NCBI GenBank assembly: GCA_027451905.1
Contig: DAIDHV010000002.1
Location: forward strand, 310,001 to 374,000
DNA length: 64,000 bases
Direction: 5' to 3'
From: Armatimonadota bacterium
Lineage (GTDB): Bacteria; Armatimonadota; Fimbriimonadia; Fimbriimonadales; Fimbriimonadaceae
Made by a program: the position numbers and the translations under genes
Notes under the pieces: model-generated
Told to the model about the DNA's origin: nothing
Database searches by the model: none
The model's input: the letters and a program-made list of their open reading frames with translations, nothing else
Shown here: one piece after another, positions 1 through 64,000 of the stretch
Numbering within the stretch: position 1 is the first letter of the stretch
Layout of the letters: the number at the start of each line of letters is the position of its first letter

Positions 1-2
1 AG

Positions 3-512
3 TGTCGAATGGCGTTATCCAGTGAGGATCGCAAAAGGAATGGGCTGGTGCTTTCGATGAATTGCATGGAGAACATTTCCATGCCGATTTTGGATCGTTT
101 AAGCCGGTTCACGATCATCCAAGAGCGAAAAGAGCGGTCTGTTTCCCAAAAATACTTCGAGCGGATGAGAGTTAAAGCGCCTCGGTTAACAACCCCCAGT
201 GCCGCCCTTTCGGGGGGAAACCAGCAGAAACTCGTGTTAGCGAAGTGGCTGGGTACCGATGGTGAGGTCTTTCTTATTGATGAGCCAACTCGTGGAGTCG
301 ACGTGGGAGCCAAGGCAGAAATTCACAACCTAATCAGGGAACTGGCGGCAGAAGGAAAGGCGGTTTTGGTTGTCTCGAGTGAATTACCGGAACTCATTGC
401 CGTTTCTCACCGAATTCTGATCCTTAGGCTAGGTAAAATCGCTGGAGAAGTGCCGGCTAACCTTGCCACAGAAGAATTGCTAATGAAGTACATGACCGGG
501 CTTGCCGCTTAA
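3..512 (+). CDS. Sugar ABC transporter ATP-binding protein, C-terminal part (partial at left edge)
   Basis: C-terminal end of an RbsA/XylG/MglA-type ATPase that energises import of a sugar through a membrane permease. The frame is open to the window edge, so the true start lies outside. Visible are the family segment SSEDRKRNGLVL, the ABC signature LSGGNQQK, Walker B (VFLIDEPTRGVD) and the H-loop region (VVSSELPEL). In this family there are two fused ATPase modules; this is the end of the second one. It is followed after 5 bases by an alpha-galactosidase, so the pair probably serves uptake and breakdown of galactosides. The exact sugar cannot be told from this fragment. Confidence 0.9.
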   Translation, partial: CRMALSSEDRKRNGLVLSMNCMENISMPILDRLSRFTIIQERKERSVSQKYFERMRVKAPRLTTPSAALSGGNQQKLVLAKWLGTDGEVFLIDEPTRGVDVGAKAEIHNLIRELAAEGKAVLVVSSELPELIAVSHRILILRLGKIAGEVPANLATEELLMKYMTGLAA

Positions 513-517
513 CAATT

Positions 518-2479
518 ATGCTTACACTCATTCCTTTTTTAGTCACTTCACTTCCTTTTGGTCGAGAAGCATCAATGCCTTTCAAACAAGGAAGCCAAAC
601 AGCTGCGGCTCAGTCTGCCAACATTGTTCGTTTGGAAGATTTAGACCTATCCGGGATTCAGCAAGATTGGGGCTCTCCAGAAAAAGACAAATCGGTGGGG
701 GGCAAGCCGCTTAGTGTAGGAGGAACCCACTTTCAGTTTGGTTTGGGTACCCATGCTACTTCGAGGTTTTTAATAACATTAAACCAAGATGCCGCTTCCT
801 TTTCGGCTCAGGCGGGAGTCGATGATGAAGCCAATTCCACCGCGTCCGTCAAATTTCAAGTGATTGTGGATGGCCATATTGTGGCAAGAAGCCCCGCGAT
901 GAAAATGGGAATGCCACCTTGGCCATTTTATGTTGGGCTTAGGGGTGCCAAGTACTTAGAACTGAGGGTGCTTAACGGAGGGCCTGGCATTGACTATGAT
1001 CATGCCGACTGGTTGAACCCAATTGTCACGGCTTTGCCCGGAAAGTCGTCCTCAATTACGGCCTATGTGCCTCCACCAGAGCCAATCCCCGTCCTCGCTA
1101 ATAATTTCCTGCCTCAGGTGCAAATCCATGGCCCACGGGTCTATGGCTGCTCGGCAGGGAAGCCATTTCTTTACCGAATTCCATGCTCTGGTGATCGCCC
1201 CGTCCAATACGCAGCGAAAGGCTTGCCCCAAGGGCTAAAGATTGACCCGCAAACAGGGATCATATCAGGAGAAGTTAAGCATCGCGGTAACTATAAGGTC
1301 ACTTTATTGGCAAAGAATAGTTTGGGCTCAAGTCATCGAACTTTCCTGATCAAGGCCGATGGAATGCTTGCCTTGACTCCTCCGATGGGTTGGAACTCTT
1401 GGAATGTTTGGGCAGGTGATGTAGACCAGTCTAAAGTGGAAGCCGCCGCCGATGAACTCCGCAAAACGGGCCTAGCCAATTTTGGATATCAGTTTGTGAA
1501 TATTGATGATACATGGGAAGCTCCTCAACGAAACCCTAAGGGTCGAGTTGAGCCAAATCAAAAGTTTCCAAGCATGAAGGATCTAGCCGCCTATGTTCAC
1601 TCCTTGGGCCTAAAAATTGGATTGTATTCTTCTCCGGGACCCAAGACTTGCGCCGGCTTTACCGGCAGCTATCAGCACGAAAAGCAGGATGCTGACCAGT
1701 ATGCGCGGTGGGGTTTTGACTACTTAAAGTACGATTGGTGCTCGTACGGAGGCATTGATCCCCATCCAGACCTAGCTGGCTATCAGAAGCCGTACCGGCT
1801 AATGAGCAAGTTCCTGAAGCAAAGCAAGCGAGACATCATATTTTCTTTGTGCCAATACGGCATGGGTGATGTGTGGAACTGGGGCAAATCGGTTGGGGGT
1901 AACTTGTGGCGTTGCACGGGAGACATCAACGACAGTTGGGGCAGCATGAGCGCCAATGCGTTTGGAGCCTCAAAGTGGGCGAAAGGTGCCGGACCTGGTG
2001 GTTGGAATGACCCCGATATGCTGGTTGTTGGAAAGCTTGGATGGGGCGGCAAACCTCGGCCCACCAAACTCACGCCAAACGAGCAGGTCACCCATATATC
2101 CATGTGGTCTTTGCTAGCCGCGCCCTTAATCTTGGGCTGCGATTTAACTCAGATTGATCCTTGGACCTTGAGGCTGCTCACAAATCCTGAAGTCATTGAC
2201 GTTGACCAAGATTCGCTGGGAAAGCCTGCGGTTCGCGTCGAGAAGAATGGGGACACCGAAATTTGGGCAAGACCGTTGTACGATGGAGGCTGGGCAGTTG
2301 GGCTTGTGAATCGGGGTGGATTTCCTCAAAAAGTCACCTGTCAATTTGACATCATTCATGTCACTGGTAAGCACGTTGTCCGGAATCTTTGGCTTCGTAA
2401 AAACATTGGCACTTTTGCCAATAAAATTACGGAACTTGTGCCTCGGCACGGAACAGTTCTGCTTAAGATCTTAAGATAG
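518..2479 (+). CDS. Secreted alpha-galactosidase, GH27 with N-terminal NPCBM domain
   Basis: Hydrolyses terminal alpha-galactosyl residues. Residues about 40-165 fit an NPCBM carbohydrate-binding module (FGLGTHATS, then VDDEANS); about 185-280 look like an Ig-like putative-sugar-binding segment; about 285-650 are the GH27 barrel (PPMGWNSWNVWAGDV). The nucleophile is expected at Asp406 in YLKYDW and the acid/base at Asp469 in CTGDINDSW. The N-terminus is hydrophobic (MLTLIPFLVTSL) and may be a short signal peptide, but it is not a textbook one. The gene starts 5 bases after the ABC ATPase stop, implying one operon for galactoside use. A rho-independent terminator follows. Family assignment is firm; natural substrate is inferred. 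Confidence 0.92.
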   Translation: MLTLIPFLVTSLPFGREASMPFKQGSQTAAAQSANIVRLEDLDLSGIQQDWGSPEKDKSVGGKPLSVGGTHFQFGLGTHATSRFLITLNQDAASFSAQAGVDDEANSTASVKFQVIVDGHIVARSPAMKMGMPPWPFYVGLRGAKYLELRVLNGGPGIDYDHADWLNPIVTALPGKSSSITAYVPPPEPIPVLANNFLPQVQIHGPRVYGCSAGKPFLYRIPCSGDRPVQYAAKGLPQGLKIDPQTGIISGEVKHRGNYKVTLLAKNSLGSSHRTFLIKADGMLALTPPMGWNSWNVWAGDVDQSKVEAAADELRKTGLANFGYQFVNIDDTWEAPQRNPKGRVEPNQKFPSMKDLAAYVHSLGLKIGLYSSPGPKTCAGFTGSYQHEKQDADQYARWGFDYLKYDWCSYGGIDPHPDLAGYQKPYRLMSKFLKQSKRDIIFSLCQYGMGDVWNWGKSVGGNLWRCTGDINDSWGSMSANAFGASKWAKGAGPGGWNDPDMLVVGKLGWGGKPRPTKLTPNEQVTHISMWSLLAAPLILGCDLTQIDPWTLRLLTNPEVIDVDQDSLGKPAVRVEKNGDTEIWARPLYDGGWAVGLVNRGGFPQKVTCQFDIIHVTGKHVVRNLWLRKNIGTFANKITELVPRHGTVLLKILR

Positions 2480-2495
2480 AAACTAAGTACCGCTT

Positions 2496-2533
2496 AAAGC
2501 TGCTCCCGGTGGAAATCAGAGGAGCAGCTTTTT
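2496..2533 (+). terminator. Rho-independent terminator after the alpha-galactosidase
   Basis: An 11-bp inverted repeat (AAAGCTGCTCC / GGAGCAGCTTT) with a 14-nt loop runs into a T tract. It ends the sugar-transport/alpha-galactosidase transcript. The remaining 220 bases to the FIST gene hold no gene that I can see; a weak TATAAA-like -10 (about 2707-2712) could belong to the FIST operon. Confidence 0.85.
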
Positions 2534-2753
2534 CGTTAGGCAAATTGACATTTTCTTTTACCCATGAAGAGTTACTTGCCTTTTGAAATCAAGAGTCGTT
2601 ACTTTGTCATGATTTAGAATTTAAGTTCAAAGCCTGTTGCTCTTTAGCAGCTAAGAAAAGTAATCCTTTTCGGCAACAAGAAAGATAGGGTGAACTAATT
2701 TTCTCATATAAAAAGGGTGAGAGGGGCCAATAATCTCATTAGGTATCGTATCG

Positions 2754-3851
2754 ATGACGCAAGATCTAATTGGGTGCCCTCTCAAAGTCGGCCATTCCGT
2801 TCACTCTCATTCAGCGGTTGCATCAAGGGAATTGTTCGAGCAACTTCGGCCAGAAAAGGGCGACACGGTTGTATTCTTTGCTTCTTCAAAGCTGGATTTG
2901 ACCCAGATCTTGGCGGCTTGGCCGGGCAATGCAGACGAGCTTCATGGATGCACGACTTCGGGGGAGATTGGCCCGAAGGGTTATTGTGATCAAAGCCTCG
3001 TAGCGATTTGTTTATCCAAAAATGCGTTTGAGGTGAAGCCGATAGTTGTGCCTGCCCAGCCGGACTATTCGCACTTGCAATTACCGTCTGCAGAGAAGTT
3101 CAATCACCACTTTTGCATCTCGCTACTGGACGGACTTTCCGTTCAAGAAGAGATGATATTAAGCATCCTATCTCGGAAGAACAGTTATCCGCTTGCTGGG
3201 GGCTCGGCTGGGGATGACTTAGGTTTTAAGAAGACGAGGGTGGTTTGCGCAGGCAAAATTGAAGACTGTGTTGGAGTGTTGTTGGTCTGCTCGACTAACT
3301 TGGATGTTAAGATTTTTAAAGAGCAGCACTTTCTGCCAACAGAGACTAGGATGGTGACAACAAAGTCTGATCCGTCGAAGAGGGTTGTCTTTGAACTGAA
3401 TGGCAAGCCGGCTGCCCAAGAATATGCCCGGATCATAGGTGTGAACCGTAAAGACCTAGATCCTAAGGTGTTTTCGAAGTATCCAGTGATGGTCAAACTG
3501 GGTGGAGAGCACTATGTACGGTCAATTCAGACCGCTAATGAAGATGACAGTTTAACCTTCTATTGCGCCATAGCCAATGGCATTGTGCTTCGGCTGGCGT
3601 CTGGCAACGAGATTCTTAAAAGCAGTCTTGAACTGCACGACAATCTTGCAGGAGAGAAGAATCCGCTTGCGGTGATTGTCTTTGAATGTATATTGCGCAA
3701 GCTCGAACTAGAAGACCTTCAGGTTAAGGATAAGGCGTTTGAAGCATTAAAAGGTCTTAATCCGGTGGGATTCCACACTTATGGAGAGCAATTTAACGGG
3801 GTCCATATCAATCAAACAATATCAGGAGTAGCCTTTTATGAAGCAGCCTAA
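2754..3851 (+). CDS. FIST domain sensory protein
   Basis: 365-residue soluble protein with both halves of the FIST sensory domain: FIST_N (about residues 25-225, with HGCTTSGEIGPKGY and GGSAGDD) and FIST_C (about 230-360, with ELNGKPAAQEYARIIG and the closing segment GFHTYGEQFNGVHINQT). FIST domains are thought to bind small ligands, possibly amino acids, and feed two-component or chemotaxis systems. It overlaps the following histidine kinase gene by 14 bases, strong evidence of translational coupling, so it probably provides the sensory input to that kinase, which has no sensor domain of its own. The ligand is unknown. The ATG at 2754 has only a weak Shine-Dalgarno. Confidence 0.9.
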   Translation: MTQDLIGCPLKVGHSVHSHSAVASRELFEQLRPEKGDTVVFFASSKLDLTQILAAWPGNADELHGCTTSGEIGPKGYCDQSLVAICLSKNAFEVKPIVVPAQPDYSHLQLPSAEKFNHHFCISLLDGLSVQEEMILSILSRKNSYPLAGGSAGDDLGFKKTRVVCAGKIEDCVGVLLVCSTNLDVKIFKEQHFLPTETRMVTTKSDPSKRVVFELNGKPAAQEYARIIGVNRKDLDPKVFSKYPVMVKLGGEHYVRSIQTANEDDSLTFYCAIANGIVLRLASGNEILKSSLELHDNLAGEKNPLAVIVFECILRKLELEDLQVKDKAFEALKGLNPVGFHTYGEQFNGVHINQTISGVAFYEAA

Positions 3852-5577
3852 AGAGAATTTAAAACTGAATCCTAAGATCATTAAGTCAGCGTTTGACTAT
3901 GAAATTGAGGCAAGAGACAAAACCATTGAAGTTTTGATGGACAGGATTGAGTGCGAAAGCGAGGATCGAGACCAGGCTTATGTCTTGTTTGCATCTAATA
4001 TTGCCCTAGAAAGAAAAGTCAATGACAGGACGCAGGAGCTAAGTGAACTCACCGAGCAGCTGCGCATTGCCAAGACTGCGGCCGAACAGAATGCTCAAGC
4101 AAGGGCAGACTTTCTGGCAAGAATGAGCCACGAGATCAGAACACCAATGAATGGAATCTTAGGGGCTGCTCAGCTGCTCGGCCATTCCAGCATTACTGCA
4201 GACCAAAGGTCTTTGCTGAACACAATTAGCCGATCGGGAACTGCTCTCCTCAATTTAATCAATGAGATTTTGGACTTTTCAAAGCTGGAAGCGGGGGCAA
4301 TCAAACTCCACGAAGACGAATTTGATTATGTTGAGCTCGTCGAAGATGTCTGCGCAAATTTAAGTTCGCTGGCTCAAAAGCAGGACATCTATCTTGTTGC
4401 CAATGTTCCGTGGGGAGACACCCGAAAAGTTGTGCTAGACAAGCCGAGGATGGAGCAGATTTTGGTGAATTTGATTGGCAATGCAATAAAGTTCACAACC
4501 CGTGGCGGAATCACTGTCAAAGCCTCTATTGAAGTGCGTGACCAAAGAACTGGTCTTGCCATTTGCGTTACCGATACCGGGTCTGGCATGTCCCCGGAGT
4601 TCCTCAAAAACGCCCTCGAGCCTTTTTCGCAGGAAGAAGGAGCCCTAACCAGAGAGCATGGTGGAACTGGGCTGGGACTTTCCATTGTCAGTCAACTTTT
4701 AAATGCCATGGGAGCCGACCTTCAGTTAGAAAGCACGGTTGATGTGGGAACTGTATTTACCATGTGGATACCAGCAAAAGTTGTTGGCCAAAACGAGGCG
4801 CATCCGCTGGCATCGCTAGTTAAGGGATGGAGTGCGAAAGTCATTTTATCTAGCGGGGTAGAGCGGGAAACATTGGTGCAAAAATTAAGGTCAATTGGGG
4901 TCAACGCGGTTGGCGTGCCCGTGACTGGTCTCTTGCCAACCCAGCTTAGTGACGTGGTCAACGCATCGGACATTGTTTTTGTTGAGAGTTATCTTTACAT
5001 GCCTTGTCAAGAAGTTGCGAACGGCGCAGTAAAAGTTGTTTGTTTTGCCACTTTGGCAGATAAAATTGCAGTGGAACTGCCGGAGGGTTGCCTTGCCCTG
5101 GCAAGGCCGTCAACAAGGCGAGACTTTGAGATTTTATTGAGCGAATCCCTTCACTTGGGTTCAGAGGCCCGATCCACGGATTGCGCCTTCAACGGAAGTG
5201 GGCGCGTTCTAGTTGCAGAAGATATAGAGGCAAACATTTTTGTAGTAACTTCCTTTTTAGAAAACCTTGGCTATGAGGTTGATATCGCCAATAATGGGCT
5301 TGAGGCCATAGAGATTTGTAAGCACGAATCCTATCCAATCATTGTAATGGATATGCAATTGCCTAAGGTTGATGGGTTATCAGCTACACGGCTGATTCGT
5401 GACCTTGAGGCAGCTAACGGTGCCAAACCAGCCTATATCATTGGGCTGACTGCCAACGCGGGAAGAGAGAGCCAAGAGGCATGCCTTCAAGCTGGAATGA
5501 ACAACTTCCTTGCAAAGCCATTCAACTTTCAAGAGCTTTCTTCAATTATTCAGGACATCCATAGCATGGCGGCTTAA
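3838..5577 (+). CDS. Soluble hybrid sensor histidine kinase with C-terminal receiver
   Basis: 579 residues without membrane segments. Order: charged helical/coiled-coil N-terminus (about 20-90), HisKA with the phospho-accepting His98 in ARMSHEIRTPMNG, HATPase_c (N box NLIGNAIKFT, G1 DTGSGM, G2 GGTGLGLSI), a degenerate receiver-like spacer (about 320-440), and a REC domain (about 458-575) with Asp505 in VMDMQLPKVDG and Lys in LAKPF. It likely autophosphorylates and passes the phosphate to its own receiver. It lacks a sensor, overlaps the FIST gene by 14 bases and is followed after 2 bases by an HDOD gene, so FIST protein, kinase and HDOD protein probably form one signalling chain. Confidence 0.93.
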   Translation: MKQPKENLKLNPKIIKSAFDYEIEARDKTIEVLMDRIECESEDRDQAYVLFASNIALERKVNDRTQELSELTEQLRIAKTAAEQNAQARADFLARMSHEIRTPMNGILGAAQLLGHSSITADQRSLLNTISRSGTALLNLINEILDFSKLEAGAIKLHEDEFDYVELVEDVCANLSSLAQKQDIYLVANVPWGDTRKVVLDKPRMEQILVNLIGNAIKFTTRGGITVKASIEVRDQRTGLAICVTDTGSGMSPEFLKNALEPFSQEEGALTREHGGTGLGLSIVSQLLNAMGADLQLESTVDVGTVFTMWIPAKVVGQNEAHPLASLVKGWSAKVILSSGVERETLVQKLRSIGVNAVGVPVTGLLPTQLSDVVNASDIVFVESYLYMPCQEVANGAVKVVCFATLADKIAVELPEGCLALARPSTRRDFEILLSESLHLGSEARSTDCAFNGSGRVLVAEDIEANIFVVTSFLENLGYEVDIANNGLEAIEICKHESYPIIVMDMQLPKVDGLSATRLIRDLEAANGAKPAYIIGLTANAGRESQEACLQAGMNNFLAKPFNFQELSSIIQDIHSMAA

Positions 5578-5579
5578 CA

Positions 5580-6461
5580 ATGGTAGGTTCTGGTCAAGTC
5601 ATGGAAGTTAAGAATTTAGATGCGCTGAGGGTGCTTCTTCGGAGGAAGGAGTGTGCATTTGGCTCGATGAGAGCAGCCTCCGAGATTTGCAAAATGGTTG
5701 ATGAAGGCTATTCTTTTCATGAAATTTCAGATTGCATTAGCAAGCACCCGGGCTTGGCCATAAGGGTCATTAAGGTTGCCAGCACTTGCAAATATGGACT
5801 CAGTGAAATTGGTTCGGTTGAGAGGGCTGTTCAGGTGCTAGGTATTCGCGATCTAAAGGCGGTTGTCACCGCCAGTTCCTTACTCCAATCCGTGCAATTC
5901 TCGGTTGCGAAGCCTTTAATCAGCTCCGAAGCAGTTTGCAGAAAGATGGTTTTTCAAGGCATGTTAGCAAGAAGCTTGGCCGAGAAGACCTTTGTTGCCG
6001 ACCCTGGTGAGGTGTTTCTTGGAACGATGATGGTGGACATCGGTTGGCATGTTTTGCAGGCCTTTGATCGGGATGCGATTGTAAAGCTATGGAATACGGT
6101 TCGATTCTCAAGGAATCTTAATCGATTCGCGGTAGAAAAAGCAATTTTAGGCTTTACCCTCATTGATGTGGCGGTTGCTTTGGCGGAAGAGTTTTCCCTT
6201 TCGAAGACGGTAAAGGACACCATTCAATACCACGTCAGCCCATCCCTATGCATGTCGGAGACACTCTTGGCGATTGACATCGCCCACGTTTCTGTCTGGT
6301 TGACCGAATCGATCGGCCTCAAAGTTGCCGAGGAACTGAATCCAATGGAGCTAGATCCAGGATCACTCATTCGATTGCAAATCGAAGAGCCTGGTCTGCA
6401 CGAGTTAGTTGAAAAACTGAAGCCTGCCGTGGATGCGCTCACCAGTTCACTGGCTGCCTAA
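5580..6461 (+). CDS. HDOD domain signalling protein
   Basis: 293 residues, nearly all one HDOD domain, a relative of HD phosphohydrolases that usually lacks the metal ligands and acts as a regulatory or scaffold module. Visible are the family patterns DCISKHPGLAIRVIKVAS and VERAVQVLGIRDLK; the HD-like central helix reads MMVDIGWHVL, without an HD pair, so it is likely non-catalytic. It follows the hybrid kinase by 2 bases and is probably the output partner of that kinase. The ATG at 5580 is used; an alternative in-frame ATG lies at 5601 (MEVKNLDAL), and neither has a strong Shine-Dalgarno. Confidence 0.85.
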   Translation: MVGSGQVMEVKNLDALRVLLRRKECAFGSMRAASEICKMVDEGYSFHEISDCISKHPGLAIRVIKVASTCKYGLSEIGSVERAVQVLGIRDLKAVVTASSLLQSVQFSVAKPLISSEAVCRKMVFQGMLARSLAEKTFVADPGEVFLGTMMVDIGWHVLQAFDRDAIVKLWNTVRFSRNLNRFAVEKAILGFTLIDVAVALAEEFSLSKTVKDTIQYHVSPSLCMSETLLAIDIAHVSVWLTESIGLKVAEELNPMELDPGSLIRLQIEEPGLHELVEKLKPAVDALTSSLAA

Positions 6462-6642
6462 AACGTCTACTTCAAAAGGAATGGCAAGTGGTGCTCCCTG
6501 TGCGTCTTGCTTTGCTGGACTTTTCAATTTGCATGGACTTAAAGTGCCTGGCGGCACAATGCGCAGAATCCTTGCATAATTTCAAACCTTCTAATCGAAG
6601 TTCGGGCTTCCACGATCGGCATATTATGTAAGATGAATCCTA

Positions 6643-8124
6643 GTGAAAAAATCATCCAGGTTCACGGCTTTAGATGTCCTCAGAGCGCTTGCCATTTTTG
6701 GAATGGGCTGGAGCGGCATGGTGCCTTACAAAACCTTGCCGGCTTGGATGTATCACGCTCAACTTCCACCGCCGTCTCGCGCCTTTAACGATCACGTTTT
6801 TGGAATCACCTGGGTAGATCTTGTCTTTCCATTTTTCCTATTTGCAATGGGAGCGTCCATCCCTATTGCCATCTCAAGGAGGCTTGAGAAAGGAGACGGG
6901 GTCAAGACAACCATTTTGGGAGTCTTGTGGCGCGGTGCTTTGTTAGCCGCCTTTGCTTTATTGGGCCAGCAACTTCGGCCCTATGTTATCTCAAGTCAAA
7001 ATGTGTTGCCAATTCCGGTTTTGCTTTTGTCTTTATGGGGACTGATCCTGCTGGTGGGTATTTTTGTTCGGTACCCAGATTCATGGCCCAAAAACAGGGT
7101 AATTTGCCTGCAAGTTGCAAGCTGGATTGGCGCACTGGTTACGATAAGCCTTATCCACTACCCAGACGGCACCGGGTTCAACAACCAGCGTAACGACATT
7201 ATTCTGATGGTTCTTGCCAACGTTGCCGTCAGCGGGTCTTTGATATGGCTTTGGACCCGCAATCGGCATTGGCTTCGGCTGGTTGTATTTTTAGCGGTCC
7301 TAACAATTTTTCTGACTCGCCACCTCCACGGAATTGGAGAACAAATTTGGAATTTTGATCCTCTGAACTTCTTGAGGAAAGATCACTGGCCGGGTTATTT
7401 TGATTTCGATCACTGGAAAATGAACCAATATGTTCCAATTGTCTATCACTTTGCCTATCACAAGTACTTGCTGATTGTGCTGCCTGGTACTTTTTGCGGG
7501 GACCTCATTGCCCCCCTCATGAACTCTTCGACTTTAGAACCAGGCGGCCATGAAGAGTGGACCCAAAAGCAATGGCTTGCAATTTCGGTGTTGGGAATTG
7601 GCTTGAGCCTAGTGGCAGTGTGCACCCTCCTTGCTAGGGAAGTCACCCTTTGTGGAGTCTTGTTTGTTGTTCTCGGCATTGCCCTCCTTAAGCTAACTCA
7701 AGGCCCTCAAACTCCAACGGAAAGAGCTGTGCAAGCCCTGTGCCAGTGGGGAATCGCATTCTTGTTGGTTGGAATTCTAGCCGAGCCAATAGGCGGAGGA
7801 ATCCGCAAGGATGAAGCTACCCTAAGCTATTTTCTTATCACTTCGGGGCTTGCCTTTACATTTTTATGCGGACTTATTGCCGTAACGGGGCCCCTCAAAG
7901 TCAAACTAACCCTATTGGCGGAATCTGGACAGAATCCAATATTTGCTTATATAGCCATAACCAACGCCGTTCCCACCGTTTTTGGACTGACCTTTGTCTG
8001 GCAGGCTATTGATCAGACCAACATTGATCCTTGGAGCCGGCTAGCCCTTGCCTTTCTCAGGAACATCTTTGTGCTGTATTTAGCCGCGTTGTTGACAAGA
8101 AAGCGAATCTTTTTGAGGGCTTAG
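6643..8124 (+). CDS. DUF5009 / heparan-alpha-glucosaminide N-acetyltransferase-like membrane protein
   Basis: Polytopic membrane protein of 493 residues with roughly 10-12 hydrophobic segments. The N-terminus (TALDVLRALAIFGMGWSGMV, then WVDLVFPFFLFAMGASIPIA) is the pattern shared by human HGSNAT and bacterial DUF5009 proteins, in which an acyl group is moved across the membrane to a sugar amine. Substrate here is unknown; an acyl-transfer step on a cell-surface glycan is plausible. The start is GTG, because the in-frame upstream codon TGA at 6634-6636 excludes anything longer. It stands alone: 181 bases separate it from the HDOD gene, and the next gene is convergent. Confidence 0.8.
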   Translation: MKKSSRFTALDVLRALAIFGMGWSGMVPYKTLPAWMYHAQLPPPSRAFNDHVFGITWVDLVFPFFLFAMGASIPIAISRRLEKGDGVKTTILGVLWRGALLAAFALLGQQLRPYVISSQNVLPIPVLLLSLWGLILLVGIFVRYPDSWPKNRVICLQVASWIGALVTISLIHYPDGTGFNNQRNDIILMVLANVAVSGSLIWLWTRNRHWLRLVVFLAVLTIFLTRHLHGIGEQIWNFDPLNFLRKDHWPGYFDFDHWKMNQYVPIVYHFAYHKYLLIVLPGTFCGDLIAPLMNSSTLEPGGHEEWTQKQWLAISVLGIGLSLVAVCTLLAREVTLCGVLFVVLGIALLKLTQGPQTPTERAVQALCQWGIAFLLVGILAEPIGGGIRKDEATLSYFLITSGLAFTFLCGLIAVTGPLKVKLTLLAESGQNPIFAYIAITNAVPTVFGLTFVWQAIDQTNIDPWSRLALAFLRNIFVLYLAALLTRKRIFLRA

Positions 8125-8237
8125 GTTCCACTTGACAGATCGGAGCTTGCTTGGCAAAAGGAGATCTCGTTGAGTAAGAGAACGATTTTTTTGCGATTGC
8201 AGCACTTGGTATCGTGATCCCTGATTTCCAGGGATGA

Positions 8238-8573
8238 CTAGCCTGGGGGCCAACCCAACGGGCGGCCAGCTAAAAAATGAGCGTGAAGGTGATCAACGGT
8301 CTGTCCCGCATCTGGGCCCTGGTTGATAACCACGCGATACCCGCCCTCGAGGTGAAGCATTTCCCCGATTTTTTTTGCAGCGGATAAAATGTGTTGGTGG
8401 TCTCCGTCTCCTTCCGGAAGGGTGCTCAGTCCGGAGACTTCCGTGCGGGGAACAATCAAAAGATGCACAGGAGCTTGGGGAGAGATATCTTTAAAGGCAA
8501 CCACAAACTGGTCCTCGTACACGATTTCCGCCGGTATTTCACGGTTCATGATCTTGGTAAACAAACTCGGCAT
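8238..8573 (-). CDS. HIT family protein (HinT-like purine nucleoside phosphoramidase)
   Basis: 111 residues, full length for the HinT branch. Has the N-terminal LFTKIMNREIPAEIVYED and the catalytic histidine triad HLHAH followed by the family ending GRPLGWPPG. HinT enzymes cleave AMP phosphoramidates and related adducts. I use the ATG at 8573; a TTG two codons upstream (8579) is possible but unneeded. It is divergent from lpxK. A 7-bp hairpin (8217-8235) lies between its stop and the convergent membrane protein gene but lacks a T tract. Confidence 0.93.
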   Translation of the reverse strand: MPSLFTKIMNREIPAEIVYEDQFVVAFKDISPQAPVHLLIVPRTEVSGLSTLPEGDGDHQHILSAAKKIGEMLHLEGGYRVVINQGPDAGQTVDHLHAHFLAGRPLGWPPG

Positions 8574-8632
8574 GCTCAATATGAACTTACCATGTTCAGG
8601 CTAAGGCATTCAACAACACGGGGCTTGCTAGC

Positions 8633-9613
8633 TTGAGAATTGACCAGATTTGGTACGAAAAAACCTTAAAGGCAAGAATTCTGCGGGGGCTGTTGACTCC
8701 GCTTTCGGGCCTTTATGCGTTTGGCTGGGAAACCTACAGCCTGGTTTATAGATTGGGTTTTAAGAAGCCCAAGCAACCTCACAGCCCCATCGTCTGCGTC
8801 GGCAATCTGGTGGTTGGTGGCAGTGGAAAAACACCAATGGTGTTGTTCATCGCTGGCTGTTTAACCAGTATGGGAGAGTCCGTAGTCCTTTCGTGTAGTG
8901 GCTATGGAAGCCCTCGTGCAGAATCAGCTTCGATGGCTCCTTCTGGCCCGCTAGATCCTTTAGTGTGGGGTGATGAACCGGCAATGATCCGATGGCTCTT
9001 GCCTGAAATCCCATTAGTGGTTGGCCGCAACCGCGTCAGAGCCGCTGAATTGGTTCATGCAAGTTATCCAGATTCAGTCCTTGTGATGGATGATGGATTT
9101 CAGCATTTGCCCCTGAAGAAAGACATCACTATCCTGCTGGATGAGGCAGACCCTCCCAATCGGCTCACTTTACCAGCCGGACCCTATCGAGAGCCGCGGT
9201 ACCATCGCCGCCGGGCCAATTTTGTAATCCCAAATGAATCTTTTTCGATTAAAAGCAAGCTAATTGCCTTTCAAGATGAGTCTGGAGCCCTTGTCGATGC
9301 TCCCGCAAGGGGGCAAATTTTGTGCGCAATTGGGCGGCCGGACCAGTTCATTAAGGAGGTTCACGCTGCCGTCGAGATCAAAGAAACTCGAATTTTAAGA
9401 GACCACGCTTCACTGCAAGAGGGTAATCTGCTAGAAGGCTTAGCCAAAACTGACCCAATCATCGTTACCGCAAAAGATTGGGTTAAAATTCGGCAGAGAA
9501 AGGATTTTCAGCAGTATCAATGGCGAATTGCTCTTCATCAGATCACGATCGAGCCGAACTCAATGTGGGTGGAAATGCTGAACAAGAGCTTGCATCAACT
9601 GAACCGCAGCTAG
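8633..9613 (+). CDS. lpxK: Tetraacyldisaccharide 4'-kinase
   Basis: 326 residues, normal length for LpxK, the inner-membrane kinase that phosphorylates the 4' position of the lipid A disaccharide. The N-terminal half has a hydrophobic membrane-contact helix (LRGLLTPLSGLYAFGWETY) and the modified P-loop VCVGNLVVGGSGKTP; downstream are the conserved DDGFQHLPLKKDI and the LPAGPYREP segments. The start is TTG at 8633. It opens an operon of envelope genes. It is the best single marker in the window that the organism makes lipid A and has an outer membrane. Confidence 0.93.
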   Translation: MRIDQIWYEKTLKARILRGLLTPLSGLYAFGWETYSLVYRLGFKKPKQPHSPIVCVGNLVVGGSGKTPMVLFIAGCLTSMGESVVLSCSGYGSPRAESASMAPSGPLDPLVWGDEPAMIRWLLPEIPLVVGRNRVRAAELVHASYPDSVLVMDDGFQHLPLKKDITILLDEADPPNRLTLPAGPYREPRYHRRRANFVIPNESFSIKSKLIAFQDESGALVDAPARGQILCAIGRPDQFIKEVHAAVEIKETRILRDHASLQEGNLLEGLAKTDPIIVTAKDWVKIRQRKDFQQYQWRIALHQITIEPNSMWVEMLNKSLHQLNRS

Positions 9614-10527
9614 ACCCGTTCCGAAAGCGCCCCAAAACACTTCTCTCAAAGGCGACAAATGTCATCGCACCCGCAATCGTTGTTCGAATGGTGCGCCACC
9701 TTCAAAAAAAACCGATTGAAGAGGCTGAAGAGTATGGTGCCAAGTTCGGCCGATTTGTGATGAAGATAGATTCCAAGCACCGGAACCGAACGATTTCAAA
9801 TTTAAAAATGATCTTTCCGGAATGGAGTGATGAGAAGATTCTGAAGGTGACGCAGCAGGTGTTTGAGCACTTTGGAAGGATTGGAGCCGATTTCACCCAT
9901 ATTCCCCTCAGAAGCCATGAGAAGGTTCTCAGCAGTTCTCAGGTTGAAGGGCTCGAGCACCTCCATGAAGCCATGAGTTTAGGCAAAGGAGTCATTGCGA
10001 TTACCGGTCATTTTGGAAATTGGGAGTGGCTTGGCCAATGGATGGCGGCTAATGACACCGAGCTGGCAGTTGTGGCACGAGATGCCAATCAGGGGCCAAT
10101 TCAAGACCTGCTTCAGAGCATTCGGGAAAGCGCGGGCACGGTGGTGCTGAGCAGGGGAAATGCGGCACGAGCCATTTTATCGAGATTGAAGGCAAATAAG
10201 GTGATTGGCATCCTTCCCGATCAAAATTCTCGGGATATTTATGTTCCTTTTTTTGGGCAGATGTGCGGCACCGTCATTGGTCCAGCCACCTTCCATCAAA
10301 AGTTAGGGTCTCCCATCGTTCCAGTGTTTGCAGTCCGCAAAGGACCAGAGCAGTATCAAATTATCTTCAAGCCAATGATTCAGCCGGTGAGCGGGTATGA
10401 AGCAGTTGAAGGAATCACGCGGGCGATCAATAATTCTTTAGAAGAAATGATTCGAGCCGTACCTGAGCAATGGCTTTGGATGCATGATCGGTGGAAAAGC
10501 GCGCGGCTCACCAATCAACTTCATTAG
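9520..10527 (+). CDS. Lipid A biosynthesis acyltransferase, LpxL/HtrB family
   Basis: Transfers a secondary acyl chain to the lipid A precursor. Has SNLKMIFPEWS near the N-terminus, the catalytic H-x4-E motif in ITGHFGNWEWLG, and the second conserved block GILPDQNSRD followed by VPFFGQ and the C-terminal PEQWLWMHDRWK. The start is uncertain: the frame opens at ATG 9520, overlapping lpxK by 94 bases; the next ATG is 9688, which would leave only about 30 residues before the first conserved block, fewer than usual. The N-terminus probably lies between these. Next gene starts 6 bases after the stop. Confidence 0.88.
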   Translation: MANCSSSDHDRAELNVGGNAEQELASTEPQLDPFRKRPKTLLSKATNVIAPAIVVRMVRHLQKKPIEEAEEYGAKFGRFVMKIDSKHRNRTISNLKMIFPEWSDEKILKVTQQVFEHFGRIGADFTHIPLRSHEKVLSSSQVEGLEHLHEAMSLGKGVIAITGHFGNWEWLGQWMAANDTELAVVARDANQGPIQDLLQSIRESAGTVVLSRGNAARAILSRLKANKVIGILPDQNSRDIYVPFFGQMCGTVIGPATFHQKLGSPIVPVFAVRKGPEQYQIIFKPMIQPVSGYEAVEGITRAINNSLEEMIRAVPEQWLWMHDRWKSARLTNQLH

Positions 10528-10533
10528 CGCCCC

Positions 10534-11469
10534 ATGGCCGAATCCCCAAGAGTCTTACTAGTTCGCTTTTCTGCAATTGGTGACTGTGTGATGACGGCTT
10601 GGAATGCCACCTCCGTGCGGCTTCTCTATCCCGAAAGCCATATCACGTGGGCAGTCGAAAAGCGTTGCCATGCGGTTATTGATGAAGACCTTCTTGTGAA
10701 TGAGTCGGCAGTCTTTGATAGATCAAAAGGTGGAGTTTCGGCGGGAAAGTGGTGGCGGCAGATCAGAAGTTACCTTCAGTTGCGCCAACAGCACTTTGAT
10801 TGGGGTATTGACTTTCAGGGTCATGGCAAAACTGCGTTAGCCCTTCGAATAGCTTGTCCGGGCAAAGGATTGATGGTGAGGAGCACCGACAAATTCTCGA
10901 TGCGCCTGAACCGGGTTGCGGGCCCTGCATTATGCGGCGAACACACCATTGAGCAAAATCAAAGAGCGTTGGCGAACTTTGGTGGGTTTGAAGTTCCAGA
11001 TTTGCCCTTGATGCCGAAGCTGCCAAATGCAGGCAAGCTAAGATTTGATGTTGTCATAGCGGTAGGAGCGGGCCATCCTTCAAAGACATGGAATCTGGAC
11101 CGATGGCTATCTGCTAAAGCCCAGCTAGCAAATTATGGTTTGCGGGTTGGGCTGATTGGTGGACCCCAAGACCCCTTGCCAGACAATCCAGATGAGGGGA
11201 ACATGGTTGGAAAACTAACTTTAAGGCAATCGATGGAAGTGATTGCAAACTCAAGCTGTGTGCTTTGCGGCGATACCGGAGCGGGCCACATAGCAGCCGC
11301 TTACGGCGTGTCAGTCGTGTCTATTTTTGGGCCAACTTCGCCGGTGTTGTACCGTCCCTATACCCAAGCGGGGGTTGTCTTGCAAAATGGAAGTGAGGTC
11401 AATGAAGTTTCGGTGGAAGAGGCAGTTGAGGCTGTGCTAGGGTGTTTAAGGAGGGCCGTTCAACGATGA
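10534..11469 (+). CDS. Glycosyltransferase family 9 (heptosyltransferase-like)
   Basis: 311 residues. GT9 enzymes add heptose to the LPS inner core from ADP-heptose. The N-terminus RVLLVRFSAIGDCVMT is the typical GT9 opening, followed by FDWGIDFQGHGKTA, VAVGAGHPSKTWNLDRW and the donor-site region CGDTGAGHIAAAYGVSVVSIFGPTSP. It stops in an ATGA overlap with a second GT9 gene. WaaC versus WaaF role cannot be assigned by eye. Confidence 0.88.
   Translation: MAESPRVLLVRFSAIGDCVMTAWNATSVRLLYPESHITWAVEKRCHAVIDEDLLVNESAVFDRSKGGVSAGKWWRQIRSYLQLRQQHFDWGIDFQGHGKTALALRIACPGKGLMVRSTDKFSMRLNRVAGPALCGEHTIEQNQRALANFGGFEVPDLPLMPKLPNAGKLRFDVVIAVGAGHPSKTWNLDRWLSAKAQLANYGLRVGLIGGPQDPLPDNPDEGNMVGKLTLRQSMEVIANSSCVLCGDTGAGHIAAAYGVSVVSIFGPTSPVLYRPYTQAGVVLQNGSEVNEVSVEEAVEAVLGCLRRAVQR
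11448..11454 (+). promoter_or_regulatory. Shine-Dalgarno that fixes the second GT9 start
   Basis: AAGGAGG lies inside the end of the first GT9 gene, 11 nt before ATG 11466. This ATG overlaps the upstream TGA (ATGA), so 11466 is preferred over the earlier in-frame GTG at 11442. Confidence 0.75.
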
Positions 11470-12500
11470 GTTCCTTGCTTCCATCGTTAGGCAAGCTAGG
11501 AAGGAAAGAGCCCAAGACACCTAGTCCCTTACAGATGGATTCACTGTTGCTGGTTAGGCTCTCCTCGATGGGTGATGTTGTGTGCACCTTACCAGTGGCT
11601 GGCTTTCTAAAGCAAGCCTTGCCGGAGGTGCAGATCAGTTGGGTTGTGGATCCCCGGTTTGCCAGCCTTGTAGAGGATTGCAGGCATGTGGATGAGGTCA
11701 TCACGGTGAAGGCAACGCCGCTTCGCCAAAGTTGGGAGGCAGTTCACAAGGACTATAGCGCGGTTTTAGATCTGCAGGGCCTAGTAAAAAGCGCTTGGAT
11801 GACCATAGCTGCCAAATCTAAGATAAAACTGGGATACCATTGGCAAAGGGAAGGTGCGTGCCTGACTTCTGCCCAAGTGCTACCCGATCCTACATCCATT
11901 CACATAGTGGATCAATACGTTGATGTTGCCCGAGCCTTGGTTGCAAAATCTAACCGACCAGTACCAGAATTTGTTGCTGATTTTGGATTGGTTCCTAACT
12001 CAGAGGCAACCAAAGAGGTGCAGCAAAAGCTTTTGAACAGCGGGGTCAAGGGCAGGTTTGTTGTAATGAACCCAGGTGGAGCATGGGCAACAAAGCAGTG
12101 GAAGCCTCAATCTTTTGCCCAGGTTGGGGCAGGGCTTTTGAAGCATGGCATCCAAAGCGTGCTGATCGGGAGCAAATCTCGGGCCGAAACAACTGCCATT
12201 CAATTGGCCCTTGCGGAGGCACAAAAGTTAGGCAGTCCTCTGGTTTCTATGCAAGGTCAAACGACGATCCGCGAACTGACCAGTTTAATCGGCTTATCAG
12301 CCGCTCATTTAGGTGGCGATACGGGGAGCACCCATATTGCGGCTGCGCTTTCAATCCCTTGCGTGGGGCTCTATTCCATTACGAAGCCGGAAAGATCGTG
12401 CCCCTATGGTCAGATTGACAACTGTTTGTATAATCCTATGAAGCTTGAAGACATTACGGCTGAAGAAGTTTTAGGCAAGCTGCTGCCTTTGCTGCAATAG
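11466..12500 (+). CDS. Glycosyltransferase family 9 (heptosyltransferase-like), second copy
   Basis: 344 residues from ATG 11466. GT9 signatures: LLLVRLSSMGDVVCTLPVAG, AVLDLQGLVKSAWM, MNPGGAWATKQWKPQSFAQV and GGDTGSTHIAAALSIPCVGLYS. It is coupled to the first GT9 gene by a 4-base ATGA overlap. With rfaE2 three bases downstream, both GT9 enzymes probably build an ADP-heptose-dependent inner core. The other ADP-heptose genes (gmhA, gmhB, rfaE1, hldD) are not in the window. Confidence 0.88.
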   Translation: MSSLLPSLGKLGRKEPKTPSPLQMDSLLLVRLSSMGDVVCTLPVAGFLKQALPEVQISWVVDPRFASLVEDCRHVDEVITVKATPLRQSWEAVHKDYSAVLDLQGLVKSAWMTIAAKSKIKLGYHWQREGACLTSAQVLPDPTSIHIVDQYVDVARALVAKSNRPVPEFVADFGLVPNSEATKEVQQKLLNSGVKGRFVVMNPGGAWATKQWKPQSFAQVGAGLLKHGIQSVLIGSKSRAETTAIQLALAEAQKLGSPLVSMQGQTTIRELTSLIGLSAAHLGGDTGSTHIAAALSIPCVGLYSITKPERSCPYGQIDNCLYNPMKLEDITAEEVLGKLLPLLQ

Positions 12501-12503
12501 ATC

Positions 12504-12962
12504 ATGGAAAGTATATTGACCCAACTGGATAATGTAAGGAGCCACAAAACTATTGTTTTTACCAATGGGGTTTTCGACGTCTTGCACAGTGGTCATATCC
12601 AGCTTTTACAATGTGCAAAAAGGCTTGGGAACATCCTTGTGGTGGGAATCAATTCCGATGCAAGCGTCCTCGGCTTGGGGAAGGGAAGCAATCGGCCAAT
12701 CAACTCCTTTTTCGATCGTAAGCAGGTCCTTGAAGCCCTTGTTTTTGTTGACTTTGTGCTGGAATTTCAAGAGCAAACGCCGATCGAGCTGATTAAGAAG
12801 GTGAGGCCTCACGTTCATGTTAAGGGCGGAGACTACGAGGCCTGCCAGTTACCAGAATTTAAAATTCTTCAAGAGATGGATGCCCTCATTGCAATCGTGC
12901 CCACCGTTGCGGGAAAGAGCTCAACCAACGTCATTCAACAAATGTTGGAACCTGCCCAATGA
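12504..12962 (+). CDS. rfaE2: D-glycero-beta-D-manno-heptose 1-phosphate adenylyltransferase
   Basis: 152-residue nucleotidyltransferase. FTNGVFDVLHSGHIQLL carries the HxGH adenylyl-transfer motif; VKGGDYEACQLPE and AGKSSTNVI are the other family blocks (usually ISTTxxI at the last). It corresponds to the C-terminal domain of E. coli HldE as a stand-alone protein and makes ADP-D-glycero-beta-D-manno-heptose. Its position next to two GT9 genes supports this rather than a glycerol-3-phosphate cytidylyltransferase role. It overlaps the next gene by ATGA. Confidence 0.88.
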   Translation: MESILTQLDNVRSHKTIVFTNGVFDVLHSGHIQLLQCAKRLGNILVVGINSDASVLGLGKGSNRPINSFFDRKQVLEALVFVDFVLEFQEQTPIELIKKVRPHVHVKGGDYEACQLPEFKILQEMDALIAIVPTVAGKSSTNVIQQMLEPAQ

Positions 12963-13762
12963 TTTTTGAGCGAAACCCCCAGTCCACATGGCTATTTTGC
13001 TTTGCCCATCCAGATGATGAGCTCACAATTGCGGCATGGATGAAGCAACTTTGTGATCTGGGGGCAACGGTTCACTCGTGCTGGACTCATTCAAATCCAA
13101 TTCGAGAAGAAGAGGCAAGGCAAACCGCAAAATTGTTGGGCCAACCCCAAGATAATCTGACATTTTTACATGGACTCGATGGAGACGTTTGTACCCAGAT
13201 CGAAGCCTTACTTCCTGATTTCCAGAACTTAATGGCTCGGATCAACCCAAGCCATATTGCAGTCTGCGCCTTCGAGCAGGGCCACCTGGACCATGATGCC
13301 ACAAATTTTTTAGTTCTTTCCGCAGCAACCGCTCCTGTCTATGAATTTCCACTTTATCACTGCTACCACCATTGGTATCAAACTCTTGGTCAATTTTCAA
13401 GTGGAACTGGCGTTGAAGAGTTGAAACTGAGTCAAGAAGAATCCTTGCTTAAGAAACGTCTTGCCAAAGAGTATCCCAGCCAGAACATTTGGAAGATCTT
13501 GTTTTGGTATGAGGCGTGGCATCGCTTGAGGTTTCGTTCCAGCGGGTTGTTGGAATTCGAGTCTCTTCGGCCTACTCAGCACACAACATGGTTCAAGCCA
13601 AACCATGCCGAGCCATTAGCATCTCAGGTTCTTCAGTCTTCCAAATGGCAGCGATGGGTCCAAGCGATGGAAAAGCTGGAAGCAGACTTCCCCGGCATTA
13701 CGGGAATGAATAACTGCGGGCCAACAGCTTCAGTGCAAGCCGGATCGGTACTCTCGAAGTAA
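12959..13762 (+). CDS. PIG-L/LmbE family deacetylase
   Basis: 267 residues. Zinc-dependent N-acetyl-sugar deacetylase fold, with FAHPDDELTIAAWMKQL (metal ligands H, D, D) and the partner histidine motif EQGHLDHDATN. Family members deacetylate GlcNAc-containing small molecules or lipids. Between LPS-core genes and ftsY, a role in modifying a surface sugar is likely but the substrate cannot be read from the sequence. Start overlaps rfaE2 (ATGA); its stop overlaps the ftsY start by one base (TAATG). Confidence 0.85.
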   Translation: MIFERNPQSTWLFCFAHPDDELTIAAWMKQLCDLGATVHSCWTHSNPIREEEARQTAKLLGQPQDNLTFLHGLDGDVCTQIEALLPDFQNLMARINPSHIAVCAFEQGHLDHDATNFLVLSAATAPVYEFPLYHCYHHWYQTLGQFSSGTGVEELKLSQEESLLKKRLAKEYPSQNIWKILFWYEAWHRLRFRSSGLLEFESLRPTQHTTWFKPNHAEPLASQVLQSSKWQRWVQAMEKLEADFPGITGMNNCGPTASVQAGSVLSK

Positions 13763-14634
13763 TGTTTAAAAATTTACTCCACCGGGTTGATCGACTTATG
13801 GGGAGAGGGGTCATTGATGACGAATTTTATGAAGAGTTAGAGGAAGCCCTTTTACAAGCTGACACCCATATCAAAACAACAGGGGAGATTTTAGCGGAGC
13901 TAAAGACCGCGGTTCGAGACGAAAAGATTGTTGAACCGGAGGCGATGAAAGAGCGGTTAAAGAGCGCGATTGCCAGTAGATTTGGTCAAAAGGAAGCCCG
14001 TGGCCTTGATATTGCCGATGTGCCGCCTACTTTATACTTATTTGTTGGCGTCAATGGAGTGGGGAAAACAACAACAATAGGGAAAATAGCAGATCTGCTT
14101 ACAAAGCGAAATCAAAAAGTGATGCTTGCGGCTGGAGACACTTTTCGAGCCGCTGCCATTGATCAATTAGAGATTTGGGCGGAGCGCACCGGTTCCGATA
14201 TTGTCAGGTCACAACCCAATGCTGATCCTGCTTCGGTTATTTTTGATGCAATTACCGCGGCTAAGGCAAGAAAAGCGGATTTTATCCTCGCCGATACTGC
14301 CGGACGGCAGCATAGTAAAGCGGCACTTATGGCAGAACTCAAGAAGGTGACGGGTGTCGCAGAAAAGGGTTTGGGACGCAAGCCGGATGAGATTCTCTGT
14401 GTCATTGATGCCAATACGGGCCAGAATGCAATCCGGCAGGTGGAAGAGTTCTCGGCAGCAGCGGGGATCACGGGCCTTGTGCTGACTAAATTAGACAGTA
14501 CAGCGCGGGGTGGTGCCCTCATCGGAATCTATGACCGCTTCAAGATTCCAATCAAATTGGTCGGAGTCGGAGAAAAATCAACAGATTTGCAAGATTTTAA
14601 ACCAGAGCGCTTTGCGCAGATGCTATTTGAGTGA
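13762..14634 (+). CDS. ftsY: Signal recognition particle receptor FtsY
   Basis: 290-residue SRP GTPase that docks ribosome-SRP complexes to SecYEG. N-domain residues about 1-90 (GVIDDEFYEELEEALLQADTH) and G-domain with GVNGVGKTTTIGKIADL, DTFRAAAIDQL, DTAGRQHSKAAL, TKLDSTARGG and the closing GVGEKSTDLQDFKPERF. The acidic A-domain present in E. coli is absent, as in many bacteria. It is the last gene of the lpxK operon, overlapping the PIG-L gene by one base. Confidence 0.96.
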   Translation: MFKNLLHRVDRLMGRGVIDDEFYEELEEALLQADTHIKTTGEILAELKTAVRDEKIVEPEAMKERLKSAIASRFGQKEARGLDIADVPPTLYLFVGVNGVGKTTTIGKIADLLTKRNQKVMLAAGDTFRAAAIDQLEIWAERTGSDIVRSQPNADPASVIFDAITAAKARKADFILADTAGRQHSKAALMAELKKVTGVAEKGLGRKPDEILCVIDANTGQNAIRQVEEFSAAAGITGLVLTKLDSTARGGALIGIYDRFKIPIKLVGVGEKSTDLQDFKPERFAQMLFE

Positions 14635-14660
14635 ACTAGACAGCGAGATTGGTTGAGGGA

Positions 14661-15896
14661 TTATTGCTCTTCTGGGCTGTGCCTTTCGTGGAGGATGCTA
14701 AGGCTCATGATCCAACCTGTCGTCACGCAAAGGCAGCATCCCACAAAGGGCATGTATCTGCCAAAGGATCTGCCTAAATGGAGAGCAATGCCGGTATCTT
14801 GCAGCTCTCGGTATAAAAAACCGCCAATCGGTGTGCCGATAATCGCGCCGATTCCCTGGGCGGTCATGACGGAACCTAAATAAGTTGCCCTCTTGGTGGA
14901 ATCCAAATCAGAAACGCTTGTCATCCAAGCTGGCACCGCTAGCAAGAAACCAATACCGATGGGAATTGAACCTAAGGCAAGGACCGAAGCGCTCCGAAGA
15001 GATGGCAAGAAAGCACCTAAGCTAATCACAACGAGTCCAGCCGAGCAAAGCCCCAAGCCGAGATGAACCGATCGTGCCTTGCCGATGCGCTCCCCCATTT
15101 TAGAAAGGGGAACGCTAAGAATTGCCATGGTTATGGCGGCAGGGAAGACTAAGGCGCCAAAGCTAGCTTCATTCATGTGAAACTGCCCAAGGGCAAAGAG
15201 TTTGATAATTCCTAGCGGGAATCCGATACCCATAAAGATGACAATGGCGAGAATGATATAGCCTGGGATCTTTTTGAAGCACTGAATAAACTCTTTAAAG
15301 CCCGCTTCTACTGGTGCCGTCGTTGATGCCATGGCTTTGATATCGGGGATGCCAAACCAAACGGTAAGAGAAACAGCGGCAAAGAGGCCGGCTGCCAACA
15401 GCATGCTGGCCCAGGTGGTGTGGGTTAGCACATTGACAAAACCGCCTAGCGGCAAGGCTAAGGCAATTCCAAGCATGTAGCATAAGTTGAGGATCGACAT
15501 CGCCTCTTGACGGCGTTTATCCGGCACCGAACTGCCAACCGAGGCATAGGCCGCCGGCCAGAGCATGGCGGCTCCAAGCCCGTCTATGGCCCTCAGGCCG
15601 ATGAATGACAGGACTTCAACCACGTCGCCGCCAGTATGGGGAACAAGAAAAGAGAGAAGCGCAGAAATAACACTCATGGCGGGGCCAATCGCCATGAGGA
15701 CTTTGGGGCCATAGCGGTCACTAAGATGGCCGGTGTAGGTTTTAAAAACGGCTTCGCTCAATAGGTACGAAGTCAAAACCAAAGTTATGAGTCCCTCGCC
15801 CATGTGTCGGTTAAACCGCAGGTACACAGGCATGGTAGAAATGTTGAGGACTGCATATCCAACCTCCGCGAGCAGCGCAACGAGAACTAGCCGCAT
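14661..15896 (-). CDS. MFS transporter
   Basis: 411 residues with about 12 hydrophobic segments. The loop 2-3 motif HLSDRYGPKVLM is the MFS signature (G-x-x-x-D-R-x-G), and a second half-motif is KMGERIGKARSV. Substrate not identifiable; the composition resembles drug/sugar exporters of the DHA or ACDE type. A good promoter is visible just upstream (15955-15982). The gene is convergent with ftsY, with only 26 bases between the stops. Confidence 0.88.
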   Translation of the reverse strand: MRLVLVALLAEVGYAVLNISTMPVYLRFNRHMGEGLITLVLTSYLLSEAVFKTYTGHLSDRYGPKVLMAIGPAMSVISALLSFLVPHTGGDVVEVLSFIGLRAIDGLGAAMLWPAAYASVGSSVPDKRRQEAMSILNLCYMLGIALALPLGGFVNVLTHTTWASMLLAAGLFAAVSLTVWFGIPDIKAMASTTAPVEAGFKEFIQCFKKIPGYIILAIVIFMGIGFPLGIIKLFALGQFHMNEASFGALVFPAAITMAILSVPLSKMGERIGKARSVHLGLGLCSAGLVVISLGAFLPSLRSASVLALGSIPIGIGFLLAVPAWMTSVSDLDSTKRATYLGSVMTAQGIGAIIGTPIGGFLYRELQDTGIALHLGRSFGRYMPFVGCCLCVTTGWIMSLSILHERHSPEEQ

Positions 15897-15954
15897 GAAC
15901 GGCTTGTTTTTGTAAATGGAATGTAATGGCCCGACGTTCGCTTGGGTTGGAGAA

Positions 15955-15982
15955 TTTATAGTTTGATCGGCTATTTCTTCAA
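15955..15982 (-). promoter_or_regulatory. Sigma70-type promoter of the MFS gene
   Basis: On the minus strand TTGAAG (-35, 15977-15982), a 16-bp spacer and TATAAA (-10, 15955-15960). It would give a leader of roughly 50 nt before the ATG at 15896. It lies downstream of the terminator-like hairpin that closes the ribosomal cluster. Confidence 0.55.
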
Positions 15983-16005
15983 TTCCTCCACATGCGCTAA
16001 TAGAA

Positions 16006-16039
16006 AGGCTTCAATCCACTATGACGTAGATTGAAGCCT
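16006..16039 (-). terminator. Terminator-like hairpin after rpsI
   Basis: A perfect 11-bp inverted repeat, AGGCTTCAATC / GATTGAAGCCT with a 12-nt loop, starts about 30 bases beyond the rpsI stop. On the minus strand it runs into TTTCTATT. It likely ends the rplM-rpsI transcript. Confidence 0.75.
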
Positions 16040-16067
16040 CAATTTTGGCACGAAATAAAAAACGGTA

Positions 16068-16460
16068 TTACCGCTTGACAAACTGGAAGCCGCGTCGGGC
16101 TTTCTTTCTGCCGTATTTCTTTCGTTCTTTGACTCTGGCATCTCGGGTTAGGTACCCGCCTGCTCTGAGTTCCTTGCGAAATTCGTCATTAACCGCCAGG
16201 AGGGCTCTGGAAATTCCAAGTTTAATCGCTCCGGCTTGGCCGCTGATTCCGCCGCCTTTTACGATAGCGCGCACATTGTAACGTCCTTCTAGGTCGAGGC
16301 TGACAAGTGGTGATCGCACCTGAATTTCTAAGACGTCTCGGCCCAAGTATTGACGAGAGTTCCTACCATTGATGGTGACCTGCCCGTCTCCGGGAACAAG
16401 CCAAACGCGAGCAATCGCGCTTTTGCGCCTTCCGGTTCCGTAGTTTTGTTCTTTTGCCAT
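16068..16460 (-). CDS. rpsI: 30S ribosomal protein S9
   Basis: 130 residues, normal length. Opens with [20 protein letters not shown] and ends with a basic tail finishing in VKR, the conserved KR end that reaches the ribosomal P-site tRNA. It is 7 bases downstream of rplM, the usual L13-S9 pair, and closed by a hairpin. Confidence 0.97.
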
Positions 16461-16467
16461 ATTTTAT

Positions 16468-16902
16468 TTACTTCCGCACATCCAAAGCAATCGGGTTTTG
16501 AGCCTCGTGAGGATGCTCAGCGCCTTCGTAAACCTTGAGTTTCTTGATGATCTGATGCCCAAGCTTAGTTTTCGGTGTCATCCCCCAAACTGCTTTCTCT
16601 ATGAGCTTGACGGGGTTGTCTGCAAGCAAGGTCCCCCTTGCCACGTTCTTCAATCCTCCTGGCCAACCTGTGTGCCAGTAGATCAATTCTTCGCCTTTGT
16701 TGCCGGTTAACACGGCTTTGGAGGCATTGATAATAATCACAAAGTCACCGCAATCTGCATTGTAAGCAAAAGTGGGTTTGTTTTTTCCTCGAAGCACTTG
16801 AGCCACTTGGGAAGCAAGGCGACCAACCGGGATGCCGGTTGCGTCAACCACAAACCATTTGCGCTCTATAGTGCCTTCTTTAACTGTTGTTGTTCTATTC
16901 AT
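16468..16902 (-). CDS. rplM: 50S ribosomal protein L13
   Basis: 144 residues, normal length. [34 protein letters not shown] is split over residues about 12-45, followed by the typical YWHTGWPGG and the end block [17 protein letters not shown]. Pairs with rpsI. The 107-base leader between truA and rplM is rich in hairpins (separate entry). Confidence 0.97.
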
Positions 16903-16918
16903 TTTGTAACCATCGCTT

Positions 16919-16994
16919 GCCTAATCTCGTTAGGCTTCGATCTTGACTTCCCAATTCAAGAAGTCGTGATGCCGTTGCCAGCATCCTGGCAACG
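16919..16994 (-). promoter_or_regulatory. Three-hairpin leader before rplM
   Basis: On the minus strand, in order: an 8-bp perfect stem (16973-16980 with 16987-16994, 6-nt loop), a 5-bp stem (16945-16949 region with 16959-16963), and a 6-bp perfect stem (16919-16924 with 16930-16935, 5-nt loop) ending 16 nt before the rplM ATG. The last could mask or expose the ribosome-binding region. It resembles a ribosomal-protein leader in layout, but I do not recognise a described class. Confidence 0.4.
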
Positions 16995-17009
16995 CTTCCG
17001 GCGAACAGC

Positions 17010-17825
17010 TTATTCAGCATCTTCGCTTGATAAGAAACCGTCGGAACGAGTTCTGCAATCCTGGGGTGGATTGGCATAGACCACTTTTTTGAGGCAAAGC
17101 CCCTTGGCGGGAAGTACCACTGGTGGTTTGACCAATTTGCAATTGGGATCCAATAGCAGTGGGACGCTTTCTAAAGATTTGTGACCTCTGCCTATCTCGA
17201 GGAGTAGGCCAGAGATGCGCCTCATCATTCCTCTCAAAAATGCGTTTCCATCAATATTCATTTGAATTTCATCTTCGGTCCAGTTTAACTCAACTTTATG
17301 GAGCTGGCGAACTGTGTTTTGAATGGAGGGATCGAGTTCTTGGGTCAACAATTTAAAATCATGAATCCCGATCAACTGATTCGCGGCTTCTTCCATAGCA
17401 GCTTTATCAAACTTACGTTTGCCGGCTAAGAAGCAGTACCGAGCGCGAAAGGGATCACGGTTGTTGAGGAGCACCCTATACTGATAGCCTCTGTACTCGG
17501 TAGAAAACCGAGCATGGAAATCAGGTTCTGCAACACGGACACTCACGATCCTCACATCTTCTGGCAGGGCACGGTTAAGTACATTCTGCCACTTATCTAG
17601 GGGGACGTTTGCCGAAGAATCAAAGTGTATGGATTGACCTTCAGCATGAGCGCCACTATCGGTGCGGCTTGCTCCTATAATCTCGTTCACTTCGCCGGTG
17701 ATCCGGCGAACGGTTTCTGTCAAGGTTCCCTGAACGGTCCTCCGTCCAGTTTGTGCGGCAAAGCCGCAGAAGTCGGTGCCGTCGTAAGCAACAACGGCGT
17801 GATAACGTCGAATTTTAGTCCACAA
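17010..17825 (-). CDS. truA: tRNA pseudouridine(38-40) synthase
   Basis: 271 residues from the chosen start. Isomerises uridines 38-40 in the anticodon arm. YDGTDFCGFAAQ, the catalytic-Asp block GASRTDSGAHAEGQ, and FLRGMMRRI are typical of TruA. The frame is open to TTG 17870; I prefer TTG 17825 because homologues begin close to the RRYHAVVAYDGT strand, leaving an 11-base overlap with rplQ. None of the candidate starts has a clear Shine-Dalgarno. TruA after rplQ and before rplM-rpsI is a common order. Confidence 0.93.
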   Translation of the reverse strand: MWTKIRRYHAVVAYDGTDFCGFAAQTGRRTVQGTLTETVRRITGEVNEIIGASRTDSGAHAEGQSIHFDSSANVPLDKWQNVLNRALPEDVRIVSVRVAEPDFHARFSTEYRGYQYRVLLNNRDPFRARYCFLAGKRKFDKAAMEEAANQLIGIHDFKLLTQELDPSIQNTVRQLHKVELNWTEDEIQMNIDGNAFLRGMMRRISGLLLEIGRGHKSLESVPLLLDPNCKLVKPPVVLPAKGLCLKKVVYANPPQDCRTRSDGFLSSEDAE

Positions 17826-18267
17826 GTTCAAGAACAGCGGCAGGGCTTCCGTCTCCACGGCGGTAACCAATTCTGGTTAGCCGTGTGTATCCACCTGGCC
17901 GATTCTTCACTCGGGGGCCAATTTCATCAAAGAGATGCTTGACAAGGTCCTCACCATTGATGAGGCTATGCCGAACTAAGATTTGCTGCTTTTCAAAATC
18001 GGATTTTCCGGCAAGGAGGCGCTTCGGCTTGGGATTTGATTGGCTATGGCCAACCAAAGTCTTTCTAGCCCGGCGGCGTCCTTCCAATCCATCTTCCAAT
18101 TTGGTGAGGTGGATGAGTCTTTCCACTTCTCTTTGAAGCTCTTTTGCTCTTCCAAGCGTGGTGTGTACGTAACCGTGCCGAATAAATTGCCTCTGCAGAT
18201 TGACTAGCAGGGCTCGGCGTTGGTCTGAAGGCAGACCAAGTTTGCGTCTATCAACTAAATGTCTCAT
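17815..18267 (-). CDS. rplQ: 50S ribosomal protein L17
   Basis: 150 residues, longer than the usual 115-130. Starts MRHLVDRRKLGLPSDQRRALL and ends with GPRVKNRPGGYTRLTRIGYRRGD then APAVLEL-like residues (AAVLELVD). The extra length sits in a basic insert at about residues 68-90 (RARKTLVGHSQSNPKPKRLL). Start codon overlaps the rpoA stop by one base. Confidence 0.96.
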   Translation of the reverse strand: MRHLVDRRKLGLPSDQRRALLVNLQRQFIRHGYVHTTLGRAKELQREVERLIHLTKLEDGLEGRRRARKTLVGHSQSNPKPKRLLAGKSDFEKQQILVRHSLINGEDLVKHLFDEIGPRVKNRPGGYTRLTRIGYRRGDGSPAAVLELVD

Positions 18268-19262
18268 TAAATGATTCCTTCTTCTTCTTCCTCGTCGTCG
18301 TCAAATTCCGTATGGCGATATCCACCTCGGGATGGCTTCATTTCAATATCGTATTCGGCGAGTTTGTCTCGAACTTCAAACAAAGACTTTTTACCAAAAC
18401 CACGAATTGCAGTAAGGTCGCCTTCCGTGACTCCTGCAAGGAGTTTTAAGGTATTTAGGCCCGCTCTTCTCAAACAGTTGTATGTTCGCTGAGAGAAGTC
18501 AAGGTCTTCAATTTTGAGGTCCGGCAAGCTGCTGAGGTCTTCCGTCTCTTCAAACTCTTCGCTGCCCGGCAGTTCAAACGTACCAGAGCCAAGCTCAAAG
18601 AAAATCCGGAAGTACTTATCTAAAACGTGAGCAGCCTGAGAGATCGCCTCGTTTGGAGAAACGGAACCGTTGGTTGTTATCTCCAATGTGAGCCTTTCGT
18701 AGTCTGTCCTTTGTCCAACACGGGTCTGCTCGACGATGTAATTGGCCTTAAGAATTGGTGTGTATTGCGTTCCGATGGGGATGAGGCCGATAATGTTGCG
18801 GTACCTTTCCTGGCGGTCTGGGTTGACATATCCAGAACCGTAGTTGACTTTCAGCTCTGCTGAAAGAGTAGATTTCGCATCACTAATTGTCGCCAAGTAA
18901 TGTTCTTTATTGACCACTTCCAACCCTTCTGGGCACTCAATATCGGCGCCAGTAACGGTGCCAGGACCTTTGACATGAATCTTGAGAGTCTCTTCGTCTA
19001 GGGTTTCGGTGCCGTAATAGCGCAAGGCGATTCCCGCCAGGTTCAAAATAAACTCGGTGGTATCTTCTTTGCAGCCAGGAATTGGTGCAAATTCATGAAA
19101 GACCTTTTCGATGCGGATAGCGGCGATACCGGGGCCAGCAATGGAGCTAAGGAGAACTCTTCTTAGCGCATTGCCAATGGTTTGCCCGTAACCTCTTTCC
19201 AGAGGTTCCAAGACAAACTTTCCAAAATCGGAATCAATTTCAAGGGTAGTAATTTGTGGCAT
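18267..19262 (-). CDS. rpoA: DNA-directed RNA polymerase subunit alpha
   Basis: 331 residues. Alpha-NTD (dimerisation; EPLERGYGQTIGNALRRVLLSS) to about residue 235, and alpha-CTD (about 248-315) with the helix-hairpin-helix region TAIRGFGKKSLFEVRDKLAEY that binds UP elements and activators. After the CTD there is an unusual acidic tail, FDDDEEEEEGII. It follows rpsK after 40 bases; rpsD, which normally sits between these genes, is missing. Confidence 0.97.
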   Translation of the reverse strand: MPQITTLEIDSDFGKFVLEPLERGYGQTIGNALRRVLLSSIAGPGIAAIRIEKVFHEFAPIPGCKEDTTEFILNLAGIALRYYGTETLDEETLKIHVKGPGTVTGADIECPEGLEVVNKEHYLATISDAKSTLSAELKVNYGSGYVNPDRQERYRNIIGLIPIGTQYTPILKANYIVEQTRVGQRTDYERLTLEITTNGSVSPNEAISQAAHVLDKYFRIFFELGSGTFELPGSEEFEETEDLSSLPDLKIEDLDFSQRTYNCLRRAGLNTLKLLAGVTEGDLTAIRGFGKKSLFEVRDKLAEYDIEMKPSRGGYRHTEFDDDEEEEEGII

Positions 19263-19302
19263 AGATGATTAGGTTGCCCTCTTTTGGAGGGCGGTACAAA
19301 GA

Positions 19303-19695
19303 CTAATTTCGGCGTCGCTTAGGAGGGCGGCAACCATTGTGAGGCAACGGGGTGACATCGCAAATGCTGGTGACTTCGAGCCCGCTTGCAGCAAGAGCAC
19401 GAATTGCGGTTTCTCTTCCTGAGCCTGGCCCCTGAACCATAATGTCTACTTTCCTCATTCCGTGTTCCTGAGCATTGCGGCTTGCCCTTTCGGCAGCAAC
19501 TTGGGCGGCAAAGGGAGTGCCTTTACGAGACCCTTTGAAGTTGACCGAGCCAGCCGATCCCCATGAAATCAAATTTCCGTTGGGATCGGTAATTGAAACA
19601 ATTGTATTGTTGAAAGTTGCCAGAATATGGGCAACTCCAACCGGGATGTTCTTCTTTTCTTTCTGCTTTCCTTTTGTTGTGGTTTTTCGAGCCAT
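19303..19695 (-). CDS. rpsK: 30S ribosomal protein S11
   Basis: 130 residues. [41 protein letters not shown] and the end block [18 protein letters not shown] are diagnostic. Six bases downstream of rpsM. Large open frames on the opposite strand here are shadows. Confidence 0.97.
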
Positions 19696-19701
19696 TTGTT
19701 A

Positions 19702-20076
19702 TTACTTGGTTGCCTTCTTCTTTCCTGCGACTGTTTTTGCCTTGCCTTTTCGAGACCTTGCGTTACTGCGCGTGCGCTGGCCACGGGTCGGCAGGCCCCT
19801 GCTGTGGCGCAATCCTCGGTACGACCGAATTTCCATCAAGCGGCGGATGTTGCCGTTGACCTCTCGTTTCAGGTCTCCTTCAATTTGGTACTCCTCTAGA
19901 ACTTCTCGGATTCGAGTGACTTCTGATTCGCTCAGGTCACGCACTTTCGTCCTCGGATCAATTTCACACTTTTCTAAAAGACCTACAACATTGTGCTTGC
20001 CAATGCCGTAAAGGGTGGGCAAAGCGTACTTAACCGCTTTGTCTCGAGGAAGGTCAATACCTGCAATTCTAGCCAT
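19702..20076 (-). CDS. rpsM: 30S ribosomal protein S13
   Basis: 124 residues. MARIAGIDLPRDKAVKYALP, LYGIGKHNVVGLL and SYRGLRHSRGLPTRGQRT are diagnostic of S13, which contacts the 50S head bridge and P-site tRNA. 24 bases downstream of rpmJ. Confidence 0.97.
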   Translation of the reverse strand: MARIAGIDLPRDKAVKYALPTLYGIGKHNVVGLLEKCEIDPRTKVRDLSESEVTRIREVLEEYQIEGDLKREVNGNIRRLMEIRSYRGLRHSRGLPTRGQRTRSNARSRKGKAKTVAGKKKATK

Positions 20077-20100
20077 GAGTTCGTTTTCTTAAATTAAGGA

Positions 20101-20214
20101 TCAGCCCTGACGCTGCTTGTGTTTTGGAACGATGCAAATGACGCGGACAACCCCATTGCGTTTGATAATCTTGCACTTATCGCAAATCTTTTTAACACTA
20201 GCGCGAACTTTCAC
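20101..20214 (-). CDS. rpmJ: 50S ribosomal protein L36 (zinc-binding form)
   Basis: 37 residues starting with GTG at 20214, preceded by a good Shine-Dalgarno (TAGGAGT, 6 nt away). The translation [20 protein letters not shown] continues to [13 protein letters not shown]. Zinc ligands are CDKC, then C and H near the end, so this is the C+ form. It is the first gene after a TATAAT-type promoter, and starts the rpsM-rpsK-rpoA-rplQ group. Confidence 0.95.
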
Positions 20215-20292
20215 GGATAACTCCTACCGCGTCTCAACTTAGCCTTTGGCGTACGGACACCGAAAAACCATACAGCGGGGACGCGACTAGAA

Positions 20293-20298
20293 ATTATA
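20293..20298 (-). promoter_or_regulatory. Candidate -10 element for the rpmJ-rpsM-rpsK-rpoA group
   Basis: A perfect TATAAT on the minus strand, about 79 bases before the rpmJ GTG, in the only long gap (192 bases) of this part of the cluster. No good -35 is seen at 17 bp (TAGAAA). It suggests that the alpha-operon genes can be transcribed separately from secY-adk-map-infA. Confidence 0.45.
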
Positions 20299-20406
20299 CC
20301 CTTAGTTTTGCAAGTTTTCTACCCTTGCGACTCTTTTTTGAGGAACAATCCGTCTTAAACTTTTTGGGACACAAAACCGACTGTGTTTGGGCTGCCTGAA
20401 TGGCGA

Positions 20407-20670
20407 CTACCGATAGCGGTAGACGATTCTACCCTTGGTTAGATCGTACGGAGACATTTCAAGCTTCACTTTGTCTCCTGGCATTAACCGAATGTAGTGT
20501 TGCCTCATTTTGCCGCTCACATGGGCTAAGATTTCAGCGCCTTCTCCCTCCAAGAGCTTAACTCGGAATTTTGCACTTGGCAGATTCTCTAAGACGATCG
20601 CGTCGACTTCAATGCCTTGCTCTTTATTAGGGTCAGATTTCTTTCTGTGAACGAACTGCTTTCGCGCCAT
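20407..20670 (-). CDS. infA: Translation initiation factor IF-1
   Basis: 87 residues, S1/OB fold. [40 protein letters not shown] and the ending [15 protein letters not shown] are typical. There is a short extra N-terminal stretch ([15 protein letters not shown]), about 12-15 residues longer than the usual 72-residue protein. 66 bases downstream of map. Confidence 0.96.
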
Positions 20671-20736
20671 GCAAGGCGTAGTGTACCGACACTGGCCCGT
20701 AAAATCAAGAAAAATGTTTTGATGGAACCTAAATCT

Positions 20737-21498
20737 TTAGGAGTCAAGCTCGGTTGTTAAAATTCTTGGACCCGATTTAGTAATTGCAATTGTATGTTCA
20801 AAATGAGCAGAAAGACTCTGGTCTGCAGATTTCACCGTCCATCCGTCTTTCAATATTTTGACTTTCCAAGTGCCCGCGTTCACCATGGGTTCAATGCAGA
20901 TTGTCATCCCCTCTCTTAAAACCGCGCCTTTTCCGGCAATTCCAAAGTTGGGAATGGAATGGGGCTCTTCATGGAGGCTTTGCCCAATTCCGTGGCCAAC
21001 CAAATCTCGCACAACGCCGTACCCGTTTGACTCTACATACTTTTGAACCGTTGCCCCAATGTCCCCAATTCTTGCTCCTGGTCTGGCCTTGGCAATGCCT
21101 TGGAACAGAGACTCTCTGGTGACGTTGAGCAGCCGCTGAGCCTCATTTGAAATGACTCCTACCGGAAACGTCCATGCACTATCACTATGCCATCCATTGA
21201 GGTTTACGCCCAGATCCAAAGAAACAATATCCCCTTCCTGAAGAGGTTCGTTGGTGGGAATACCGTGAACAACCGTGTCATTGACGCTAATGCAAGCACT
21301 GGCAGGGAAGCCTCGGTAGTTGAGAAACGAAGGCGTGCCGCCGGCTTCTTTAATCAAGGTTTCTGCCAGATGATCTAAGTCTTTTGGGCTCGTTTTCCCG
21401 GGGACAATGGACTCGCCGAGCACCCGTAAAACTTTTGCCAAAACTCGGCCAGAAGCTCGCATTTTTTCGATTTCTGCCTCGGTTTTGATGAGTCCCAT
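20737..21498 (-). CDS. map: Methionine aminopeptidase, type I
   Basis: 253 residues. Removes the initiator methionine from nascent proteins. Metal ligands are visible as Asp (SLDLGVNLNGWHSD, two Asp), His (LVGHGIGQSLHEEP), Glu (ICIEPMVN) and Glu (AHFEHTIAIT). Substrate-site segment GFPASACISVNDTVVHGIP fits type Ia. Between adk and infA, the classical location. Confidence 0.96.
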   Translation of the reverse strand: MGLIKTEAEIEKMRASGRVLAKVLRVLGESIVPGKTSPKDLDHLAETLIKEAGGTPSFLNYRGFPASACISVNDTVVHGIPTNEPLQEGDIVSLDLGVNLNGWHSDSAWTFPVGVISNEAQRLLNVTRESLFQGIAKARPGARIGDIGATVQKYVESNGYGVVRDLVGHGIGQSLHEEPHSIPNFGIAGKGAVLREGMTICIEPMVNAGTWKVKILKDGWTVKSADQSLSAHFEHTIAITKSGPRILTTELDS

Positions 21499-21552
21499 AA
21501 CTAGAAAATAAGACTACCAGAGGTTGATGTAGCCTGCAAAAAGATTCCATGG

Positions 21553-22224
21553 CTAATTGTGGCTGGCCAATGAATCGATGATCCGATGATAGAGCTCTTC
21601 TGGATCTTCTCCTGCTTCAAGGGTCACTAAAAGGTTCCTTTGTTGGTAAAAAAGGCGGAGTGGCTCAATGGTCTTATGAAAGACATTCAGCCTTTCTCGA
21701 ATCGCTTCGGGCTTGTCATCAGAGCGCACAAACAGGGGGCTGTTGCACCGATCGCATAGGCCCTCTCTCTTGGGTGGTTTTGTGACTGAATGGTAGATTT
21801 CACCGCACTTTGTGCATCCAAGTCTGCCTGAAAGCCGACTCATGAGCACCTTATCATCAAGAGTGAGTTCGATCACTTTTGTAAGGGGCGTTTCCATTTC
21901 TAAAAGCAATTCATCAAGAGCATCGGCTTGACGGACGGTGCGGGGAAACCCATCAAGGATAAATCCATGCCTTCTCACTTCATCAGACCGAAGACGCTTA
22001 AACATCATTTCGATCGTGACTCCATTTGGCACTAGCTGTCCGTGCTGAATGTAGCTTTGGGCAAGCCGACCGAGATCAGTTTGAGCTTCAATTTCCCCTC
22101 TAAAAATAACGCCGGAAGAAATTGGCAATAGCCCAAGTCTTGATTCTAAAAGGTTAGATTGAGTGCCTTTGCCAACCCCGGGTGCCCCCATTAAGATCAG
22201 CCGAGTGCGCGGGCTGGCGGTCAT
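21553..22224 (-). CDS. adk: Adenylate kinase
   Basis: 223 residues. AMP + ATP to 2 ADP. P-loop LMGAPGVGKGTQSNLL, ISSGVIFRGE AMP site, and FILDGFPRTVRQADAL. The long LID carries four cysteines (CTKC and CDRC), so it is the zinc-binding long form. Seven bases downstream of secY. Confidence 0.96.
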   Translation of the reverse strand: MTASPRTRLILMGAPGVGKGTQSNLLESRLGLLPISSGVIFRGEIEAQTDLGRLAQSYIQHGQLVPNGVTIEMMFKRLRSDEVRRHGFILDGFPRTVRQADALDELLLEMETPLTKVIELTLDDKVLMSRLSGRLGCTKCGEIYHSVTKPPKREGLCDRCNSPLFVRSDDKPEAIRERLNVFHKTIEPLRLFYQQRNLLVTLEAGEDPEELYHRIIDSLASHN

Positions 22225-22231
22225 GCTTGAT

Positions 22232-23608
22232 TTAGTTTCCGTACTTCTTCATGAGGACGTTGGCTTCAATCTGCTTCATTGTGTCTAGGGCAACTTGCAC
22301 CAGAATGAGCATTGTGGTGCCACCAATAATGGAACGTCCACCAACTTGCTGGAAAGTTAAGCCAACCATTCTTGGCGCCAAAAACTGGATAAGGGTGATT
22401 GCAGAAAGGAAGGCAGCGCCCACCACTGTAATCCTAGAAATAACTCCGTTGAGGAAGTCGCCTGTTTGCTTACCAGGCCGAATACCAGGAATGAAAGATC
22501 CGTTGCGCTTCAAGTTGTCGGCGATATCATCTACGTTGTACTGGATAGCCGTGTAGAAGTAGGTGAAGAAGAAAATAACAACGATAAAGATTGTTGAGCC
22601 AATAAGAATATCGGTAATCGTAGCCGTTGGCGCACCAGGGTTAAGAATGGTGGCCAAGTTATTCATTTGGTTCTGCAGCCAACTGCCTTTGGGAAGAAGC
22701 GGGCTTAGCTGCAGCGGCATGAAGATCAAGGTAATCGCAAAGATGATCGGAATGACGCCGGTCATGTTCACGCTGAGGGGCAAATAGCTTGTTTGGCCGC
22801 CCACTTGCCTCGTCCCTTGGACTCTTCTCATATGCTGAATAGGAATTCGACGCTGAGCTACGGAGACGTACACAATGACCCAAGTGGTGACAAGGAACAT
22901 TAGGATGTAGCCTATGATGGAAAACCAAGAAATGATGTGCTGTTCCAGCCCTTGGAACATTGTTCGAGTGACGTAGGGCATGGAAATGATGATTCCTGCA
23001 AAGATCATCAAAGAGACACCATTGCCAATACCGTGCTCGTTAATTTGCTCTCCTAACCAAAGAACAAAGGTGGCGCCAGCTGTCCAGAACAAGATGATGA
23101 GGGCAACCACATAGGGGGTAAATGCGGTGCCAAGTCCGCCTCTAATAATCGTAATGAACCCAAAGGATTGAGCAACGCAAAGCAGGAGGGTAGCAAACCG
23201 AACTCGTTTGTTCATGGCTTGCCGAGCGTATTCTCCGCCTTCTTTCATTTCTTCCTTCCAACTCGGGATGGCTTGCTGCAGCACCTGGAAGACAATGGTT
23301 GCCGTGATGTAGGGGTTTAAACCTAAGGCAAAAATAGAAAGCTTTCTAAGGGCACCTCCACCAAATGTATTCAAAAGGATGAAGAGGGCATTGTTTTGGA
23401 GAGTTTGGGTGATTTCCCTTGCCGAGTGCCCAGGAATAGGAACTGAGATGTTAATTCCAAGCGCGTAAATCGAAAAGATGATCAAGTTCGCCATGATCCG
23501 GCGGCGAATATCTGGATCTGCCCAAGCCAGTTTGATGGTTTCAAACAGGGGCAAGGAAACAGCTTTATCGCTTCTGCCAGAGAAGTCTCCGCCGGAAAAT
23601 AGGCTCAT
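22232..23608 (-). CDS. secY: Preprotein translocase subunit SecY
   Basis: 458 residues, ten membrane segments. [10 protein letters not shown]-like plug region ([16 protein letters not shown]), the C5 cytosolic loop ([14 protein letters not shown]) and the [11 protein letters not shown] block are typical. Forms the channel that FtsY, encoded in this window, delivers ribosomes to. Start overlaps rplO by four bases (ATGA). Confidence 0.97.
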
Positions 23609-24045
23609 AGAGTGATTGCTTGACCGCCTGCTTTTTCGATTGCTGCCTGAGCGTTCTTGCTAAATTTGTGAGCATGAACCGTGAGCTTCTTTTTGATTTC
23701 ACCAAAGCCAAGCACCTTGACTCCGTCGGGGCTTTGGGAGATGACTCCGCTCTTATAAAGCGCTTCTGGGGTCACTTCCGCACCGGCATCAAACAACCGC
23801 TCGAGGTCATCCAGATTCACAATCGCAAAAACCTTATGGTTGATGTTTCGGAAACCCTTTTTGACTGGAAGTCGGCGGAAAATGGGGCTTTGTCCGCCCT
23901 CAAAATTAGGGTGGATTTGACGCCTGGCTTTTTGACCTTTGGTACCACGGGTTGCGGTTTTACCCATTCCCGATCCAATGCCTCTGCCGATTCTCCTTTT
24001 GGGGCGTGTACTTCCTTCGCTGGGGCTAAATTTGTTGAGACTCAT
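23605..24045 (-). CDS. rplO: 50S ribosomal protein L15
   Basis: 146 residues. [20 protein letters not shown] and [19 protein letters not shown] are diagnostic; the end block [18 protein letters not shown] completes it. Overlaps both neighbours by four bases (ATGA), indicating translational coupling with rpmD and secY. Confidence 0.97.
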
Positions 24046-24344
24046 TCTGCTTCCTTAGTGGCTTGTTTCTTAGCCGTTTTTGGTTTTGGGGCTACTTCTG
24101 CCTTTGGCTTTGTTTCCTTTACGGTCTTTGCTTTGGCTACCGTAGGAGCTACTGCCGCTAGTTCAGGGGCTGGCCCTTCCTTGACTTCAAGCATGTGCTT
24201 AACGCGGTGTACCATCCCACGAATGGAGGGCGTATCATTGTGAACCACGGTTTGGTGCAATTTTCTCAAACCAAGGGCAACAACAATTCTTCGATTGCGA
24301 GCATTGTTTCCAATCGGGCTCTTAACCAGTTTAATATGCAGCAT
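24042..24344 (-). CDS. rpmD: 50S ribosomal protein L30 with long basic C-terminal extension
   Basis: 100 residues, versus about 60 in most bacteria. The core (about 1-57) reads [20 protein letters not shown] then [20 protein letters not shown] and [12 protein letters not shown]. From about residue 58 to the end there is an Ala/Lys/Pro/Thr-rich tail ([15 protein letters not shown]). Overlaps rpsE by 14 bases and rplO by 4. Confidence 0.95.
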
Positions 24345-24906
24345 ATTCCTCTTCCTTCCTTGCCTTGGAAAGCCACGGCACTAATTCATTAACGTCTTTT
24401 CCACGTCTTTCTGCGGCTTGTTCTGGCTTGCTAAGTTCTTTAAATGCCTTAAAGGTTGCGTAGGCCATGTTCACTGCATTGCGAGAGCCGATTGACTTGG
24501 CAATCACATCATGGATTCCGCAAGCTTCAAGGCAAGCTCGGACGGCTCCTCCTGCCTTGACTCCGGTTCCAGCTGCAGCGGGGCGCAAGACAACTTGAGC
24601 AGAACCGGCTTCCGCGACCACTTCATGAGGGATCGTGGTGCCAATCATGGCCACTTCAAACATTGCCTTTCTGGCTGCCTCTTCTGCCTTGCGGCTTGCG
24701 TCGGGAACGCCACGAGCTTTTCCTAATCCAACTCCAACCCTGCCTTTATTGTCGCCAACAACTACAAGGACAGACCAAGACATTGTCTTTCCGCCTTTGT
24801 GGGTTTTACTGACCTTGTTGGTTCGGATAATCCGCACATCCATCTGTGGCCCAGTATCGCCCGGCCTTTGCTCTTTCTTTCCTGAAGATCGGTTACGTGA
24901 TCGCAT
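24331..24906 (-). CDS. rpsE: 30S ribosomal protein S5
   Basis: 191 residues. VVVGDNKGRVGVGLGKARGV and GTGVKAGGAVRACLEACGIHDV are diagnostic; the N-terminus (about 30 residues) and the C-terminus (about 25) extend beyond the core. S5 acts in decoding accuracy and mRNA unwinding. Three bases after rplR. Confidence 0.97.
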   Translation of the reverse strand: MRSRNRSSGKKEQRPGDTGPQMDVRIIRTNKVSKTHKGGKTMSWSVLVVVGDNKGRVGVGLGKARGVPDASRKAEEAARKAMFEVAMIGTTIPHEVVAEAGSAQVVLRPAAAGTGVKAGGAVRACLEACGIHDVIAKSIGSRNAVNMAYATFKAFKELSKPEQAAERRGKDVNELVPWLSKARKEEEYAAY

Positions 24907-24909
24907 GGT

Positions 24910-25263
24910 TTAAAACTCCAACCCCTTGGATCGAGCGCCATCTGCTAAAGATGCGATACGACCGTGGTAGCGGTTGCCTCCTCGGTCGAACACGACTTTG
25001 GTGATTTTCTTGGCAAGGGCTCTTTCGGCAATGATTTCGCCAATTTTCTTAGCGCATTCTGCATTGCCTGTCATCTTGGTTTCTTTCTCCAAAGTTCCCG
25101 CCGACACAAGAGTTGTGCCGGTTGTGTCGTCAATTATTTGGGCGTAAATGTGCTTCAAGCTTCGATACACGGCTAGCCTTGGTCTTTCTGGCGTACCCTT
25201 CACCCTCTTGCGAAGGCGATCGTGCCGTATGGCCCTTGATTCTGCTTTGTTTTTAACTGACAT
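24910..25263 (-). CDS. rplR: 50S ribosomal protein L18
   Basis: 117 residues. [32 protein letters not shown] and [20 protein letters not shown] are diagnostic. L18 binds 5S rRNA. Twelve bases after rplF. Confidence 0.97.
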
Positions 25264-25275
25264 AAATAATTTCCT

Positions 25276-25842
25276 TTACTTCTTGGCGGCAGCTCGCTTA
25301 CCTGCCTTGAGTTTGACAACTTCACCTTGGTATCGAATACCCTTACCCTTGTATGGGTCTGGGCGTCTTACCTTGCGAATGTCGGCAGCAATCTGGCCCA
25401 CAAGCGCCTTATTGATGCCTGAGACTCGAATTGCCTGAGTTCTGGCCTGTTCGTTGCTGATCACTTCAAACGTGATGCCTTCGATGGGGCTGAATTTGAC
25501 GGGATGAGAATAACCCATGTTCAGGGTCAGACCTCGTCCTTCCATTGCGGCTCGGTACCCAACACCAACGATGTCTAATTGCTTAGAATGGCCAGTGGAG
25601 ACTCCCACTACCATGTTGTTGATGAGGGTTCTTGCTAGGCCATGCTGGCTTCTGGCTTCTCTAAGGTTGTTAGGGCGGGTTACTTGAACCTTGCCTTCCA
25701 CGTTTGTGACGGTTAAAAGCCGAGAAATGGGTTGTTCCAATTCTCCTTTAGGTCCCTTGACGGTAACAAGGGATTCATCGGCTTTAAATTCAACCGTAAC
25801 CCCAGCTGGGATTGTGATGGGTGCGCTTCCGATTCTAGACAT
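25276..25842 (-). CDS. rplF: 50S ribosomal protein L6
   Basis: 188 residues. SRIGSAPITIPAGVTVEF and the second-domain VGVGYRAAMEGRGLTLNMGY, then AADIRKVRRPDPYKGKGIRY, are diagnostic. Start shares one base with the rpsH stop. Confidence 0.97.
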   Translation of the reverse strand: MSRIGSAPITIPAGVTVEFKADESLVTVKGPKGELEQPISRLLTVTNVEGKVQVTRPNNLREARSQHGLARTLINNMVVGVSTGHSKQLDIVGVGYRAAMEGRGLTLNMGYSHPVKFSPIEGITFEVISNEQARTQAIRVSGINKALVGQIAADIRKVRRPDPYKGKGIRYQGEVVKLKAGKRAAAKK

Positions 25843-26237
25843 TAATACACCTCACAGAGGACTTCGCCTCCCATGTTTTTCTTTCTTGCCTCGCGATCCG
25901 TCATCAATCCAGCACTTGTTGAAATGATTTGGGTTGTTAGTCCAGAGCGCTTTGGACGGATTTCAGAGGAGCCTCGATACACACGAAGACCAGGTTTTGA
26001 AACGCGGTTGATCTTGTGAATCAAGGGCCGACGGTGAGAGTCGTATCTCATCGTGATGCGAAGACTGGGGAATTTCGTCTCCGTGGTCACTTCGTAGGTG
26101 TCGACAAACCCTTCTAGGGCCAAAATTTTGACGATTTCTTCTTTAATTTTGCTGTGAGGAACTTCTACTGACACGGCTTTGGCGTGGACGCCATTGCGAA
26201 TGCGGGTAAGAAGATCCGCTATGGGATCACTGTGCAT
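25842..26237 (-). CDS. rpsH: 30S ribosomal protein S8
   Basis: 131 residues. HSDPIADLLTRIRNGVHAKA and the C-terminal ISTSAGLMTDREARKKNMGG with EVLCEVY are diagnostic. S8 is the classical repressor of the spc operon. 14 bases downstream of rpsN. Confidence 0.97.
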   Translation of the reverse strand: MHSDPIADLLTRIRNGVHAKAVSVEVPHSKIKEEIVKILALEGFVDTYEVTTETKFPSLRITMRYDSHRRPLIHKINRVSKPGLRVYRGSSEIRPKRSGLTTQIISTSAGLMTDREARKKNMGGEVLCEVY

Positions 26238-26251
26238 CGTAAATTATCCTT

Positions 26252-26437
26252 TCACCAACTCGACTTGGTGATGCCTGGTAGCTCGCCTCGGTGGGCTTTT
26301 TCTCTCATGCAAACGCGGCACAGACCAAAAAACCGGATATATCCGGAATCTCTGCCGCAAATAGAGCAACGATTGTAGGCGCGAACCTTGAACCTTGGTT
26401 TGCGCTTTTGCTTTTCAATAAGTGACTGTTTTGCCAT
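26252..26437 (-). CDS. rpsN: 30S ribosomal protein S14, zinc-binding (type Z)
   Basis: 61 residues from ATG 26437 ([20 protein letters not shown]), the normal length of the C+ form. Zinc ligands are CSIC and CRVC. The frame stays open for ten further codons upstream, but homologues start at MAK. It is the first gene of the cluster, 77 bases after a sigma70-type promoter. In most genomes rplE precedes it; here there is no ribosomal gene upstream. Confidence 0.96.
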
Positions 26438-26513
26438 TCTTCCCGCCGTTGTCGAGTTGGTTCGCACCTAACGGTACGCTTCACTCGTGGCCTTCTGGGG
26501 AGACCAAAACAGA

Positions 26514-26542
26514 ATAATACCAGACTCGGGGCAAAAGGTCAA
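26514..26542 (-). promoter_or_regulatory. Sigma70-type promoter of the rpsN...secY cluster
   Basis: Minus strand: TTGACC (-35, 26537-26542), 17-bp spacer, TATTAT (-10, 26514-26519). Gives a leader of about 70 nt before the rpsN ATG. It is the only strong promoter seen upstream of the block. Confidence 0.75.
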
Positions 26543-26696
26543 CCCATTTTGGGCTATGGCTGGAATTCTCTTTGGAGCGGTTGGAAATGAGTTGCGCTGG
26601 TTACAAATCTGTTTTTGAGGTTGGTTTCAGCTTGCAGAAGTTGGATATCTCTCTTTTGGGGTCAGTAAATAGTCTGCTGAGGCTGGGGATAGCAAT

Positions 26697-26738
26697 AAAA
26701 GGACAAGCGGGCCAAGAAATGGTCCGCTTGTCCTTTTT
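26697..26738 (-). terminator. Bidirectional terminator after the PilZ gene
   Basis: Long inverted repeat (AAAAGGACAAGCGG / CCGCTTGTCCTTTT) with T runs on both strands. It lies 22 bases after the PilZ stop and isolates it from the ribosomal promoter. Confidence 0.88.
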
Positions 26739-26759
26739 GGAAGTTCTAGGCTGCTGAAT

Positions 26760-27128
26760 TTAAGCCGAGTTTTGTTTGCAAGATCTTTGAAAAGCTTCGT
26801 TAATTAACCGTGCGATCGAAATCTTTTCTTCATGGTTGGCGGGTTCAAATTGAATGCCAATAGAATAGAGGGGATTGGACTGTCCGTTATCGCAGTACCG
26901 AACCTGGCCATTGAGTTCATAAGGAGTTCCTCCTGATTTGCCAATTTGAATTCGAATCTTTTCATCAGCCTCTAGGGCTTCGCGGGACCGGATCGCAATT
27001 CCTCCAAGCCCAAGGTCTACAACGAGGGCACGGACTCCTTGAGGATGGCTAGCCCCGTAGATCATGGCAAAGTCCATGATGTCGTATCGCAAGTGCCTTC
27101 TTGAATCTGTGAATGAATTATTGTCCAT
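26760..27128 (-). CDS. PilZ domain protein (candidate c-di-GMP receptor)
   Basis: 122 residues, single PilZ domain. The N-terminal arginine motif reads SRRHLRYD (R-x3-R) and the second c-di-GMP motif is VVDLGLGGI (D-x-x-x-x-G, with the usual serine replaced). Such proteins bind c-di-GMP and pass the signal to motility or matrix systems. Monocistronic, between two terminators. motAB and a degenerate GGDEF protein elsewhere in the window are possible but unproven partners. Confidence 0.83.
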   Translation of the reverse strand: MDNNSFTDSRRHLRYDIMDFAMIYGASHPQGVRALVVDLGLGGIAIRSREALEADEKIRIQIGKSGGTPYELNGQVRYCDNGQSNPLYSIGIQFEPANHEEKISIARLINEAFQRSCKQNSA

Positions 27129-27271
27129 TTTGCCTTCTGAGCCAAAAAAGAGATGAAGTTGAGTTCTATCCCTTTTCTGTTATCGGCAAAATCAACAATT
27201 TACTCAGGTTCAACTGGTGTCTAGGGCAAGTTATTGCCGCATCTCTAGTATTTTTGAGAGTTTGCTGCCAA

Positions 27272-27309
27272 TAAAAAAAGTAACCCGCCCAAGGTATCTT
27301 GAGCGGGTT
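27272..27309 (-). terminator. Rho-independent terminator after the stalk-domain protein gene
   Basis: Inverted repeat AACCCGC...GCGGGTT with an inner CAAG/CTTG stem, followed on the minus strand by ACTTTTTTTATT. Sixteen bases past the stop. Confidence 0.9.
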
Positions 27310-27325
27310 GCTGACTATTGTTGGA

Positions 27326-28660
27326 CTATTTTCGACTGGTGATCAGAACGTGATTGGTGGTCTTATCGTACTGAACGTCAACCTTCAGGGCATCTCGAAT
27401 GAAGCTAAGAGGCACGATCGCTCGGCTACCGTCAATGTATGGGGCCTTATCCAATGTCATTTCTGCGGAGTTGACCTTGGCAATATTATCACCAATTCGA
27501 ACCCACAAAGATTTGCCTTCATCTTTAGCGGTCACTGTCTTTGTGAGGTTATCCCACCTCACGGTTCCTCCATCTTGCTGAAGCAGATAGCGGATCGGCG
27601 TCATCGGAATGCCTTGATCAATTCTCGGCTGAACATCAAACGGAACAAAAGCGCCATTCAAAAGAATGCTGAACGTGCCCGTCATGTAAGCAGAGTTTGA
27701 ACTCATGAGCCGAGTTCCATTGGTGATGGAAACAAATCGAGCTTCTGGTTCCGCCAAAGCCACTGCATTTTTCTTAAGTGAATTTGCGGTGACGTACTTC
27801 GGAATTAATTGTCGCGGTCCTGCCATGGATGGGCCGGCAACAACAATCGGCTTGGTGGATTGAGCAGAACCGTACAAGTGGCTATGAATCTGATTCATGC
27901 CAACTAGACCGCTAACCTTAGGCTGCGTTTGGCTAGCCTTAGGGGCGGTTTTAACAGGCATTGGCTTAACCGTCGACTTGACCGGATTGGTTTTTGCGGG
28001 CTCAACTTGGCTCTGCGATTCTCGAGGAGTCATGCCTCCTGGGTTATTGACAAACACCTTTAGCGATTGTGTTTTGTAAGTCTCGCTGTTGCTTACAAGC
28101 CAAGACTGCAGGGTATGCCATCCATTAGGCTCAGACGTTGTATCCCAATCAAATGTGAAGGGAGGGGTGTTGCTAAAGGATCGTAGCTTGTTGTCGATGA
28201 AAAAGCTGACATAGGGTGATGTAAAGCTTTGACTCATCCCCACTGAAATCCTTACCGAGCCTTGCACGGTTTGCCCCATGCTCGGCGCCTTCATAAAGAA
28301 GGGAGCTTCCGCGACAGTGCCTGCATCAATCGTAGACTTTTTGATGCCCAGCAATCGGCCCTTGACGCTGTAAATCTTAATTTCAACCGTATTCTGGCCA
28401 TCTTGCATGGCAAGAGGATCAATCGAAAAATAGGCATTCCCTGACGAATCATTAGGATTGACGGTTCGAGTGGCCATGCTTTGTCCATTGATCAAAAGTT
28501 CAATGGTTCGGGCATGCGCCCCTTTGTAGTGAATCGTCAAGGCATTTCCTGTGACTGCCCTTGAAATCGCGATGGTGGGGTCAAAAAATGCGCTTGCAAA
28601 CGCCCCAAGTACAACCAAACCAGCAATTGCGGCGGTTCTGCATAGATAAATTTTCCTCAT
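27326..28660 (-). CDS. Exported protein with Ig-like region and copper-amine-oxidase-N (stalk) domain
   Basis: 444 residues from ATG 28660, preceded by GGGAG 7 nt away; a GTG at 28678 is a weaker choice. Signal peptide MRKIYLCRTAAIAGLVVLGA with cleavage after FASA is likely. Residues about 40-200 look like beta-sandwich (Ig-like) repeats; about 205-245 is a Pro/Lys/Thr-rich linker; the C-terminal 110 residues are a copper amine oxidase N-like domain (IPMTPIRYLLQQDGGTVRWD and RAIVPLSFIRDALKVDV). This domain does not bind copper and is usually a cell-surface module. Function unknown. Divergent from the next gene. Confidence 0.82.
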   Translation of the reverse strand: MRKIYLCRTAAIAGLVVLGAFASAFFDPTIAISRAVTGNALTIHYKGAHARTIELLINGQSMATRTVNPNDSSGNAYFSIDPLAMQDGQNTVEIKIYSVKGRLLGIKKSTIDAGTVAEAPFFMKAPSMGQTVQGSVRISVGMSQSFTSPYVSFFIDNKLRSFSNTPPFTFDWDTTSEPNGWHTLQSWLVSNSETYKTQSLKVFVNNPGGMTPRESQSQVEPAKTNPVKSTVKPMPVKTAPKASQTQPKVSGLVGMNQIHSHLYGSAQSTKPIVVAGPSMAGPRQLIPKYVTANSLKKNAVALAEPEARFVSITNGTRLMSSNSAYMTGTFSILLNGAFVPFDVQPRIDQGIPMTPIRYLLQQDGGTVRWDNLTKTVTAKDEGKSLWVRIGDNIAKVNSAEMTLDKAPYIDGSRAIVPLSFIRDALKVDVQYDKTTNHVLITSRK

Positions 28661-28799
28661 TGACACACTCCCAGGCACATTTCTCTCTCTGCCTTTCTAA
28701 CACATTCTTGCACGAATGGACGCAGTTGTCAAGGTGATAAGTTTTTAAGGTCCGCAAGAATCTTAGAAACTCCCTAGAAATCGCCGGTATCTTGATGAG

Positions 28800-30077
28800 A
28801 TGATCCAATCGATTGCCTTGGCTTTGATCGCGATTGCAGGGCAGACAAAAAGGCAAAGCTTTAATCCATTGAGGCAGTTCTTAGCGCAAGACCAGACGCC
28901 GCTTAAGGTGATCAGCCAAGCCCACCGATTCGGAGGCACCCTCCTCAAAATTCGGACAGGACGGTGGCACGGCACAACCTGGACTCATTTTGTCTATCTT
29001 TTTGATGCGGCTCCTCACTCTTTCCGGCCCGGAGGTTTGAGTGATGCATGCCTGTTGCATATCACGGGCGACAATCCCGATCTGGCTGACATTGATGAAG
29101 CAAAAAAATTAAGCTTGCTGAGCGGACTGCCGATCGCAATTGTCTTTAATGAACCCAATCAGCCCCTTTTTGGAAAGAGCGAAGATGGTTTGATGGCCTA
29201 CTCTTTTCAGAAGCAAATTGAGACGCAGGATTGGAGTTGGCCAGTTTTGTTTCCAATGGTTAGGGCATCTCTCAAGGCCATGGATGCCATCGAACTTGTC
29301 ACTAAGCAACACCTCAGAAGATTTGTGGTCTACGGCAACAGCAAACGGGGGTGGACGACTTGGCTGACTGCTGAATCAGGAGATCGACGCGTCATTGGGA
29401 TTGCTCCCGGATCCATTGACATCCTTAATATGCCAGTGCAGCTCCAAATGCAAAGCCAAGAATGGGGTCATGTCAGCTCTATGTACGCCGCCTACCAGCA
29501 AGCTGGCCTCATTCAAAAGGATCAACAAAAGCGCGTGATTGGGCTCATGAAAGGCATTGATCCGTATACCAACCTTTCTGCCATCCACTGTCCCATTTTG
29601 TCAATCCGAGGGACAAGTGATCCTTTTTGGATTCCCAATGCAGAGCAGTATTTTAGGAATCGGTTGCCGGCAAGCACCTGGCTGCTCAATTTGCCAAACG
29701 AGCCTCACGATTATCATCACCGAACTACCTATCTTAAGGATTTGGCGGCTTTTTCGCGCACCGCGGCAGCTCGCGATGACTGGCCCCATCTTAAAACTAA
29801 ACTCGTCGGAACTCGGCTCAAGGTGTGGTGTTCGCGTCCACCCTTATTGGTAAGGCTTTACTTTGCATCTGGGCAAACTGCCCTTTTTCCACCCGGATCT
29901 TGGAACCTAGCAGGAGTGACGTCGACTGTGAATGGTGATCAGGTTGTACGGTTCAATCTACCGTTAGCTCCCAAAGGAATGGTTTCGGCATGGTTCGTTT
30001 CCGCCACATTCTCGCAGCGGGTTGCGTTCCGGCCTCAAACTTTTCAAATCTCAAGTCCGATTGAGCTTCAGAAGTAA
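28800..30077 (+). CDS. PhoPQ-activated pathogenicity-related (PqaA-type) protein, alpha/beta hydrolase fold
   Basis: 425 residues with a short hydrophobic N-terminus (MIQSIALALIAIAG). Typical family parts: IVFNEPNQPLFG, the nucleophile-elbow segment VVYGNSKRGWTTWLTA (Ser in GNSKRG), APGSIDILNMP and the later Asp/His blocks GTSDPFWIPNA and PNEPHDYHH. Despite its name the family is widespread in soil and aquatic bacteria and its substrate is not settled. Probably a secreted or periplasmic hydrolase. No operon partner. Confidence 0.85.
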   Translation: MIQSIALALIAIAGQTKRQSFNPLRQFLAQDQTPLKVISQAHRFGGTLLKIRTGRWHGTTWTHFVYLFDAAPHSFRPGGLSDACLLHITGDNPDLADIDEAKKLSLLSGLPIAIVFNEPNQPLFGKSEDGLMAYSFQKQIETQDWSWPVLFPMVRASLKAMDAIELVTKQHLRRFVVYGNSKRGWTTWLTAESGDRRVIGIAPGSIDILNMPVQLQMQSQEWGHVSSMYAAYQQAGLIQKDQQKRVIGLMKGIDPYTNLSAIHCPILSIRGTSDPFWIPNAEQYFRNRLPASTWLLNLPNEPHDYHHRTTYLKDLAAFSRTAAARDDWPHLKTKLVGTRLKVWCSRPPLLVRLYFASGQTALFPPGSWNLAGVTSTVNGDQVVRFNLPLAPKGMVSAWFVSATFSQRVAFRPQTFQISSPIELQK

Positions 30078-30117
30078 GGGTGGCTTTTTAGGCTGAGGTT
30101 GGCAGAGATTTAGGATC

Positions 30118-30474
30118 TCAGCTTGCTAAATTTTGATCACCGGTATCTGCAGTTATTACGCTGGCAATGCCGCCACGCACGTTAAATTCGCCAACAACCT
30201 GCATCCAGCGGGGCTTGCAGGCTTCCGACAGTTCGTCCAGGATTCGATTAACTACCGCCTCATAAAAAATGCCTTCGTTGCGGAAGCTGTAGTAATACAG
30301 TTTAAGGCTTTTGAGTTCTAGGCAGAGGTCATTGGGAATATAGGTGAGCTTAATGACCGCAAAATCAGGTTGACCGGTCTTTGGACAAACGCTTGTGAAT
30401 TCTGGGCACTCGTGAGTGATCACGTACTTGCGATGAGGGGCAGGATTGGGAAACGTTTCTAATTGCTGAGACAT
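30118..30474 (-). CDS. queF: preQ1 synthase (NADPH-dependent 7-cyano-7-deazaguanine reductase), short form
   Basis: 118 residues, normal for the single-domain QueF. Reduces preQ0 to preQ1 in queuosine synthesis. Contains FTSVCPKTGQPDFA with the nucleophilic Cys and the substrate Asp nearby, the QueF signature ELKSLKLYYYSFRNEGIFYE (residues 53-72), and the end block VVGEFNVRGGI. Located after lpd on the same strand, with a strong hairpin between. No other queuosine gene is in the window. Confidence 0.95.
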   Translation of the reverse strand: MSQQLETFPNPAPHRKYVITHECPEFTSVCPKTGQPDFAVIKLTYIPNDLCLELKSLKLYYYSFRNEGIFYEAVVNRILDELSEACKPRWMQVVGEFNVRGGIASVITADTGDQNLAS

Positions 30475-30493
30475 GAATGTTGGGGAACAAGGG

Positions 30494-30533
30494 TTGGGCC
30501 AAGCTTCAAGGCTTTCCTCTTTGCTTGGCCCAA
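30494..30533 (-). terminator. Strong hairpin after lpd
   Basis: Perfect 11-bp inverted repeat TTGGGCCAAGC / GCTTGGCCCAA with an 18-nt loop, 8 bases beyond the lpd stop. No proper T tract follows, so it could be a mRNA-end stabiliser or a weak terminator. Confidence 0.5.
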
Positions 30534-30540
30534 GGTTGAA

Positions 30541-31992
30541 TTACAACTTGTGAATAGAGTGGCCCACCGAGTCTTCAAAGGCTTCTAGGACCGCTTCACT
30601 CATCGTAGGATGGGCATGGATTGTTTCAACCATCACATCGACGGTGGCTTCGAGTTTAATCGCGGCAACTCCTTCGTGAATCAAGTCAGTCACATGGGCT
30701 CCGATCATGTGAACGCCAAGCACCTCACCGTACTTTTTGTCACAAACCACTTTGACAAAACCGTCTTGCTCGGCCATTGCCATTGGGCGGGCCAGCCAAC
30801 GAAAAGTGAACTTCCCAACCGCAACATCATAACCTTGAACCTTGGCTTCTTCTTCAGTTAGCCCAACCGAGCTCACTTCGGGGTTGGTATAGACGCAGTT
30901 TGGAACTGCCTTATAGTCCATTTTTCGGTTCGCACCAAGGACAATGTTTTGAGCCGCACAGATGCCTTCAGCAGAGGCAACATGGGCTAATTGAATTCGT
31001 CCGGTTACGTCTCCAATTGCATAAATGTGAGGGACCTTGGTCTGAAGGGTGTCATCCACAACTTGAATCCCCCTTCTATGCATTTGGACTCCAATTTTTT
31101 CTAGGTTCATGCCCTCAGTATTGGCTTTCCTGCCAACTCCGAGAAGAACAACATCAACCTCGATTTTTTCGACGTCCGAACCTTTTTGTACGTGGCAAAC
31201 CCAAGCCTTGCCTTTTCTTTCTGCCTTCACCAACGAGGCGCTAGTTTTCACCTTGATTCCTCGTCTTTCAAAGACTTTGGCTAGTTCAGCTCCCAGTTCG
31301 CTGTCCATTAGCGGAAGCAAGTTAGGCATCATTTCCACGAGGGTGACTTCGCTGCCTAGCCCCTGAAAAACGTAAGAGAACTCGCTGCCCACTGCGCCAC
31401 CGCCAAGAATCAGCATTCTTTTTGGCACGAATGGTGCGGTTACGGCATCATCTGAAGTCCAGACTCCATCTTCACGAGACCCATTGAGCCCTTCGATATT
31501 GAGGCGAATCACACTAGAACCCATTGCAAGAATAAAGTTCTTGGCTCTTATTCTTTGAGTCTTCCCGTCTTTTTCAACTTCAATTGTGTGAGGGTCAATA
31601 AATTTTGCAAATCCCTGAACGTGGTTGACTCCTTTTTTCTTGAAAAGTGAGCCAATGCCCTGACGCTGAGTCACGACAATTTTTTCTTTTCTTGCCATCA
31701 TCGCGTCAAAGTCCATTTCTCCTTTGACCGACTTCAGGCCGAGATCATTGGCATGGTTGACGTTATGCAGTCTCTCCACGCTAGCAATGATGGCCTTGCT
31801 TGGGACGCATCCCCAGTTAAGGCAAGTGCCCCCGAGATGTTCTTTTTCGACGCAAATTGTTTTTGCGCCTAGCTGCCCAGCACGAATCGCGGCGACATAG
31901 CCACCGGGTCCTGACCCAATGACCACAACATCGGCGTCAAATTCTCCCTGCGCCATGGGCTGTTCTTTTTCTTTGAGTGCGCTTCCTGTCAT
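30541..31992 (-). CDS. lpdA: Dihydrolipoyl dehydrogenase
   Basis: 483 residues from ATG 31992; TTG 31998 and ATG 31956 (MAQGEFDADVV) are alternatives. FAD-binding VVVIGSGPGGYVAAIRAGQL, redox disulfide GGTCLNWGCVPSKA, NAD site LILGGGAVGSEFSYVF, and C-terminal His-Glu motif HAHPTMSEAVLEA. Regenerates lipoamide in 2-oxoacid dehydrogenase complexes or the glycine cleavage system; no E1/E2 gene is adjacent. The alignment of motifs is complete. Confidence 0.95.
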   Translation of the reverse strand: MTGSALKEKEQPMAQGEFDADVVVIGSGPGGYVAAIRAGQLGAKTICVEKEHLGGTCLNWGCVPSKAIIASVERLHNVNHANDLGLKSVKGEMDFDAMMARKEKIVVTQRQGIGSLFKKKGVNHVQGFAKFIDPHTIEVEKDGKTQRIRAKNFILAMGSSVIRLNIEGLNGSREDGVWTSDDAVTAPFVPKRMLILGGGAVGSEFSYVFQGLGSEVTLVEMMPNLLPLMDSELGAELAKVFERRGIKVKTSASLVKAERKGKAWVCHVQKGSDVEKIEVDVVLLGVGRKANTEGMNLEKIGVQMHRRGIQVVDDTLQTKVPHIYAIGDVTGRIQLAHVASAEGICAAQNIVLGANRKMDYKAVPNCVYTNPEVSSVGLTEEEAKVQGYDVAVGKFTFRWLARPMAMAEQDGFVKVVCDKKYGEVLGVHMIGAHVTDLIHEGVAAIKLEATVDVMVETIHAHPTMSEAVLEAFEDSVGHSIHKL

Positions 31993-32209
31993 CCTCAATA
32001 CTTCCTACGCATTGCAGTTTGCAAGTGCGGGTGGACTGGGCGTTGCCACTCTATATTGGCCTCAAAACGGAAGCTGGCTAAGGAACCATCAATTTTGAGG
32101 CATACAAAAGTTGGGCTGCCCAACAAGCTAGGTTACCCTTTTGGGATGCAGAGCATAATCGCTTGTGGTGGAACGGCTTGGGTTTGTTTAGTTTAGCGAG
32201 GCGTGGAAA

Positions 32210-32944
32210 TCATCGTAATCCTAGGCTGTTAAACTTGGAGATCGCGGTCAAAACAACATCGAGGGCGTCTCCCCTTGGTTGATCAATTTCAACAGTGGCA
32301 AACTTTGCTCCTGCCTTTTCTGCGGCACTAATCAATTCTGGGTAGTCGAGTTCACCTTCACCAGGAGCTAGATCCATCACATCATGCCCCTTTTTGGAGT
32401 CCTTGAGGTGGACTGAATCCACCCTTCCCGCGTATTTTGCAAGGTATTCGGCAGGGGAATACCCGGCATAGTGAATCCAGCCTAAGTCAAATTGAGCCTT
32501 TAATTGGGGAACCGCTTGGTACAGCAGATCGATTGGCAAGGAATCGGGGATGCCTTTAAATTCAAAATCGTGGTTATGATAGGCAAAGTCAAACCCAGCT
32601 TGGGTTGCCTTTTGGGCCAGTGGTTCAAGCCTTTTGGCAAGGCTCGCAAAATCATGGCGATCCTTTTCCTCTAGCCAAGGCACAACAATCGTGTGGACTC
32701 CAAGAGTTTTGGAATCTTCAATCACCTTATCCATGTCGTCTTCCATCGCGGAAAGGCCGATGTGGCTGGCACTAACCTTCATGCCGAGATCGTCAAAAAT
32801 AGTCTTGAGTTGAGATGGAGAAAAGGTGCCATATCCGGCTGTCTCAACGTATTTTATGCCCGATCTGCCAAGGGATTCAAACGTTGCGATGGGATCTTTG
32901 TCTAACTGATCTCGAAGGGTGTAAAGTTGGCAAGAAAGGCGCAC
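32210..32944 (-). CDS. Sugar phosphate isomerase/epimerase (xylose isomerase-like TIM barrel)
   Basis: 244 residues. AP-endonuclease-2/xylose-isomerase-like fold: SCQLYTLRDQLDKDPIATFE, KYVETAGYG, YHNHDFEF (metal-binding His region), FDLGWIHYAGYSPAEYLAKY and VHLKDSKKG. Metal ligands (Glu, Asp, His, Glu) are present in the expected blocks, so it is probably active. Substrate unknown; relatives act on inositols or keto-sugars. Upstream of it on the same strand are the TPR gene and dut. Confidence 0.82.
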   Translation of the reverse strand: MRLSCQLYTLRDQLDKDPIATFESLGRSGIKYVETAGYGTFSPSQLKTIFDDLGMKVSASHIGLSAMEDDMDKVIEDSKTLGVHTIVVPWLEEKDRHDFASLAKRLEPLAQKATQAGFDFAYHNHDFEFKGIPDSLPIDLLYQAVPQLKAQFDLGWIHYAGYSPAEYLAKYAGRVDSVHLKDSKKGHDVMDLAPGEGELDYPELISAAEKAGAKFATVEIDQPRGDALDVVLTAISKFNSLGLR

Positions 32945-33002
32945 TAACTTTATTATGAATCGGAGTTAACCGCCCTTGCCGGTTGAGCCTGGCTTAGCCA
33001 GC

Positions 33003-33986
33003 CTAAGAGCCAGAATTTTGGCTTAAAGAGTTGGCTTGCTGAGTTTGACCCGCTTGCCAAACGTTGCTAAGAAGCGGATTGAGAGGCGAAGCTGGTGATG
33101 CAGAGTCTGAGTTGGTGGAGCTAGAGCTTGATGAGTTAGAAGTTGATGAATTCTGGGTATTTGCGGTGCCAGTTGTGCCGCCAGCCGAAGAAGCCTTGGT
33201 GTAATCAGAACGTTTAAGATCGGCGGTGAAGGAGAGGGATCCTTGGTCCATCAAGCGAATCGTGACCATGGAAGCATTTTCAAAGGATTGAAGTCCGTCA
33301 ACCCCCAGTGAGGCGGCCATTGTGGAATAGGAACCATCGCTTGGCCCGTTGGCAACAATCACCAGAGTATTGGACCGAGGATCCATGAGCACCATTGTGA
33401 CCTGCTTAACTTCTGGCCGGTCCAACTTCGTCAGCAAAGTGAGTTCCGGGCTGGGAACAACCGAGATTGGAGTTTGAATGAGGGCCGATTTCGATTGAGA
33501 TGTCGAGGAGCCAGAGGAAGCCGAATCAGCCAAAACTACCGTAGGCAGCCTGACATTTTTGGCAGGATGACGCATTCCCGATAAAACAGCCGCAGTTAGG
33601 GCGATCATTGCCGCCCCAACCGCAACCCAAGTTGCAGTTTTTTGACGGGAATAGGCAGCTCGGATGGAAACTACCGCAGAGTGAGTTTGTTCCTCTTTTT
33701 GGATGCGACGATCCATCTGATGTAGCTTATCGACAACGCCGGGTAATGGTGGCTTGATGTCAGCTGCCATTGAGTACCAGTGCCTAGCCTTATCGAGTTC
33801 GTTGCGTTCCGCGCAGATATCACCCAAAATCGCCATGGCCTCAACCTTATCCGGGTTGGTTTGCAAAATTTCTACGCAGAGGACTTCGGCACGATCGTAC
33901 TCTCCCCGAAGTCTGCACAAATTGGCTTTTGCCAATTTGTTGATCCGCTCTTCCGAGAGGGAAGCTGTTCCTGGATCAATACTCAT
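33003..33986 (-). CDS. TPR protein with single membrane anchor and Ser-rich tail
   Basis: 327 residues, unknown role. N-terminal TPR-like helices (about 10-90; AEVLCVEILQTNPDKVEAMA, then ERNELDKARHWYSMAADIKP), one membrane segment about 118-138 (TATWVAVGAAMIALTAAVLS), then a beta-rich extracytoplasmic region about 170-265, and a low-complexity Ser/Thr/Asn tail (about 268-300, e.g. SSTSNSSSSSSTNSDS). The topology suggests a cytoplasmic TPR and an exported C-terminus. The gene follows dut by 9 bases on the same strand. Confidence 0.6.
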   Translation of the reverse strand: MSIDPGTASLSEERINKLAKANLCRLRGEYDRAEVLCVEILQTNPDKVEAMAILGDICAERNELDKARHWYSMAADIKPPLPGVVDKLHQMDRRIQKEEQTHSAVVSIRAAYSRQKTATWVAVGAAMIALTAAVLSGMRHPAKNVRLPTVVLADSASSGSSTSQSKSALIQTPISVVPSPELTLLTKLDRPEVKQVTMVLMDPRSNTLVIVANGPSDGSYSTMAASLGVDGLQSFENASMVTIRLMDQGSLSFTADLKRSDYTKASSAGGTTGTANTQNSSTSNSSSSSSTNSDSASPASPLNPLLSNVWQAGQTQQANSLSQNSGS

Positions 33987-33995
33987 GCCTTACCT

Positions 33996-34430
33996 TTAAT
34001 GACGGCCTGTGCTGCCAAATCCTCCTTCTCCACGCTCTGTATTATTCATTTTATCAACAAGTTTCCATTCTGCCAAGGTTACAGGGGAAATAATCATTTG
34101 CGCGATGCGGTCTCCACGCTCAATTTCAAAGGGCTCTTGACCGTAGTTGATCAAGATCACTTTGATCTCTCCCCGAAAGTCGCAATCAATGGTGCCCGGC
34201 CCATTAACCATTCCAATGCCATGCTTGGCAGCTAGCCCGCTGCGAGGGCGAATTTGGGCTTCATACCCTTCAGGAAGTGCAATCTTAATGCCAGTTGGCA
34301 CCGTTTGGTATTCACCGGGGGCAATAACAACTTGGCAAGAGCTGCATAAATCCATACCTGCCGAACCAGGGGTTGCGTAAGTTGGCAATTTGCCGCCCTC
34401 TTCAAGGATGATTTCGACTTTTACTTTCAC
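33996..34430 (-). CDS. dut: Deoxyuridine 5'-triphosphate nucleotidohydrolase
   Basis: 144 residues, full trimeric dUTPase. All five motifs are visible: [47 protein letters not shown] and [10 protein letters not shown]. Hydrolyses dUTP to dUMP and keeps uracil out of DNA. Divergent from the pxp operon, so the 60 bases between hold both promoters. Confidence 0.96.
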
Positions 34431-34491
34431 ATGAAAAAATGTACTCGTAATTGGCTTGTCTTCATCGCCTGTACACTATTTGCACGGGTCG

Positions 34492-35151
34492 ATGAAGTTT
34501 AAGCAGATCGCAGAGCGAGTTGTTTTGGTGGAAGATTTACAGGTACCGGCTCCCCAATTTGGTGAAGCGGTTCGCCGCAAGTTTGGTGAAGTTTTAGAGG
34601 ACGTGGTTCCAGCTAAGGGCTCAGTTGGCTTGTATTTTAAGTCCGCAATTTTGTTTAATGAAACCTCAGATGTGGCAGCCTGGAGCCGCTTGGATTTTTC
34701 CTCTGAAGCGTATAAAGCAAAAATCTGGAACGTGCCGATTTGTTATTCCTTGGGCCCAGATCTAGAGGAAGTGTGCGATTTTTTGTCTCTCGACACTCAA
34801 GAGTTTGTTAAAATCCACTCTTCCCGAACTGTCACATGCTTTGCGGTAGGGTTTTGCCCTGGTTTTGCGTATTGTGATGGATTGGATTCTCGGCTCATCG
34901 GTGTGCCTCGACGCCCGAGTCCGCGCGCGAGGGTTGAGCCAGGCATGGTTGGCATCACCGGAGAGATGACGGCGATTTACCCCTTGGAGCGTCCGGGAGG
35001 TTGGAGGTTGATCGGCAAGACTCCTCTCGTTGTCTGTGATCCCAACATTGGCTTTTATCCAATCCAACCCGGAGATCACCTTCGTTTCCGGCCAATAGAT
35101 TCCCAAGAGTTTGAGGTCTTAAAAGGAGGCAGGCTTGGCGAAGTTGATTGA
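34492..35151 (+). CDS. pxpB: 5-oxoprolinase subunit B (KipI family)
   Basis: 219 residues from ATG 34492; the frame is open to TTG 34456 but homologues start at this point (MKFKQIAERVVLVEDL). Carboxyltransferase-domain subunit 1: VGFCPGFAYCDGLD, LIGVPRRPSPRARVEPGMVG and the YPLERPGGWRLIGKTP block. With PxpA and PxpC it hydrolyses 5-oxoproline to glutamate using ATP. Its 3' end overlaps pxpA by 17 bases and contains the pxpA ribosome-binding site. Confidence 0.9.
   Translation: MKFKQIAERVVLVEDLQVPAPQFGEAVRRKFGEVLEDVVPAKGSVGLYFKSAILFNETSDVAAWSRLDFSSEAYKAKIWNVPICYSLGPDLEEVCDFLSLDTQEFVKIHSSRTVTCFAVGFCPGFAYCDGLDSRLIGVPRRPSPRARVEPGMVGITGEMTAIYPLERPGGWRLIGKTPLVVCDPNIGFYPIQPGDHLRFRPIDSQEFEVLKGGRLGEVD
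35122..35129 (+). promoter_or_regulatory. Shine-Dalgarno that supports the TTG start of pxpA
   Basis: AAAGGAGG lies within the end of pxpB, 5 nt before TTG 35135, a near-ideal site that justifies the non-ATG start. Confidence 0.8.
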
Positions 35152-35896
35152 CATCAACGTTGACATTGGGGAGGGGTTTCCGTATGACGATGATCTGCTT
35201 GATATTGCAACAAGTGCCAATATCGGCTGTGGAATCCACGCGGGAAGCAAGGAATTGACTCTAGCAACCATTGAAAAGTGCCATGCCAAGGGGGTTAGAA
35301 TAGGGGTTCACCCAGGATATCCAGACAGAGATTCAATGGGCAGAAAAGGGCTCGAATCAGGGCAAGAAACGGCATATCTGGATTCCATCCAGGCCCAAAT
35401 ATCCCAATTTTGCAGCCGTACTAAGGCCGCCTACCTCAAGCCGCACGGCGGATTTTACAATGACCTTGCCGTGCCTTTAACGATCGGTTGGGACAGCATG
35501 CTGAAGCATCCTGGATCAAAATCGCCTTATGAAGCGGGGGGCCAAGAAATCAGCAAGGCGGCGGGGGCTGGTTTGTTAGTGATCTTGTTGAGGGTCCATA
35601 AGCTAATGCTTATGGGCTTGCCATCCACCTACTTGGAAGAAATCGGACGCAGGTCCGGCTTTGGCTTTATTAAGGAGGGCTTTGCTGACCGGCGCTATAC
35701 GGCTCAGGGATTGCTAGCGCCAAGATCTGAATCTGGATCTGTCTTGAAATCTAGCGTTGATATTAAAGAGCAGGTTCTAAAGCTCTCCGAGACATGTGAC
35801 TCACTTTGCGTTCACGGAGACACCGAAAACGCAGTTGCTATCGCGGCTCTGGTTCGACAAACCGTTGAGCAAGCTGGGTTTGAAGTGAAAGCGTGA
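35135..35896 (+). CDS. pxpA: 5-oxoprolinase subunit A (LamB/YcsF family)
   Basis: 253 residues from TTG 35135 with a strong Shine-Dalgarno. LIDINVDIGEGFPYDDD, ATSANIGCGIHAGSKE, GVHPGYPDRDSMGRK, YLKPHGGFYNDLA and KEGFADRRYTAQGLLAPRS follow the family order. The first metal/active-site Asp residues are kept; several conserved spots differ from common PxpA (SMGRK in place of the usual FGRR). It overlaps pxpC by GTGA. Confidence 0.9.
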   Translation: MAKLIDINVDIGEGFPYDDDLLDIATSANIGCGIHAGSKELTLATIEKCHAKGVRIGVHPGYPDRDSMGRKGLESGQETAYLDSIQAQISQFCSRTKAAYLKPHGGFYNDLAVPLTIGWDSMLKHPGSKSPYEAGGQEISKAAGAGLLVILLRVHKLMLMGLPSTYLEEIGRRSGFGFIKEGFADRRYTAQGLLAPRSESGSVLKSSVDIKEQVLKLSETCDSLCVHGDTENAVAIAALVRQTVEQAGFEVKA

Positions 35897-36753
35897 ATTT
35901 GCAAATTACCTGCAAATTGGGGCTTGCGCAGGCTCAGGGGCTGAGATTGCCAGGAAGCAGAAGGTTTGGCGTGCCTCCAGGCGGGGCCTTTGATCAGATT
36001 GCCTTTGCACAGTTAATAGGTCTAATGCAGGCCGAGTTAGGATCGGTTGGATTGGAGCTTTGCCAAGCAGAAATTGAAGTGACTCCTCAGATCGGTATCT
36101 TGGCTGCTTTTTGCTTGCTAAATGGCCTTGATGCTAATGGAACGGAACTGCCAGAGATGGTGACAATTTGGCTGGAGCCAAAGAAAACTTACCGGTTTTC
36201 GACTTTGCCAGATCTTGCCCGAGGCTGGATTCTCTTAGGAGGCGGAATGAAAGGGGTGGTGGCGGGTGACCAGATTGCCAAAACCAACATCTATGCAGTC
36301 CATTCGAGTTTGGCAATGGAGGGGCGGTCTTTGCCAAAGCCAAGACCCCGACTCCAAACCAATTCTGCCTTGCTACGGTTCGTGCCAGAAAGTGAAGAGG
36401 TGCTAGACGGCCTCTATAGCGTGAAGTTGGATTCAAATCGAGTTGGGGTTCGCCTAGAATGCGAGCCCAAGAGTCGAGGTCGCGAGCTACCCAGTGCACC
36501 AGCCTGCTTCGGACTAATTCAAAAAACACCAAGTGGGGATGTCATCGTGCTGGGGCCAGATGGACCAACAATTGGGGGATATGAAAGAGTTGGGGTTGTC
36601 GCGGAGGCGGACTTTAAGATTCTTGCCCAGTTGAAGCCTTTTGACAAGGTTCGGTTCAGTCAGATTTCTTTGGAAGCTGCGGTTCAATCAAGTAGAAAAT
36701 TAGGGCAAAAAGAATCCCTCCAGCAAAAACTACTAGAGGGAATTGAAACCTAG
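35893..36753 (+). CDS. pxpC: 5-oxoprolinase subunit C (biotin-dependent carboxyltransferase family)
   Basis: 286 residues from GTG 35893, which overlaps the pxpA stop (GTGA). Carboxyltransferase-domain subunit 2: LPGSRRFGVPPGGAFDQIAF near the N-terminus, SNRVGVRLECEP, and the VIVLGPDGPTIGGYERVGVV block. Somewhat shorter than the usual 310-330. Its TAG stop is inside the first of a row of inverted repeats. Confidence 0.9.
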   Translation: MNLQITCKLGLAQAQGLRLPGSRRFGVPPGGAFDQIAFAQLIGLMQAELGSVGLELCQAEIEVTPQIGILAAFCLLNGLDANGTELPEMVTIWLEPKKTYRFSTLPDLARGWILLGGGMKGVVAGDQIAKTNIYAVHSSLAMEGRSLPKPRPRLQTNSALLRFVPESEEVLDGLYSVKLDSNRVGVRLECEPKSRGRELPSAPACFGLIQKTPSGDVIVLGPDGPTIGGYERVGVVAEADFKILAQLKPFDKVRFSQISLEAAVQSSRKLGQKESLQQKLLEGIET

Positions 36754-36800
36754 GTGGGTGTTGGGGAACTCAAAACCCACCTAGCCCGGCAGGAGCCGGG
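36751..36800. repeat. Two inverted repeats just after pxpC
   Basis: First, a 9-bp perfect stem (36751-36759 with 36775-36783, TAGGTGGGT/ACCCACCTA, 15-nt loop) that includes the pxpC stop codon. Second, a 6-bp G/C stem (36785-36790 with 36795-36800, CCCGGC/GCCGGG, AGGA loop). Neither has a T tract. Confidence 0.7.
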
Positions 36801-36836
36801 ACGCGATGTGAATGTGCATTGAACCTGAGCATCGTC

Positions 36837-36907
36837 GGTAACCGTCTGATTTCAGCGCAAATCAGACGGTTACCTTGAACAATTGCCATGGATCGGCAAT
36901 TGTTCAA
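36837..36907. repeat. Two abutting perfect palindromes between pxpC and the GH3 gene
   Basis: A 16-bp perfect inverted repeat (36837-36852 with 36859-36874; GGTAACCGTCTGATTT, 6-nt loop) is directly followed by a 13-bp perfect one (36875-36887 with 36895-36907; TTGAACAATTGCC, 7-nt loop). The genes on both sides converge, so a two-way terminator is possible, but T tracts are absent. Could also be a REP/MITE-like element. Confidence 0.75.
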
Positions 36908-36939
36908 CACCCTCGTAGGTAGGTTGGGCCTAGAAGGCT

Positions 36940-39489
36940 CTAGCCCTTGGCTTTAGGATAGAAGATTTCTTTGGAGCGGCCAACCATTCTCACGATCCCA
37001 GATTCTCGATCCATATCGGCAGGGCCTCCGCCTACCCAAACCCTGAACGGTTCCGGTTCGTCCCAATAACTGGTGTCTTGGTGAAGCACGGCAAGAAGTC
37101 TTGCTGGCACATACATTTTCACCCACTTAGATTCTCCTGGATTGAGGGTGACCCGATTGATTGCTCGCAGATTGAGGTTTGGCATTGGCAGGGATGGTTT
37201 TAGGTACCGCAGGTAAAGTTCAACCACCTCGGTGCCAGTGCGTTTGCCGGTGTTGGTGACTTTCACCTCGACAGGCAGTCCTTTTCCGGTAGCCACCGCA
37301 TGCGGCATTTTTAGATTGGAAAACCGGAAGGAAGTATAGGAAAGACCATAGCCAAATTGCCAAAGCGGAGTGGGAGGATCAAACCGATAGGTCCGTCCCT
37401 TCATGCTGTAGTTGGCAATGGGTGGCAATTCCTGAAGCCCTTTTACGATCGTCACTGGCAGCTTTCCGCTTGGATTGTATTTGCCAAACAAGACGTCGGC
37501 AACACTGTCTCCCCCTTCTTCCCCGGGATACCAAGCTTCAACAATGGCAGGAATGTGGCTCTTGCTCCATGGGTCACTGATGGGACCTCCATTGACATAA
37601 ACCTCCACGATTGGTTTTCCGAGTTTCTTTAAAGCCTTCAGCAGCCCCAACTGAACCTTGGGCAACCCAATTTTGTCGCGGTCATGAGATTCACCCTCTT
37701 GGTTATTGGTGATTCCGGTGACGGCAATGATCATGTCTGCCTTGGCGGCAGCGGCAAGAGCAGCTTGATAAGGCTTGGTATTGGGCATGGCCCAGTCAAG
37801 ATGGGCTTCCGCACCGCCGCCAGCCTGAAAGTACTCAACCGTGATGGGGTAGGTTTGGCCGGCGTCCAACTGCACCGCGGCTTGTGTCGTTTGAGGGGCA
37901 TGGACTGACCAGTCTTCGAGGATCATTTTGTGGTTGAGAATCACCCTCATGCCATCATCACAGGTCATCGCAATTTGGTATGTGCCGGTGATGGGAGCTG
38001 TCAACGTCCCCTTCCATCGAACGCTAAAATTGGTTTGAGGGAACCCTTTTTGGGGCGAGTTGTCCCAGCTAAAGTCAATGCGTCGGTCTTTTCTTGTAAA
38101 CGTCGGAGCCCCGCTTAGGTTTTGATTATCGAAGTATGACCCCGTAACCGAAAGCGCGGTTCCTGGAATTGGCTCGGTTTGGGTCAGCGATTCAATTCCG
38201 CAGCCCGGTTCTACCAAAACCTTCACTCCCGAGGCAACTGCTTTTTGGATACCAGCCGCGATGCTGATCACATCGTTGTTGTTTCCGTGGTAGTTTCCAA
38301 GTAGGGTTTCCGTCGATTCTGCGTTTGGGCCCACCACGGCAATGGTTTTGATATGTGGAGATAAGGGCAAGAGGTGGTTCTGATTTTTCAAAAGAACCAT
38401 TGACTCGTCTCCCAACTTCCTGGCAAGAGCGCGGTGAGCGGCACTATTGACCACCGACATCGGGATTGAATCCCACTTGGTATGAGGGTCAAACATGCCC
38501 AACCTTACTCTGGCCTCCATCAGCCTTTCTACTGATCTGTCTAAGTCCGATTTTTTAATCAGACCCTGGGCCAAGGCTTGCTTGAGGGCTTTATAGGCAT
38601 CTCCACAGTCAAGGTCGCATCCCGCCTTAATGGCTACCGCTGCACCCTCCGCTAGGGTTTTTGTGTAATGGTGGTTGTAGGTAATGCAGGCAATGGCATC
38701 ACAATCGGAGACTACATATCCTTTGAATCCCCATCTTTTGCGCAACACGGTGCCAAGAAGATAGTGGTTTGCACAGTCTGGGACACCGTTGACTCCGCTA
38801 TATGCACCCATGATGGACCACGCATTACCATAGACAATTGCGTCTTGGAAAGCGGGCAAGTAGGTTAAAAACATGTTTCGGGGAGAGATATTGACGTTGA
38901 ATCCGTACCTCAGGGGGTCTGGCCCATCGTGAACTGCGTAATGTTTGGGGGTCGAAATGGTCTTGAGATGCAACGGGTTGTTGCCTTGGAGACCTGTGAC
39001 GTATTGAATTGCAAACTGGCCGGTTAAGAAGGGATCCTCTCCGTAGGTTTCCTGGCCTCTGCCCCATCTTGGATCTCGAAAGATATTGATGTTTGGCGCC
39101 CAAGAATCGAGTCCTTGGTTCCAAATCCACTTGCCAACTTTTTGTTGATCATTCCAACGAGCTCGCTCTTCATCGCTGATCGCAACTGCCATTTTATGGA
39201 CTTCTTGAGGATCAAAAGTGGCACCCAGCCCAATGCATTGAGGGAAAATCGTTATGTTTCCTGGGCTTGTGGCGACGCCGTGCAGAGATTCACTCCACCA
39301 ATGGTATTCAGGAAGCCCAAGCCGAGGGATGGCGGGAGCATCATTGAGCATCTGGTTAATTTCTTCGTCGGTCGTCATCCGATCCACAAGGGCCCAGGCT
39401 CGGACGGAAGGAGACAGGCTGGTGTTTAGCCAAGGTCGGCTAATGTTTCTTGAAGTGATGCTTGCAACTAGAAGCGCGGCAGTGAGCAT
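36940..39489 (-). CDS. Secreted beta-glucosidase/beta-xylosidase, GH3 with PA14 domain
   Basis: 849 residues. Likely signal peptide (MLTAALLVASITSRN). GH3 N-domain about 25-330 with LGLPEYHWWSESLHGVA and the nucleophile Asp262 in FKGYVVSDCDAI; the (alpha/beta)6 domain carries a PA14 insert at about residues 440-575 (FSVRWKGTLTAPITGTYQIA); the C-terminal fibronectin-III-like domain follows (VKVTNTGKRTGTEVVELYL). The subsite pattern (SDCDAI, SESLHG) resembles bacterial beta-xylosidases/glucosidases. Together with the GH27 and GH50-like enzymes it points to plant or algal polysaccharide use. Confidence 0.93.
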   Translation of the reverse strand: MLTAALLVASITSRNISRPWLNTSLSPSVRAWALVDRMTTDEEINQMLNDAPAIPRLGLPEYHWWSESLHGVATSPGNITIFPQCIGLGATFDPQEVHKMAVAISDEERARWNDQQKVGKWIWNQGLDSWAPNINIFRDPRWGRGQETYGEDPFLTGQFAIQYVTGLQGNNPLHLKTISTPKHYAVHDGPDPLRYGFNVNISPRNMFLTYLPAFQDAIVYGNAWSIMGAYSGVNGVPDCANHYLLGTVLRKRWGFKGYVVSDCDAIACITYNHHYTKTLAEGAAVAIKAGCDLDCGDAYKALKQALAQGLIKKSDLDRSVERLMEARVRLGMFDPHTKWDSIPMSVVNSAAHRALARKLGDESMVLLKNQNHLLPLSPHIKTIAVVGPNAESTETLLGNYHGNNNDVISIAAGIQKAVASGVKVLVEPGCGIESLTQTEPIPGTALSVTGSYFDNQNLSGAPTFTRKDRRIDFSWDNSPQKGFPQTNFSVRWKGTLTAPITGTYQIAMTCDDGMRVILNHKMILEDWSVHAPQTTQAAVQLDAGQTYPITVEYFQAGGGAEAHLDWAMPNTKPYQAALAAAAKADMIIAVTGITNNQEGESHDRDKIGLPKVQLGLLKALKKLGKPIVEVYVNGGPISDPWSKSHIPAIVEAWYPGEEGGDSVADVLFGKYNPSGKLPVTIVKGLQELPPIANYSMKGRTYRFDPPTPLWQFGYGLSYTSFRFSNLKMPHAVATGKGLPVEVKVTNTGKRTGTEVVELYLRYLKPSLPMPNLNLRAINRVTLNPGESKWVKMYVPARLLAVLHQDTSYWDEPEPFRVWVGGGPADMDRESGIVRMVGRSKEIFYPKAKG

Positions 39490-39578
39490 GAATCCATTTT
39501 ATAACACTCGATCAAATTGCGTTATTGAGCACCAAGAAAAAGGAGACTTTCCTTATTTCTGATGGGTAAGATCAGTTT

Positions 39579-40040
39579 GTGGACCTAAAACAGTTTGTGG
39601 CTAATCGAGTTCAGCGGTCATTTGAAATCCTTCAATGCGATTTAGAGAATCTGCCCGAGGAAGCTTTTTCAAAGTGCTTTGGAGGCAAGGCACGTACAGT
39701 CGCTGACCTTGTTCACGAACTGAACCTTGTGAACGATCACATTGGGCTAACCCTCCGAGGAGAGCCACTGTTTGATTGGCCGGAAGGATGGATAACCGCA
39801 CCAGAGGATCAAAGGACAAAAGAATCGGTGCTAAGCGCGTTCCAAGCCTCTTCTGCGAAGTTTAAGGACATGGTGAACAACTTCACTGCGCAGCAGTTAG
39901 AGGAAACGGTTGTCTCTGATGGCAAGGAGACCACAAGGTTCAACCAATGCCTGTTTGTATCGATGCACAATTGGTATCACAGTGGGCAGTTCAACTTTAT
40001 CCAAACCTTGCTAGGTGACGATGGCTGGCACTGGAGTTAG
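39579..40040 (+). CDS. DinB-like (YfiT/DUF-type) four-helix protein
   Basis: 153 residues starting with GTG at 39579. Helical bundle with the metal-binding histidines in VHELNLVNDHIG and SMHNWYHSGQFN, the pattern of DinB/YfiT thiol-transferase-like proteins. Role unknown. Divergent from the GH3 gene and convergent with the uvrA 3' part, with only 6 bases between stops. Confidence 0.72.
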   Translation: MDLKQFVANRVQRSFEILQCDLENLPEEAFSKCFGGKARTVADLVHELNLVNDHIGLTLRGEPLFDWPEGWITAPEDQRTKESVLSAFQASSAKFKDMVNNFTAQQLEETVVSDGKETTRFNQCLFVSMHNWYHSGQFNFIQTLLGDDGWHWS

Positions 40041-40046
40041 CCAACG

Positions 40047-41114
40047 TTAAGCTCTTGCGGCGGCTTTTAAGAAAATCTCTTTTAAGAACGAGCCGGTATG
40101 GCTTGCGGCGACGGCGGCTAAATCTTCTGGAGTCCCCGTCCCGACAATTCTACCGCCTGCTGCGCCGCCTTCTGGGCCGAGGTCTATAAGGTAATCGGCA
40201 GTTTTAATGACATCAAGATTGTGTTCAATCACAATGACGGTGTTTCCAGTGTCCACCAGCTTTTGCAGGACAGTGAGAAGCCGGTTCACGTCCTCGAAAT
40301 GAAGACCAGTCGTTGGTTCATCAAGGATGTATAGAGTTTGGCCAGTGGCGCGTTTAGAAAGTTCGGCCGCTAATTTAATTCTTTGAGCTTCTCCGCCAGA
40401 CAGGGTTGTGGCAGGTTGACCCATGCGAATGTATCCGAGCCCAACTTCTTGGAGGGTTTCTAGCTTTCGGTAAATCTTTGGTATCGGCTGAAAGAAGTCG
40501 CAAGCTTCGTCAATCGTCATGTTGAGGACGTCGGAAATGTTCTTGCCTTTATACTTCACCTCAAGGGTTTCTCGGTTGTACCGTTTGCCCTTGCAGAGAT
40601 CACAAGGAACATAGACGTCTGGCAAAAACACCATTTCAATCTTTAAGACGCCGTCCCCCTTGCAGGCCTCACAGCGCCCTCCTTTGACGTTAAATGAGAA
40701 TCTTCCGTTCTTGTAGCCCCTTATCTTCGCATCCGGAGTGAGGGCAAACAGCTCTCGAATCATGTCGAATGTGCCGGTGTAAGTGGCAGGATTGGAGCGA
40801 GGAGTTCTGCCGATTGGCGATTGATCAATATCAATAACTTTGTCAATCGATTCATGCCCTTCAAGAGACTCATGGGGAGACCAAACTGTTCTTGTTCCGT
40901 AGACTTCAAACATCAGCCTTGGGAACAATGTGTCTTGAATGAGAGTTGATTTCCCGGACCCAGAGACGCCGGTGACGCAAACAAAAAGTCCTAACGGGAA
41001 CGCCACGTCTACATTTTTAAGATTGTTGCCTCTTGCCCCCCTCAGCACGATCCAATCCGGCGCTTGAACTGCGGGGGAAAGTTCTATGGGCCGTCGAAGG
41101 GATGATTTAGCCAC
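40047..41114 (-). CDS. uvrA: UvrA, C-terminal half (second ABC module) as a separate reading frame
   Basis: 355 residues from GTG 41114. Contains the complete second ABC module of the excinuclease damage sensor: [14 protein letters not shown], Walker [17 protein letters not shown], the zinc module [14 protein letters not shown]...[10 protein letters not shown], signature [12 protein letters not shown] and Walker [17 protein letters not shown] 41114 overlaps the stop of the N-terminal half by 8 bases and is preceded by AAAGGAG at a 9-nt spacing, and the resulting start MAKSSLRRP is plausible. The frame stays open to 41282, but that part shows no UvrA similarity. Either a true gene split, a programmed +1 shift, or a one-base error. 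Confidence 0.85.
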
Positions 41115-43158
41115 TGGCTTTAGCTCCTTTCGCTGATTTGGCAGTGCTTCGTTTGATGACCTTGCCGTTTTCCTTGGACTTTTTGGAAGCACTTGAGGCG
41201 CGAGGTTGCGCAACCGCATTTGTTGGCAAGGTGGCAAGTGGAGAGGCCGACCGAGGCTTGCGTCTGACCTTGGGGATCGCAATCTTTAACTTGCCGGTGA
41301 GGTATTTGGCGGTAATCGCTTCAGATTTTAGGAATTCCTCTACGGTTCCCTGGGCTACCACATGGCCGCCATGTTCACCCGCGCCCGGGCCAAGTTCAAG
41401 AAGGTGATCGGCAGCAAGCATGGTTTCTTCGTCGTGCTCAACAACGAGGACGGTGTTCCCAAGGTCTCGCAATTTCAGCAAGGTCTCGATGAGCTTTCGA
41501 TTGTCCCTTTGGTGGAGGCCGATGCTGGGCTCGTCAAGGATATAAAGGCAGCCCATAAGGCCGCTTCCAATTTGGGTTGCAAGGCGAATCCGCTGGGCCT
41601 CGCCTCCTGCTAAGGTCCTTGCGTTTCTATCTAAGGTTAGGTAGCTAAGACCAACATCAATGAGGAATCGAAGCCTTTCCTGCACTTCTTTGATGGCCCG
41701 CTCACCGATTTTGAGCTGGCGCGCATTGAACTTCTTGGGAAGAGATTCAAAGAAATCGTAAGCGTCGGATATGGAATAAGCGGCGACTTCGCTGAGATCC
41801 TTGCCTCCTACCAAGACGCTTAGTGACTCCGGCTTGAGCCTTTTGCCGTTGCAGGTTGGGCACGGCTTGGTTGACATGTACTGCTCAAGGTCTTGCTTAA
41901 CCCATTCGCTTTCGGTTTGTTCGTATCGCTTGCGAAGGGTTGCGGTTACTCCTTGCCATTGGGTTCGAAAAGTACGTTCGGTTTTGCTGTAGCTCATTCG
42001 GACCAGAACCGGTTCTTCGAGACCGTTCCAAACCGCGGAAAGGGCTGCGGGAGGGATTTGATTCACGGGAAGAGAGGCATCAAAGCCCATGGCGCGTCCT
42101 ACGGCATCGAGGATTTCTGGCCACCATTCTTTGACTTCGCCAGATTTATAGACAAAAGGGGCAATCGCCCCATCCCGGAGGGGTTTGTTATGGTCCGGAA
42201 TGACAAGGTCAGGGTCAAACTCGGTTCTTGTCCCGAGGCCGGTGCAGTCTGGGCAGGCCCCAAAAGGGGAGTTGAAAGAAAACATGCGGGGCTCTAGGTC
42301 GGTGAGCTGGAATCCACAAACTGGGCAAGCGTAGGCTTCGCTGTAGAGAACCGAAATGGTTCCGTCGTCTGACTTCTCGGCGGTTGGTGGAACTGGCATC
42401 CCCTCTGGCAAGGGGTAATTTAGGGAAATGAGCCCGTTTCCAAGTTTCAAGGCTGCTTCAATGGAATCGGTCAGTCGGCGCTCGAGCCCTTCTTTTACAA
42501 CAATCCTATCGACAATTACTTCGATGGTGTGTTGTTTGTAGCGATCCATGGGAATGTCGTCAGTCACCTCGTAAACGATCCCGTCTACCCTCACCCTGAC
42601 GTACCCCGCCTTGTTGATGTCGGCAAGAACGCTTTTGTACTCCCCTTTTCTTGCTCTCACCACGGGAGCAAGTATTTGCAGCCTTGTGCCTTCGGGCAGG
42701 GCTAGGGCGGCTTCTACAATCTGATCAGCGGATTGCCGCTCGATAGGCCCATGCCCATTAATGCAGTGAGGCACTCCCGTTCTTGCAAAGAGGATTCTGA
42801 GGTAGTCGTAGATTTCGGTGACGGTTCCAACCGTGGAACGCGGATTCTTCGAGGCGCTTTTTTGATCAATGGATACGGCGGGGGATAGGCCTTCGATGTG
42901 GTCAACATCGGGCTTATCCATTTGGCCAAGAAATTGCCGCGCGTAGGCGCTTAGAGATTCGACATATCTTCGTTGTCCCTCTGCATAGATGGTTTCAAAG
43001 GCAAGAGAAGATTTGCCCGATCCAGAAAGGCCGGTGATGACTACAAGCTTGTCGCGAGGGATTTCAACCGTAATGTTTTTGAGATTGTTTTCTCTTGCCC
43101 CCACAACGAGGAGCCTATCGGTAATGGATTGGCGATTTTCTGATGGAGGGGTCCTCAT
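41107..43158 (-). CDS. uvrA: UvrA, N-terminal half (first ABC module), ending at the inter-module linker
   Basis: 683 residues from ATG 43158 (open to TTG 43203). First ABC module: [20 protein letters not shown], Walker [17 protein letters not shown], the UvrB/DNA-binding inserts, zinc module CPVCGFQL...CPDCTGLG, signature [12 protein letters not shown], Walker [13 protein letters not shown]. After [15 protein letters not shown], where normal UvrA runs straight into module two, it continues for about 49 Ala/Ser/Lys-rich residues and stops at 41107. UvrA is normally one chain of about 940-1000 residues. All catalytic parts of both halves are intact. Confidence 0.9.
41124..41130 (-). promoter_or_regulatory. 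Shine-Dalgarno in front of the UvrA C-terminal half
   Basis: AAAGGAG inside the last codons of the N-terminal half, 9 nt before GTG 41114. It supports independent, coupled translation of the second half. Confidence 0.7.
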
Positions 43159-43291
43159 TTTTATGTATTTCAGTAGACGTAAATCTACCTTAAAAGGGTG
43201 CAATTTGGTATGTTTGGAAAGGCCTTTGTAATACTACGAAAGGAGGACCTAGTTTATCTTGAGGCATAAAGGGCCAGACGCGATGGATCAA

Positions 43292-43822
43292 TTAGTGATG
43301 CTTTTGGGCTAACCTAACGAGGGATTGAGCAAGGAGAAAACTGTAGCCATTCCATAAAAGAAGGGGCAAAGTTGCAAACAGAGCCCATGTTTTGGCTTCT
43401 TTAGGAACTTGCAGAACGAGCAAAGTTGCCCAAACCAGGGATAGAAGAAGAACAGAGCCGGTGACGAGGGGCTGAGGAGTCACAAACAATCCCCAAGCGG
43501 CAAGGGCAGGGGTCAGAATGAATCCATAGAACAGACCAACCGCCAGAGGCTTGATTTTGCCAAAGGGAACAAAGTTCACGGCAAAAATGGCGGCAGGAAC
43601 AAAGAGCACCAGCCACAAGATGTTAAACATCCAATCGTGGAGCGCATATTTTGGCTTGATCGCAGGTTCGTACCATCCTGGCATGGCGTGGCGGCCAGCA
43701 AGGGTGCAGGCAAATTCAAAGATATATACGCTGAGAACAAGGACAGCGGTCAGCCGAGATTGGGGGTTGGCGGGTTTTGGCTGAGGGGTGGAACCGGACT
43801 CGTTAAAACTGGCAGCACTCAC
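43292..43822 (-). CDS. TspO/MBR family membrane protein (divergent)
   Basis: 176 residues with five hydrophobic segments after a hydrophilic N-terminus of about 22 residues. WYEPAIKPKYALHDWMFNIL corresponds to the TspO W-Y-x3-KP-x-P-P-x-x-F block, and the C-terminal LLPLLLWNGYSFLLAQSL to the last helix. TspO proteins bind tetrapyrroles and affect stress and porphyrin handling. Several usual Trp/Pro residues are replaced, so the ligand may differ. Confidence 0.65.
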   Translation of the reverse strand: MSAASFNESGSTPQPKPANPQSRLTAVLVLSVYIFEFACTLAGRHAMPGWYEPAIKPKYALHDWMFNILWLVLFVPAAIFAVNFVPFGKIKPLAVGLFYGFILTPALAAWGLFVTPQPLVTGSVLLLSLVWATLLVLQVPKEAKTWALFATLPLLLWNGYSFLLAQSLVRLAQKHH

Positions 43823-44106
43823 TACAGAAAGTGTAGCAACAACCGGCTCATCTGTAAATATTTGAAGATCACGAATCAGCTGCCAGCAACTGTTCTATTG
43901 GCAAGCGCCGAGCCTTGCTTTAAGGTTGAGGGGCAAGATTGACGAAGCCAGGCACGACGATTGCCGATTGAAAAAAGCCTTTAATTTGCAGGAAGTTGAG
44001 TTGAAACTGAGGGTGAGGATTGAGAATCCACCCATTGCCTCTGAGAATAGGATATTGTGAAACCAAGCATCCCGAGGAACGTCAAAGGGATGCACTCTAA
44101 AACACT

Positions 44107-45615
44107 ATGAACGCATTACTACTCCTTGCCCTGGCGGCGACGTCTCCAAAATCGATTCCGATTGCAACTTCAAAAATTATCGGAGTTACCATTTCAACGG
44201 GGGGATATGCCCTTGTGGAAAGAGAAATCACGATTCCGGCAGGGGGCGAAGGTGAAGTTGATCTGTTGCCAAAAGCGGTCAACGGAACAGTTTGGTTTGA
44301 AACCGCTCCTAACGTTCACATCGATTCCATTCAGACGGGGCCGAGAGTTCACCAAACGGAAGTTGCGGTGGGATCACTTGGAGAGTTGCTTCAGTCAAAC
44401 GTGGGCAAAGAGGTCACGGTTCAGACCGACAAGGGAGCTTACTCAGGAAAGATTCTCAGCGCCATCTCAGAGAATTACGTCGTGCTTTCCACCACTCAGG
44501 GCACCCAAATTGTTAGCCTTCAATCGATCCTATCCATTTCGGGTGGTAATGGCCTTACCTATCAGAAGCCCCAAGTTGAAAAGAGTTGGGCCATGGATAT
44601 CAAGCTTAGCTCCCAAAAGAGCGTAAAAATTGGGATGATAGACCTCGAAAAAGGGGCAAGTTGGTCACCTGCATACCTCCTCGATATTTCCAAACCAAAA
44701 ACTGGATCCTTGACTGCGCGAGCAGAGATCGATAATCAGGTGGGAGACTTTCAAGATCTTGAAGTGCATTTGGTGACCGGCTTGCCCCCCGTTTCTAACA
44801 TTAATGACCTTGATGGGCTTTTTGTGGAAGATCATGAGATCACACCCCTCCCCCGATTCGCGATGCAAGAAGCTAAGGTTGGGATCGGCGGATTTGGTGG
44901 AGGGGCCGCGCTTTCCGCCAACAATGGCTTAATGGTCAGCCCGCTTGCTAACGTGAGAAACCATAACCTCTTTATTTATCGTCTGCCTAATATCACCCTT
45001 CTGAACAATCACAAGGGCTATTTTGTGAGCCTAAGAAAGAAAGTTCACTACTTTAGCAAATACAAATGGGACGTCAATAATGACCTCGTTTCTAACCAGC
45101 GCGTGTTCATTACCAATAACGGTCCAATCTCCGCTCAACAGTCCGTTGAGCACTATTATGAGTTCAAGAATGACACCGGTGAGCCCCTTAGCGGCGGGCC
45201 GATGACCTTAATGAGTGAGAGGGAAATTCTTGGTCAGTCCAATGTCGGTGAAGTGGCGGAAGGAGCGCAGGTGATTCTCCCCTTTGGCAATTCCAGCAAG
45301 CTTCAGGGAACCCTTGCTCAAAAAGAGTTGAGCCGCACAAGGACGAGTGAGGTTGCGGTGAAAGATCAGGTGTGGGATGAGTCTGAGGTGATTACGACTT
45401 TAACGATTCAGAATTTTGATTCCAATCCCAGAACCGTCACCATCAAGTGCCCCTTTGTTGGCACTGTTTTGAATCGGGATGGAAGCGACGTAGTCTACTA
45501 TCCAGGCTCCCCAATCAGCAAAAATCGCTCTGGGGATGCAACTTGGACGGTCGTGATTCCGGCTCACTCTAAAAAATCGGTCAATTTGACCACGAAGTTT
45601 TACGTCCAGGAGTGA
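44107..45615 (+). CDS. DUF4139-like exported beta-rich protein
   Basis: 502 residues with a short hydrophobic N-terminus (MNALLLLALAATSPKS), probably a signal peptide. The pattern KGASWSPAYLLDI, then TARAEIDNQVGDFQDLEVHLVTG and the late NSSKLQGT / VTIKCPF blocks match the order of DUF4139-family proteins, which lack a defined activity. A 7-bp hairpin (44067-44093) is just before the start. The 284-base gap 43823-44106 shows no other gene. Confidence 0.65.
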   Translation: MNALLLLALAATSPKSIPIATSKIIGVTISTGGYALVEREITIPAGGEGEVDLLPKAVNGTVWFETAPNVHIDSIQTGPRVHQTEVAVGSLGELLQSNVGKEVTVQTDKGAYSGKILSAISENYVVLSTTQGTQIVSLQSILSISGGNGLTYQKPQVEKSWAMDIKLSSQKSVKIGMIDLEKGASWSPAYLLDISKPKTGSLTARAEIDNQVGDFQDLEVHLVTGLPPVSNINDLDGLFVEDHEITPLPRFAMQEAKVGIGGFGGGAALSANNGLMVSPLANVRNHNLFIYRLPNITLLNNHKGYFVSLRKKVHYFSKYKWDVNNDLVSNQRVFITNNGPISAQQSVEHYYEFKNDTGEPLSGGPMTLMSEREILGQSNVGEVAEGAQVILPFGNSSKLQGTLAQKELSRTRTSEVAVKDQVWDESEVITTLTIQNFDSNPRTVTIKCPFVGTVLNRDGSDVVYYPGSPISKNRSGDATWTVVIPAHSKKSVNLTTKFYVQE

Positions 45616-45640
45616 TGGCATTTGCTCAGGCAAGCTTAAA

Positions 45641-46816
45641 TTAGGCGGCCTGAGCTTCGGCTTTCATCCTAGACCAGGGCCGGTGCAGGAGAGTTGTCCC
45701 GACAATTGCGGAAGCAACCATGCCCGAATAGATTCCAAGGATGGCAACGCTCCTTGAATCTTCCGATTTGAATGCGAGGGGAACTATAAAGACGCACATT
45801 TTTAATCCCACTCCACCGACAAAGGAAAAGCCGGCAAGAATCTGATTGTTGACTCCTGCCGGAAGTTCTCCAATCCTTGTTTTTGCAATGGCTTTGCCGG
45901 CAAGGAACATGGAAACGGATTTGCCTAATAAGAGGCCAAGACCAACCCCCAAGAAGAGTCTGAGATCAAATATCTGTCGTCCTCCGAAATGAAGATCGGC
46001 TCCAGCGTTGGCGAGCAAGAATATGGGCAGTATTACAAAGTTGACAACGGGAGAAAAAAGACTTTCATAAAGATCTACGTAGGTTGGCTGATGGTGGGGC
46101 AGTCCCTTGTGCTTGCGGGACGGGATGAGGAGGGCAATGATGACTCCGGAAAGAGCGGCATTGACTCCTGCCTTGAAGAAACAGAACCAAACGGCGGCTA
46201 ATACCAGCAAGACGATGCCGAGATGAGGGTTTACCTTTTTAAATCCAACCCAGGCAAGGGCAACCGCAACAAGGCACCAAAGCCCCCAGATGGCATGAAA
46301 ACTGGCAGTAAATAAGATGGCAACTAAGAGGATTCCGCCGACGTCATCAACAAGGGCAACGGTTGCCATAAAAGGGCGCATAGCGCGGGGAACTCTTTCG
46401 GCGGCAAGGGCGAGAACTCCTAAAGAGAGAGCGATATCAGTTGCGGTTGGGATCGGCCACGCGCGGATGTCCGGCGTGCCCCAAGTGATCGCAATGCAGA
46501 CAAGGGCAGGACCAACCATTCCCAAGACTCCCAAAACTGCCGGTGCGATCGCTTTTTTAGCGTTTTTGAACTCGCCATGAAGAAACTCCTTGCGAATTTC
46601 TAGGGTAACCGCGAAAAAGAAAAACGTCATCAAGACGTTATTGATCGTGTCTCGCAAAGAAAAGGGTAGCGTGACTCCAACCGATTTTAGTTTCCAGAAG
46701 GTTTCGTAAGTGGCACCAGAGGAAAGGTTTCGCCATAGGCAAGCCAAGACCACGCAAACGAGGAGCAAGGCTCCTTTACCCACGCTTGATCGAAACCAAT
46801 TGAGGCCCTTATACAT
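45641..46816 (-). CDS. nhaA: Na+/H+ antiporter NhaA
   Basis: 391 residues, about 12 membrane segments. NVLMTFFFFAVTLEIRKEFL, TATDIALSLGVLAL and the essential Asp pair in TVALVDDVGGILLVAI are family-defining; late LLGKSVSMFLAGKAIAKTRI also fits. Exports sodium in exchange for protons at alkaline pH or high salt. No partner genes. Convergent with the DUF4139-like gene. Confidence 0.95.
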   Translation of the reverse strand: MYKGLNWFRSSVGKGALLLVCVVLACLWRNLSSGATYETFWKLKSVGVTLPFSLRDTINNVLMTFFFFAVTLEIRKEFLHGEFKNAKKAIAPAVLGVLGMVGPALVCIAITWGTPDIRAWPIPTATDIALSLGVLALAAERVPRAMRPFMATVALVDDVGGILLVAILFTASFHAIWGLWCLVAVALAWVGFKKVNPHLGIVLLVLAAVWFCFFKAGVNAALSGVIIALLIPSRKHKGLPHHQPTYVDLYESLFSPVVNFVILPIFLLANAGADLHFGGRQIFDLRLFLGVGLGLLLGKSVSMFLAGKAIAKTRIGELPAGVNNQILAGFSFVGGVGLKMCVFIVPLAFKSEDSRSVAILGIYSGMVASAIVGTTLLHRPWSRMKAEAQAA

Positions 46817-46868
46817 TTTTAGTCACGTCCCGTCTCCCATATTACCTAGGGGCATATTAAGAAGGATT

Positions 46869-48122
46869 TTAAATGAATAATAAACTCCAGGCTTCTACAG
46901 TCTCCTCTTTGAGCTTTTGAACTACAGGGGTGGGATTGATGAGAAGGCTTTGTTTGCCGATGCGGTAGTGCAAGAGTTCTGAAGGGGCTGCGGTGGGGTA
47001 TCGAGCCAAGGCAAGGTTTTGCTGATTTCCAAAGAACTCTAGCAAAAAGTTTTGGGTTTGGGAAGCCAAACCAAGAAAAGTGACTTGATCGGCACCGCCT
47101 TCACAGGCGCTCAGATAAGAAACAAGGGCCCATAGCCGTTCAACATTGGCAGATAGCGGGGGCTGAGATAATCCAGAGGATCGAAGATAGGGATGAATGG
47201 GGGAACTTGGGTGCTGAAACCGTAAAGATCGCACAACCGTGCGAAGAGACTGGGCGTTCCTCAAGATGAGAAAGTCATCAAAGATATGGACTTGAGGATG
47301 GGCAGAGAACTTGATTTCTTCACCTACATCTGGCAATTCGGATTGAGAGGTGACGGAATCCAAAGAAGGAGCTTTGGCAGAAGTCTCTTGGAAATGAAAG
47401 GGAATGGTGACAAATTGACGAGGCGGGCTCTCGATAGGGGATGAATCAAGTTGGCTCCGTTTGCTGCCTCTTTCTGCGATCGGCTGTACCGTAACTCGGT
47501 GGGAAAACTGATGGCGAGAGGGCATCAGGTGCGGTTTGTGATCGGTTCCCATCGAGTAAGCCTTAAAAGAGGCATCTCCCCAGTTGCGTTGGTCTTCAAT
47601 CTCAAAAAAATCCCCGGAAAAGGTAAGTTGCCATCCTTGGACAACCATTTTCTGAAACTGAGTGAAGGGATGTTGAGGCCCAACAACAAGTGGAAACTGA
47701 GAAATGGCCGGCGGACCGCCTTCCTTTTCGGTCAATGCAAGACTTCCTTCTAATTCTTGGGGAAGCAGAACGCACAGTCCGGTGCGATTCGTCAAGAATT
47801 CTTGGGTTGTTGTCCCTTGGACTTCATAAGTGAATCCACCGTCATCCTGTGAGGCGATCTTGCCTAGCCATTGAAAACCGATGCCGTGGTGAAAGACGTT
47901 GGCATTCCAGGTTAATGAGAAACCGTCCTCGATTAGAGTGTGGTCATGCACGCCCACAACGGGCATTGCGGTTGACCAATCTGGTCTGCGCACATGAAGG
48001 TAAACGGCTTGAATGAGTTCGGGCAGATAAGAGCCGGCTCGTTCCTTCATGGAAAGCAGGTAGCCGCGTTCAAGATCAAAAAACCCGGAAAGGAGGCTTG
48101 TTTGCAGGCTAAGATAGCTCAT
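46869..48122 (-). CDS. Protein with D-apionate lactonase (ApnL)-like N-terminal domain
   Basis: 417 residues, no signal peptide. Residues about 10-200 match what I recall of the ApnL family: FLTNRTGLCVLLPQE, then FPLVVGPQHPFTQFQKMVVQ and the strong block FSGDFFEIEDQRNWGDASFK. ApnL opens the lactone ring of D-apionate-related sugars. The protein is clearly shorter than the ~600-residue members I know, and the C-terminal half (FLILRNAQSLRTVVRSLRF, SANVERLWALVSYLSACEGG) is only loosely similar to the end of that family. A Ser/Pro-rich break lies about 225-280. Function is inferred. Confidence 0.55.
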   Translation of the reverse strand: MSYLSLQTSLLSGFFDLERGYLLSMKERAGSYLPELIQAVYLHVRRPDWSTAMPVVGVHDHTLIEDGFSLTWNANVFHHGIGFQWLGKIASQDDGGFTYEVQGTTTQEFLTNRTGLCVLLPQELEGSLALTEKEGGPPAISQFPLVVGPQHPFTQFQKMVVQGWQLTFSGDFFEIEDQRNWGDASFKAYSMGTDHKPHLMPSRHQFSHRVTVQPIAERGSKRSQLDSSPIESPPRQFVTIPFHFQETSAKAPSLDSVTSQSELPDVGEEIKFSAHPQVHIFDDFLILRNAQSLRTVVRSLRFQHPSSPIHPYLRSSGLSQPPLSANVERLWALVSYLSACEGGADQVTFLGLASQTQNFLLEFFGNQQNLALARYPTAAPSELLHYRIGKQSLLINPTPVVQKLKEETVEAWSLLFI

Positions 48123-48183
48123 AGGTCAAGAAATAGAGCACGAACCACCTCGGCTCGAAGGCAGAATCGTGAGACTCAAAGCC

Positions 48184-48501
48184 CTAGAGGGTGGCTTGCT
48201 GTTCCCTTTTTGCTTCAGCAGCGGTGGTCTGGGGCAAGGCGAGGCTGCGCTCAACGACCCCGACATACCAGGGCCCAAACTGGTTTCCGGTGGTTTCGTG
48301 CCAATCGTACAGGTAGCCAGCTACAAATTCGTCACTTGTTAATCTTTCCAAGAACTTATAGGTTGGTATCCACTTTTCATAAAGGACGGGATAACATTCA
48401 GAGGGCATCGGCGGCTGCATGAGGCGATAATCGTCGCTCACATCAATCACCGTCACTTTAACCAGATTATATGCCCAGAGGCTACCATCGATATTGGCCA
48501 T
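48184..48501 (-). CDS. Small orphan protein
   Basis: 105 residues from ATG 48501 (GGAAG about 9 nt upstream); the frame is open to TTG 48534. Composition is protein-like, rich in Tyr/Trp (YPVLYEKWIPTYKFLERLTS, AGYLYDWHETTGNQFGPWYV), no signal peptide or membrane helix. I do not recognise it. It sits between motB and the ApnL-like gene on the same strand. Confidence 0.6.
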   Translation of the reverse strand: MANIDGSLWAYNLVKVTVIDVSDDYRLMQPPMPSECYPVLYEKWIPTYKFLERLTSDEFVAGYLYDWHETTGNQFGPWYVGVVERSLALPQTTAAEAKREQQATL

Positions 48502-48580
48502 AAAGTTGAACTTCCAGACGGAGCCGATTCCCAAAAAGGCGCAACTGACTTTGGATTGGGGATCGCGCAGTTTTTAGCGG

Positions 48581-49453
48581 TTAGACACCGGATTTAGCGG
48601 ATGCCGGTCCAAGGCCATCAATGGGAGGCGGCTTGAGGTACTGCTTGGCTTGGTCAGCCGGCAAATAAGACGTGGAATGGGGGTTCACATCGTAGGGAAG
48701 CAAGATGCTGACCCGCCGATTGCGCCGATCATAGGGATTGCTTGGAATTTCCAGTTGAGTATCGGCAAGGGCGCGCACCTCTTGGATTTGATGGATGCTG
48801 ACTCCGTCTTCCATGAGGGCTCGTCTGAGGGCGTTGGCGCGGTCACTGCTGAGATCCCAATTGGTGTAGGTTAGGCTGGGATACGGTCTGCTGTCGGTAT
48901 GCCCTTCCAAAATCATTTTGTGGTCGGACTTGATCAGCATGGGGGTGATTGACTTTATCAAGACGAGGGCGTTGTGGTTGAGGACCGAACTTCCGGTTTT
49001 AAAGAAAGCCGCATCTTGAGATTCCACGAGTTCAATTCTCAGCCCTTCGGGAGTCATGTGAATTTCAACCCCCTTCGCCATGAGTTTGAGCAATCCCGCT
49101 GACTGCAATTTATCTTGCACAGTTTTGGCAAGCTTTTTGAGGTTTTCTGCTTCTTGGCGATAGGGCGAACTTGGCGGGTTTTCTGGTGCAGCAATCGCGT
49201 TATTGACGGAACCAGGAAGTTCAAACACGGAGTTGCTTTGAGGGGTTTGTTTGATTTTGCCAAACGGATCGTTGAAGTAGCCGGCAATAATCGAGCGAGT
49301 CTGTTGAGAAAGCCCCATGATCCACATGACCATAAAGAACGCCATCATAGCGGTAACAAAATCGGCATAGGCAACCTTCCAAGAACCTCCGTGGTGCCCG
49401 TGGCCACCATGGACTTTCTTTTTACGGATGATGATGGGGGCGCCGTTCGACAT
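48581..49453 (-). CDS. motB: Flagellar motor stator protein MotB
   Basis: 290 residues. A single membrane helix with the proton-carrying Asp in WKVAYADFVTAMMAFFMVMW, a plug/linker, and a C-terminal OmpA-like peptidoglycan-binding domain (ILEGHTDSRPYPS, WDLSSDRANALRRAL). The N-terminus has a basic, His/Gly-rich stretch (RKKKVHGGHGHHGGSWK). Three bases downstream of motA; no other flagellar gene is in the window. Confidence 0.95.
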   Translation of the reverse strand: MSNGAPIIIRKKKVHGGHGHHGGSWKVAYADFVTAMMAFFMVMWIMGLSQQTRSIIAGYFNDPFGKIKQTPQSNSVFELPGSVNNAIAAPENPPSSPYRQEAENLKKLAKTVQDKLQSAGLLKLMAKGVEIHMTPEGLRIELVESQDAAFFKTGSSVLNHNALVLIKSITPMLIKSDHKMILEGHTDSRPYPSLTYTNWDLSSDRANALRRALMEDGVSIHQIQEVRALADTQLEIPSNPYDRRNRRVSILLPYDVNPHSTSYLPADQAKQYLKPPPIDGLGPASAKSGV

Positions 49454-49456
49454 GGT

Positions 49457-50314
49457 TTAAGCGGCCTTCTCTTTGACTCCGGCTTCCATCTCTGCAAATC
49501 CGGGCCGTACGGAAGGCTCAATGTTGCGTCGTGCAAATTCGACGCAGGTGATCGGTGATTCACCCCTTGCAAAGCTAAAAAGGGCAAATCGGATGCAGGC
49601 GAGGTACTGGCCTTCTGACTTGAGGCGAAGAGTCATCGCGCGAGAGAGGGGGGCAAAGACGCCATAGGCAAGCAGAATTCCCATAAACGTTCCCACAAGG
49701 GCAGCGGCAACCGATTCGCCAATGGCGGCAGCGGCGCCACCAATTTTGCCCATCGTGATGATAACACCGAGAACGGCAGCAACAATTCCGAATCCAGGCA
49801 TCGCGTCACCCACGGTTTGGAGGGCGTCGGCAGGAATGCTTTCTTCGGAGTGGGCGATTTCGAGGTCAATCTCCATCATTTCATTGAGGTCATGGGGACC
49901 CACCGCACCGGTTAAGATGACCTTCATCGTGTCGCAAAAGAAGTGGACGGCGTGGTGATTGGCAAGGAAGGAAGGGTAATTCTTGATGATTTCTGACTGT
50001 TCTGGATCTTCAATATGGCTTTCCAATCCAAGAAGACCTTCTTTTCTGGCAACGTTAAAGAGGTTGTACATCATCTTCAACAGGTCCATATAGGCAGCTT
50101 TGGTGAAGGCGTCGGGCTTGAGCAGCCCCATGATTGCCTTGATCGAACTGCTGACATTCTTCATGCCATTGGCAGCGAGAAAGGAACCACCGCCCGCACC
50201 TGCCAAGATGACTAATTCATTGATTTGGATGAGGACTCCAAAACTACCGCCGTGCATGGCGAAACCGGCAACGACGGCTCCGAGCACAACTAGAATTCCA
50301 ATAATGGTGAACAT
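49457..50314 (-). CDS. motA: Flagellar motor stator protein MotA
   Basis: 285 residues, four membrane helices. MFTIIGILVVLGAVVAGFAM, GVLIQINELVILAGAGGGSF, then DAMPGFGIVAAVLGVIITMG and ALVGTFMGILLAYGVFAPL are the canonical MotA blocks of the proton-driven type. Starts the motAB pair. Confidence 0.96.
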   Translation of the reverse strand: MFTIIGILVVLGAVVAGFAMHGGSFGVLIQINELVILAGAGGGSFLAANGMKNVSSSIKAIMGLLKPDAFTKAAYMDLLKMMYNLFNVARKEGLLGLESHIEDPEQSEIIKNYPSFLANHHAVHFFCDTMKVILTGAVGPHDLNEMMEIDLEIAHSEESIPADALQTVGDAMPGFGIVAAVLGVIITMGKIGGAAAAIGESVAAALVGTFMGILLAYGVFAPLSRAMTLRLKSEGQYLACIRFALFSFARGESPITCVEFARRNIEPSVRPGFAEMEAGVKEKAA

Positions 50315-51101
50315 GAAGGAAGATCGCTTATTAAAGATTTTCGGTTCAAATGGAGAATTTTCTTACCGCTGAATCCAGGTATTTTCACGGAAATCTCGGT
50401 ACTAAAGTACGCGAGGAATGTATAATAGAGGGGGAGGTTGGCACAGGGAAGGGCAGAGAATGGCTCACGATGAGCAAGACCGGATAGGGAATGGCTAGTT
50501 TTCCTACCGATTTAAGATTGGTCGGTGAGCTACGACTTCCAGTGGGATGCCAATTTGTCAAGATTGTTCTAGGGGTTAGTCTTAAGATCGATGATGGCGG
50601 TTCACTTACTATTGTTCACTTATTATCTTTCAATGATTATCGTTTACTATTTTTTATGTTTTGGGAGAGAACTGAAGATTTCCGCCGGGCCAATCCGTCT
50701 CAATAGAACCGGTCTAGAAAGAGGTCAGGGATTTGTTGAAAACGGGTTGGCTTCGACCAAAGCCAAGGTTTGGACACCCAATTTGCAAAGAGGGCGGTTC
50801 GGAACCGCAATCGGGTTGGTTGCAGGACGCGAATTCCTTTCTAAAACCCCGAGGAAAATGGAAAGCGGGCGTGCAAAGAAGATGATCCGCTAGGAAAACG
50901 GGAATGGAAATAAAATTGGGAAATCAGCATCGGTGGCCAATTCAGGATCAAGGCTTACCTTTTCAGGGAGCGGCACAGAGCAATGCGGAAATAAACCCAA
51001 AGGGCGCAGAAACAAATTTAAGGGGTCCCGATCAAAACCAGGATGCTTCTGGACTTCGCCCAATGATCTTGGGGTGACCATGAAAAAGATTCAAGGAAGA
51101 G
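50315..51101. other. 787-base stretch without a confident gene, upstream of motA and mutL
   Basis: Divergent region between motA and mutL. On the plus strand there is a perfect TATAAT at 50421-50426 (no clear -35). Short open frames exist: 50491-50706 (71 codons, ATG, FPTDLRLVGELRLPVGCQF), 50591-50893, and 50904-51077 (57 residues, Gln/Asn-rich, e.g. NLRGPDQNQDASG). None has convincing similarity or a good ribosome site; the last recalls the linker of the following MutL. It may be a long leader, decayed genes or a small unknown gene. Confidence 0.45.
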
Positions 51102-53573
51102 ATGAACCAAGCTAGAAAGGTCGAACTGCTTGACCCTCATACCATCAACCAAATTGCGGCTGGTGAAGTGGTGGAAAGGCCCGCGTCTGCCCTGAAAGAG
51201 TTGGTGGAGAATTCCCTAGACGCAGGTGCAAGCCGCATCGTTGTTGATTTAGAAAAGTCTGGGAAGGCCCTCATGAAGGTGGTCGATGACGGCCACGGCA
51301 TGTCTTCTGAAGACATGGGGATGGCCCTCTTGCGGCATGCAACCAGCAAAATCCGGCGAGTGGAAGACCTTCACCACGTTGAGTCTTTGGGGTTTCGGGG
51401 TGAGGCTTTGCCGTCGATTGCCTCGGTTTCTCGGCTAAGCCTCAAATCGGCAACCGATCATGGCATCGCCCATCAAATAGATGTCGAATACGGGCAAATT
51501 ACCCATTCAGGTCCAGTTTCAGGCCTCAAAGGCACAGAGGTCCTTGTCCGAGATCTTTTTGGGAATACACCGGCAAGGCTCAAATTTTTAAAGAGCGACA
51601 CGGTTGAATTGGGGGCTTGCATGGATGCGGTAAGCCGCCTTGCGATGTCCCACCCCGAAGTGGGTTTTCTCTTGCGCCACGGAGGACGAGAGGTCTTCCG
51701 CACCGACGGAAGTGGCAACCTTTATGAAGCGATTTCCGGAATATGGAGCCGAGAAATCGCGTCTGGTCTTGCCCGCGTTGACGGTGAGGTGGCAGGAATT
51801 CGGCTTGAGGGGTATGTCAGCCCACCTTACCTGACAAAACCCACGAGGGCCTTCCAGTTTTTGTATGTCAACGGTCGATCGGTGAAATCTCGGTCACTGA
51901 CGATCGCACTCGATCAAGCCTACCGAGACATGACCCCTGAGAGGCGATTCCCTCTCATTGTTTTGAACTTGCAGGTCAATCCCGAATGGATTGACGTCAA
52001 CGTATCGCCAACTAAGTCCGAAGTTCGGTTTCAGAGGGAAGGCGCCGTCTTCGAGGCCCTACGGGTCGCCATTCGGTCTGCCCTTTTGGAGCAAGGAATG
52101 ATCCCCAACGCGCGGGCAGTGGCTACCGTTAACGAGGCGCTGGCGAACCTAGCCCAAAAGTCAAGTTTCGGCATGAGCACGGAGTCCCAAACTCTTTGGA
52201 GAAATGGCCAAGAGGAGTCAAATCGGGTGCGATCGGAGACAGGCTTTCTTGGGGACGGATCCTTTTTACCGGGCCACCTAGGGCAGGCGTCGGGTGGGGA
52301 GAGGTCTTTGATGGAGGGTCTTGTTGGTTCCGAGTCAAACCGCGAGGGTTTCGAGGGAATCTTGAATGGGGGAAGCAGCGTGCCAACGACAGGTTCTGCC
52401 TCCTTAGCCCCAAACTTTGTATCCACGGGAATAGACGCCCCCTTGACGGGGAGCCATCCAGGGTCCAAAGAGGATGGGGGATTAGGGTTCCTTGGGGCTC
52501 TTCTTGATGATGGGTTTGAAAGGGCGGAAGTTGCGGACCAGGCAGGGCAAGATGTTCGGGGCGGAAATGAAGATCGAGTTGGATTTCAGGATGTTAACGG
52601 ACCGAAAAATAATCCCTTTAACGGGAGTCAAATTCAAAACCGGGATCAGAGCCATGATCGCGATCAAAACCTAGTTCAAACGGAAAACCAAGATCGAGGT
52701 CAAAACCGGGATCGGGGGCAAAACCAGGACGTTTCAAGGGATCAAAGCAAGGACGTTTTGAGGGATCATAGCCAACGTTGGGATCAAAATCAGGTTCAAA
52801 ACTGGGACAGAGATCAAGATTTTTTTGCAGGAGCCCTCGAATACCCATCGACTCAAGCCCAGGGGTTTAAGACGCAAGCGGTCAACCTTTCCTCGGCAAC
52901 GACAAACCTCGAAGAACAGCCACTTGGGCAGTCACCTAGTCCTTCACTTAGTCCGTCAAGTAGTCCGTCTCCAAGACAGCCATTTCTTGAGCTTTTGGAT
53001 GGATTGCGGGTCATCGGGCAAGCGATGAAGACATTTATCCTTGCCGAAACCGCCAAGGGGATAATTATCATCGATCAGCACGTGGCCCATGAACGGATTT
53101 TGTATGAGAGGCTCTATCAACAAAGGGGAAGAGGGGCCCTAGAAACTCAGCCTCTGCTGGCACCCTTGGTTCTTGCGTTTGATAAACGAACTCTTGTTTT
53201 GTTGGGAGAACGGATTGATGAAGTCAGGGAAGCGGGATTCGAGGTTGAGCCCTTTGGGGCGAGCGGTGAACTCTTGGTCAGGGCGGTCCCTGCTGTCATG
53301 AGGAGCAAAGATCCCGCCAAGTTGGTGAGATCATTGGTCGAAGATATTGCCGAGGGGGTGGCTCGGCACCGAACCCCAACTTGTGAACAGGTTTGGGCGA
53401 TGGCTTCTTGCAAAATGGCGGTTAAGGCAGGAGATCCGCTTAGTATTGCCGAAATGACAAAGCTTATTGAAGATCTTGCGATTACGGAGAATCCGTACCT
53501 TTGCCCCCACGGGCGGCCGATCACCGTCACTTTAGATGGTTACCAATTGCTGAAGCTTTTTAAGCGGGTATGA
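51102..53573 (+). CDS. mutL: DNA mismatch repair protein MutL with very long repetitive linker
   Basis: 823 residues, versus about 600-650 usually. N-terminal GHKL ATPase about 1-335 (INQIAAGEVVERPASALKEL, VVDDGHGMSSEDM, HATSKIRRVEDL, ESLGFRGEALPSIASV). C-terminal dimerisation/endonuclease domain about 630-823, with DQHVAHERILYE (metal-binding DQHA-x2-E-x4-E with Ala to Val), ASCKMAVKAGD and CPHGRPITV, so it probably has nuclease activity. Between them some 300 residues are disordered, with a Gln/Asn/Asp/Arg repeat at about 510-575. AAGGAAG precedes the ATG. ruvC follows. Confidence 0.95.
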   Translation: MNQARKVELLDPHTINQIAAGEVVERPASALKELVENSLDAGASRIVVDLEKSGKALMKVVDDGHGMSSEDMGMALLRHATSKIRRVEDLHHVESLGFRGEALPSIASVSRLSLKSATDHGIAHQIDVEYGQITHSGPVSGLKGTEVLVRDLFGNTPARLKFLKSDTVELGACMDAVSRLAMSHPEVGFLLRHGGREVFRTDGSGNLYEAISGIWSREIASGLARVDGEVAGIRLEGYVSPPYLTKPTRAFQFLYVNGRSVKSRSLTIALDQAYRDMTPERRFPLIVLNLQVNPEWIDVNVSPTKSEVRFQREGAVFEALRVAIRSALLEQGMIPNARAVATVNEALANLAQKSSFGMSTESQTLWRNGQEESNRVRSETGFLGDGSFLPGHLGQASGGERSLMEGLVGSESNREGFEGILNGGSSVPTTGSASLAPNFVSTGIDAPLTGSHPGSKEDGGLGFLGALLDDGFERAEVADQAGQDVRGGNEDRVGFQDVNGPKNNPFNGSQIQNRDQSHDRDQNLVQTENQDRGQNRDRGQNQDVSRDQSKDVLRDHSQRWDQNQVQNWDRDQDFFAGALEYPSTQAQGFKTQAVNLSSATTNLEEQPLGQSPSPSLSPSSSPSPRQPFLELLDGLRVIGQAMKTFILAETAKGIIIIDQHVAHERILYERLYQQRGRGALETQPLLAPLVLAFDKRTLVLLGERIDEVREAGFEVEPFGASGELLVRAVPAVMRSKDPAKLVRSLVEDIAEGVARHRTPTCEQVWAMASCKMAVKAGDPLSIAEMTKLIEDLAITENPYLCPHGRPITVTLDGYQLLKLFKRV
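52628..52824 (+). repeat. Degenerate short tandem repeats in the mutL linker
   Basis: About 200 bases made of diverged copies of a unit close to GGGATCAAAAC/CGGGATCA, encoding runs such as RDQN, DRGQN and WDQN. Copies vary in length by whole codons, so the frame is kept. It looks like an expanding/contracting repeat region. Confidence 0.7.
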
Positions 53574-53640
53574 GCGGAGAGAGCAACAATCTGAGCCTGA
53601 AATCAGGGCTTTAAGAGGCTACACAGCGGGAGGCAATATC

Positions 53641-54123
53641 ATGAAAACACTAGGGATTGATCCAGGATTTGGGCGCATTGGGTATGGTTGTATCGAAAGG
53701 ATTGGGTCTCGGCTGATTTGCCACCATTTCGGAGTCATTGAAACCGAGAAGGGGCCGATACCGATGCGGCTCAAAGCTATTCACGATGAAATTAGCAAGT
53801 TAATTGAAGAATTTCAACCCGACACAATGGCAACCGAAAAATTGATCTTTGCCGCCAATCGCACGACGGCTCTCGATGTCTCGAAAGCCCTCGGCGTCAT
53901 TTTATTAACCAGCGAACAAGCCCACATCCCTTGGGTGGAATATGGGCCAGGAGAAGTGAAACTGAGCGTGACCGGCAACGGGGCAGCCGAGAAAAAGCAA
54001 GTCAAATTTATGACCCAGAAACTCCTCGGGCTTGAGGCGATCAAGGGCCATGATGACGCGGCCGACGCTCTTGCCATTGCCCTGACCCATTGCCTGCGCT
54101 CTTCATTGGTTCCTAAGCGCTGA
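53641..54123 (+). CDS. ruvC: Crossover junction endodeoxyribonuclease RuvC
   Basis: 160 residues. Resolves Holliday junctions. Catalytic acidic residues: Asp7 in LGIDPGFGRIGYG, Glu66 in MATEKLIFAANRTTALDV, and the C-terminal Asp pair region KGHDDAADALAIALTH. Shine-Dalgarno GGGAGG 7 nt before the ATG. ruvA and ruvB are not adjacent. It lies 67 bases after mutL. Confidence 0.96.
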   Translation: MKTLGIDPGFGRIGYGCIERIGSRLICHHFGVIETEKGPIPMRLKAIHDEISKLIEEFQPDTMATEKLIFAANRTTALDVSKALGVILLTSEQAHIPWVEYGPGEVKLSVTGNGAAEKKQVKFMTQKLLGLEAIKGHDDAADALAIALTHCLRSSLVPKR

Positions 54124-54289
54124 TCCTCTTCCTCGGGGCCCTTGTAAAACCTGAACCCTCCCCTCCCTTGAGTTCAGCCTCGTAATTGTGCAAGTTCTCA
54201 TCACTCCTGAAATGGATACGGGGAATTGAACCTTTTCAGAGATGGAATGTACCTTTGGGCAAGGCGGCGGTGTTGCCCGAGGTTTGAAC

Positions 54290-56527
54290 ATGAATTTGGA
54301 TTTTCTCACATTGGGGCATAAGAGATTAGGGGGCCACAAAATGGCAGGTCTCCTTACAGTGACTTTTCTTGTATCGTTAGTTGGAAGCGTGTGGGGGCAA
54401 AGCAAGAATCCTTTGCTCGGCAATCAAGGCATGATTGGCGGAGGTCAGGTTCAAATGTTTGGGCAGCCAATTCACTTGACCTCAACACCGGTATTTTCTA
54501 ACTTTTCAACTCCTGTCGAAACTCAGTCCAGTGCGTTTGTAGCGTTTGGGGGCACCCAGTACAACGTTCAGCCGGGACAGCTTCAAATCAATTTCCCTTC
54601 GGTTGCCAATGGATCAGCCGCGTTGATGGTTTTGAATAATGTCAACAATGTGAGCTTTTCTGGGTACGGCGGAACTGCCCTCACCATGACAAACCCGTCT
54701 TCTTCGGCGGAGTCCATTTCGGTTTGGGTTGTGGATACCAGTAATCAGGCGTGGAGGGCGGATATTGTGTTGCCCGCCAACTCTACTCAAAACTATGCCT
54801 TTTTGAACTCGCCGGCTCCCAGCGGCACTTCGGTAGGCATGCAGGCATTGCCGCCGATCTTTTCGGGATTTGTTAACGTTTTCAGCACTGGCTCGTCAAG
54901 CATCAACTGGTCCCAGATTGCCTCGATCCAGGTGTATTCTATCGGCCCCCAGTCCGCTCAGACGGTTGATATTTCCAACATTTGGCTACTCTCCAATGTC
55001 TCCCTGAGCCAGCTTCTTACCGGGTGTACCGATCGGTGGGGCCAATCGACTTTGAATCCTTGCGAAAATACAATTGCTGCCGATTCGGACCTCGTCAATG
55101 AGAATACAAACGAGCAAAAGACGCTGGCTTCAGGTCCGTTATTGACCAACATTGATGCCTATGGGGGAAGCACATCCCTGCCTGCTCAAACCGCAACCGG
55201 ATCCTGGCAGCTGAGCCAAGTTAACGGGAAATGGTGGTTTGTTGACCCTCTCGGGCACCTGTACTTTATGTCAGGAGTTGACGAGGTTGACCCGTCCAAA
55301 GGAGCTACGATTGTCACCAACCGGAACTACCTGTTTCAGTCTTTGCCAAGTTCTACCGATCCCCTTGCTGTCAACTATGGCACAACCACTGTCAATGGTC
55401 AGCAGTTGCAGACCTATAACATGTACACCCAAAACCTACAGCTAAAATACCAAACCCCGAATTGGCTCCAGCCATGGCTAACCACCACAACCAAGCGGCT
55501 GCAGAATTGGGGCTTCAATAGCTATGGCTCTTACAGCGAATGGTATGAAAACAACACGAATACGCTTCCGTATTTGGCAAGCCTTTCGCTGACCGGCAGC
55601 TACGATACGATTCCAACTGGCAATAACACCAACGCGGCGGTGCTACCTGATCCATGGGATCCTCAATTCAAAAGCGTTTTGCATAGCAATATGAATCTGC
55701 TGATGGAAACCATGAAAACTGACTCAATGCTGGTTGGAATCTACACGGGGATTGAACTTGGCTGGACAGGACTGGGACCAAATCAAAACCTTGGGGTTGC
55801 GTTTGGAGTCATGAATTCCGGTCCTTCGGAGCCAGCCCATATTCAACTTGTCAACATGCTTCAAGCCGAGTACAAGAACATCAGGTATCTCAATTTGTAC
55901 TGGAACACTCACTTCAGTTCGTTTCAATCCGTGAACTTCCCTCTTGGGTACCCAGGATCGGTGACGCCTTGGATGGCGCAAGATCTTGATCAGTTTGAGG
56001 TTCAGTTTGCGGCTCAATTCTTCTCAACCTGCAAGAGCGTTATCAAGACCTACAATCCTAACCTTCTGTACCTTGGCACCGAAATCGGCCACTATTGCCC
56101 AGAGGTGATGCAAGGGGCAGTTGGCAATGTTGACGCCATGTGCGTGAATCGGTATGACGTTTCAATACCAACCGATGTTATCGGTGATGCTCAAACCTAC
56201 AACATTCCAATGTTAATCACCGAGTTTGACTTTAGCTCTACTCAGAGTGGAATGTGGGCGGGACCGATGGTACAAGAACCCGATGAGGCAATCCGAGACC
56301 AGGATGCGGTGAACTACATGAACCAAGCTACCACAAATCCAATGGTGGTGGGTGCCGATTGGTACTTGTACTATGACGATCCACTGACAGGTTCCCTATA
56401 CGGTTATCCTACCGGTGGAAACTTCAATCAAGGGCTGGTTGACCAGACTGATACGCCTTATTGGCCCCTGATTAGTGCCTTCCAGCAGTTCCATTTGACC
56501 ATGTATTCCACAAGATGGAACTCTTAG
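54290..56527 (+). CDS. Secreted GH50-like (beta-agarase/beta-galactosidase-like) glycosidase
   Basis: 745 residues from ATG 54290 (GAGG 7 nt upstream); the frame opens at 54242. Signal peptide with core MAGLLTVTFLVSLVGSVWGQ. An N-terminal beta-sandwich region (about 60-260, Ser/Asn-rich) precedes a barrel with GH50-type blocks: NGKWWFVDPLGHLYFMSGVD, LQNWGFNSYGSYSEWYEN, GIYTGIELGWTG (likely acid/base Glu) and PMLITEFDFSST (likely nucleophile Glu). Actual substrate is uncertain: agarans or other beta-galactans. Monocistronic, with a strong terminator. Confidence 0.78.
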   Translation: MNLDFLTLGHKRLGGHKMAGLLTVTFLVSLVGSVWGQSKNPLLGNQGMIGGGQVQMFGQPIHLTSTPVFSNFSTPVETQSSAFVAFGGTQYNVQPGQLQINFPSVANGSAALMVLNNVNNVSFSGYGGTALTMTNPSSSAESISVWVVDTSNQAWRADIVLPANSTQNYAFLNSPAPSGTSVGMQALPPIFSGFVNVFSTGSSSINWSQIASIQVYSIGPQSAQTVDISNIWLLSNVSLSQLLTGCTDRWGQSTLNPCENTIAADSDLVNENTNEQKTLASGPLLTNIDAYGGSTSLPAQTATGSWQLSQVNGKWWFVDPLGHLYFMSGVDEVDPSKGATIVTNRNYLFQSLPSSTDPLAVNYGTTTVNGQQLQTYNMYTQNLQLKYQTPNWLQPWLTTTTKRLQNWGFNSYGSYSEWYENNTNTLPYLASLSLTGSYDTIPTGNNTNAAVLPDPWDPQFKSVLHSNMNLLMETMKTDSMLVGIYTGIELGWTGLGPNQNLGVAFGVMNSGPSEPAHIQLVNMLQAEYKNIRYLNLYWNTHFSSFQSVNFPLGYPGSVTPWMAQDLDQFEVQFAAQFFSTCKSVIKTYNPNLLYLGTEIGHYCPEVMQGAVGNVDAMCVNRYDVSIPTDVIGDAQTYNIPMLITEFDFSSTQSGMWAGPMVQEPDEAIRDQDAVNYMNQATTNPMVVGADWYLYYDDPLTGSLYGYPTGGNFNQGLVDQTDTPYWPLISAFQQFHLTMYSTRWNS

Positions 56528-56552
56528 GTAGCCCATCCTAACCACCAAAATC

Positions 56553-56588
56553 AAAAGGTGATGACTTCTTTCGAGGTCATCGCCTTTT
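56553..56588 (+). terminator. Bidirectional terminator between the GH50-like gene and the ARC gene
   Basis: 13-bp stem AAAAGGTGATGAC / GTCATCGCCTTTT (one G-U pair) with a 10-nt loop, T run on both strands. It serves two convergent genes. Confidence 0.88.
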
Positions 56589-56605
56589 GGACAATTTAGG
56601 TTGGA

Positions 56606-58288
56606 CTAGATGATGTTCTTACGGGTCAATTGCTCGCCCTTTGTTCTGCCAATCGGTTTCACGGAAATCACATTCTCGGCGGGATGATCAAGGAGCTCCA
56701 GCCAATCTTCGGTGAGGTCCGACTTGGGAAAGATTTCATTTTCTTTGAACTCCTTTCTCATTGCCAAGGAGAGATCTTGCCCGGAAATCCCAGGTTCTTG
56801 GTTAGGGTGCTTGATCGCTCTTTTGATTGCGATGTCTTTTGCCCTATCAATGATGCTCTTGAGGAGGGCACCAGAGACCACATCTTTGGTGTACAGCGTT
56901 TCTGAACTGCCATTTTTTAGATTAACCTTCAGGAACTCGTTTTCTTTTGACTTGGCCCAGAACTCTTCGACTAGATTCTCAATCAGTTCTTTCCTTGCGC
57001 AGTCCAATTCACCTTGATTGCGCTTCAGAACTTCTGGATCCAAAGGAATGCCCTCGTGAAGGTAGATTCCAAGAATTTGAGTTGCTGCCGCTTTGTCGGG
57101 TCTGGAAACCTTGACTTTGCGGTCAATCCTTTCGGGGCGCAATACGGCGGGATCAATGTAATCTGGTCGGTTGGAAGTCAGGATGAGGACCACGTTATCC
57201 AGCGACTGCAATCCATCGAGTTCCGCGCAGAATTGAGGAACAACCGTATTGGAGATGTTGAGCCACCGTCCAGATGATCTTGTTCGCAGAACGGATTCCG
57301 CTTCATCCATGAAGATAAAAACAAGAAAGCCTTCTTTGGCTTTTTCCCTTGCGGTCCGAAAGACTTCTCTGACAATTCGCTCGGTTTCTCCAAGCCACAT
57401 GTTGAGAATTTTAGGGCCGGAAATGGCCATGAAGTACTCTTGCACAGGCTTTCCAAGCCGGGCCGAATACTCCTTGGCAAGGTTGAAGGCGGTTGCCTTT
57501 CCGATCAAGGTTTTGCCGCAACCAGGAGGACCGTAAAGCAAAACCCCTTTGATCGGCTTTTTGTCGAACTTTTTAAACAACTCTGGGTGCAACAGAGGCT
57601 GCTCAATTGTCTCTCGGATGAGTTGAATGGCTTCTGATTGCCCACCCACCTTCTCCCAAGGAAGGTCTGGGACAGCTTCTAAAAAGTAGTCTCGAACCTC
57701 GTCGGATTGGTAAATTTCAACTGCCATGCGGCCAGAAGGATCGAGCCTGACTTCGTCACCGGTCTTGATGATGGATTCTTTGAGGGAATCGGCTCGGTCA
57801 ATGATCCGTTTTCCGGCACCGCTTGGGCCAGATCCAAGCCTGAGCCTTCCGTCTTCTAGCGAATCCTTGACCTTTTCGATGCGGCCGGTTCTAGGAGACG
57901 GCAAAACGTTGACAATGGCATAAGCTTCATTGAGGCAAACACAGGCGCCTGGCGTCAATCGGCTCTGATCCAATTTCGAATCCACTTCGGAAACATAATC
58001 GGAGTCCCCAAGGACAACAAGGGCTAGGTTTCGGTTGGGTTGGCCCGCTTCTTCTTCGGTGAGCCATCTCAAAAACACTCCGATCCGGTTGGCGGGTGCG
58101 GTTAGCTTGGCATAGGCTTGCTCATATTCGGCAAGCAGCTTGTGGACTTCTTCTTGGCGGAGTTCATCCTTTTTGACGCTTTCGCGCAAGGCAGATAGGT
58201 AACTTTTTAGCCGTGGCTGATCACCGCTTGTTTGCTCCTCAATCTTATCGATGAGCCGTAAAATTTCGCTACCGCTTTCTTCCTGCAT
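56606..58288 (-). CDS. ARC/Mpa-type AAA+ ATPase (proteasome-associated family)
   Basis: 560 residues. N-terminal coiled coil (about 5-65), two OB-like domains (about 68-205), one AAA+ module: Walker A LLYGPPGCGKTLIGKA (253-260), pore loop KILNMWLGETER, Walker B FIFMDEAESV (324-331), and Arg-finger region LRPERIDRKVKVSRP. This order is that of ARC/Mpa, the hexameric unfoldase that feeds the bacterial 20S proteasome. It ends in KNII, not in the QYL-like tail that docks Mpa to the proteasome. No prcAB, pup/UBact, dop or pafA gene is nearby. Probably in one transcript with the two upstream genes. Confidence 0.85.
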   Translation of the reverse strand: MQEESGSEILRLIDKIEEQTSGDQPRLKSYLSALRESVKKDELRQEEVHKLLAEYEQAYAKLTAPANRIGVFLRWLTEEEAGQPNRNLALVVLGDSDYVSEVDSKLDQSRLTPGACVCLNEAYAIVNVLPSPRTGRIEKVKDSLEDGRLRLGSGPSGAGKRIIDRADSLKESIIKTGDEVRLDPSGRMAVEIYQSDEVRDYFLEAVPDLPWEKVGGQSEAIQLIRETIEQPLLHPELFKKFDKKPIKGVLLYGPPGCGKTLIGKATAFNLAKEYSARLGKPVQEYFMAISGPKILNMWLGETERIVREVFRTAREKAKEGFLVFIFMDEAESVLRTRSSGRWLNISNTVVPQFCAELDGLQSLDNVVLILTSNRPDYIDPAVLRPERIDRKVKVSRPDKAAATQILGIYLHEGIPLDPEVLKRNQGELDCARKELIENLVEEFWAKSKENEFLKVNLKNGSSETLYTKDVVSGALLKSIIDRAKDIAIKRAIKHPNQEPGISGQDLSLAMRKEFKENEIFPKSDLTEDWLELLDHPAENVISVKPIGRTKGEQLTRKNII

Positions 58289-58404
58289 CTTATGAATATC
58301 TACGCAATGACGGTTCGAATCAGATCAAAAGGGGAGCCAACAAAGTGAAAAACGGGCAACTTTCTTGCCGATCTCAATCTGAAGAACTCGGAACTTGGCT
58401 GCCT

Positions 58405-59679
58405 TTAGGTTGAAGAGACCTGCAAGCCCAAAGCCGTATTGACAGCCTGAAGAAGAGCTTTTGCGGTGGCAAGAGCCTGAGTCTCCGCCTGATAAGATCC
58501 AGAAAACCTGGTTTTTATTTGCTGCTCCTCTAGGGTTCCTTCCACCGAACCCACGAAGGTGTGGTTAGGATCTTGGAACGCATAAGCAGCGTCTAGCTGG
58601 ATGAGTGTCTCTGGCATCGCCTTGGTGAGGGCAGAGAGCACGGCTTCGGCAGCGGCAGAACCAACTGACTTTTGACCAGGCTGAGATTCGCCTTCAAATC
58701 GATCATGGTTCCAGCTCACAATGAGTTGAATCACGGGGCTTTCACTATCCGATTGGTGAATTTCGGCCAGCTCCAAAGGACCGTTTTCGGCTGATTTGGT
58801 ACCCAAAGTCGTGGACACAACCGCCTTAGGCTGGATTTTTTTCTTGCGAGCATCGGCGAGGGCTAGGTTGATGAGGTCTTCAATGTTGGATTCAGGATGA
58901 ACCGCGCTGCGCTCGTGGGTGCGGCGGCCACCAGCTATACCGACGGTGACCCCGATCTGAATGGCAAGCCCTTCACTGAGTCGGCTAGGCACAATTGCCA
59001 AGATTTCCTCCCCCAACTGCTGGAGTTGGGCCCTTGGCCGAGTGGTTCCAATTAAGAATTTGTCTCCTCCTGCCCGGACTAAGATATCGGATTGGGGGCT
59101 GATTTTGGAGGCAAGTTCTCCTGCTAATTTCTGAAGGAGGACGTCGGCCCGTCGGTGGCCAATGGCAGAGTTGACCTTTCCAAATTTATCGACATCAACC
59201 GCCAAGACGCACACTTCAACCCCATTGCCAAGCTGAGCCGCGCCCCATTCCCTCAAGAGATCCACCCAACTGAGTCCGGTTAAAGGATCCGAGGAGCGGA
59301 ACAGCTCCTTTAGCATCATGTTGGAGGTCAAGATGCCCAAAAAAAGGTCTCCACTTTGCACGGGTGCTGACGAAATGTCTTCTCTTACAAACTGAGCCGC
59401 GGCTTGGCGCAAAGTCATTTTGGCATCCATGACGGTGGAAAACGGTTTCAGAATATCGGCTAAATGAGCCTGGGGGTTAGCTTTTTGCACCTGGTCAAGT
59501 TCAACAAACCCAAGAATGGCCCCGTTTTTGACGACCGCAAGCTGCTGAATCTTGTGCCCTTTCATGACAAACTCTGCCGTCTGAGCCAAATGCTCAGGGG
59601 CAAGCCAGATGGGCTGATATTCAATCGAATCTAAAGTTTGCATTGGCAGCAGGCGCAAAAGCCCTCTTTCATTAAGCAC
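58405..59679 (-). CDS. CBS-pair protein with degenerate GGDEF domain and unknown C-terminal domain
   Basis: 424 residues (GTG 59679; ATG 59643 possible, removing 12 residues). CBS pair about 15-125 (FVMKGHKIQQLAVVKNGAIL, ISSAPVQSGDLFLGILTSNM), GGDEF-type domain about 130-300 opening with DPLTGL and VDVDKFGKVNSAIGHRRADV. The signature reads RAGGDKF (204-208), Glu to Lys, and no RxxD I-site is seen, so cyclase activity is unlikely. The last ~110 residues (VIQLIVSWNHDRFEGES then AAAEAVLSALT) are a domain I cannot name. It may bind adenine/guanine nucleotides. Between DnaA-like and ARC genes, same strand. Confidence 0.8.
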   Translation of the reverse strand: MLNERGLLRLLPMQTLDSIEYQPIWLAPEHLAQTAEFVMKGHKIQQLAVVKNGAILGFVELDQVQKANPQAHLADILKPFSTVMDAKMTLRQAAAQFVREDISSAPVQSGDLFLGILTSNMMLKELFRSSDPLTGLSWVDLLREWGAAQLGNGVEVCVLAVDVDKFGKVNSAIGHRRADVLLQKLAGELASKISPQSDILVRAGGDKFLIGTTRPRAQLQQLGEEILAIVPSRLSEGLAIQIGVTVGIAGGRRTHERSAVHPESNIEDLINLALADARKKKIQPKAVVSTTLGTKSAENGPLELAEIHQSDSESPVIQLIVSWNHDRFEGESQPGQKSVGSAAAEAVLSALTKAMPETLIQLDAAYAFQDPNHTFVGSVEGTLEEQQIKTRFSGSYQAETQALATAKALLQAVNTALGLQVSST

Positions 59680-59752
59680 TTAAAGACGGGTTAAACGTGT
59701 AAAAACAAGCCGGTCAAATTACCTGATTTTACGGAATTGACCCAAAAACCTG

Positions 59753-60808
59753 TTATTCTTGCAGAAGAAATTCCACAACTTCAACCGCAATCCGGGAAGC
59801 GGCTTCTCTTTCAAAGGGGGTGTCGGGAAGCGTCTTCGCAAAGGAATTGGCCCTTAAAAAGGCTTCCGAAGCGGTCATATTGTAAAAAACTGACACTGAA
59901 GATTCACTGAGCTGGGCTACCTTGAGCATCAGGTAAAGGGCCAAATCCTTTGCCCGATTTCTGGGCAGCATTCCTCGATTCTCAAAGGAGACACGGGCAA
60001 TGGCTTCTCGAAGGTCCCAACCGCTGTCGTCAGACAGGAAAGGGTTGATAATCCCACAGGCAAAGAGGGTTTGGGCGGGGTCTGACCAATCTCGAGTTGT
60101 CAGTTTGAGCCGTTTTACAATGCCAACGTAGGACCTTCCGCTGCACTTGACCCGTGATGCCAAGAGCCTCACAAGCAATGGCGATACCAACAGGTGCTCC
60201 GTTTGGCAAATTTGGGAAATGATCAACGTTCGGTCTTCAAGACTCGGAGTTTGAATTTGGGCTACTACCCAATCTTTCGAGGCAGGCAAGAGGGACCGTG
60301 CGAATTTAGCCGGCATCTGCGACGTCATGCTGACAAGGGTGCGGCGCCCAGATTTAACCCTCCGATCAAGCCCAAGTCTGAGGTTTTGCCGTAATTTGGA
60401 TTGGCAGGCAGCGTCTTGAATATTGTCGAGGATTAAAGGCTCGGAACCCTCTGACTTTTGGTTCTTTAAACTCCAATCAGCGGCTTCTCTCACCGTTGTC
60501 TTTGCTTCGTGGGGCAAAAGTTGGGCAACTGCTTCAAGCAGATGAGATTTTCCGTATCCGCTGGGACCCACAATTGCAGTGAATTTTCCGTGACCAAGAA
60601 CAAAGAGCCGACAGGCCCTCACCGCTTGAATATTGCTTTCCACCACCGCGATGTTTCCAAATTGTTTGGGTTCTCGCTCAAAAAGGACGTCGGACAGCCT
60701 TTCTTGGCTTTTCTCAGTCGTCTCGATTTGATTTGATGTGAAGCGATCTTGCTCGGAACGAGCAAAATGGCCAAGGGCACCGTCAAGGAGCGCGCGAGGA
60801 GAGGTCAC
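59753..60808 (-). CDS. DnaA-like AAA+ ATPase with degenerate DNA-binding domain
   Basis: 351 residues, GTG start at 60808. Walker A AIVGPSGYGKSHLLEAVAQL (81-88) and Walker B PLILDNIQDAA (125-132) match the DnaA pattern (GxxGxGKTHLLHA, IDDIQ). Residues about 185-235 follow DnaA domain III sensor-2/lid order (SLEDRTLIISQIC, YVGIVKRLKL), and 285-351 resembles domain IV (RAKDLALYLMLKVAQLSESS), but the DNA-contact signature GGRDHTTV is replaced by YNMTASEAF. N-terminal DnaA domains I-II are absent. Likely a DnaA/Hda-type regulator rather than the initiator. Has its own promoter and upstream DnaA boxes. Confidence 0.7.
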   Translation of the reverse strand: MTSPRALLDGALGHFARSEQDRFTSNQIETTEKSQERLSDVLFEREPKQFGNIAVVESNIQAVRACRLFVLGHGKFTAIVGPSGYGKSHLLEAVAQLLPHEAKTTVREAADWSLKNQKSEGSEPLILDNIQDAACQSKLRQNLRLGLDRRVKSGRRTLVSMTSQMPAKFARSLLPASKDWVVAQIQTPSLEDRTLIISQICQTEHLLVSPLLVRLLASRVKCSGRSYVGIVKRLKLTTRDWSDPAQTLFACGIINPFLSDDSGWDLREAIARVSFENRGMLPRNRAKDLALYLMLKVAQLSESSVSVFYNMTASEAFLRANSFAKTLPDTPFEREAASRIAVEVVEFLLQE

Positions 60809-60823
60809 GGTTCTTCCCTTACA

Positions 60824-60852
60824 ATAGTAATGGAATCTTGTCCATACGTCAA
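60824..60852 (-). promoter_or_regulatory. Sigma70-type promoter of the DnaA-like gene
   Basis: Minus strand TTGACG (-35, 60847-60852), 17-bp spacer, TACTAT (-10, 60824-60829). The start point would be about 60817, only some 9 nt before the GTG, so the message would be almost leaderless. Confidence 0.65.
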
Positions 60853-60968
60853 GGGCAAGTCATTATTGGCAAGGCTTCGTGAGTCAAGTTCAATGAGCTT
60901 TGATTTGCTTCACTTATCACGATTTTTCGCGATTTCTGCCTTTTTTCTTAATGTGAGAAATTCGGGAC

Positions 60969-60989
60969 TTATGCACATGGTTTTCCACA
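60969..60989 (+). promoter_or_regulatory. Two tandem DnaA-box matches
   Basis: TTATGCACA (60969-60977) fits TTATNCACA; TTTTCCACA (60981-60989) fits TTWTNCACA. Same direction, separated by 3 bases. They lie 117 bases upstream of the -35 box, next to an A/T-rich stretch (60901-60955). Confidence 0.6.
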
Positions 60990-61034
60990 TTTTTGCATCC
61001 TCACTAAGGGCTGCGAAGCATGACTTTCCCCATC

Positions 61035-61055
61035 CCATGATTTTCGAAAACATGG
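61035..61055. repeat. Inverted repeat near the DnaA boxes
   Basis: CCATG-A-TTTTCGAAAA-CATGG, a palindrome broken by one extra A. It is just past the cytochrome stop; a regulator operator or a terminator stem are both possible. Confidence 0.4.
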
Positions 61056-61074
61056 GGCCAGCTTGGGCGCATCA

Positions 61075-62364
61075 TCAATGATGTTTGATCTTAAGCCAGT
61101 AGGTGGCAAAATTGAAATTGGGGCTGTTTTCCTGGGTATGGCAGGTGACGCAAACCTTAGTTCCCAGGTTCATTTTTGCCCACTTGGGATTGAGAATATG
61201 GGCACCGCCTGGACCGTGGCAGCTTTCGCAAGTGACGTTGGCCAATTGTGGAGTTTTAGATTGGGATAGAAACCCGCATGTGCTGCTTAACCCCGTGACA
61301 TGGCATTTGACGCAGTCTGGGTCAAGCCCATGACCTTGTTTGAGCAGGTCCAGATAGGCATGAGAATGGGCGCTGGAGTGCCACCGATTAAAGTCAGCCC
61401 GATGGCAGGAAAGGCATGCCTTTGAACCCACGTAATGAATCGTCTTGGAACGAGGCCAAAGTTTTAAGAGTTGAGCCTGATCCACTTGGTGAAGGTAATC
61501 ATCCATGACTTCAGTGCCCTTTTTAGCATTGGCAAAATCGGGGCCCAGGGGAACAGGCTTGAGTAGCACAGGCCCATTGTTGGAATAGGTAACCACTAGG
61601 GCTTCGCGACCAAGATCCCCGGGACTCACGAGCCACGTCTTTCCGACCACTTCCGGGGATTGAGTTGCAGTACCAAGGCTTTGGTAAATGATGAGGCTAA
61701 GGCTTGGATGCAGTTGAGCTAGCCTTTCGGCTGATGTCTTGCTGGCGGTTGTTATCAAAATTGCAGCCTCCCCATTTTCTTTAGCCTTAGCAGCGAAAGC
61801 GGTGATGGCAGGGTCATCACCAGAAGATGCCACCTGCGAATTGCTTTGCATTTGTGGTGGAGGGCTACAGCATCCAATGAGAAAATGAGATGCAGCGGAG
61901 GTTGAAATTACTTGAGAAGGCGAAGCCTGGACTCCGTTTAACGCCTTGTTGCCCGATAGCTGAGAAATCTCCGAGACAAGTCCTTGACCGTAAGAGGCCT
62001 CATCCGGCCCGACTCCAAGGACATCGCATCGAAGTTCCTGAGCAAATTCAGCGACGGCTTCTGCTTTCATGACGTTTTGCTGCAGCCCAATTGATGAAGC
62101 GTTGCTTGCGCTTGGCACCGAGCCGGGGGTCAGTAAAACCAAGGTTGACCCCTGCTCTCGCTCTTGGTCAATTAGGGTCGCAAGTCGCCTTATCCCTCCT
62201 ATCATTGGGCTTGTGCATCCACAAGGCTCAAGGGAACCGTTGAAGTGACCGCTAATGACGATCCTGGTGAGGGAAGAATGGAGCGATTGGGATGGTTGGG
62301 GCTTCCAGTGAAGCCCACCGCTTACAATTCCTAGTGTTGCCGCTGCCCAGCACCAAAATCTCAT
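61075..62364 (-). CDS. Exported tetraheme cytochrome c with N-terminal phosphoesterase-like domain
   Basis: 429 residues. Short N-terminal hydrophobic stretch (MRFWCWAAATLGIVSGG). Residues about 30-270 resemble the UshA/5'-nucleotidase-type domain often joined to cytochromes (GSLEPCGCTSPMIGGIRRLA), but the metal-binding Asp/His motifs are not recognisable (VLLTPGSVPSA in place of an L-x-D-x-GD), so it looks inactive. The C-terminus is a cytochrome c-554-like domain with four CxxCH sites: CLSCH, CVKCH, CESCH, CVTCH. A role in periplasmic or surface electron transfer is likely. 14 bases after the DUF1573 gene. Confidence 0.85.
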   Translation of the reverse strand: MRFWCWAAATLGIVSGGLHWKPQPSQSLHSSLTRIVISGHFNGSLEPCGCTSPMIGGIRRLATLIDQEREQGSTLVLLTPGSVPSASNASSIGLQQNVMKAEAVAEFAQELRCDVLGVGPDEASYGQGLVSEISQLSGNKALNGVQASPSQVISTSAASHFLIGCCSPPPQMQSNSQVASSGDDPAITAFAAKAKENGEAAILITTASKTSAERLAQLHPSLSLIIYQSLGTATQSPEVVGKTWLVSPGDLGREALVVTYSNNGPVLLKPVPLGPDFANAKKGTEVMDDYLHQVDQAQLLKLWPRSKTIHYVGSKACLSCHRADFNRWHSSAHSHAYLDLLKQGHGLDPDCVKCHVTGLSSTCGFLSQSKTPQLANVTCESCHGPGGAHILNPKWAKMNLGTKVCVTCHTQENSPNFNFATYWLKIKHH

Positions 62365-62378
62365 CTCGGGTGCATTAC

Positions 62379-63998
62379 CTACTCCGCAAACCGGCCCGAA
62401 ACGGGAACTTTGATAATGGGCTGGGATGGTGAGTTGGTTCTCAACGTGAGAGTTGCCTGAATTGGGCCAAATCCTGGCTTGCGGAGGTACCGGATCGTGA
62501 TCGTGTGAGAACTCCCCCGCCCATTTCCAGAAGTCCTCACCGAAAACTGGGGAAGGTTGAGGGATGCGCTGAGGATTCTAAACTGGCGGCCTGGCCAAGA
62601 AACTTGAACTGAAAAAGGCCGAAAGCTTTGCCCGACTGGTCCAAGAAAGACTGGCGATGGATCGCAGACAATGCCATTTTGCAAGTAGATTGTGTTATTG
62701 ATGGCACCAAAAACGGAATCATTTGTGCTGAGGTTCAAGGTCACGGGCACTCTTTGATTCTTGAAGTCCTTGGGGATCGTAATAAGGAAGCGGTACCCAT
62801 CAATCGTCTGCTCCCCATCACCAACTTTGACTTTGCCATGGAAAGGAGATTCGGAGACATGAAATCCAGCCGGCTGCACCGTCCAACCCAGGGGTTTGAC
62901 GCTTGGTCCATAAAACTCTAGATATTCCACAATATGCCGCTCGCCATGATGAATGGTCAAATTGGTAATGCTGGCGTCTAGACTTCCAGTCGATTGATGA
63001 ACACTAGACTGGGTAATGAATCGAAAGCGGCGCTTGATATTGACATCCACGGGGATGGTGATTTCGGAAGCACCTGGGTCGTTGGTAAATAAGTAAAGTT
63101 CTTTGTGGACCTCGGATCCATAGGCAGTAGTATCCATGCCCATTTTATAAAATCCAGTTTGACCGGCGGAGAGATCTAAAGGTGGTTCTTGAGTAAAGCA
63201 AGAGCAGTCTGGATGAAGTACCGTTTTCAGGGTTCCTTTTCCATAGTTTGTGACCTGAAGAGTTATTGAGAGCTGATCCCCTTGGACAACGCCTTTCGTC
63301 ACAACAACATTTTGCGGATCAAGAGAGATCTTAGGACTATTGACGGCAACCGCTTGGCGATCCCTGGTTGCCTTCAACAAGTCATCGACAAGGGTTAGGT
63401 TCTTATCAACAATGACTTGGTCAGAAGGCAGGCCAACATGGGTCCCCGTGTCGGGTCCGTTAACCAAGTGGGCAAAGCTGCTTGGGTTGGGGCTTTCATG
63501 CAGCCCAAAGTATTGGCTTAGGCCATATTTAATCGAGTTGTCAACTTCTAGGGCACTTGATCTTTGAAGCGGATCTCCTCTTTTGAGCCCGACTATAATC
63601 TCGTAAGGAGCTGAGCCTCCATGATTAAATACGGCGACGGAAGCAGGGATTTGAGAGTCATTGACTTTGGCAAGATGATCGGCGTACTCGATGCTGAGGT
63701 TTGGCTTCAGGGTTCCTTGGCTGTACAGGGGATCGGTTGTTGAAAAGAACGTTAGTCGGATGGGAAGACCATTTTGCCAAGCGGACAATGCGTCTTGTAG
63801 GGCACTAAAGTAGTCTGACCTCAATTGCTTTGGGACCGCCGAATCATCGTACCGAATCGTAATCACCCTCTTGGGAAGATATTGGGCTAAGGCAGCTGCT
63901 TTTTCGAACTGGCCCAGACTGAGTTGGTTTTCTACTCCCTCAACCAATTGCAAGAACTCCCTGCTGTCACCTGGTTCAACTGGAGGAATATCGGCCGT
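62379..63998 (-). CDS. DUF1573 protein with metzincin-like N-terminal part (partial at right edge)
   Basis: The frame is open to the window edge, so the 5' end is missing. Residues about 15-210 of the visible part recall matrixin-type proteases (PIRLTFFSTTDPLYSQG, SIKYGLSQYFGLHESPN), but the zinc motif HExxHxxGxxH is not kept (NSIKYGLSQYFGLH). About 215-310 is a DUF1573 domain (VTNYGKGTLKTVLHPDCSCF, then SAGQTGFYKMGMDT), and two further beta-sandwich (HYDIN/ASH-like) domains follow to the C-terminus. Precedes the tetraheme cytochrome by 14 bases; probably same operon and same compartment. Confidence 0.75.
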   Translation of the reverse strand, partial: TADIPPVEPGDSREFLQLVEGVENQLSLGQFEKAAALAQYLPKRVITIRYDDSAVPKQLRSDYFSALQDALSAWQNGLPIRLTFFSTTDPLYSQGTLKPNLSIEYADHLAKVNDSQIPASVAVFNHGGSAPYEIIVGLKRGDPLQRSSALEVDNSIKYGLSQYFGLHESPNPSSFAHLVNGPDTGTHVGLPSDQVIVDKNLTLVDDLLKATRDRQAVAVNSPKISLDPQNVVVTKGVVQGDQLSITLQVTNYGKGTLKTVLHPDCSCFTQEPPLDLSAGQTGFYKMGMDTTAYGSEVHKELYLFTNDPGASEITIPVDVNIKRRFRFITQSSVHQSTGSLDASITNLTIHHGERHIVEYLEFYGPSVKPLGWTVQPAGFHVSESPFHGKVKVGDGEQTIDGYRFLITIPKDFKNQRVPVTLNLSTNDSVFGAINNTIYLQNGIVCDPSPVFLGPVGQSFRPFSVQVSWPGRQFRILSASLNLPQFSVRTSGNGRGSSHTITIRYLRKPGFGPIQATLTLRTNSPSQPIIKVPVSGRFAE

Positions 63999-64000
63999 AG

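Follow-up and report, generated by a model that had tools for sequence, protein, structure and literature searches.

Introduction

Which relationship, if any, joins a DnaA-derived ATPase, a CBS-GGDEF protein and a proteasomal unfoldase whose genes stand in one row in a bacterium of the Fimbriimonadales (Armatimonadota), an order of soil and water bacteria that has received little study? Control of DnaA by an Hda-type paralogue has been described in Proteobacteria, where Hda, together with the clamp, stimulates ATP hydrolysis by DnaA, and the genes of the Pup-proteasome have been studied mostly in one actinobacterial locus. An earlier note, made from the DNA letters, had pointed out the set within a stretch of 64,000 nucleotides of an Armatimonadota genome (hereafter the window) and had suggested that nucleotide or energy state could be linked to replication or protein turnover. 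Here we analyse the three genes, their neighbourhood in related genomes and the explanations that compete for it.

Results and Discussion

Organisation of the locus

Three open reading frames occupy 56606-60808 of the window, all on the minus strand and in the order c3, c0, ARC, with intergenic gaps of 73 bp (c3-c0) and 116 bp (c0-ARC); the make-up, strand and gaps are those that the earlier note had given, as borne out by the reading frames and by domain searches (Table 1). Upstream, c4 and c2 form a separate gene pair, with a gap of 266 bp between c2 and c3, and in relatives c2 is overlapped or nearly overlapped by c4.

Table 1. Features of the c3-c0-ARC locus and its surroundings (positions in the window).
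Feature	Position	Strand	Basis and details
c3, DnaA-derived AAA+ ATPase	59753..60808	-	ORF; 351 aa, GTG start
AAA+ (domain III) part of c3, residues 46-240	60089..60673	-	Walker A GPSGYGKS, Walker B LILDN
C-terminal helical part of c3, residues 244-350, at the position of DnaA domain IV	59759..60079	-	full-length profile match
Short motif RLSDVLF of c3, residues 37-43, disordered N-terminus	60680..60700	-	family alignment; HMMER
c0, CBS pair + GGDEF + C-terminal domain	58405..59679	-	ORF; Pfam, NCBIfam, PDB profiles; 424 aa, GTG start
CBS pair of c0, about residues 15-128	59296..59637	-	family profile vs PDB; Foldseek
GGDEF domain of c0, residues 129-285	58825..59295	-	Pfam; structural match to PleD
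Degenerate active-site motif GGDKF of c0 (E207K)	59056..59070	-	sequence
C-terminal domain of c0, residues 300-418, predicted beta3-alpha-beta3-alpha	58426..58782	-	AlphaFold secondary structure
ARC-type proteasomal ATPase (unfoldase), 560 aa	56606..58288	-	Prot_ATP_ID_OB_N, OB_C, AAA domains
Promoter before c3, TTGACG-N17-TACTAT	60824..60852	-	motif match; recurs in relatives
Hairpin between ARC and a convergent gene, probable terminator of the set	56552..56589	.	fold -20.8 kcal/mol, z -3.69
c2, UshA-like/cytochrome c protein, last gene of the upstream neighbouring unit	61075..62364	-	profile matches; conserved adjacency
c4, DUF1573 / OS_HP2-like protein	62379..63953	-	profile matches

The single good promoter that had been proposed at the front of the set has to be judged from the relatives. 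Taken on its own, the window site is not significant (2 such sites found against 3.0 expected in shuffles). A pattern sharpened after the data were seen, TTGAC[G/C]-N17/18-NA[C/G]AAT, precedes c3 in 16 of 27 related loci, where the shuffle mean is 0.055, and the TTGAC motif does not occur in the internal gaps, that is, before c0 or ARC (0 of 22 and 14 gaps). In loci fetched later the motif was present in three of seven from the same family and in none of seven others. Judged from gene arrangement and motif, the co-transcription of c3, c0 and ARC is well supported.

Conservation of the neighbourhood

Comparison of related genomes was the test by which the earlier note proposed to stand or fall, and the neighbourhood is conserved. 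Of the 77 genomes of the window's family that contain both genes, 48 have ARC on the strand of c3 and no further than 2.6 kb downstream of it; the same is true of four of seven genomes of the sister family f38. In some of the other genomes it is just a contig end that parts the two genes. In a sample of 20 genomes from the window's family, the three genes were contiguous in 12. As a control, the best neighbour was found in 4 of 16 genomes for PafA, 5 of 16 for PrcA and 12 of 15 for DnaA; this, together with the recurrence of the set, excludes an accident of one genome. The adjacency of c2 to the set is kept only within the window's family: the genes c5-c4-c2, which lie upstream there, were not found beside the unit in f38, and c2 was not detected next to c3 in f38 or f40. 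As the set occurs in f38 without c5-c4-c2, it forms a unit of its own, and on this comparative evidence we take it for a genuine transcription unit of the Fimbriimonadales.

The 39 named loci comprise 16 with c3-c0-ARC, 6 with c3-ARC and no c0, 10 with c3-c0 and no adjacent ARC, 1 with ARC upstream in the same block, 4 with c3 alone and 2 that could not be judged. Wherever c3 and c0 adjoin (28 named loci), c0 directly follows c3. The gaps in most loci measure 11-104 bp between c3 and c0 and 2-116 bp between c0 and ARC, and mostly 138-268 bp between c2 and c3. In several lineages ARC has gone from the unit (G026, G099, G105, G143, G051/G128), many further cases in which it lies on a different contig not being resolvable; in three of these lineages (G026, G099, G143) c0 is still with c3, and in several other breakaways ARC remains nearby (G190/L160, G169, G228). 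Conversely, some genomes of a single genus are without c0, and c3 there stands directly before ARC. By gene order, c3-c0 is the tightest pair in the set. In the ARC tree, lineages with the contiguous arrangement fall on several sides of the deepest splits, which suggests that this arrangement is the ancestral one and that ARC left it several times later on, even if the deep branches are weakly supported. An apparent link of c3 with PafA was seen in G105 only, with the gene of a secreted protein in between and a gap of 581 bp, and is probably due to chance.

Nearly all members of the window's family possess c3; it was not found in five, two of which have genomes of 1.5 Mb. It also occurs in f38 and in f40, and it is absent from f39, where ARC lives without it; the f39 matches of 470-500 aa are, from their length, DnaA itself. 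A scan of 84,980 species genomes with one strict peptide pattern, by which distant relatives could be missed, placed c3 in Fimbriimonadaceae and related Armatimonadota records, the exceptions being one archaeal-labelled MAG, one or two 'bacterium' MAGs and one marginal match in Planctomycetota. The distribution of c0 in the phylum is broader than that of c3, and outside the order it occurs without ARC or c3. No significant association of c0 with ARC was seen there (18/56 vs 16/75 genomes, Fisher p 0.23), which speaks against a fixed link between the two throughout the phylum. Recurrent neighbours of c0 outside the order are FtsY and RidA.

c3 is a DnaA paralogue that keeps the AAA+ module

Searches with the single c3 sequence gave weak matches to Hda and DnaA (35 and 33 bits), and the NCBIfam Hda model TIGR03420 scored 34.8 bits, far under its cut-off of 194.8. 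A profile of the c3 family can be aligned over its whole length to domains III and IV of Thermotoga maritima DnaA (2z4r, E 1.1e-14), and the AlphaFold model (pLDDT 87.5) finds its best Foldseek matches in DnaA 8btg. The AAA+ domain III of DnaA is present in c3 with its Walker A and B motifs, the Walker A residues G81, P82, G84, G86 and K87 and the Walker B aspartate D128 being invariant in 33 of 33 relatives. Domain I of DnaA is missing in c3, as are the initiator-specific insert between Walker A and Walker B, in whose place the profile alignments leave a gap of 13-14 residues relative to DnaA, and the DnaA-box signature of domain IV of the GGRDHTT type. The same genomes hold one ordinary DnaA each, with a GGRDHTT-type signature, so that c3 as the only DnaA of its genome can be discarded. 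The lack of the insert and of the signature, beside a normal DnaA, makes c3 unlikely to be an initiator; it is a DnaA paralogue which, as far as its residues tell, most likely does not bind origin DNA. The description of c3 as a replication-initiator-like ATPase is right as to its kinship with DnaA and improbable as to an initiator role.

A short motif in the N-terminal region, [RK]LSxVLF, is conserved in the c3 family (L38 in 27/33, S39 in 29/33, V41 in 22/33, L42 in 22/33 and F43 in 20/33) and was aligned by HMMER to QLSLPV of Hda 3bos; the exact form QLSLPI appears in one lineage only. The binding of Hda to the clamp requires QLSLPL (PMC3836487). Since families f38 and f40 and some members of the window's family are without the clamp-like motif, and DnaE of the order uses Q[DE]SLF in 10 of 10 cases, the binding of c3 to the clamp is only partly supported by these alignments and is to be taken as a lead, not as a result.

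c0 combines a CBS pair with a GGDEF domain

The GGDEF domain of c0 is recognised by Pfam (1.3e-14) and superimposes on PleD (VIA Z 19.4, rmsd 1.9 over 150 residues) in an AlphaFold model with a pLDDT of 89.2. With the single sequence the CBS match is weak, just under the Pfam cut-off; the family profile reveals a clear tandem CBS pair (E 2e-26 against CBS proteins of the PDB), which by Foldseek resembles AcuB-nucleotide complexes. The C-terminal domain matched no Pfam family, and its likeness in beta3-alpha-beta3-alpha order to the regulatory domain of 2-isopropylmalate synthase, considered as a candidate, received no support from Pfam.

The residues D162, N170, D179 and K281, which are metal- and guanine-binding, are invariant in the c0 family. 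The window's protein departs from the catalytic motif GG(D/E)EF, and its GGDKF is truly encoded (gga gga gac aaa ttc) in this genome, the only one of its genus. The glutamate is kept in 46 of 46 other aligned relatives, so the dead site is a private loss and does not belong to the nature of the c0 family, which retains every catalytic residue examined. The dead GGDEF site reported by the earlier note is thus real in the window's genome, but a family of dead-GGDEF sensors is ruled out. An arginine of the inhibitory site is the usual contact for c-di-GMP binding, and it is mostly absent in the c0 family (R in 2/24 and 1/24).

ARC and the dispersed Pup/UBact-proteasome genes

In ARC, two OB domains in tandem precede an AAA module, with PF17758, PF16450 and PF00004 all above cut-off. 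Its best model, the proteasome ATPase TIGR03689, scores 445.8 bits, under the curated cut-off of 504.75, and for this reason we call it ARC-type by architecture and context and do not file it under the equivalog. It is 50-58% identical to the ARCs of other families in the phylum, which form one clade beside the window's ARC in the ARC tree. In ARC/Mpa proteins generally, Pup is bound by an N-terminal coiled coil. At its C-terminus, the window's ARC ends in KNII and lacks the GQYL motif of actinobacterial Mpa (PMC8223512); two ARCs from canonical clusters of the phylum likewise end in RRNII or HNII.

The remaining components are encoded in the genome as well: Dop, PrcB and a Pup-like ORF (C5), PafA (C3) and PrcA (C1). 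The Pup-like ORF encodes 65 aa ending in RSGQ and was assigned by its position and this end. Judged by gene content, ARC is part of a complete but scattered Pup/UBact-proteasome system, its genes being spread over four places. Other families of the phylum hold ARC-dop-prcB-prcA-pafA together; the intact cluster there indicates that it was dispersed in the window's family and that ARC has found a new home.

Proposed role and competing explanations

We propose, with a probability of about one half, that c3 and c0 form a regulatory pair, consisting of an Hda-like DnaA paralogue and a c-di-GMP enzyme gated by nucleotides, and that the proteasome unfoldase is supplied from the same operon. In this mechanism c3 would have kept the ATP-binding AAA+ module and lost the DNA-binding parts of DnaA, and would act as an Hda-type protein-protein regulator, docking on DnaA or the replisome and not on DNA. 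The CBS pair of c0 may sense adenine nucleotides, with c-di-GMP as the probable output in most species, and in the window's genome, where the active site is lost, c0 may serve as a binding-only scaffold. ARC would be co-expressed from the c3-c0 promoter and, being on the same promoter, its supply as a motor would follow the same growth or nucleotide signal, a co-expression that might matter for proteolysis. That the proteins meet physically, or that replication or proteolysis is affected, is our inference; the arrangement of the genes hints that growth signals might be tied to replication control and protein turnover. Of the earlier interpretation, the make-up and the single promoter at the front stand, and the conservation that it asked for is there; the dead GGDEF site, however, is private to the window's genome, and an initiator role of c3 is unlikely. 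The suggested tie of nucleotide or energy state to replication or protein turnover is a conjecture that has to reckon with the missing association of c0 and ARC outside the order and with the departures of ARC from the unit.

The main rival, which we regard as a real possibility albeit a less probable one, is co-expression without partnership: as the ancestral Pup-proteasome cluster fell apart, ARC would have come to lie behind the promoter of c3-c0, with which the proteasome would otherwise have nothing in common. The dispersal of the Pup-proteasome genes over four places here, against their clustering in other families, agrees with such a landing, as do the persistence of c0 beside c3 where ARC has left and the independent occurrence of c0 and ARC outside the order. 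Against it, two families whose ARCs are 54-70% identical share the linkage, which is far more frequent than that of PafA or PrcA with their best neighbours, and in several breakaways ARC has stayed nearby. A closer involvement of the unfoldase, with c3-c0 as a proteasome adaptor module that hands substrates such as DnaA to ARC upon nucleotides, seems to us unlikely. It would suit the operon structure and the gene order, and a binding-only role would allow the window's c0 to lose its catalytic motif while keeping its fold; in Caulobacter, moreover, PopA, a GGDEF protein bound to c-di-GMP, together with RcdA primes ClpXP for CtrA (PMC8865702). However, most of the c0 family lacks the inhibitory-site arginine, the catalytic site is intact in most relatives, and c0 has been lost in genomes that retain c3-ARC.

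It is similarly doubtful that c3 is a DNA-binding transcription factor or a secondary initiator, whose C-terminal helices would read a site other than the DnaA box. Although a C-terminal domain is predicted with high confidence in the place of DnaA domain IV, the domain IV residues and signature vary even among c3 proteins, and the C-terminal part alone has no significant similarity to DnaA domain IV, in a template alignment of very few sequences. Little probability is also given to a full circuit in which c3 and c0 would act jointly on the Pup/UBact-proteasome, the nucleotide status setting both DnaA activity and the degradation of replication proteins; if true, this would be the first direct link of replication control, c-di-GMP and the bacterial proteasome. 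The conserved home of ARC beside two regulators, different from the actinobacterial locus, points to where control of the unfoldase may be sought outside Actinobacteria.

Comparison with known systems

No published description of the c3-c0-ARC set was found in the open-licence literature searched, in agreement with the earlier note, to which no described system of such make-up was known, and the conserved gene set is apparently undescribed. Its parts can be compared with several known systems. The Pup-proteasome (ARC/Mpa, Pup or UBact, Dop, PafA, PrcA, PrcB) shares the tandem OB and AAA architecture and all the partner genes are in the genome, whereas here the genes are scattered, ARC is in an operon with c3 and c0, and its end is NII instead of GQYL. 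CBS-GGDEF diguanylate cyclases and AcuB-like CBS regulators resemble c0 in the CBS pair followed by GGDEF and in the catalytic residues of the c0 family; c0 differs from them in its beta3-alpha-beta3-alpha end without a known family, in the GGDKF of the window and in the mostly missing arginine of the inhibitory site. The comparison with PopA-RcdA-ClpXP is one of working only: a GGDEF protein there has ties with an AAA+ unfoldase and with the control of the cell cycle, but the partners are without homology and the protease is different. DnaA itself, which provides the nearest solved structures, shares with c3 the AAA+ module and the order of domains III and IV, and differs in having domain I, the insert and the DnaA-box signature. 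Hda/HdaA, which acts in the regulatory inactivation of DnaA in Proteobacteria, is set apart from c3 by the extra C-terminal helical domain of the latter, by the glutamine that the c3 motif mostly lacks and by the phylum; both are DnaA-derived AAA+ proteins that occur beside a full DnaA, and where Hda has QLSLPL, many c3 proteins of the window's family carry a short conserved motif. If our reading is true, a DnaA-derived protein without the DNA-binding parts, nearly family-wide in another phylum, would represent an independent case of Hda-like control.

Results

Location of genes around the three-gene unit and of related loci
Feature	Position	Strand
Convergent gene with agarase CBM-like and GH42-like matches	window 54242-56527	plus
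ARC (proteasomal ATPase)	window 56606-58288	minus
Adjoining UshA-like and OS_HP2-like protein genes	window 61075-63953	
prfB (release factor 2), split at a CTTTGA site, just beyond the window	L071:15199-16420	minus
Closely packed Dop, 65-aa Pup-like ORF and PrcB	L079:8660-11138, contig C5 of the window's genome (G000)	
c3 and PafA in genome G105	C13:294081-298531 (locus L062)	same for both genes

The UshA-like and OS_HP2-like genes are kept together across the Fimbriimonadaceae, and selenoproteins are found among members of the NCBIfam families matched by their products. The split in prfB has the appearance of the common programmed +1 frameshift.

G105 is the single case in which PafA follows c3, the DnaA-derived AAA+ ATPase gene, at a distance of 2.1 kb downstream; between the two is the gene of a secreted protein which is probably pectate-lyase-like. 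No match to c3 or ARC was obtained in G220 and G221, two 1.5 Mb genomes of the family reported as 97% complete, which may have been reduced and have lost the proteasome in the process. c3 is also present in a record labelled Methanoregulaceae archaeon (JADZEW010000035.1, L131), an assembly that is likely mislabelled or contaminated.

Discussion

The Pup-like ORF ends in RSGQ, an end similar to that of UBact, the Gram-negative analogue of Pup. Among the Armatimonadota ARC proteins, that of the window and its relatives, most have a short hydrophobic end (e.g. KNII, RRNII) in place of the proteasome-docking motif GQYL, and thus the phylum may have a different mode of docking onto the 20S core.

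Follow-up and report, generated by a model that had tools for sequence, protein, structure and literature searches.

Proteasomal ATPases of eukaryotes and Actinobacteria are described as docking by a tail with a penultimate tyrosine (PMC8755798, PMC4254994). The locus considered here, a 64,000-nucleotide stretch of an Armatimonadota genome (hereafter the window), encodes an ARC/Mpa-type ATPase that ends in KNII. The initial annotation took it for an orphan without a docking tail and left two possibilities: either its partners lie elsewhere in the genome, or it works alone or with another protease. We therefore ask whether this ATPase belongs to a proteasome system and, if so, how it might be held to the core.

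The ARC gene and its product

The open reading frame encodes 560 amino acids and terminates in ...GEQLTRKNII followed by a TAG stop codon, which confirms the KNII end. The product has tandem OB folds and a single AAA module, all three Pfam domains scoring over cut-off (Prot_ATP_ID_OB_N at residues 68-135, Prot_ATP_ID_OB_C at 139-193 and AAA at 249-395), and Mpa is its closest match: the sequence similarity reaches residue 551, with 333 bits to PDB 5KWA over residues 105-551. Together with the N-terminal helices, these features agree with the complete ARC layout first reported; the layout is correct and the gene looks intact (Table 1). By analogy with Mpa, residues 3-63 are the probable coiled coil that would capture UBact. 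Against the proteasome ATPase profile TIGR03689 the protein scores 446 bits, below the equivalog cut-off of 504.75, and a search of the whole genome with this profile gave no match above that cut-off; the protein is therefore classed as a UBact-type variant and not as that equivalog.

The fold was predicted with AlphaFold from an alignment of 16 ARCs that includes the window ARC, giving a mean pLDDT of 73.5 and a pTM of 0.52. The end of the model is unconfident, with residues 548-560 below a pLDDT of 50 and the tail predicted to be disordered. Every one of the best 30 fold matches is an Mpa chain, at query TM scores of a modest 0.28-0.39. What we take to be the Walker A (GPPGCGKT) and Walker B (MDE) motifs and the arginines R384 and R387 are conserved in the 16 aligned ARCs. 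The pore loop had been read correctly as MWLG: M297, W298 and G300 are invariant in this alignment, and the third residue is L or V.

Table 1. Features of the ARC locus (positions in the window); some of the relatives' 35 ARC loci are cut short, which affects the neighbour counts
Feature	Position	Strand	Basis
UBact-type ARC (Mpa-like) proteasomal AAA ATPase, 560 aa	56606..58288	-	TIGR03689; Pfam OB_N, OB_C and AAA; Mpa best sequence and fold match
N-terminal helices, residues 3-63	58100..58282	-	AlphaFold helices 3-19 and 25-63
Tandem OB folds, residues 68-193	57710..58087	-	PF17758 and PF16450
AAA module, residues 249-395	57104..57544	-	PF00004; conserved in 16 aligned ARCs
Pore loop M297-W298-L299-G300, aromatic-hydrophobic-Gly type	57389..57400	-	Alignment of 16 ARCs
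C-terminal tail RKNII, proposed tyrosine-free proteasome-docking motif	56609..56623	-	102 distinct ARCs; read directly
GGDEF protein, upstream of ARC; Pfam GGDEF 54.7 bits, CBS 23.9 against a cut-off of 24	58405..59679	-	Homologue in 13/35 relatives' ARC loci
P-loop protein, upstream of ARC	59753-60808	-	Pfam; homologue in 19/35 relatives' ARC loci
Cytochrome c554-type protein, upstream of ARC	61075-62364	-	Pfam; homologue in 18/35 relatives' ARC loci

The 35 ARC loci came from a one-protein scan that returned close relatives only, namely 31 Armatimonadota, three entries titled 'bacterium' and one titled Methanoregulaceae. Among the upstream neighbours (58405-63953), a large protein with a weak DUF1573 match also recurs in 17 of these loci, with the same limit on the count. 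Elsewhere in the window, at 51102-53573, we read a MutL homologue whose two ends flank a long linker of low complexity in which Asn, Gln, Asp and Arg abound.

Partner genes elsewhere in the genome

The genome (2.87 Mb in 37 contigs, 98% complete) was searched throughout with profiles. None of the partner genes lies in the 64-kb window, as had been noted; the Pup_ligase, proteasome and UBact matches sit on three other contigs (C5, C3 and C1), so that the complete kit is dispersed over four loci, with ARC in the window, Dop, UBact and PrcB on C5, PafA on C3 and PrcA on C1. Hence the term 'orphan' does not hold, and it was the first of the two possibilities, partners located elsewhere, that proved right. 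A second ARC accompanied by a full locus, which by the initial annotation would have refuted its reading, is absent: the genome has a single ARC, the next AAA match reaching only 132 bits.

The two Pup_ligase homologues, on C5 and C3, score 416 and 411 bits to PF03136, respectively. The former is clearly Dop-like (342 versus 266 bits), and the latter is weakly separated as PafA-like (290 versus 284 bits). The Dop-like gene is adjoined by a 65-aa UBact gene and a beta-subunit gene; dop (10660-12186 in locus L003) and UBact (12168-12365) share 19 bases, and one base is common to the UBact stop codon and the prcB start. UBact scores above both curated cut-offs (76.1 bits versus 35, and 74.1 versus 27.8) and ends in SGQ. 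Since this end is a glutamine, Dop would have to deamidate it first, as happens with Pup (PMC12288473). Across the phylum, 47 distinct UBact ends comprise 27 GE and 20 GQ, the search pattern itself having required such an end.

PrcA and PrcB both exceed the PF00227 cut-off and miss the NCBIfam equivalog cut-offs; the same is true of ARC, Dop and PafA against the equivalog cut-offs of the Pup system, and only UBact passes its own. The alpha subunit on C1 gave a weak first match, and the possibility that it was missing was rejected on a TIGR03691 match (E 2.5e-19) with which Pfam agrees; its PDB matches include PrcA of Rhodococcus and of M. tuberculosis. The catalytic residues T1, D17 and K33 are present in PrcB of this genome and in all 56 distinct PrcB sequences.

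Co-occurrence and gene arrangement across the phylum

We surveyed 201 Armatimonadota genomes of at least 85% completeness, the window genome included, with an ARC threshold of E 1e-60. ARC was found in 119, PrcA in 120 and UBact over cut-off in 119, a sub-threshold UBact match in genome G023 being excluded from the last count. All three occur together in 117 of the 121 genomes that have any of them. The exceptions are G078 (ARC only), G144 (UBact not found), and G038 and G200 (ARC not found). PrcA is thus present in 118 of the 119 ARC-bearing genomes, the sole exception being G078 (87% complete, 420 contigs), against two of the 82 genomes without an ARC match.

Gene proximity was measured from start to start, and genes within 10 kb were counted as together. 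Outside the order of the window genome, ARC, UBact and PrcA lie within 10 kb of each other in 39 of 58 three-gene genomes; the remainder have only UBact with PrcA (15), only ARC with UBact (2) or none together (2), some of these being contig breaks. Match positions, in genome G041 for example, give the order ARC-Dop-UBact-[beta]-PrcA-PafA, in which the beta gene is an open reading frame of fitting size assigned without a profile score. In the other families of the window's order, seven of nine genomes keep UBact with PrcA and have ARC away, and two have none together. Within the window's own family, taken from the named relatives to be Fimbriimonadaceae, no two of the three genes are within 10 kb in 49 of 50 complete systems: none of the 50 has ARC within 10 kb of UBact, and a single one has it that near to PrcA, at a distance of 8 kb. 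In a tree of ARC sequences built by a quick method with the last 12 residues omitted, ARC-UBact adjacency requires at least four changes (85 rows, ambiguous cases uncounted). The gene cluster apparently came apart by stages, a reading that stays at the level of inference because the tree is unrooted.

A different type of locus was also seen in the survey. L220 (genome G007, contig C18, 850-10852, minus strand) encodes a second, divergent ARC-like ATPase (TIGR03689, 275 bits) beside two Pup_ligase homologues, together with a ThiF/E1-like protein (Pfam, 96 bits) and a weak JAB match. By eye there are also E2-like and zinc/RING-like proteins, which gave no Pfam, NCBIfam or PADLOC match. We read the locus as a hybrid of Pup-type and ubiquitin-type conjugation genes, and nothing on such a locus was found in the literature searched. 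ATPase and ligase homologues of this type occur also in L221 (genome G140, contig C582), and in G005 (contig C39) and G074 (contig C14) further Pup_ligase homologues lie side by side, similar to those of L220 in their scores and in being paired. At the thresholds used, G005 (99% complete) has no ARC, PrcA or UBact match, so that ligase homologues occur there without that proteasome system.

A conserved tail without tyrosine

The 35 named ARC loci yielded 33 tails, the other two loci being cut off by the end of a contig, and tails were also read in 87 of the 119 ARC genomes. After duplicates, the N-terminal fragment of G080, the paralogues L190 and L191 and copies of the window were excluded, 102 distinct C-termini remained. 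The survey covers the Armatimonadota sample, further relatives having been found only within the window's order; a search of a plasmid collection returned three Actinobacteria only, and a DNA search of the same collection with the L163 cluster one short archaeal match only.

Position -2 is isoleucine (56) or valine (46) in every one of the 102 ARCs. At position -1, I (62), V (29), L (5), M (3) and F (1) account for 100, and the other two have H and S. K or R stands at position -4 in 76 and at position -5 in 79. There is no tyrosine among the last four residues of any of the 102, and the GQYL motif is absent; as a control, the same extraction gives a GQYL end in two of two actinobacterial ARCs. 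The stretch preceding the tail varies in sequence and length, the terminal residues being far better conserved than this linker. The comparison thus upheld the non-QYL end and overturned the idea that the protein lacks a docking tail: in 100 of the 102 a different, conserved motif, the I/V-I/V type of ending, takes its place.

The alpha-subunit pocket

According to PMC9599533, the GQYL tail of M. tuberculosis binds in two modes over the seven alpha subunits. In five of them the tyrosine bonds Arg26 and the carboxylate makes no salt bridge with Lys52; the other two have the tyrosine bonded to Glu119 and such a bridge between carboxylate and Lys52. The glycine at -4 bonds Asp144 of the neighbouring subunit and, in the five-subunit mode, also Ser146, which bonds a backbone carbonyl in the Mpa-proteasome structure. 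The activator PafE contacts Arg26 and Lys52 and cannot do without either; the exchanges D144A and S146A merely slow Mpa-driven degradation, and E119A gives an inactive core with an apparently unprocessed beta subunit (PMC9599533).

We aligned 61 distinct Armatimonadota PrcA sequences with those of M. tuberculosis and Rhodococcus. An actinobacterial PrcA as an extra control was not found in the Nonomuraea stretch fetched, and the actinobacterial reference for the pocket consequently rests on these two PDB sequences. Lys52 and Asp144 are kept in 61 of 61. Arg26 is kept in two, and is otherwise replaced mostly by D (16), S (11), E (10), A (6) or Q (5). Glu119 occurs in none, its position being taken by V (52), I (3), L (3), T (2) or A (1), that is, V/I/L in 58. 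The residue at position 146, serine in Mycobacterium, is acidic in all 61 (E 40, D 21). All five pocket states occur together in 56 of the 61, and the alignment anchors Pro117, Gly38 and Gly145 each hold in 61 of 61. PrcA of the window genome has Q, K, L, D and D at positions 26, 52, 119, 144 and 146.

From these sequences, the pocket appears to keep its capacity to bind a carboxylate and to have lost that for tyrosine, and it would place an acid near the expected basic residues of the tail. We regard this pattern as the strongest sign that the I/V-I/V tail may dock in the same pocket. Several of the mutational and structural data temper the comparison. For Mpa the Lys52 salt bridge is seen in only two of the seven alpha subunits, and loss of the side chain at 144 or 146 does no more than slow degradation; given the apparently unprocessed beta subunit of E119A, position 119 may bear on core assembly and not on the tail; and since an acid cannot bond a backbone carbonyl as Ser146 does, the geometry of the pocket must differ. 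Moreover, tail and pocket may have changed in a single event, no later than the base of the phylum, which means that the counts are not of independent events.

Proposed mechanism and alternatives

The sequences themselves show that the genes are present, conserved, found together in genomes and dispersed, and they give the motif of the tail, the substitutions in the pocket and PrcB's catalytic residues. On these grounds we consider it probable that the window ARC is the unfoldase ring of a complete UBact-proteasome whose genes no longer lie together, and that its docking relies on a tail lacking tyrosine. The unconfident end of the fold model and its pTM, the shortfall of ARC, Dop, PafA, PrcA and PrcB against the equivalog cut-offs and the two tails ending in H or S count against this reading. 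The expression and assembly of the system in this genome are putative, and so are the geometry of docking, the opening of the gate, each enzymatic step, hexamer formation and unfolding by ARC, and UBact conjugation in the cell. The C-terminal glutamine of UBact would be deamidated by Dop, and PafA would then ligate the deamidated UBact to lysines of the substrate. ARC would capture UBact by its N-terminal coiled coil, and the AAA ring would thread the substrate, by its W-L-G pore loops, into the PrcA/PrcB core.

With somewhat less confidence, we favour the view that Armatimonadota use a second docking code between AAA ring and 20S core, in which the last ARC residues, mostly [K/R]-[K/R]-x-[I/V]-[I/V]-COOH, stand in for HbYX/GQYL. 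The lysine of the pocket, Lys52 in M. tuberculosis PrcA, would be the partner of the terminal carboxylate, both branched side chains would fill the pocket where the tyrosine-contacting Glu has become V/I/L, and the basic residues of the tail would face the acidic residue at the Ser146 position.

A competing view accepts the complete UBact-proteasome and has ARC hold the core mainly by its C-terminal domain, touching outer PrcA helices, the I/V-I/V tail having some other function, for instance in packing within the ring or in binding an adaptor. Mpa does require beta-grasp contacts with the alpha ring (PMC9599533), and Cpa binds the proteasome without a tyrosine tail (PMC6017811); the predicted disorder of the ARC tail points the same way. 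Against such a division of labour speak the carboxylate lysine, retained in all 61 PrcA sequences while the tyrosine contacts are lost, and the conservation of the terminal residues, which far exceeds that of the linker; we judge it unlikely, though it deserves more weight than any other alternative.

An ARC working alone or with another protease, the second possibility of the initial annotation, would fit the distances of ARC from UBact and PrcA within the family and its GGDEF, P-loop and cytochrome gene neighbours. Against a lone ATPase stand the near-constant company of PrcA in ARC-bearing genomes, its rarity where ARC is not matched, and the common clustering of ARC elsewhere in the phylum with dop-like, UBact and prcA genes. 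We hold this reading to be very improbable, and an orphan or moonlighting ATPase was rejected on the co-occurrence with PrcA and UBact. As for a normal tail lost by frameshift, assembly error or gene decay, the missing QYL is the sole point in its favour; 100 of the 102 distinct ARCs share this type of ending, which refutes it, since a motif kept across the sampled phylum is neither a remnant of decay nor the product of a frameshift or of chance. This explanation was rejected, and we give it practically no credence.

Comparison with known systems

If the preferred reading of a UBact-proteasome with tail docking is true, a tyrosine-free tail with a matching alpha pocket, present throughout a lineage, would be a natural alternative docking code and would give a direct test of docking versus gate-opening contacts. 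No report of a tyrosine-free ARC tail was found in the literature searched (subscription UBact papers fell outside its scope), nor any literature joining Pup, ARC and Armatimonadota; the papers retrieved there that name UBact concern, by their titles and opening abstract lines, other subjects. The locus also calls for caution, in that a single contig is insufficient for calling an ARC orphan: in the window's family the full system is present and its cluster broken up.

PA28/11S, which is not an ATPase, and the actinobacterial Cpa are set beside ARC by description only. Both bind the 20S core without a tyrosine motif, as is proposed for the window ARC, and PA28 draws binding energy from its C-terminal residue (PMC6017811). 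Points of difference are that PA28 opens the gate by activation loops and that Cpa is Cdc48-like, with its last five residues dispensable (PMC6017811).

According to PMC5666114, Armatimonadetes, Nitrospirae and Verrucomicrobia have proteasome subunits that group in a subcluster apart. Dop/PafA outside Actinobacteria and Nitrospirae are called very sporadic, occurring in a few draft genomes, in PMC7947786, whereas a Pup_ligase homologue exceeds the Pfam cut-off in at least 125 of our 201 Armatimonadota genomes.

With Mpa/ARC of the actinobacterial Pup-proteasome (M. tuberculosis Mpa; PDB 5KWA, 5KZF, 7PX9, 7PXC), the window ARC has in common two OB folds, an AAA module and a similar C-terminal part. 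It differs in the pore loop, which is F-V-G in actinobacterial Mpa and W-L-G here, and the actinobacterial proteins end in GQYL whereas those of Armatimonadota end in I/V-I/V. Relative to the UBact-proteasome systems (NF033388, PF20513), all of the components, namely UBact, Dop-like and PafA-like proteins, PrcA, PrcB and ARC, are present in the window genome too; the difference lies in their arrangement, the genes being split among four loci here and lying apart in the family as a whole.
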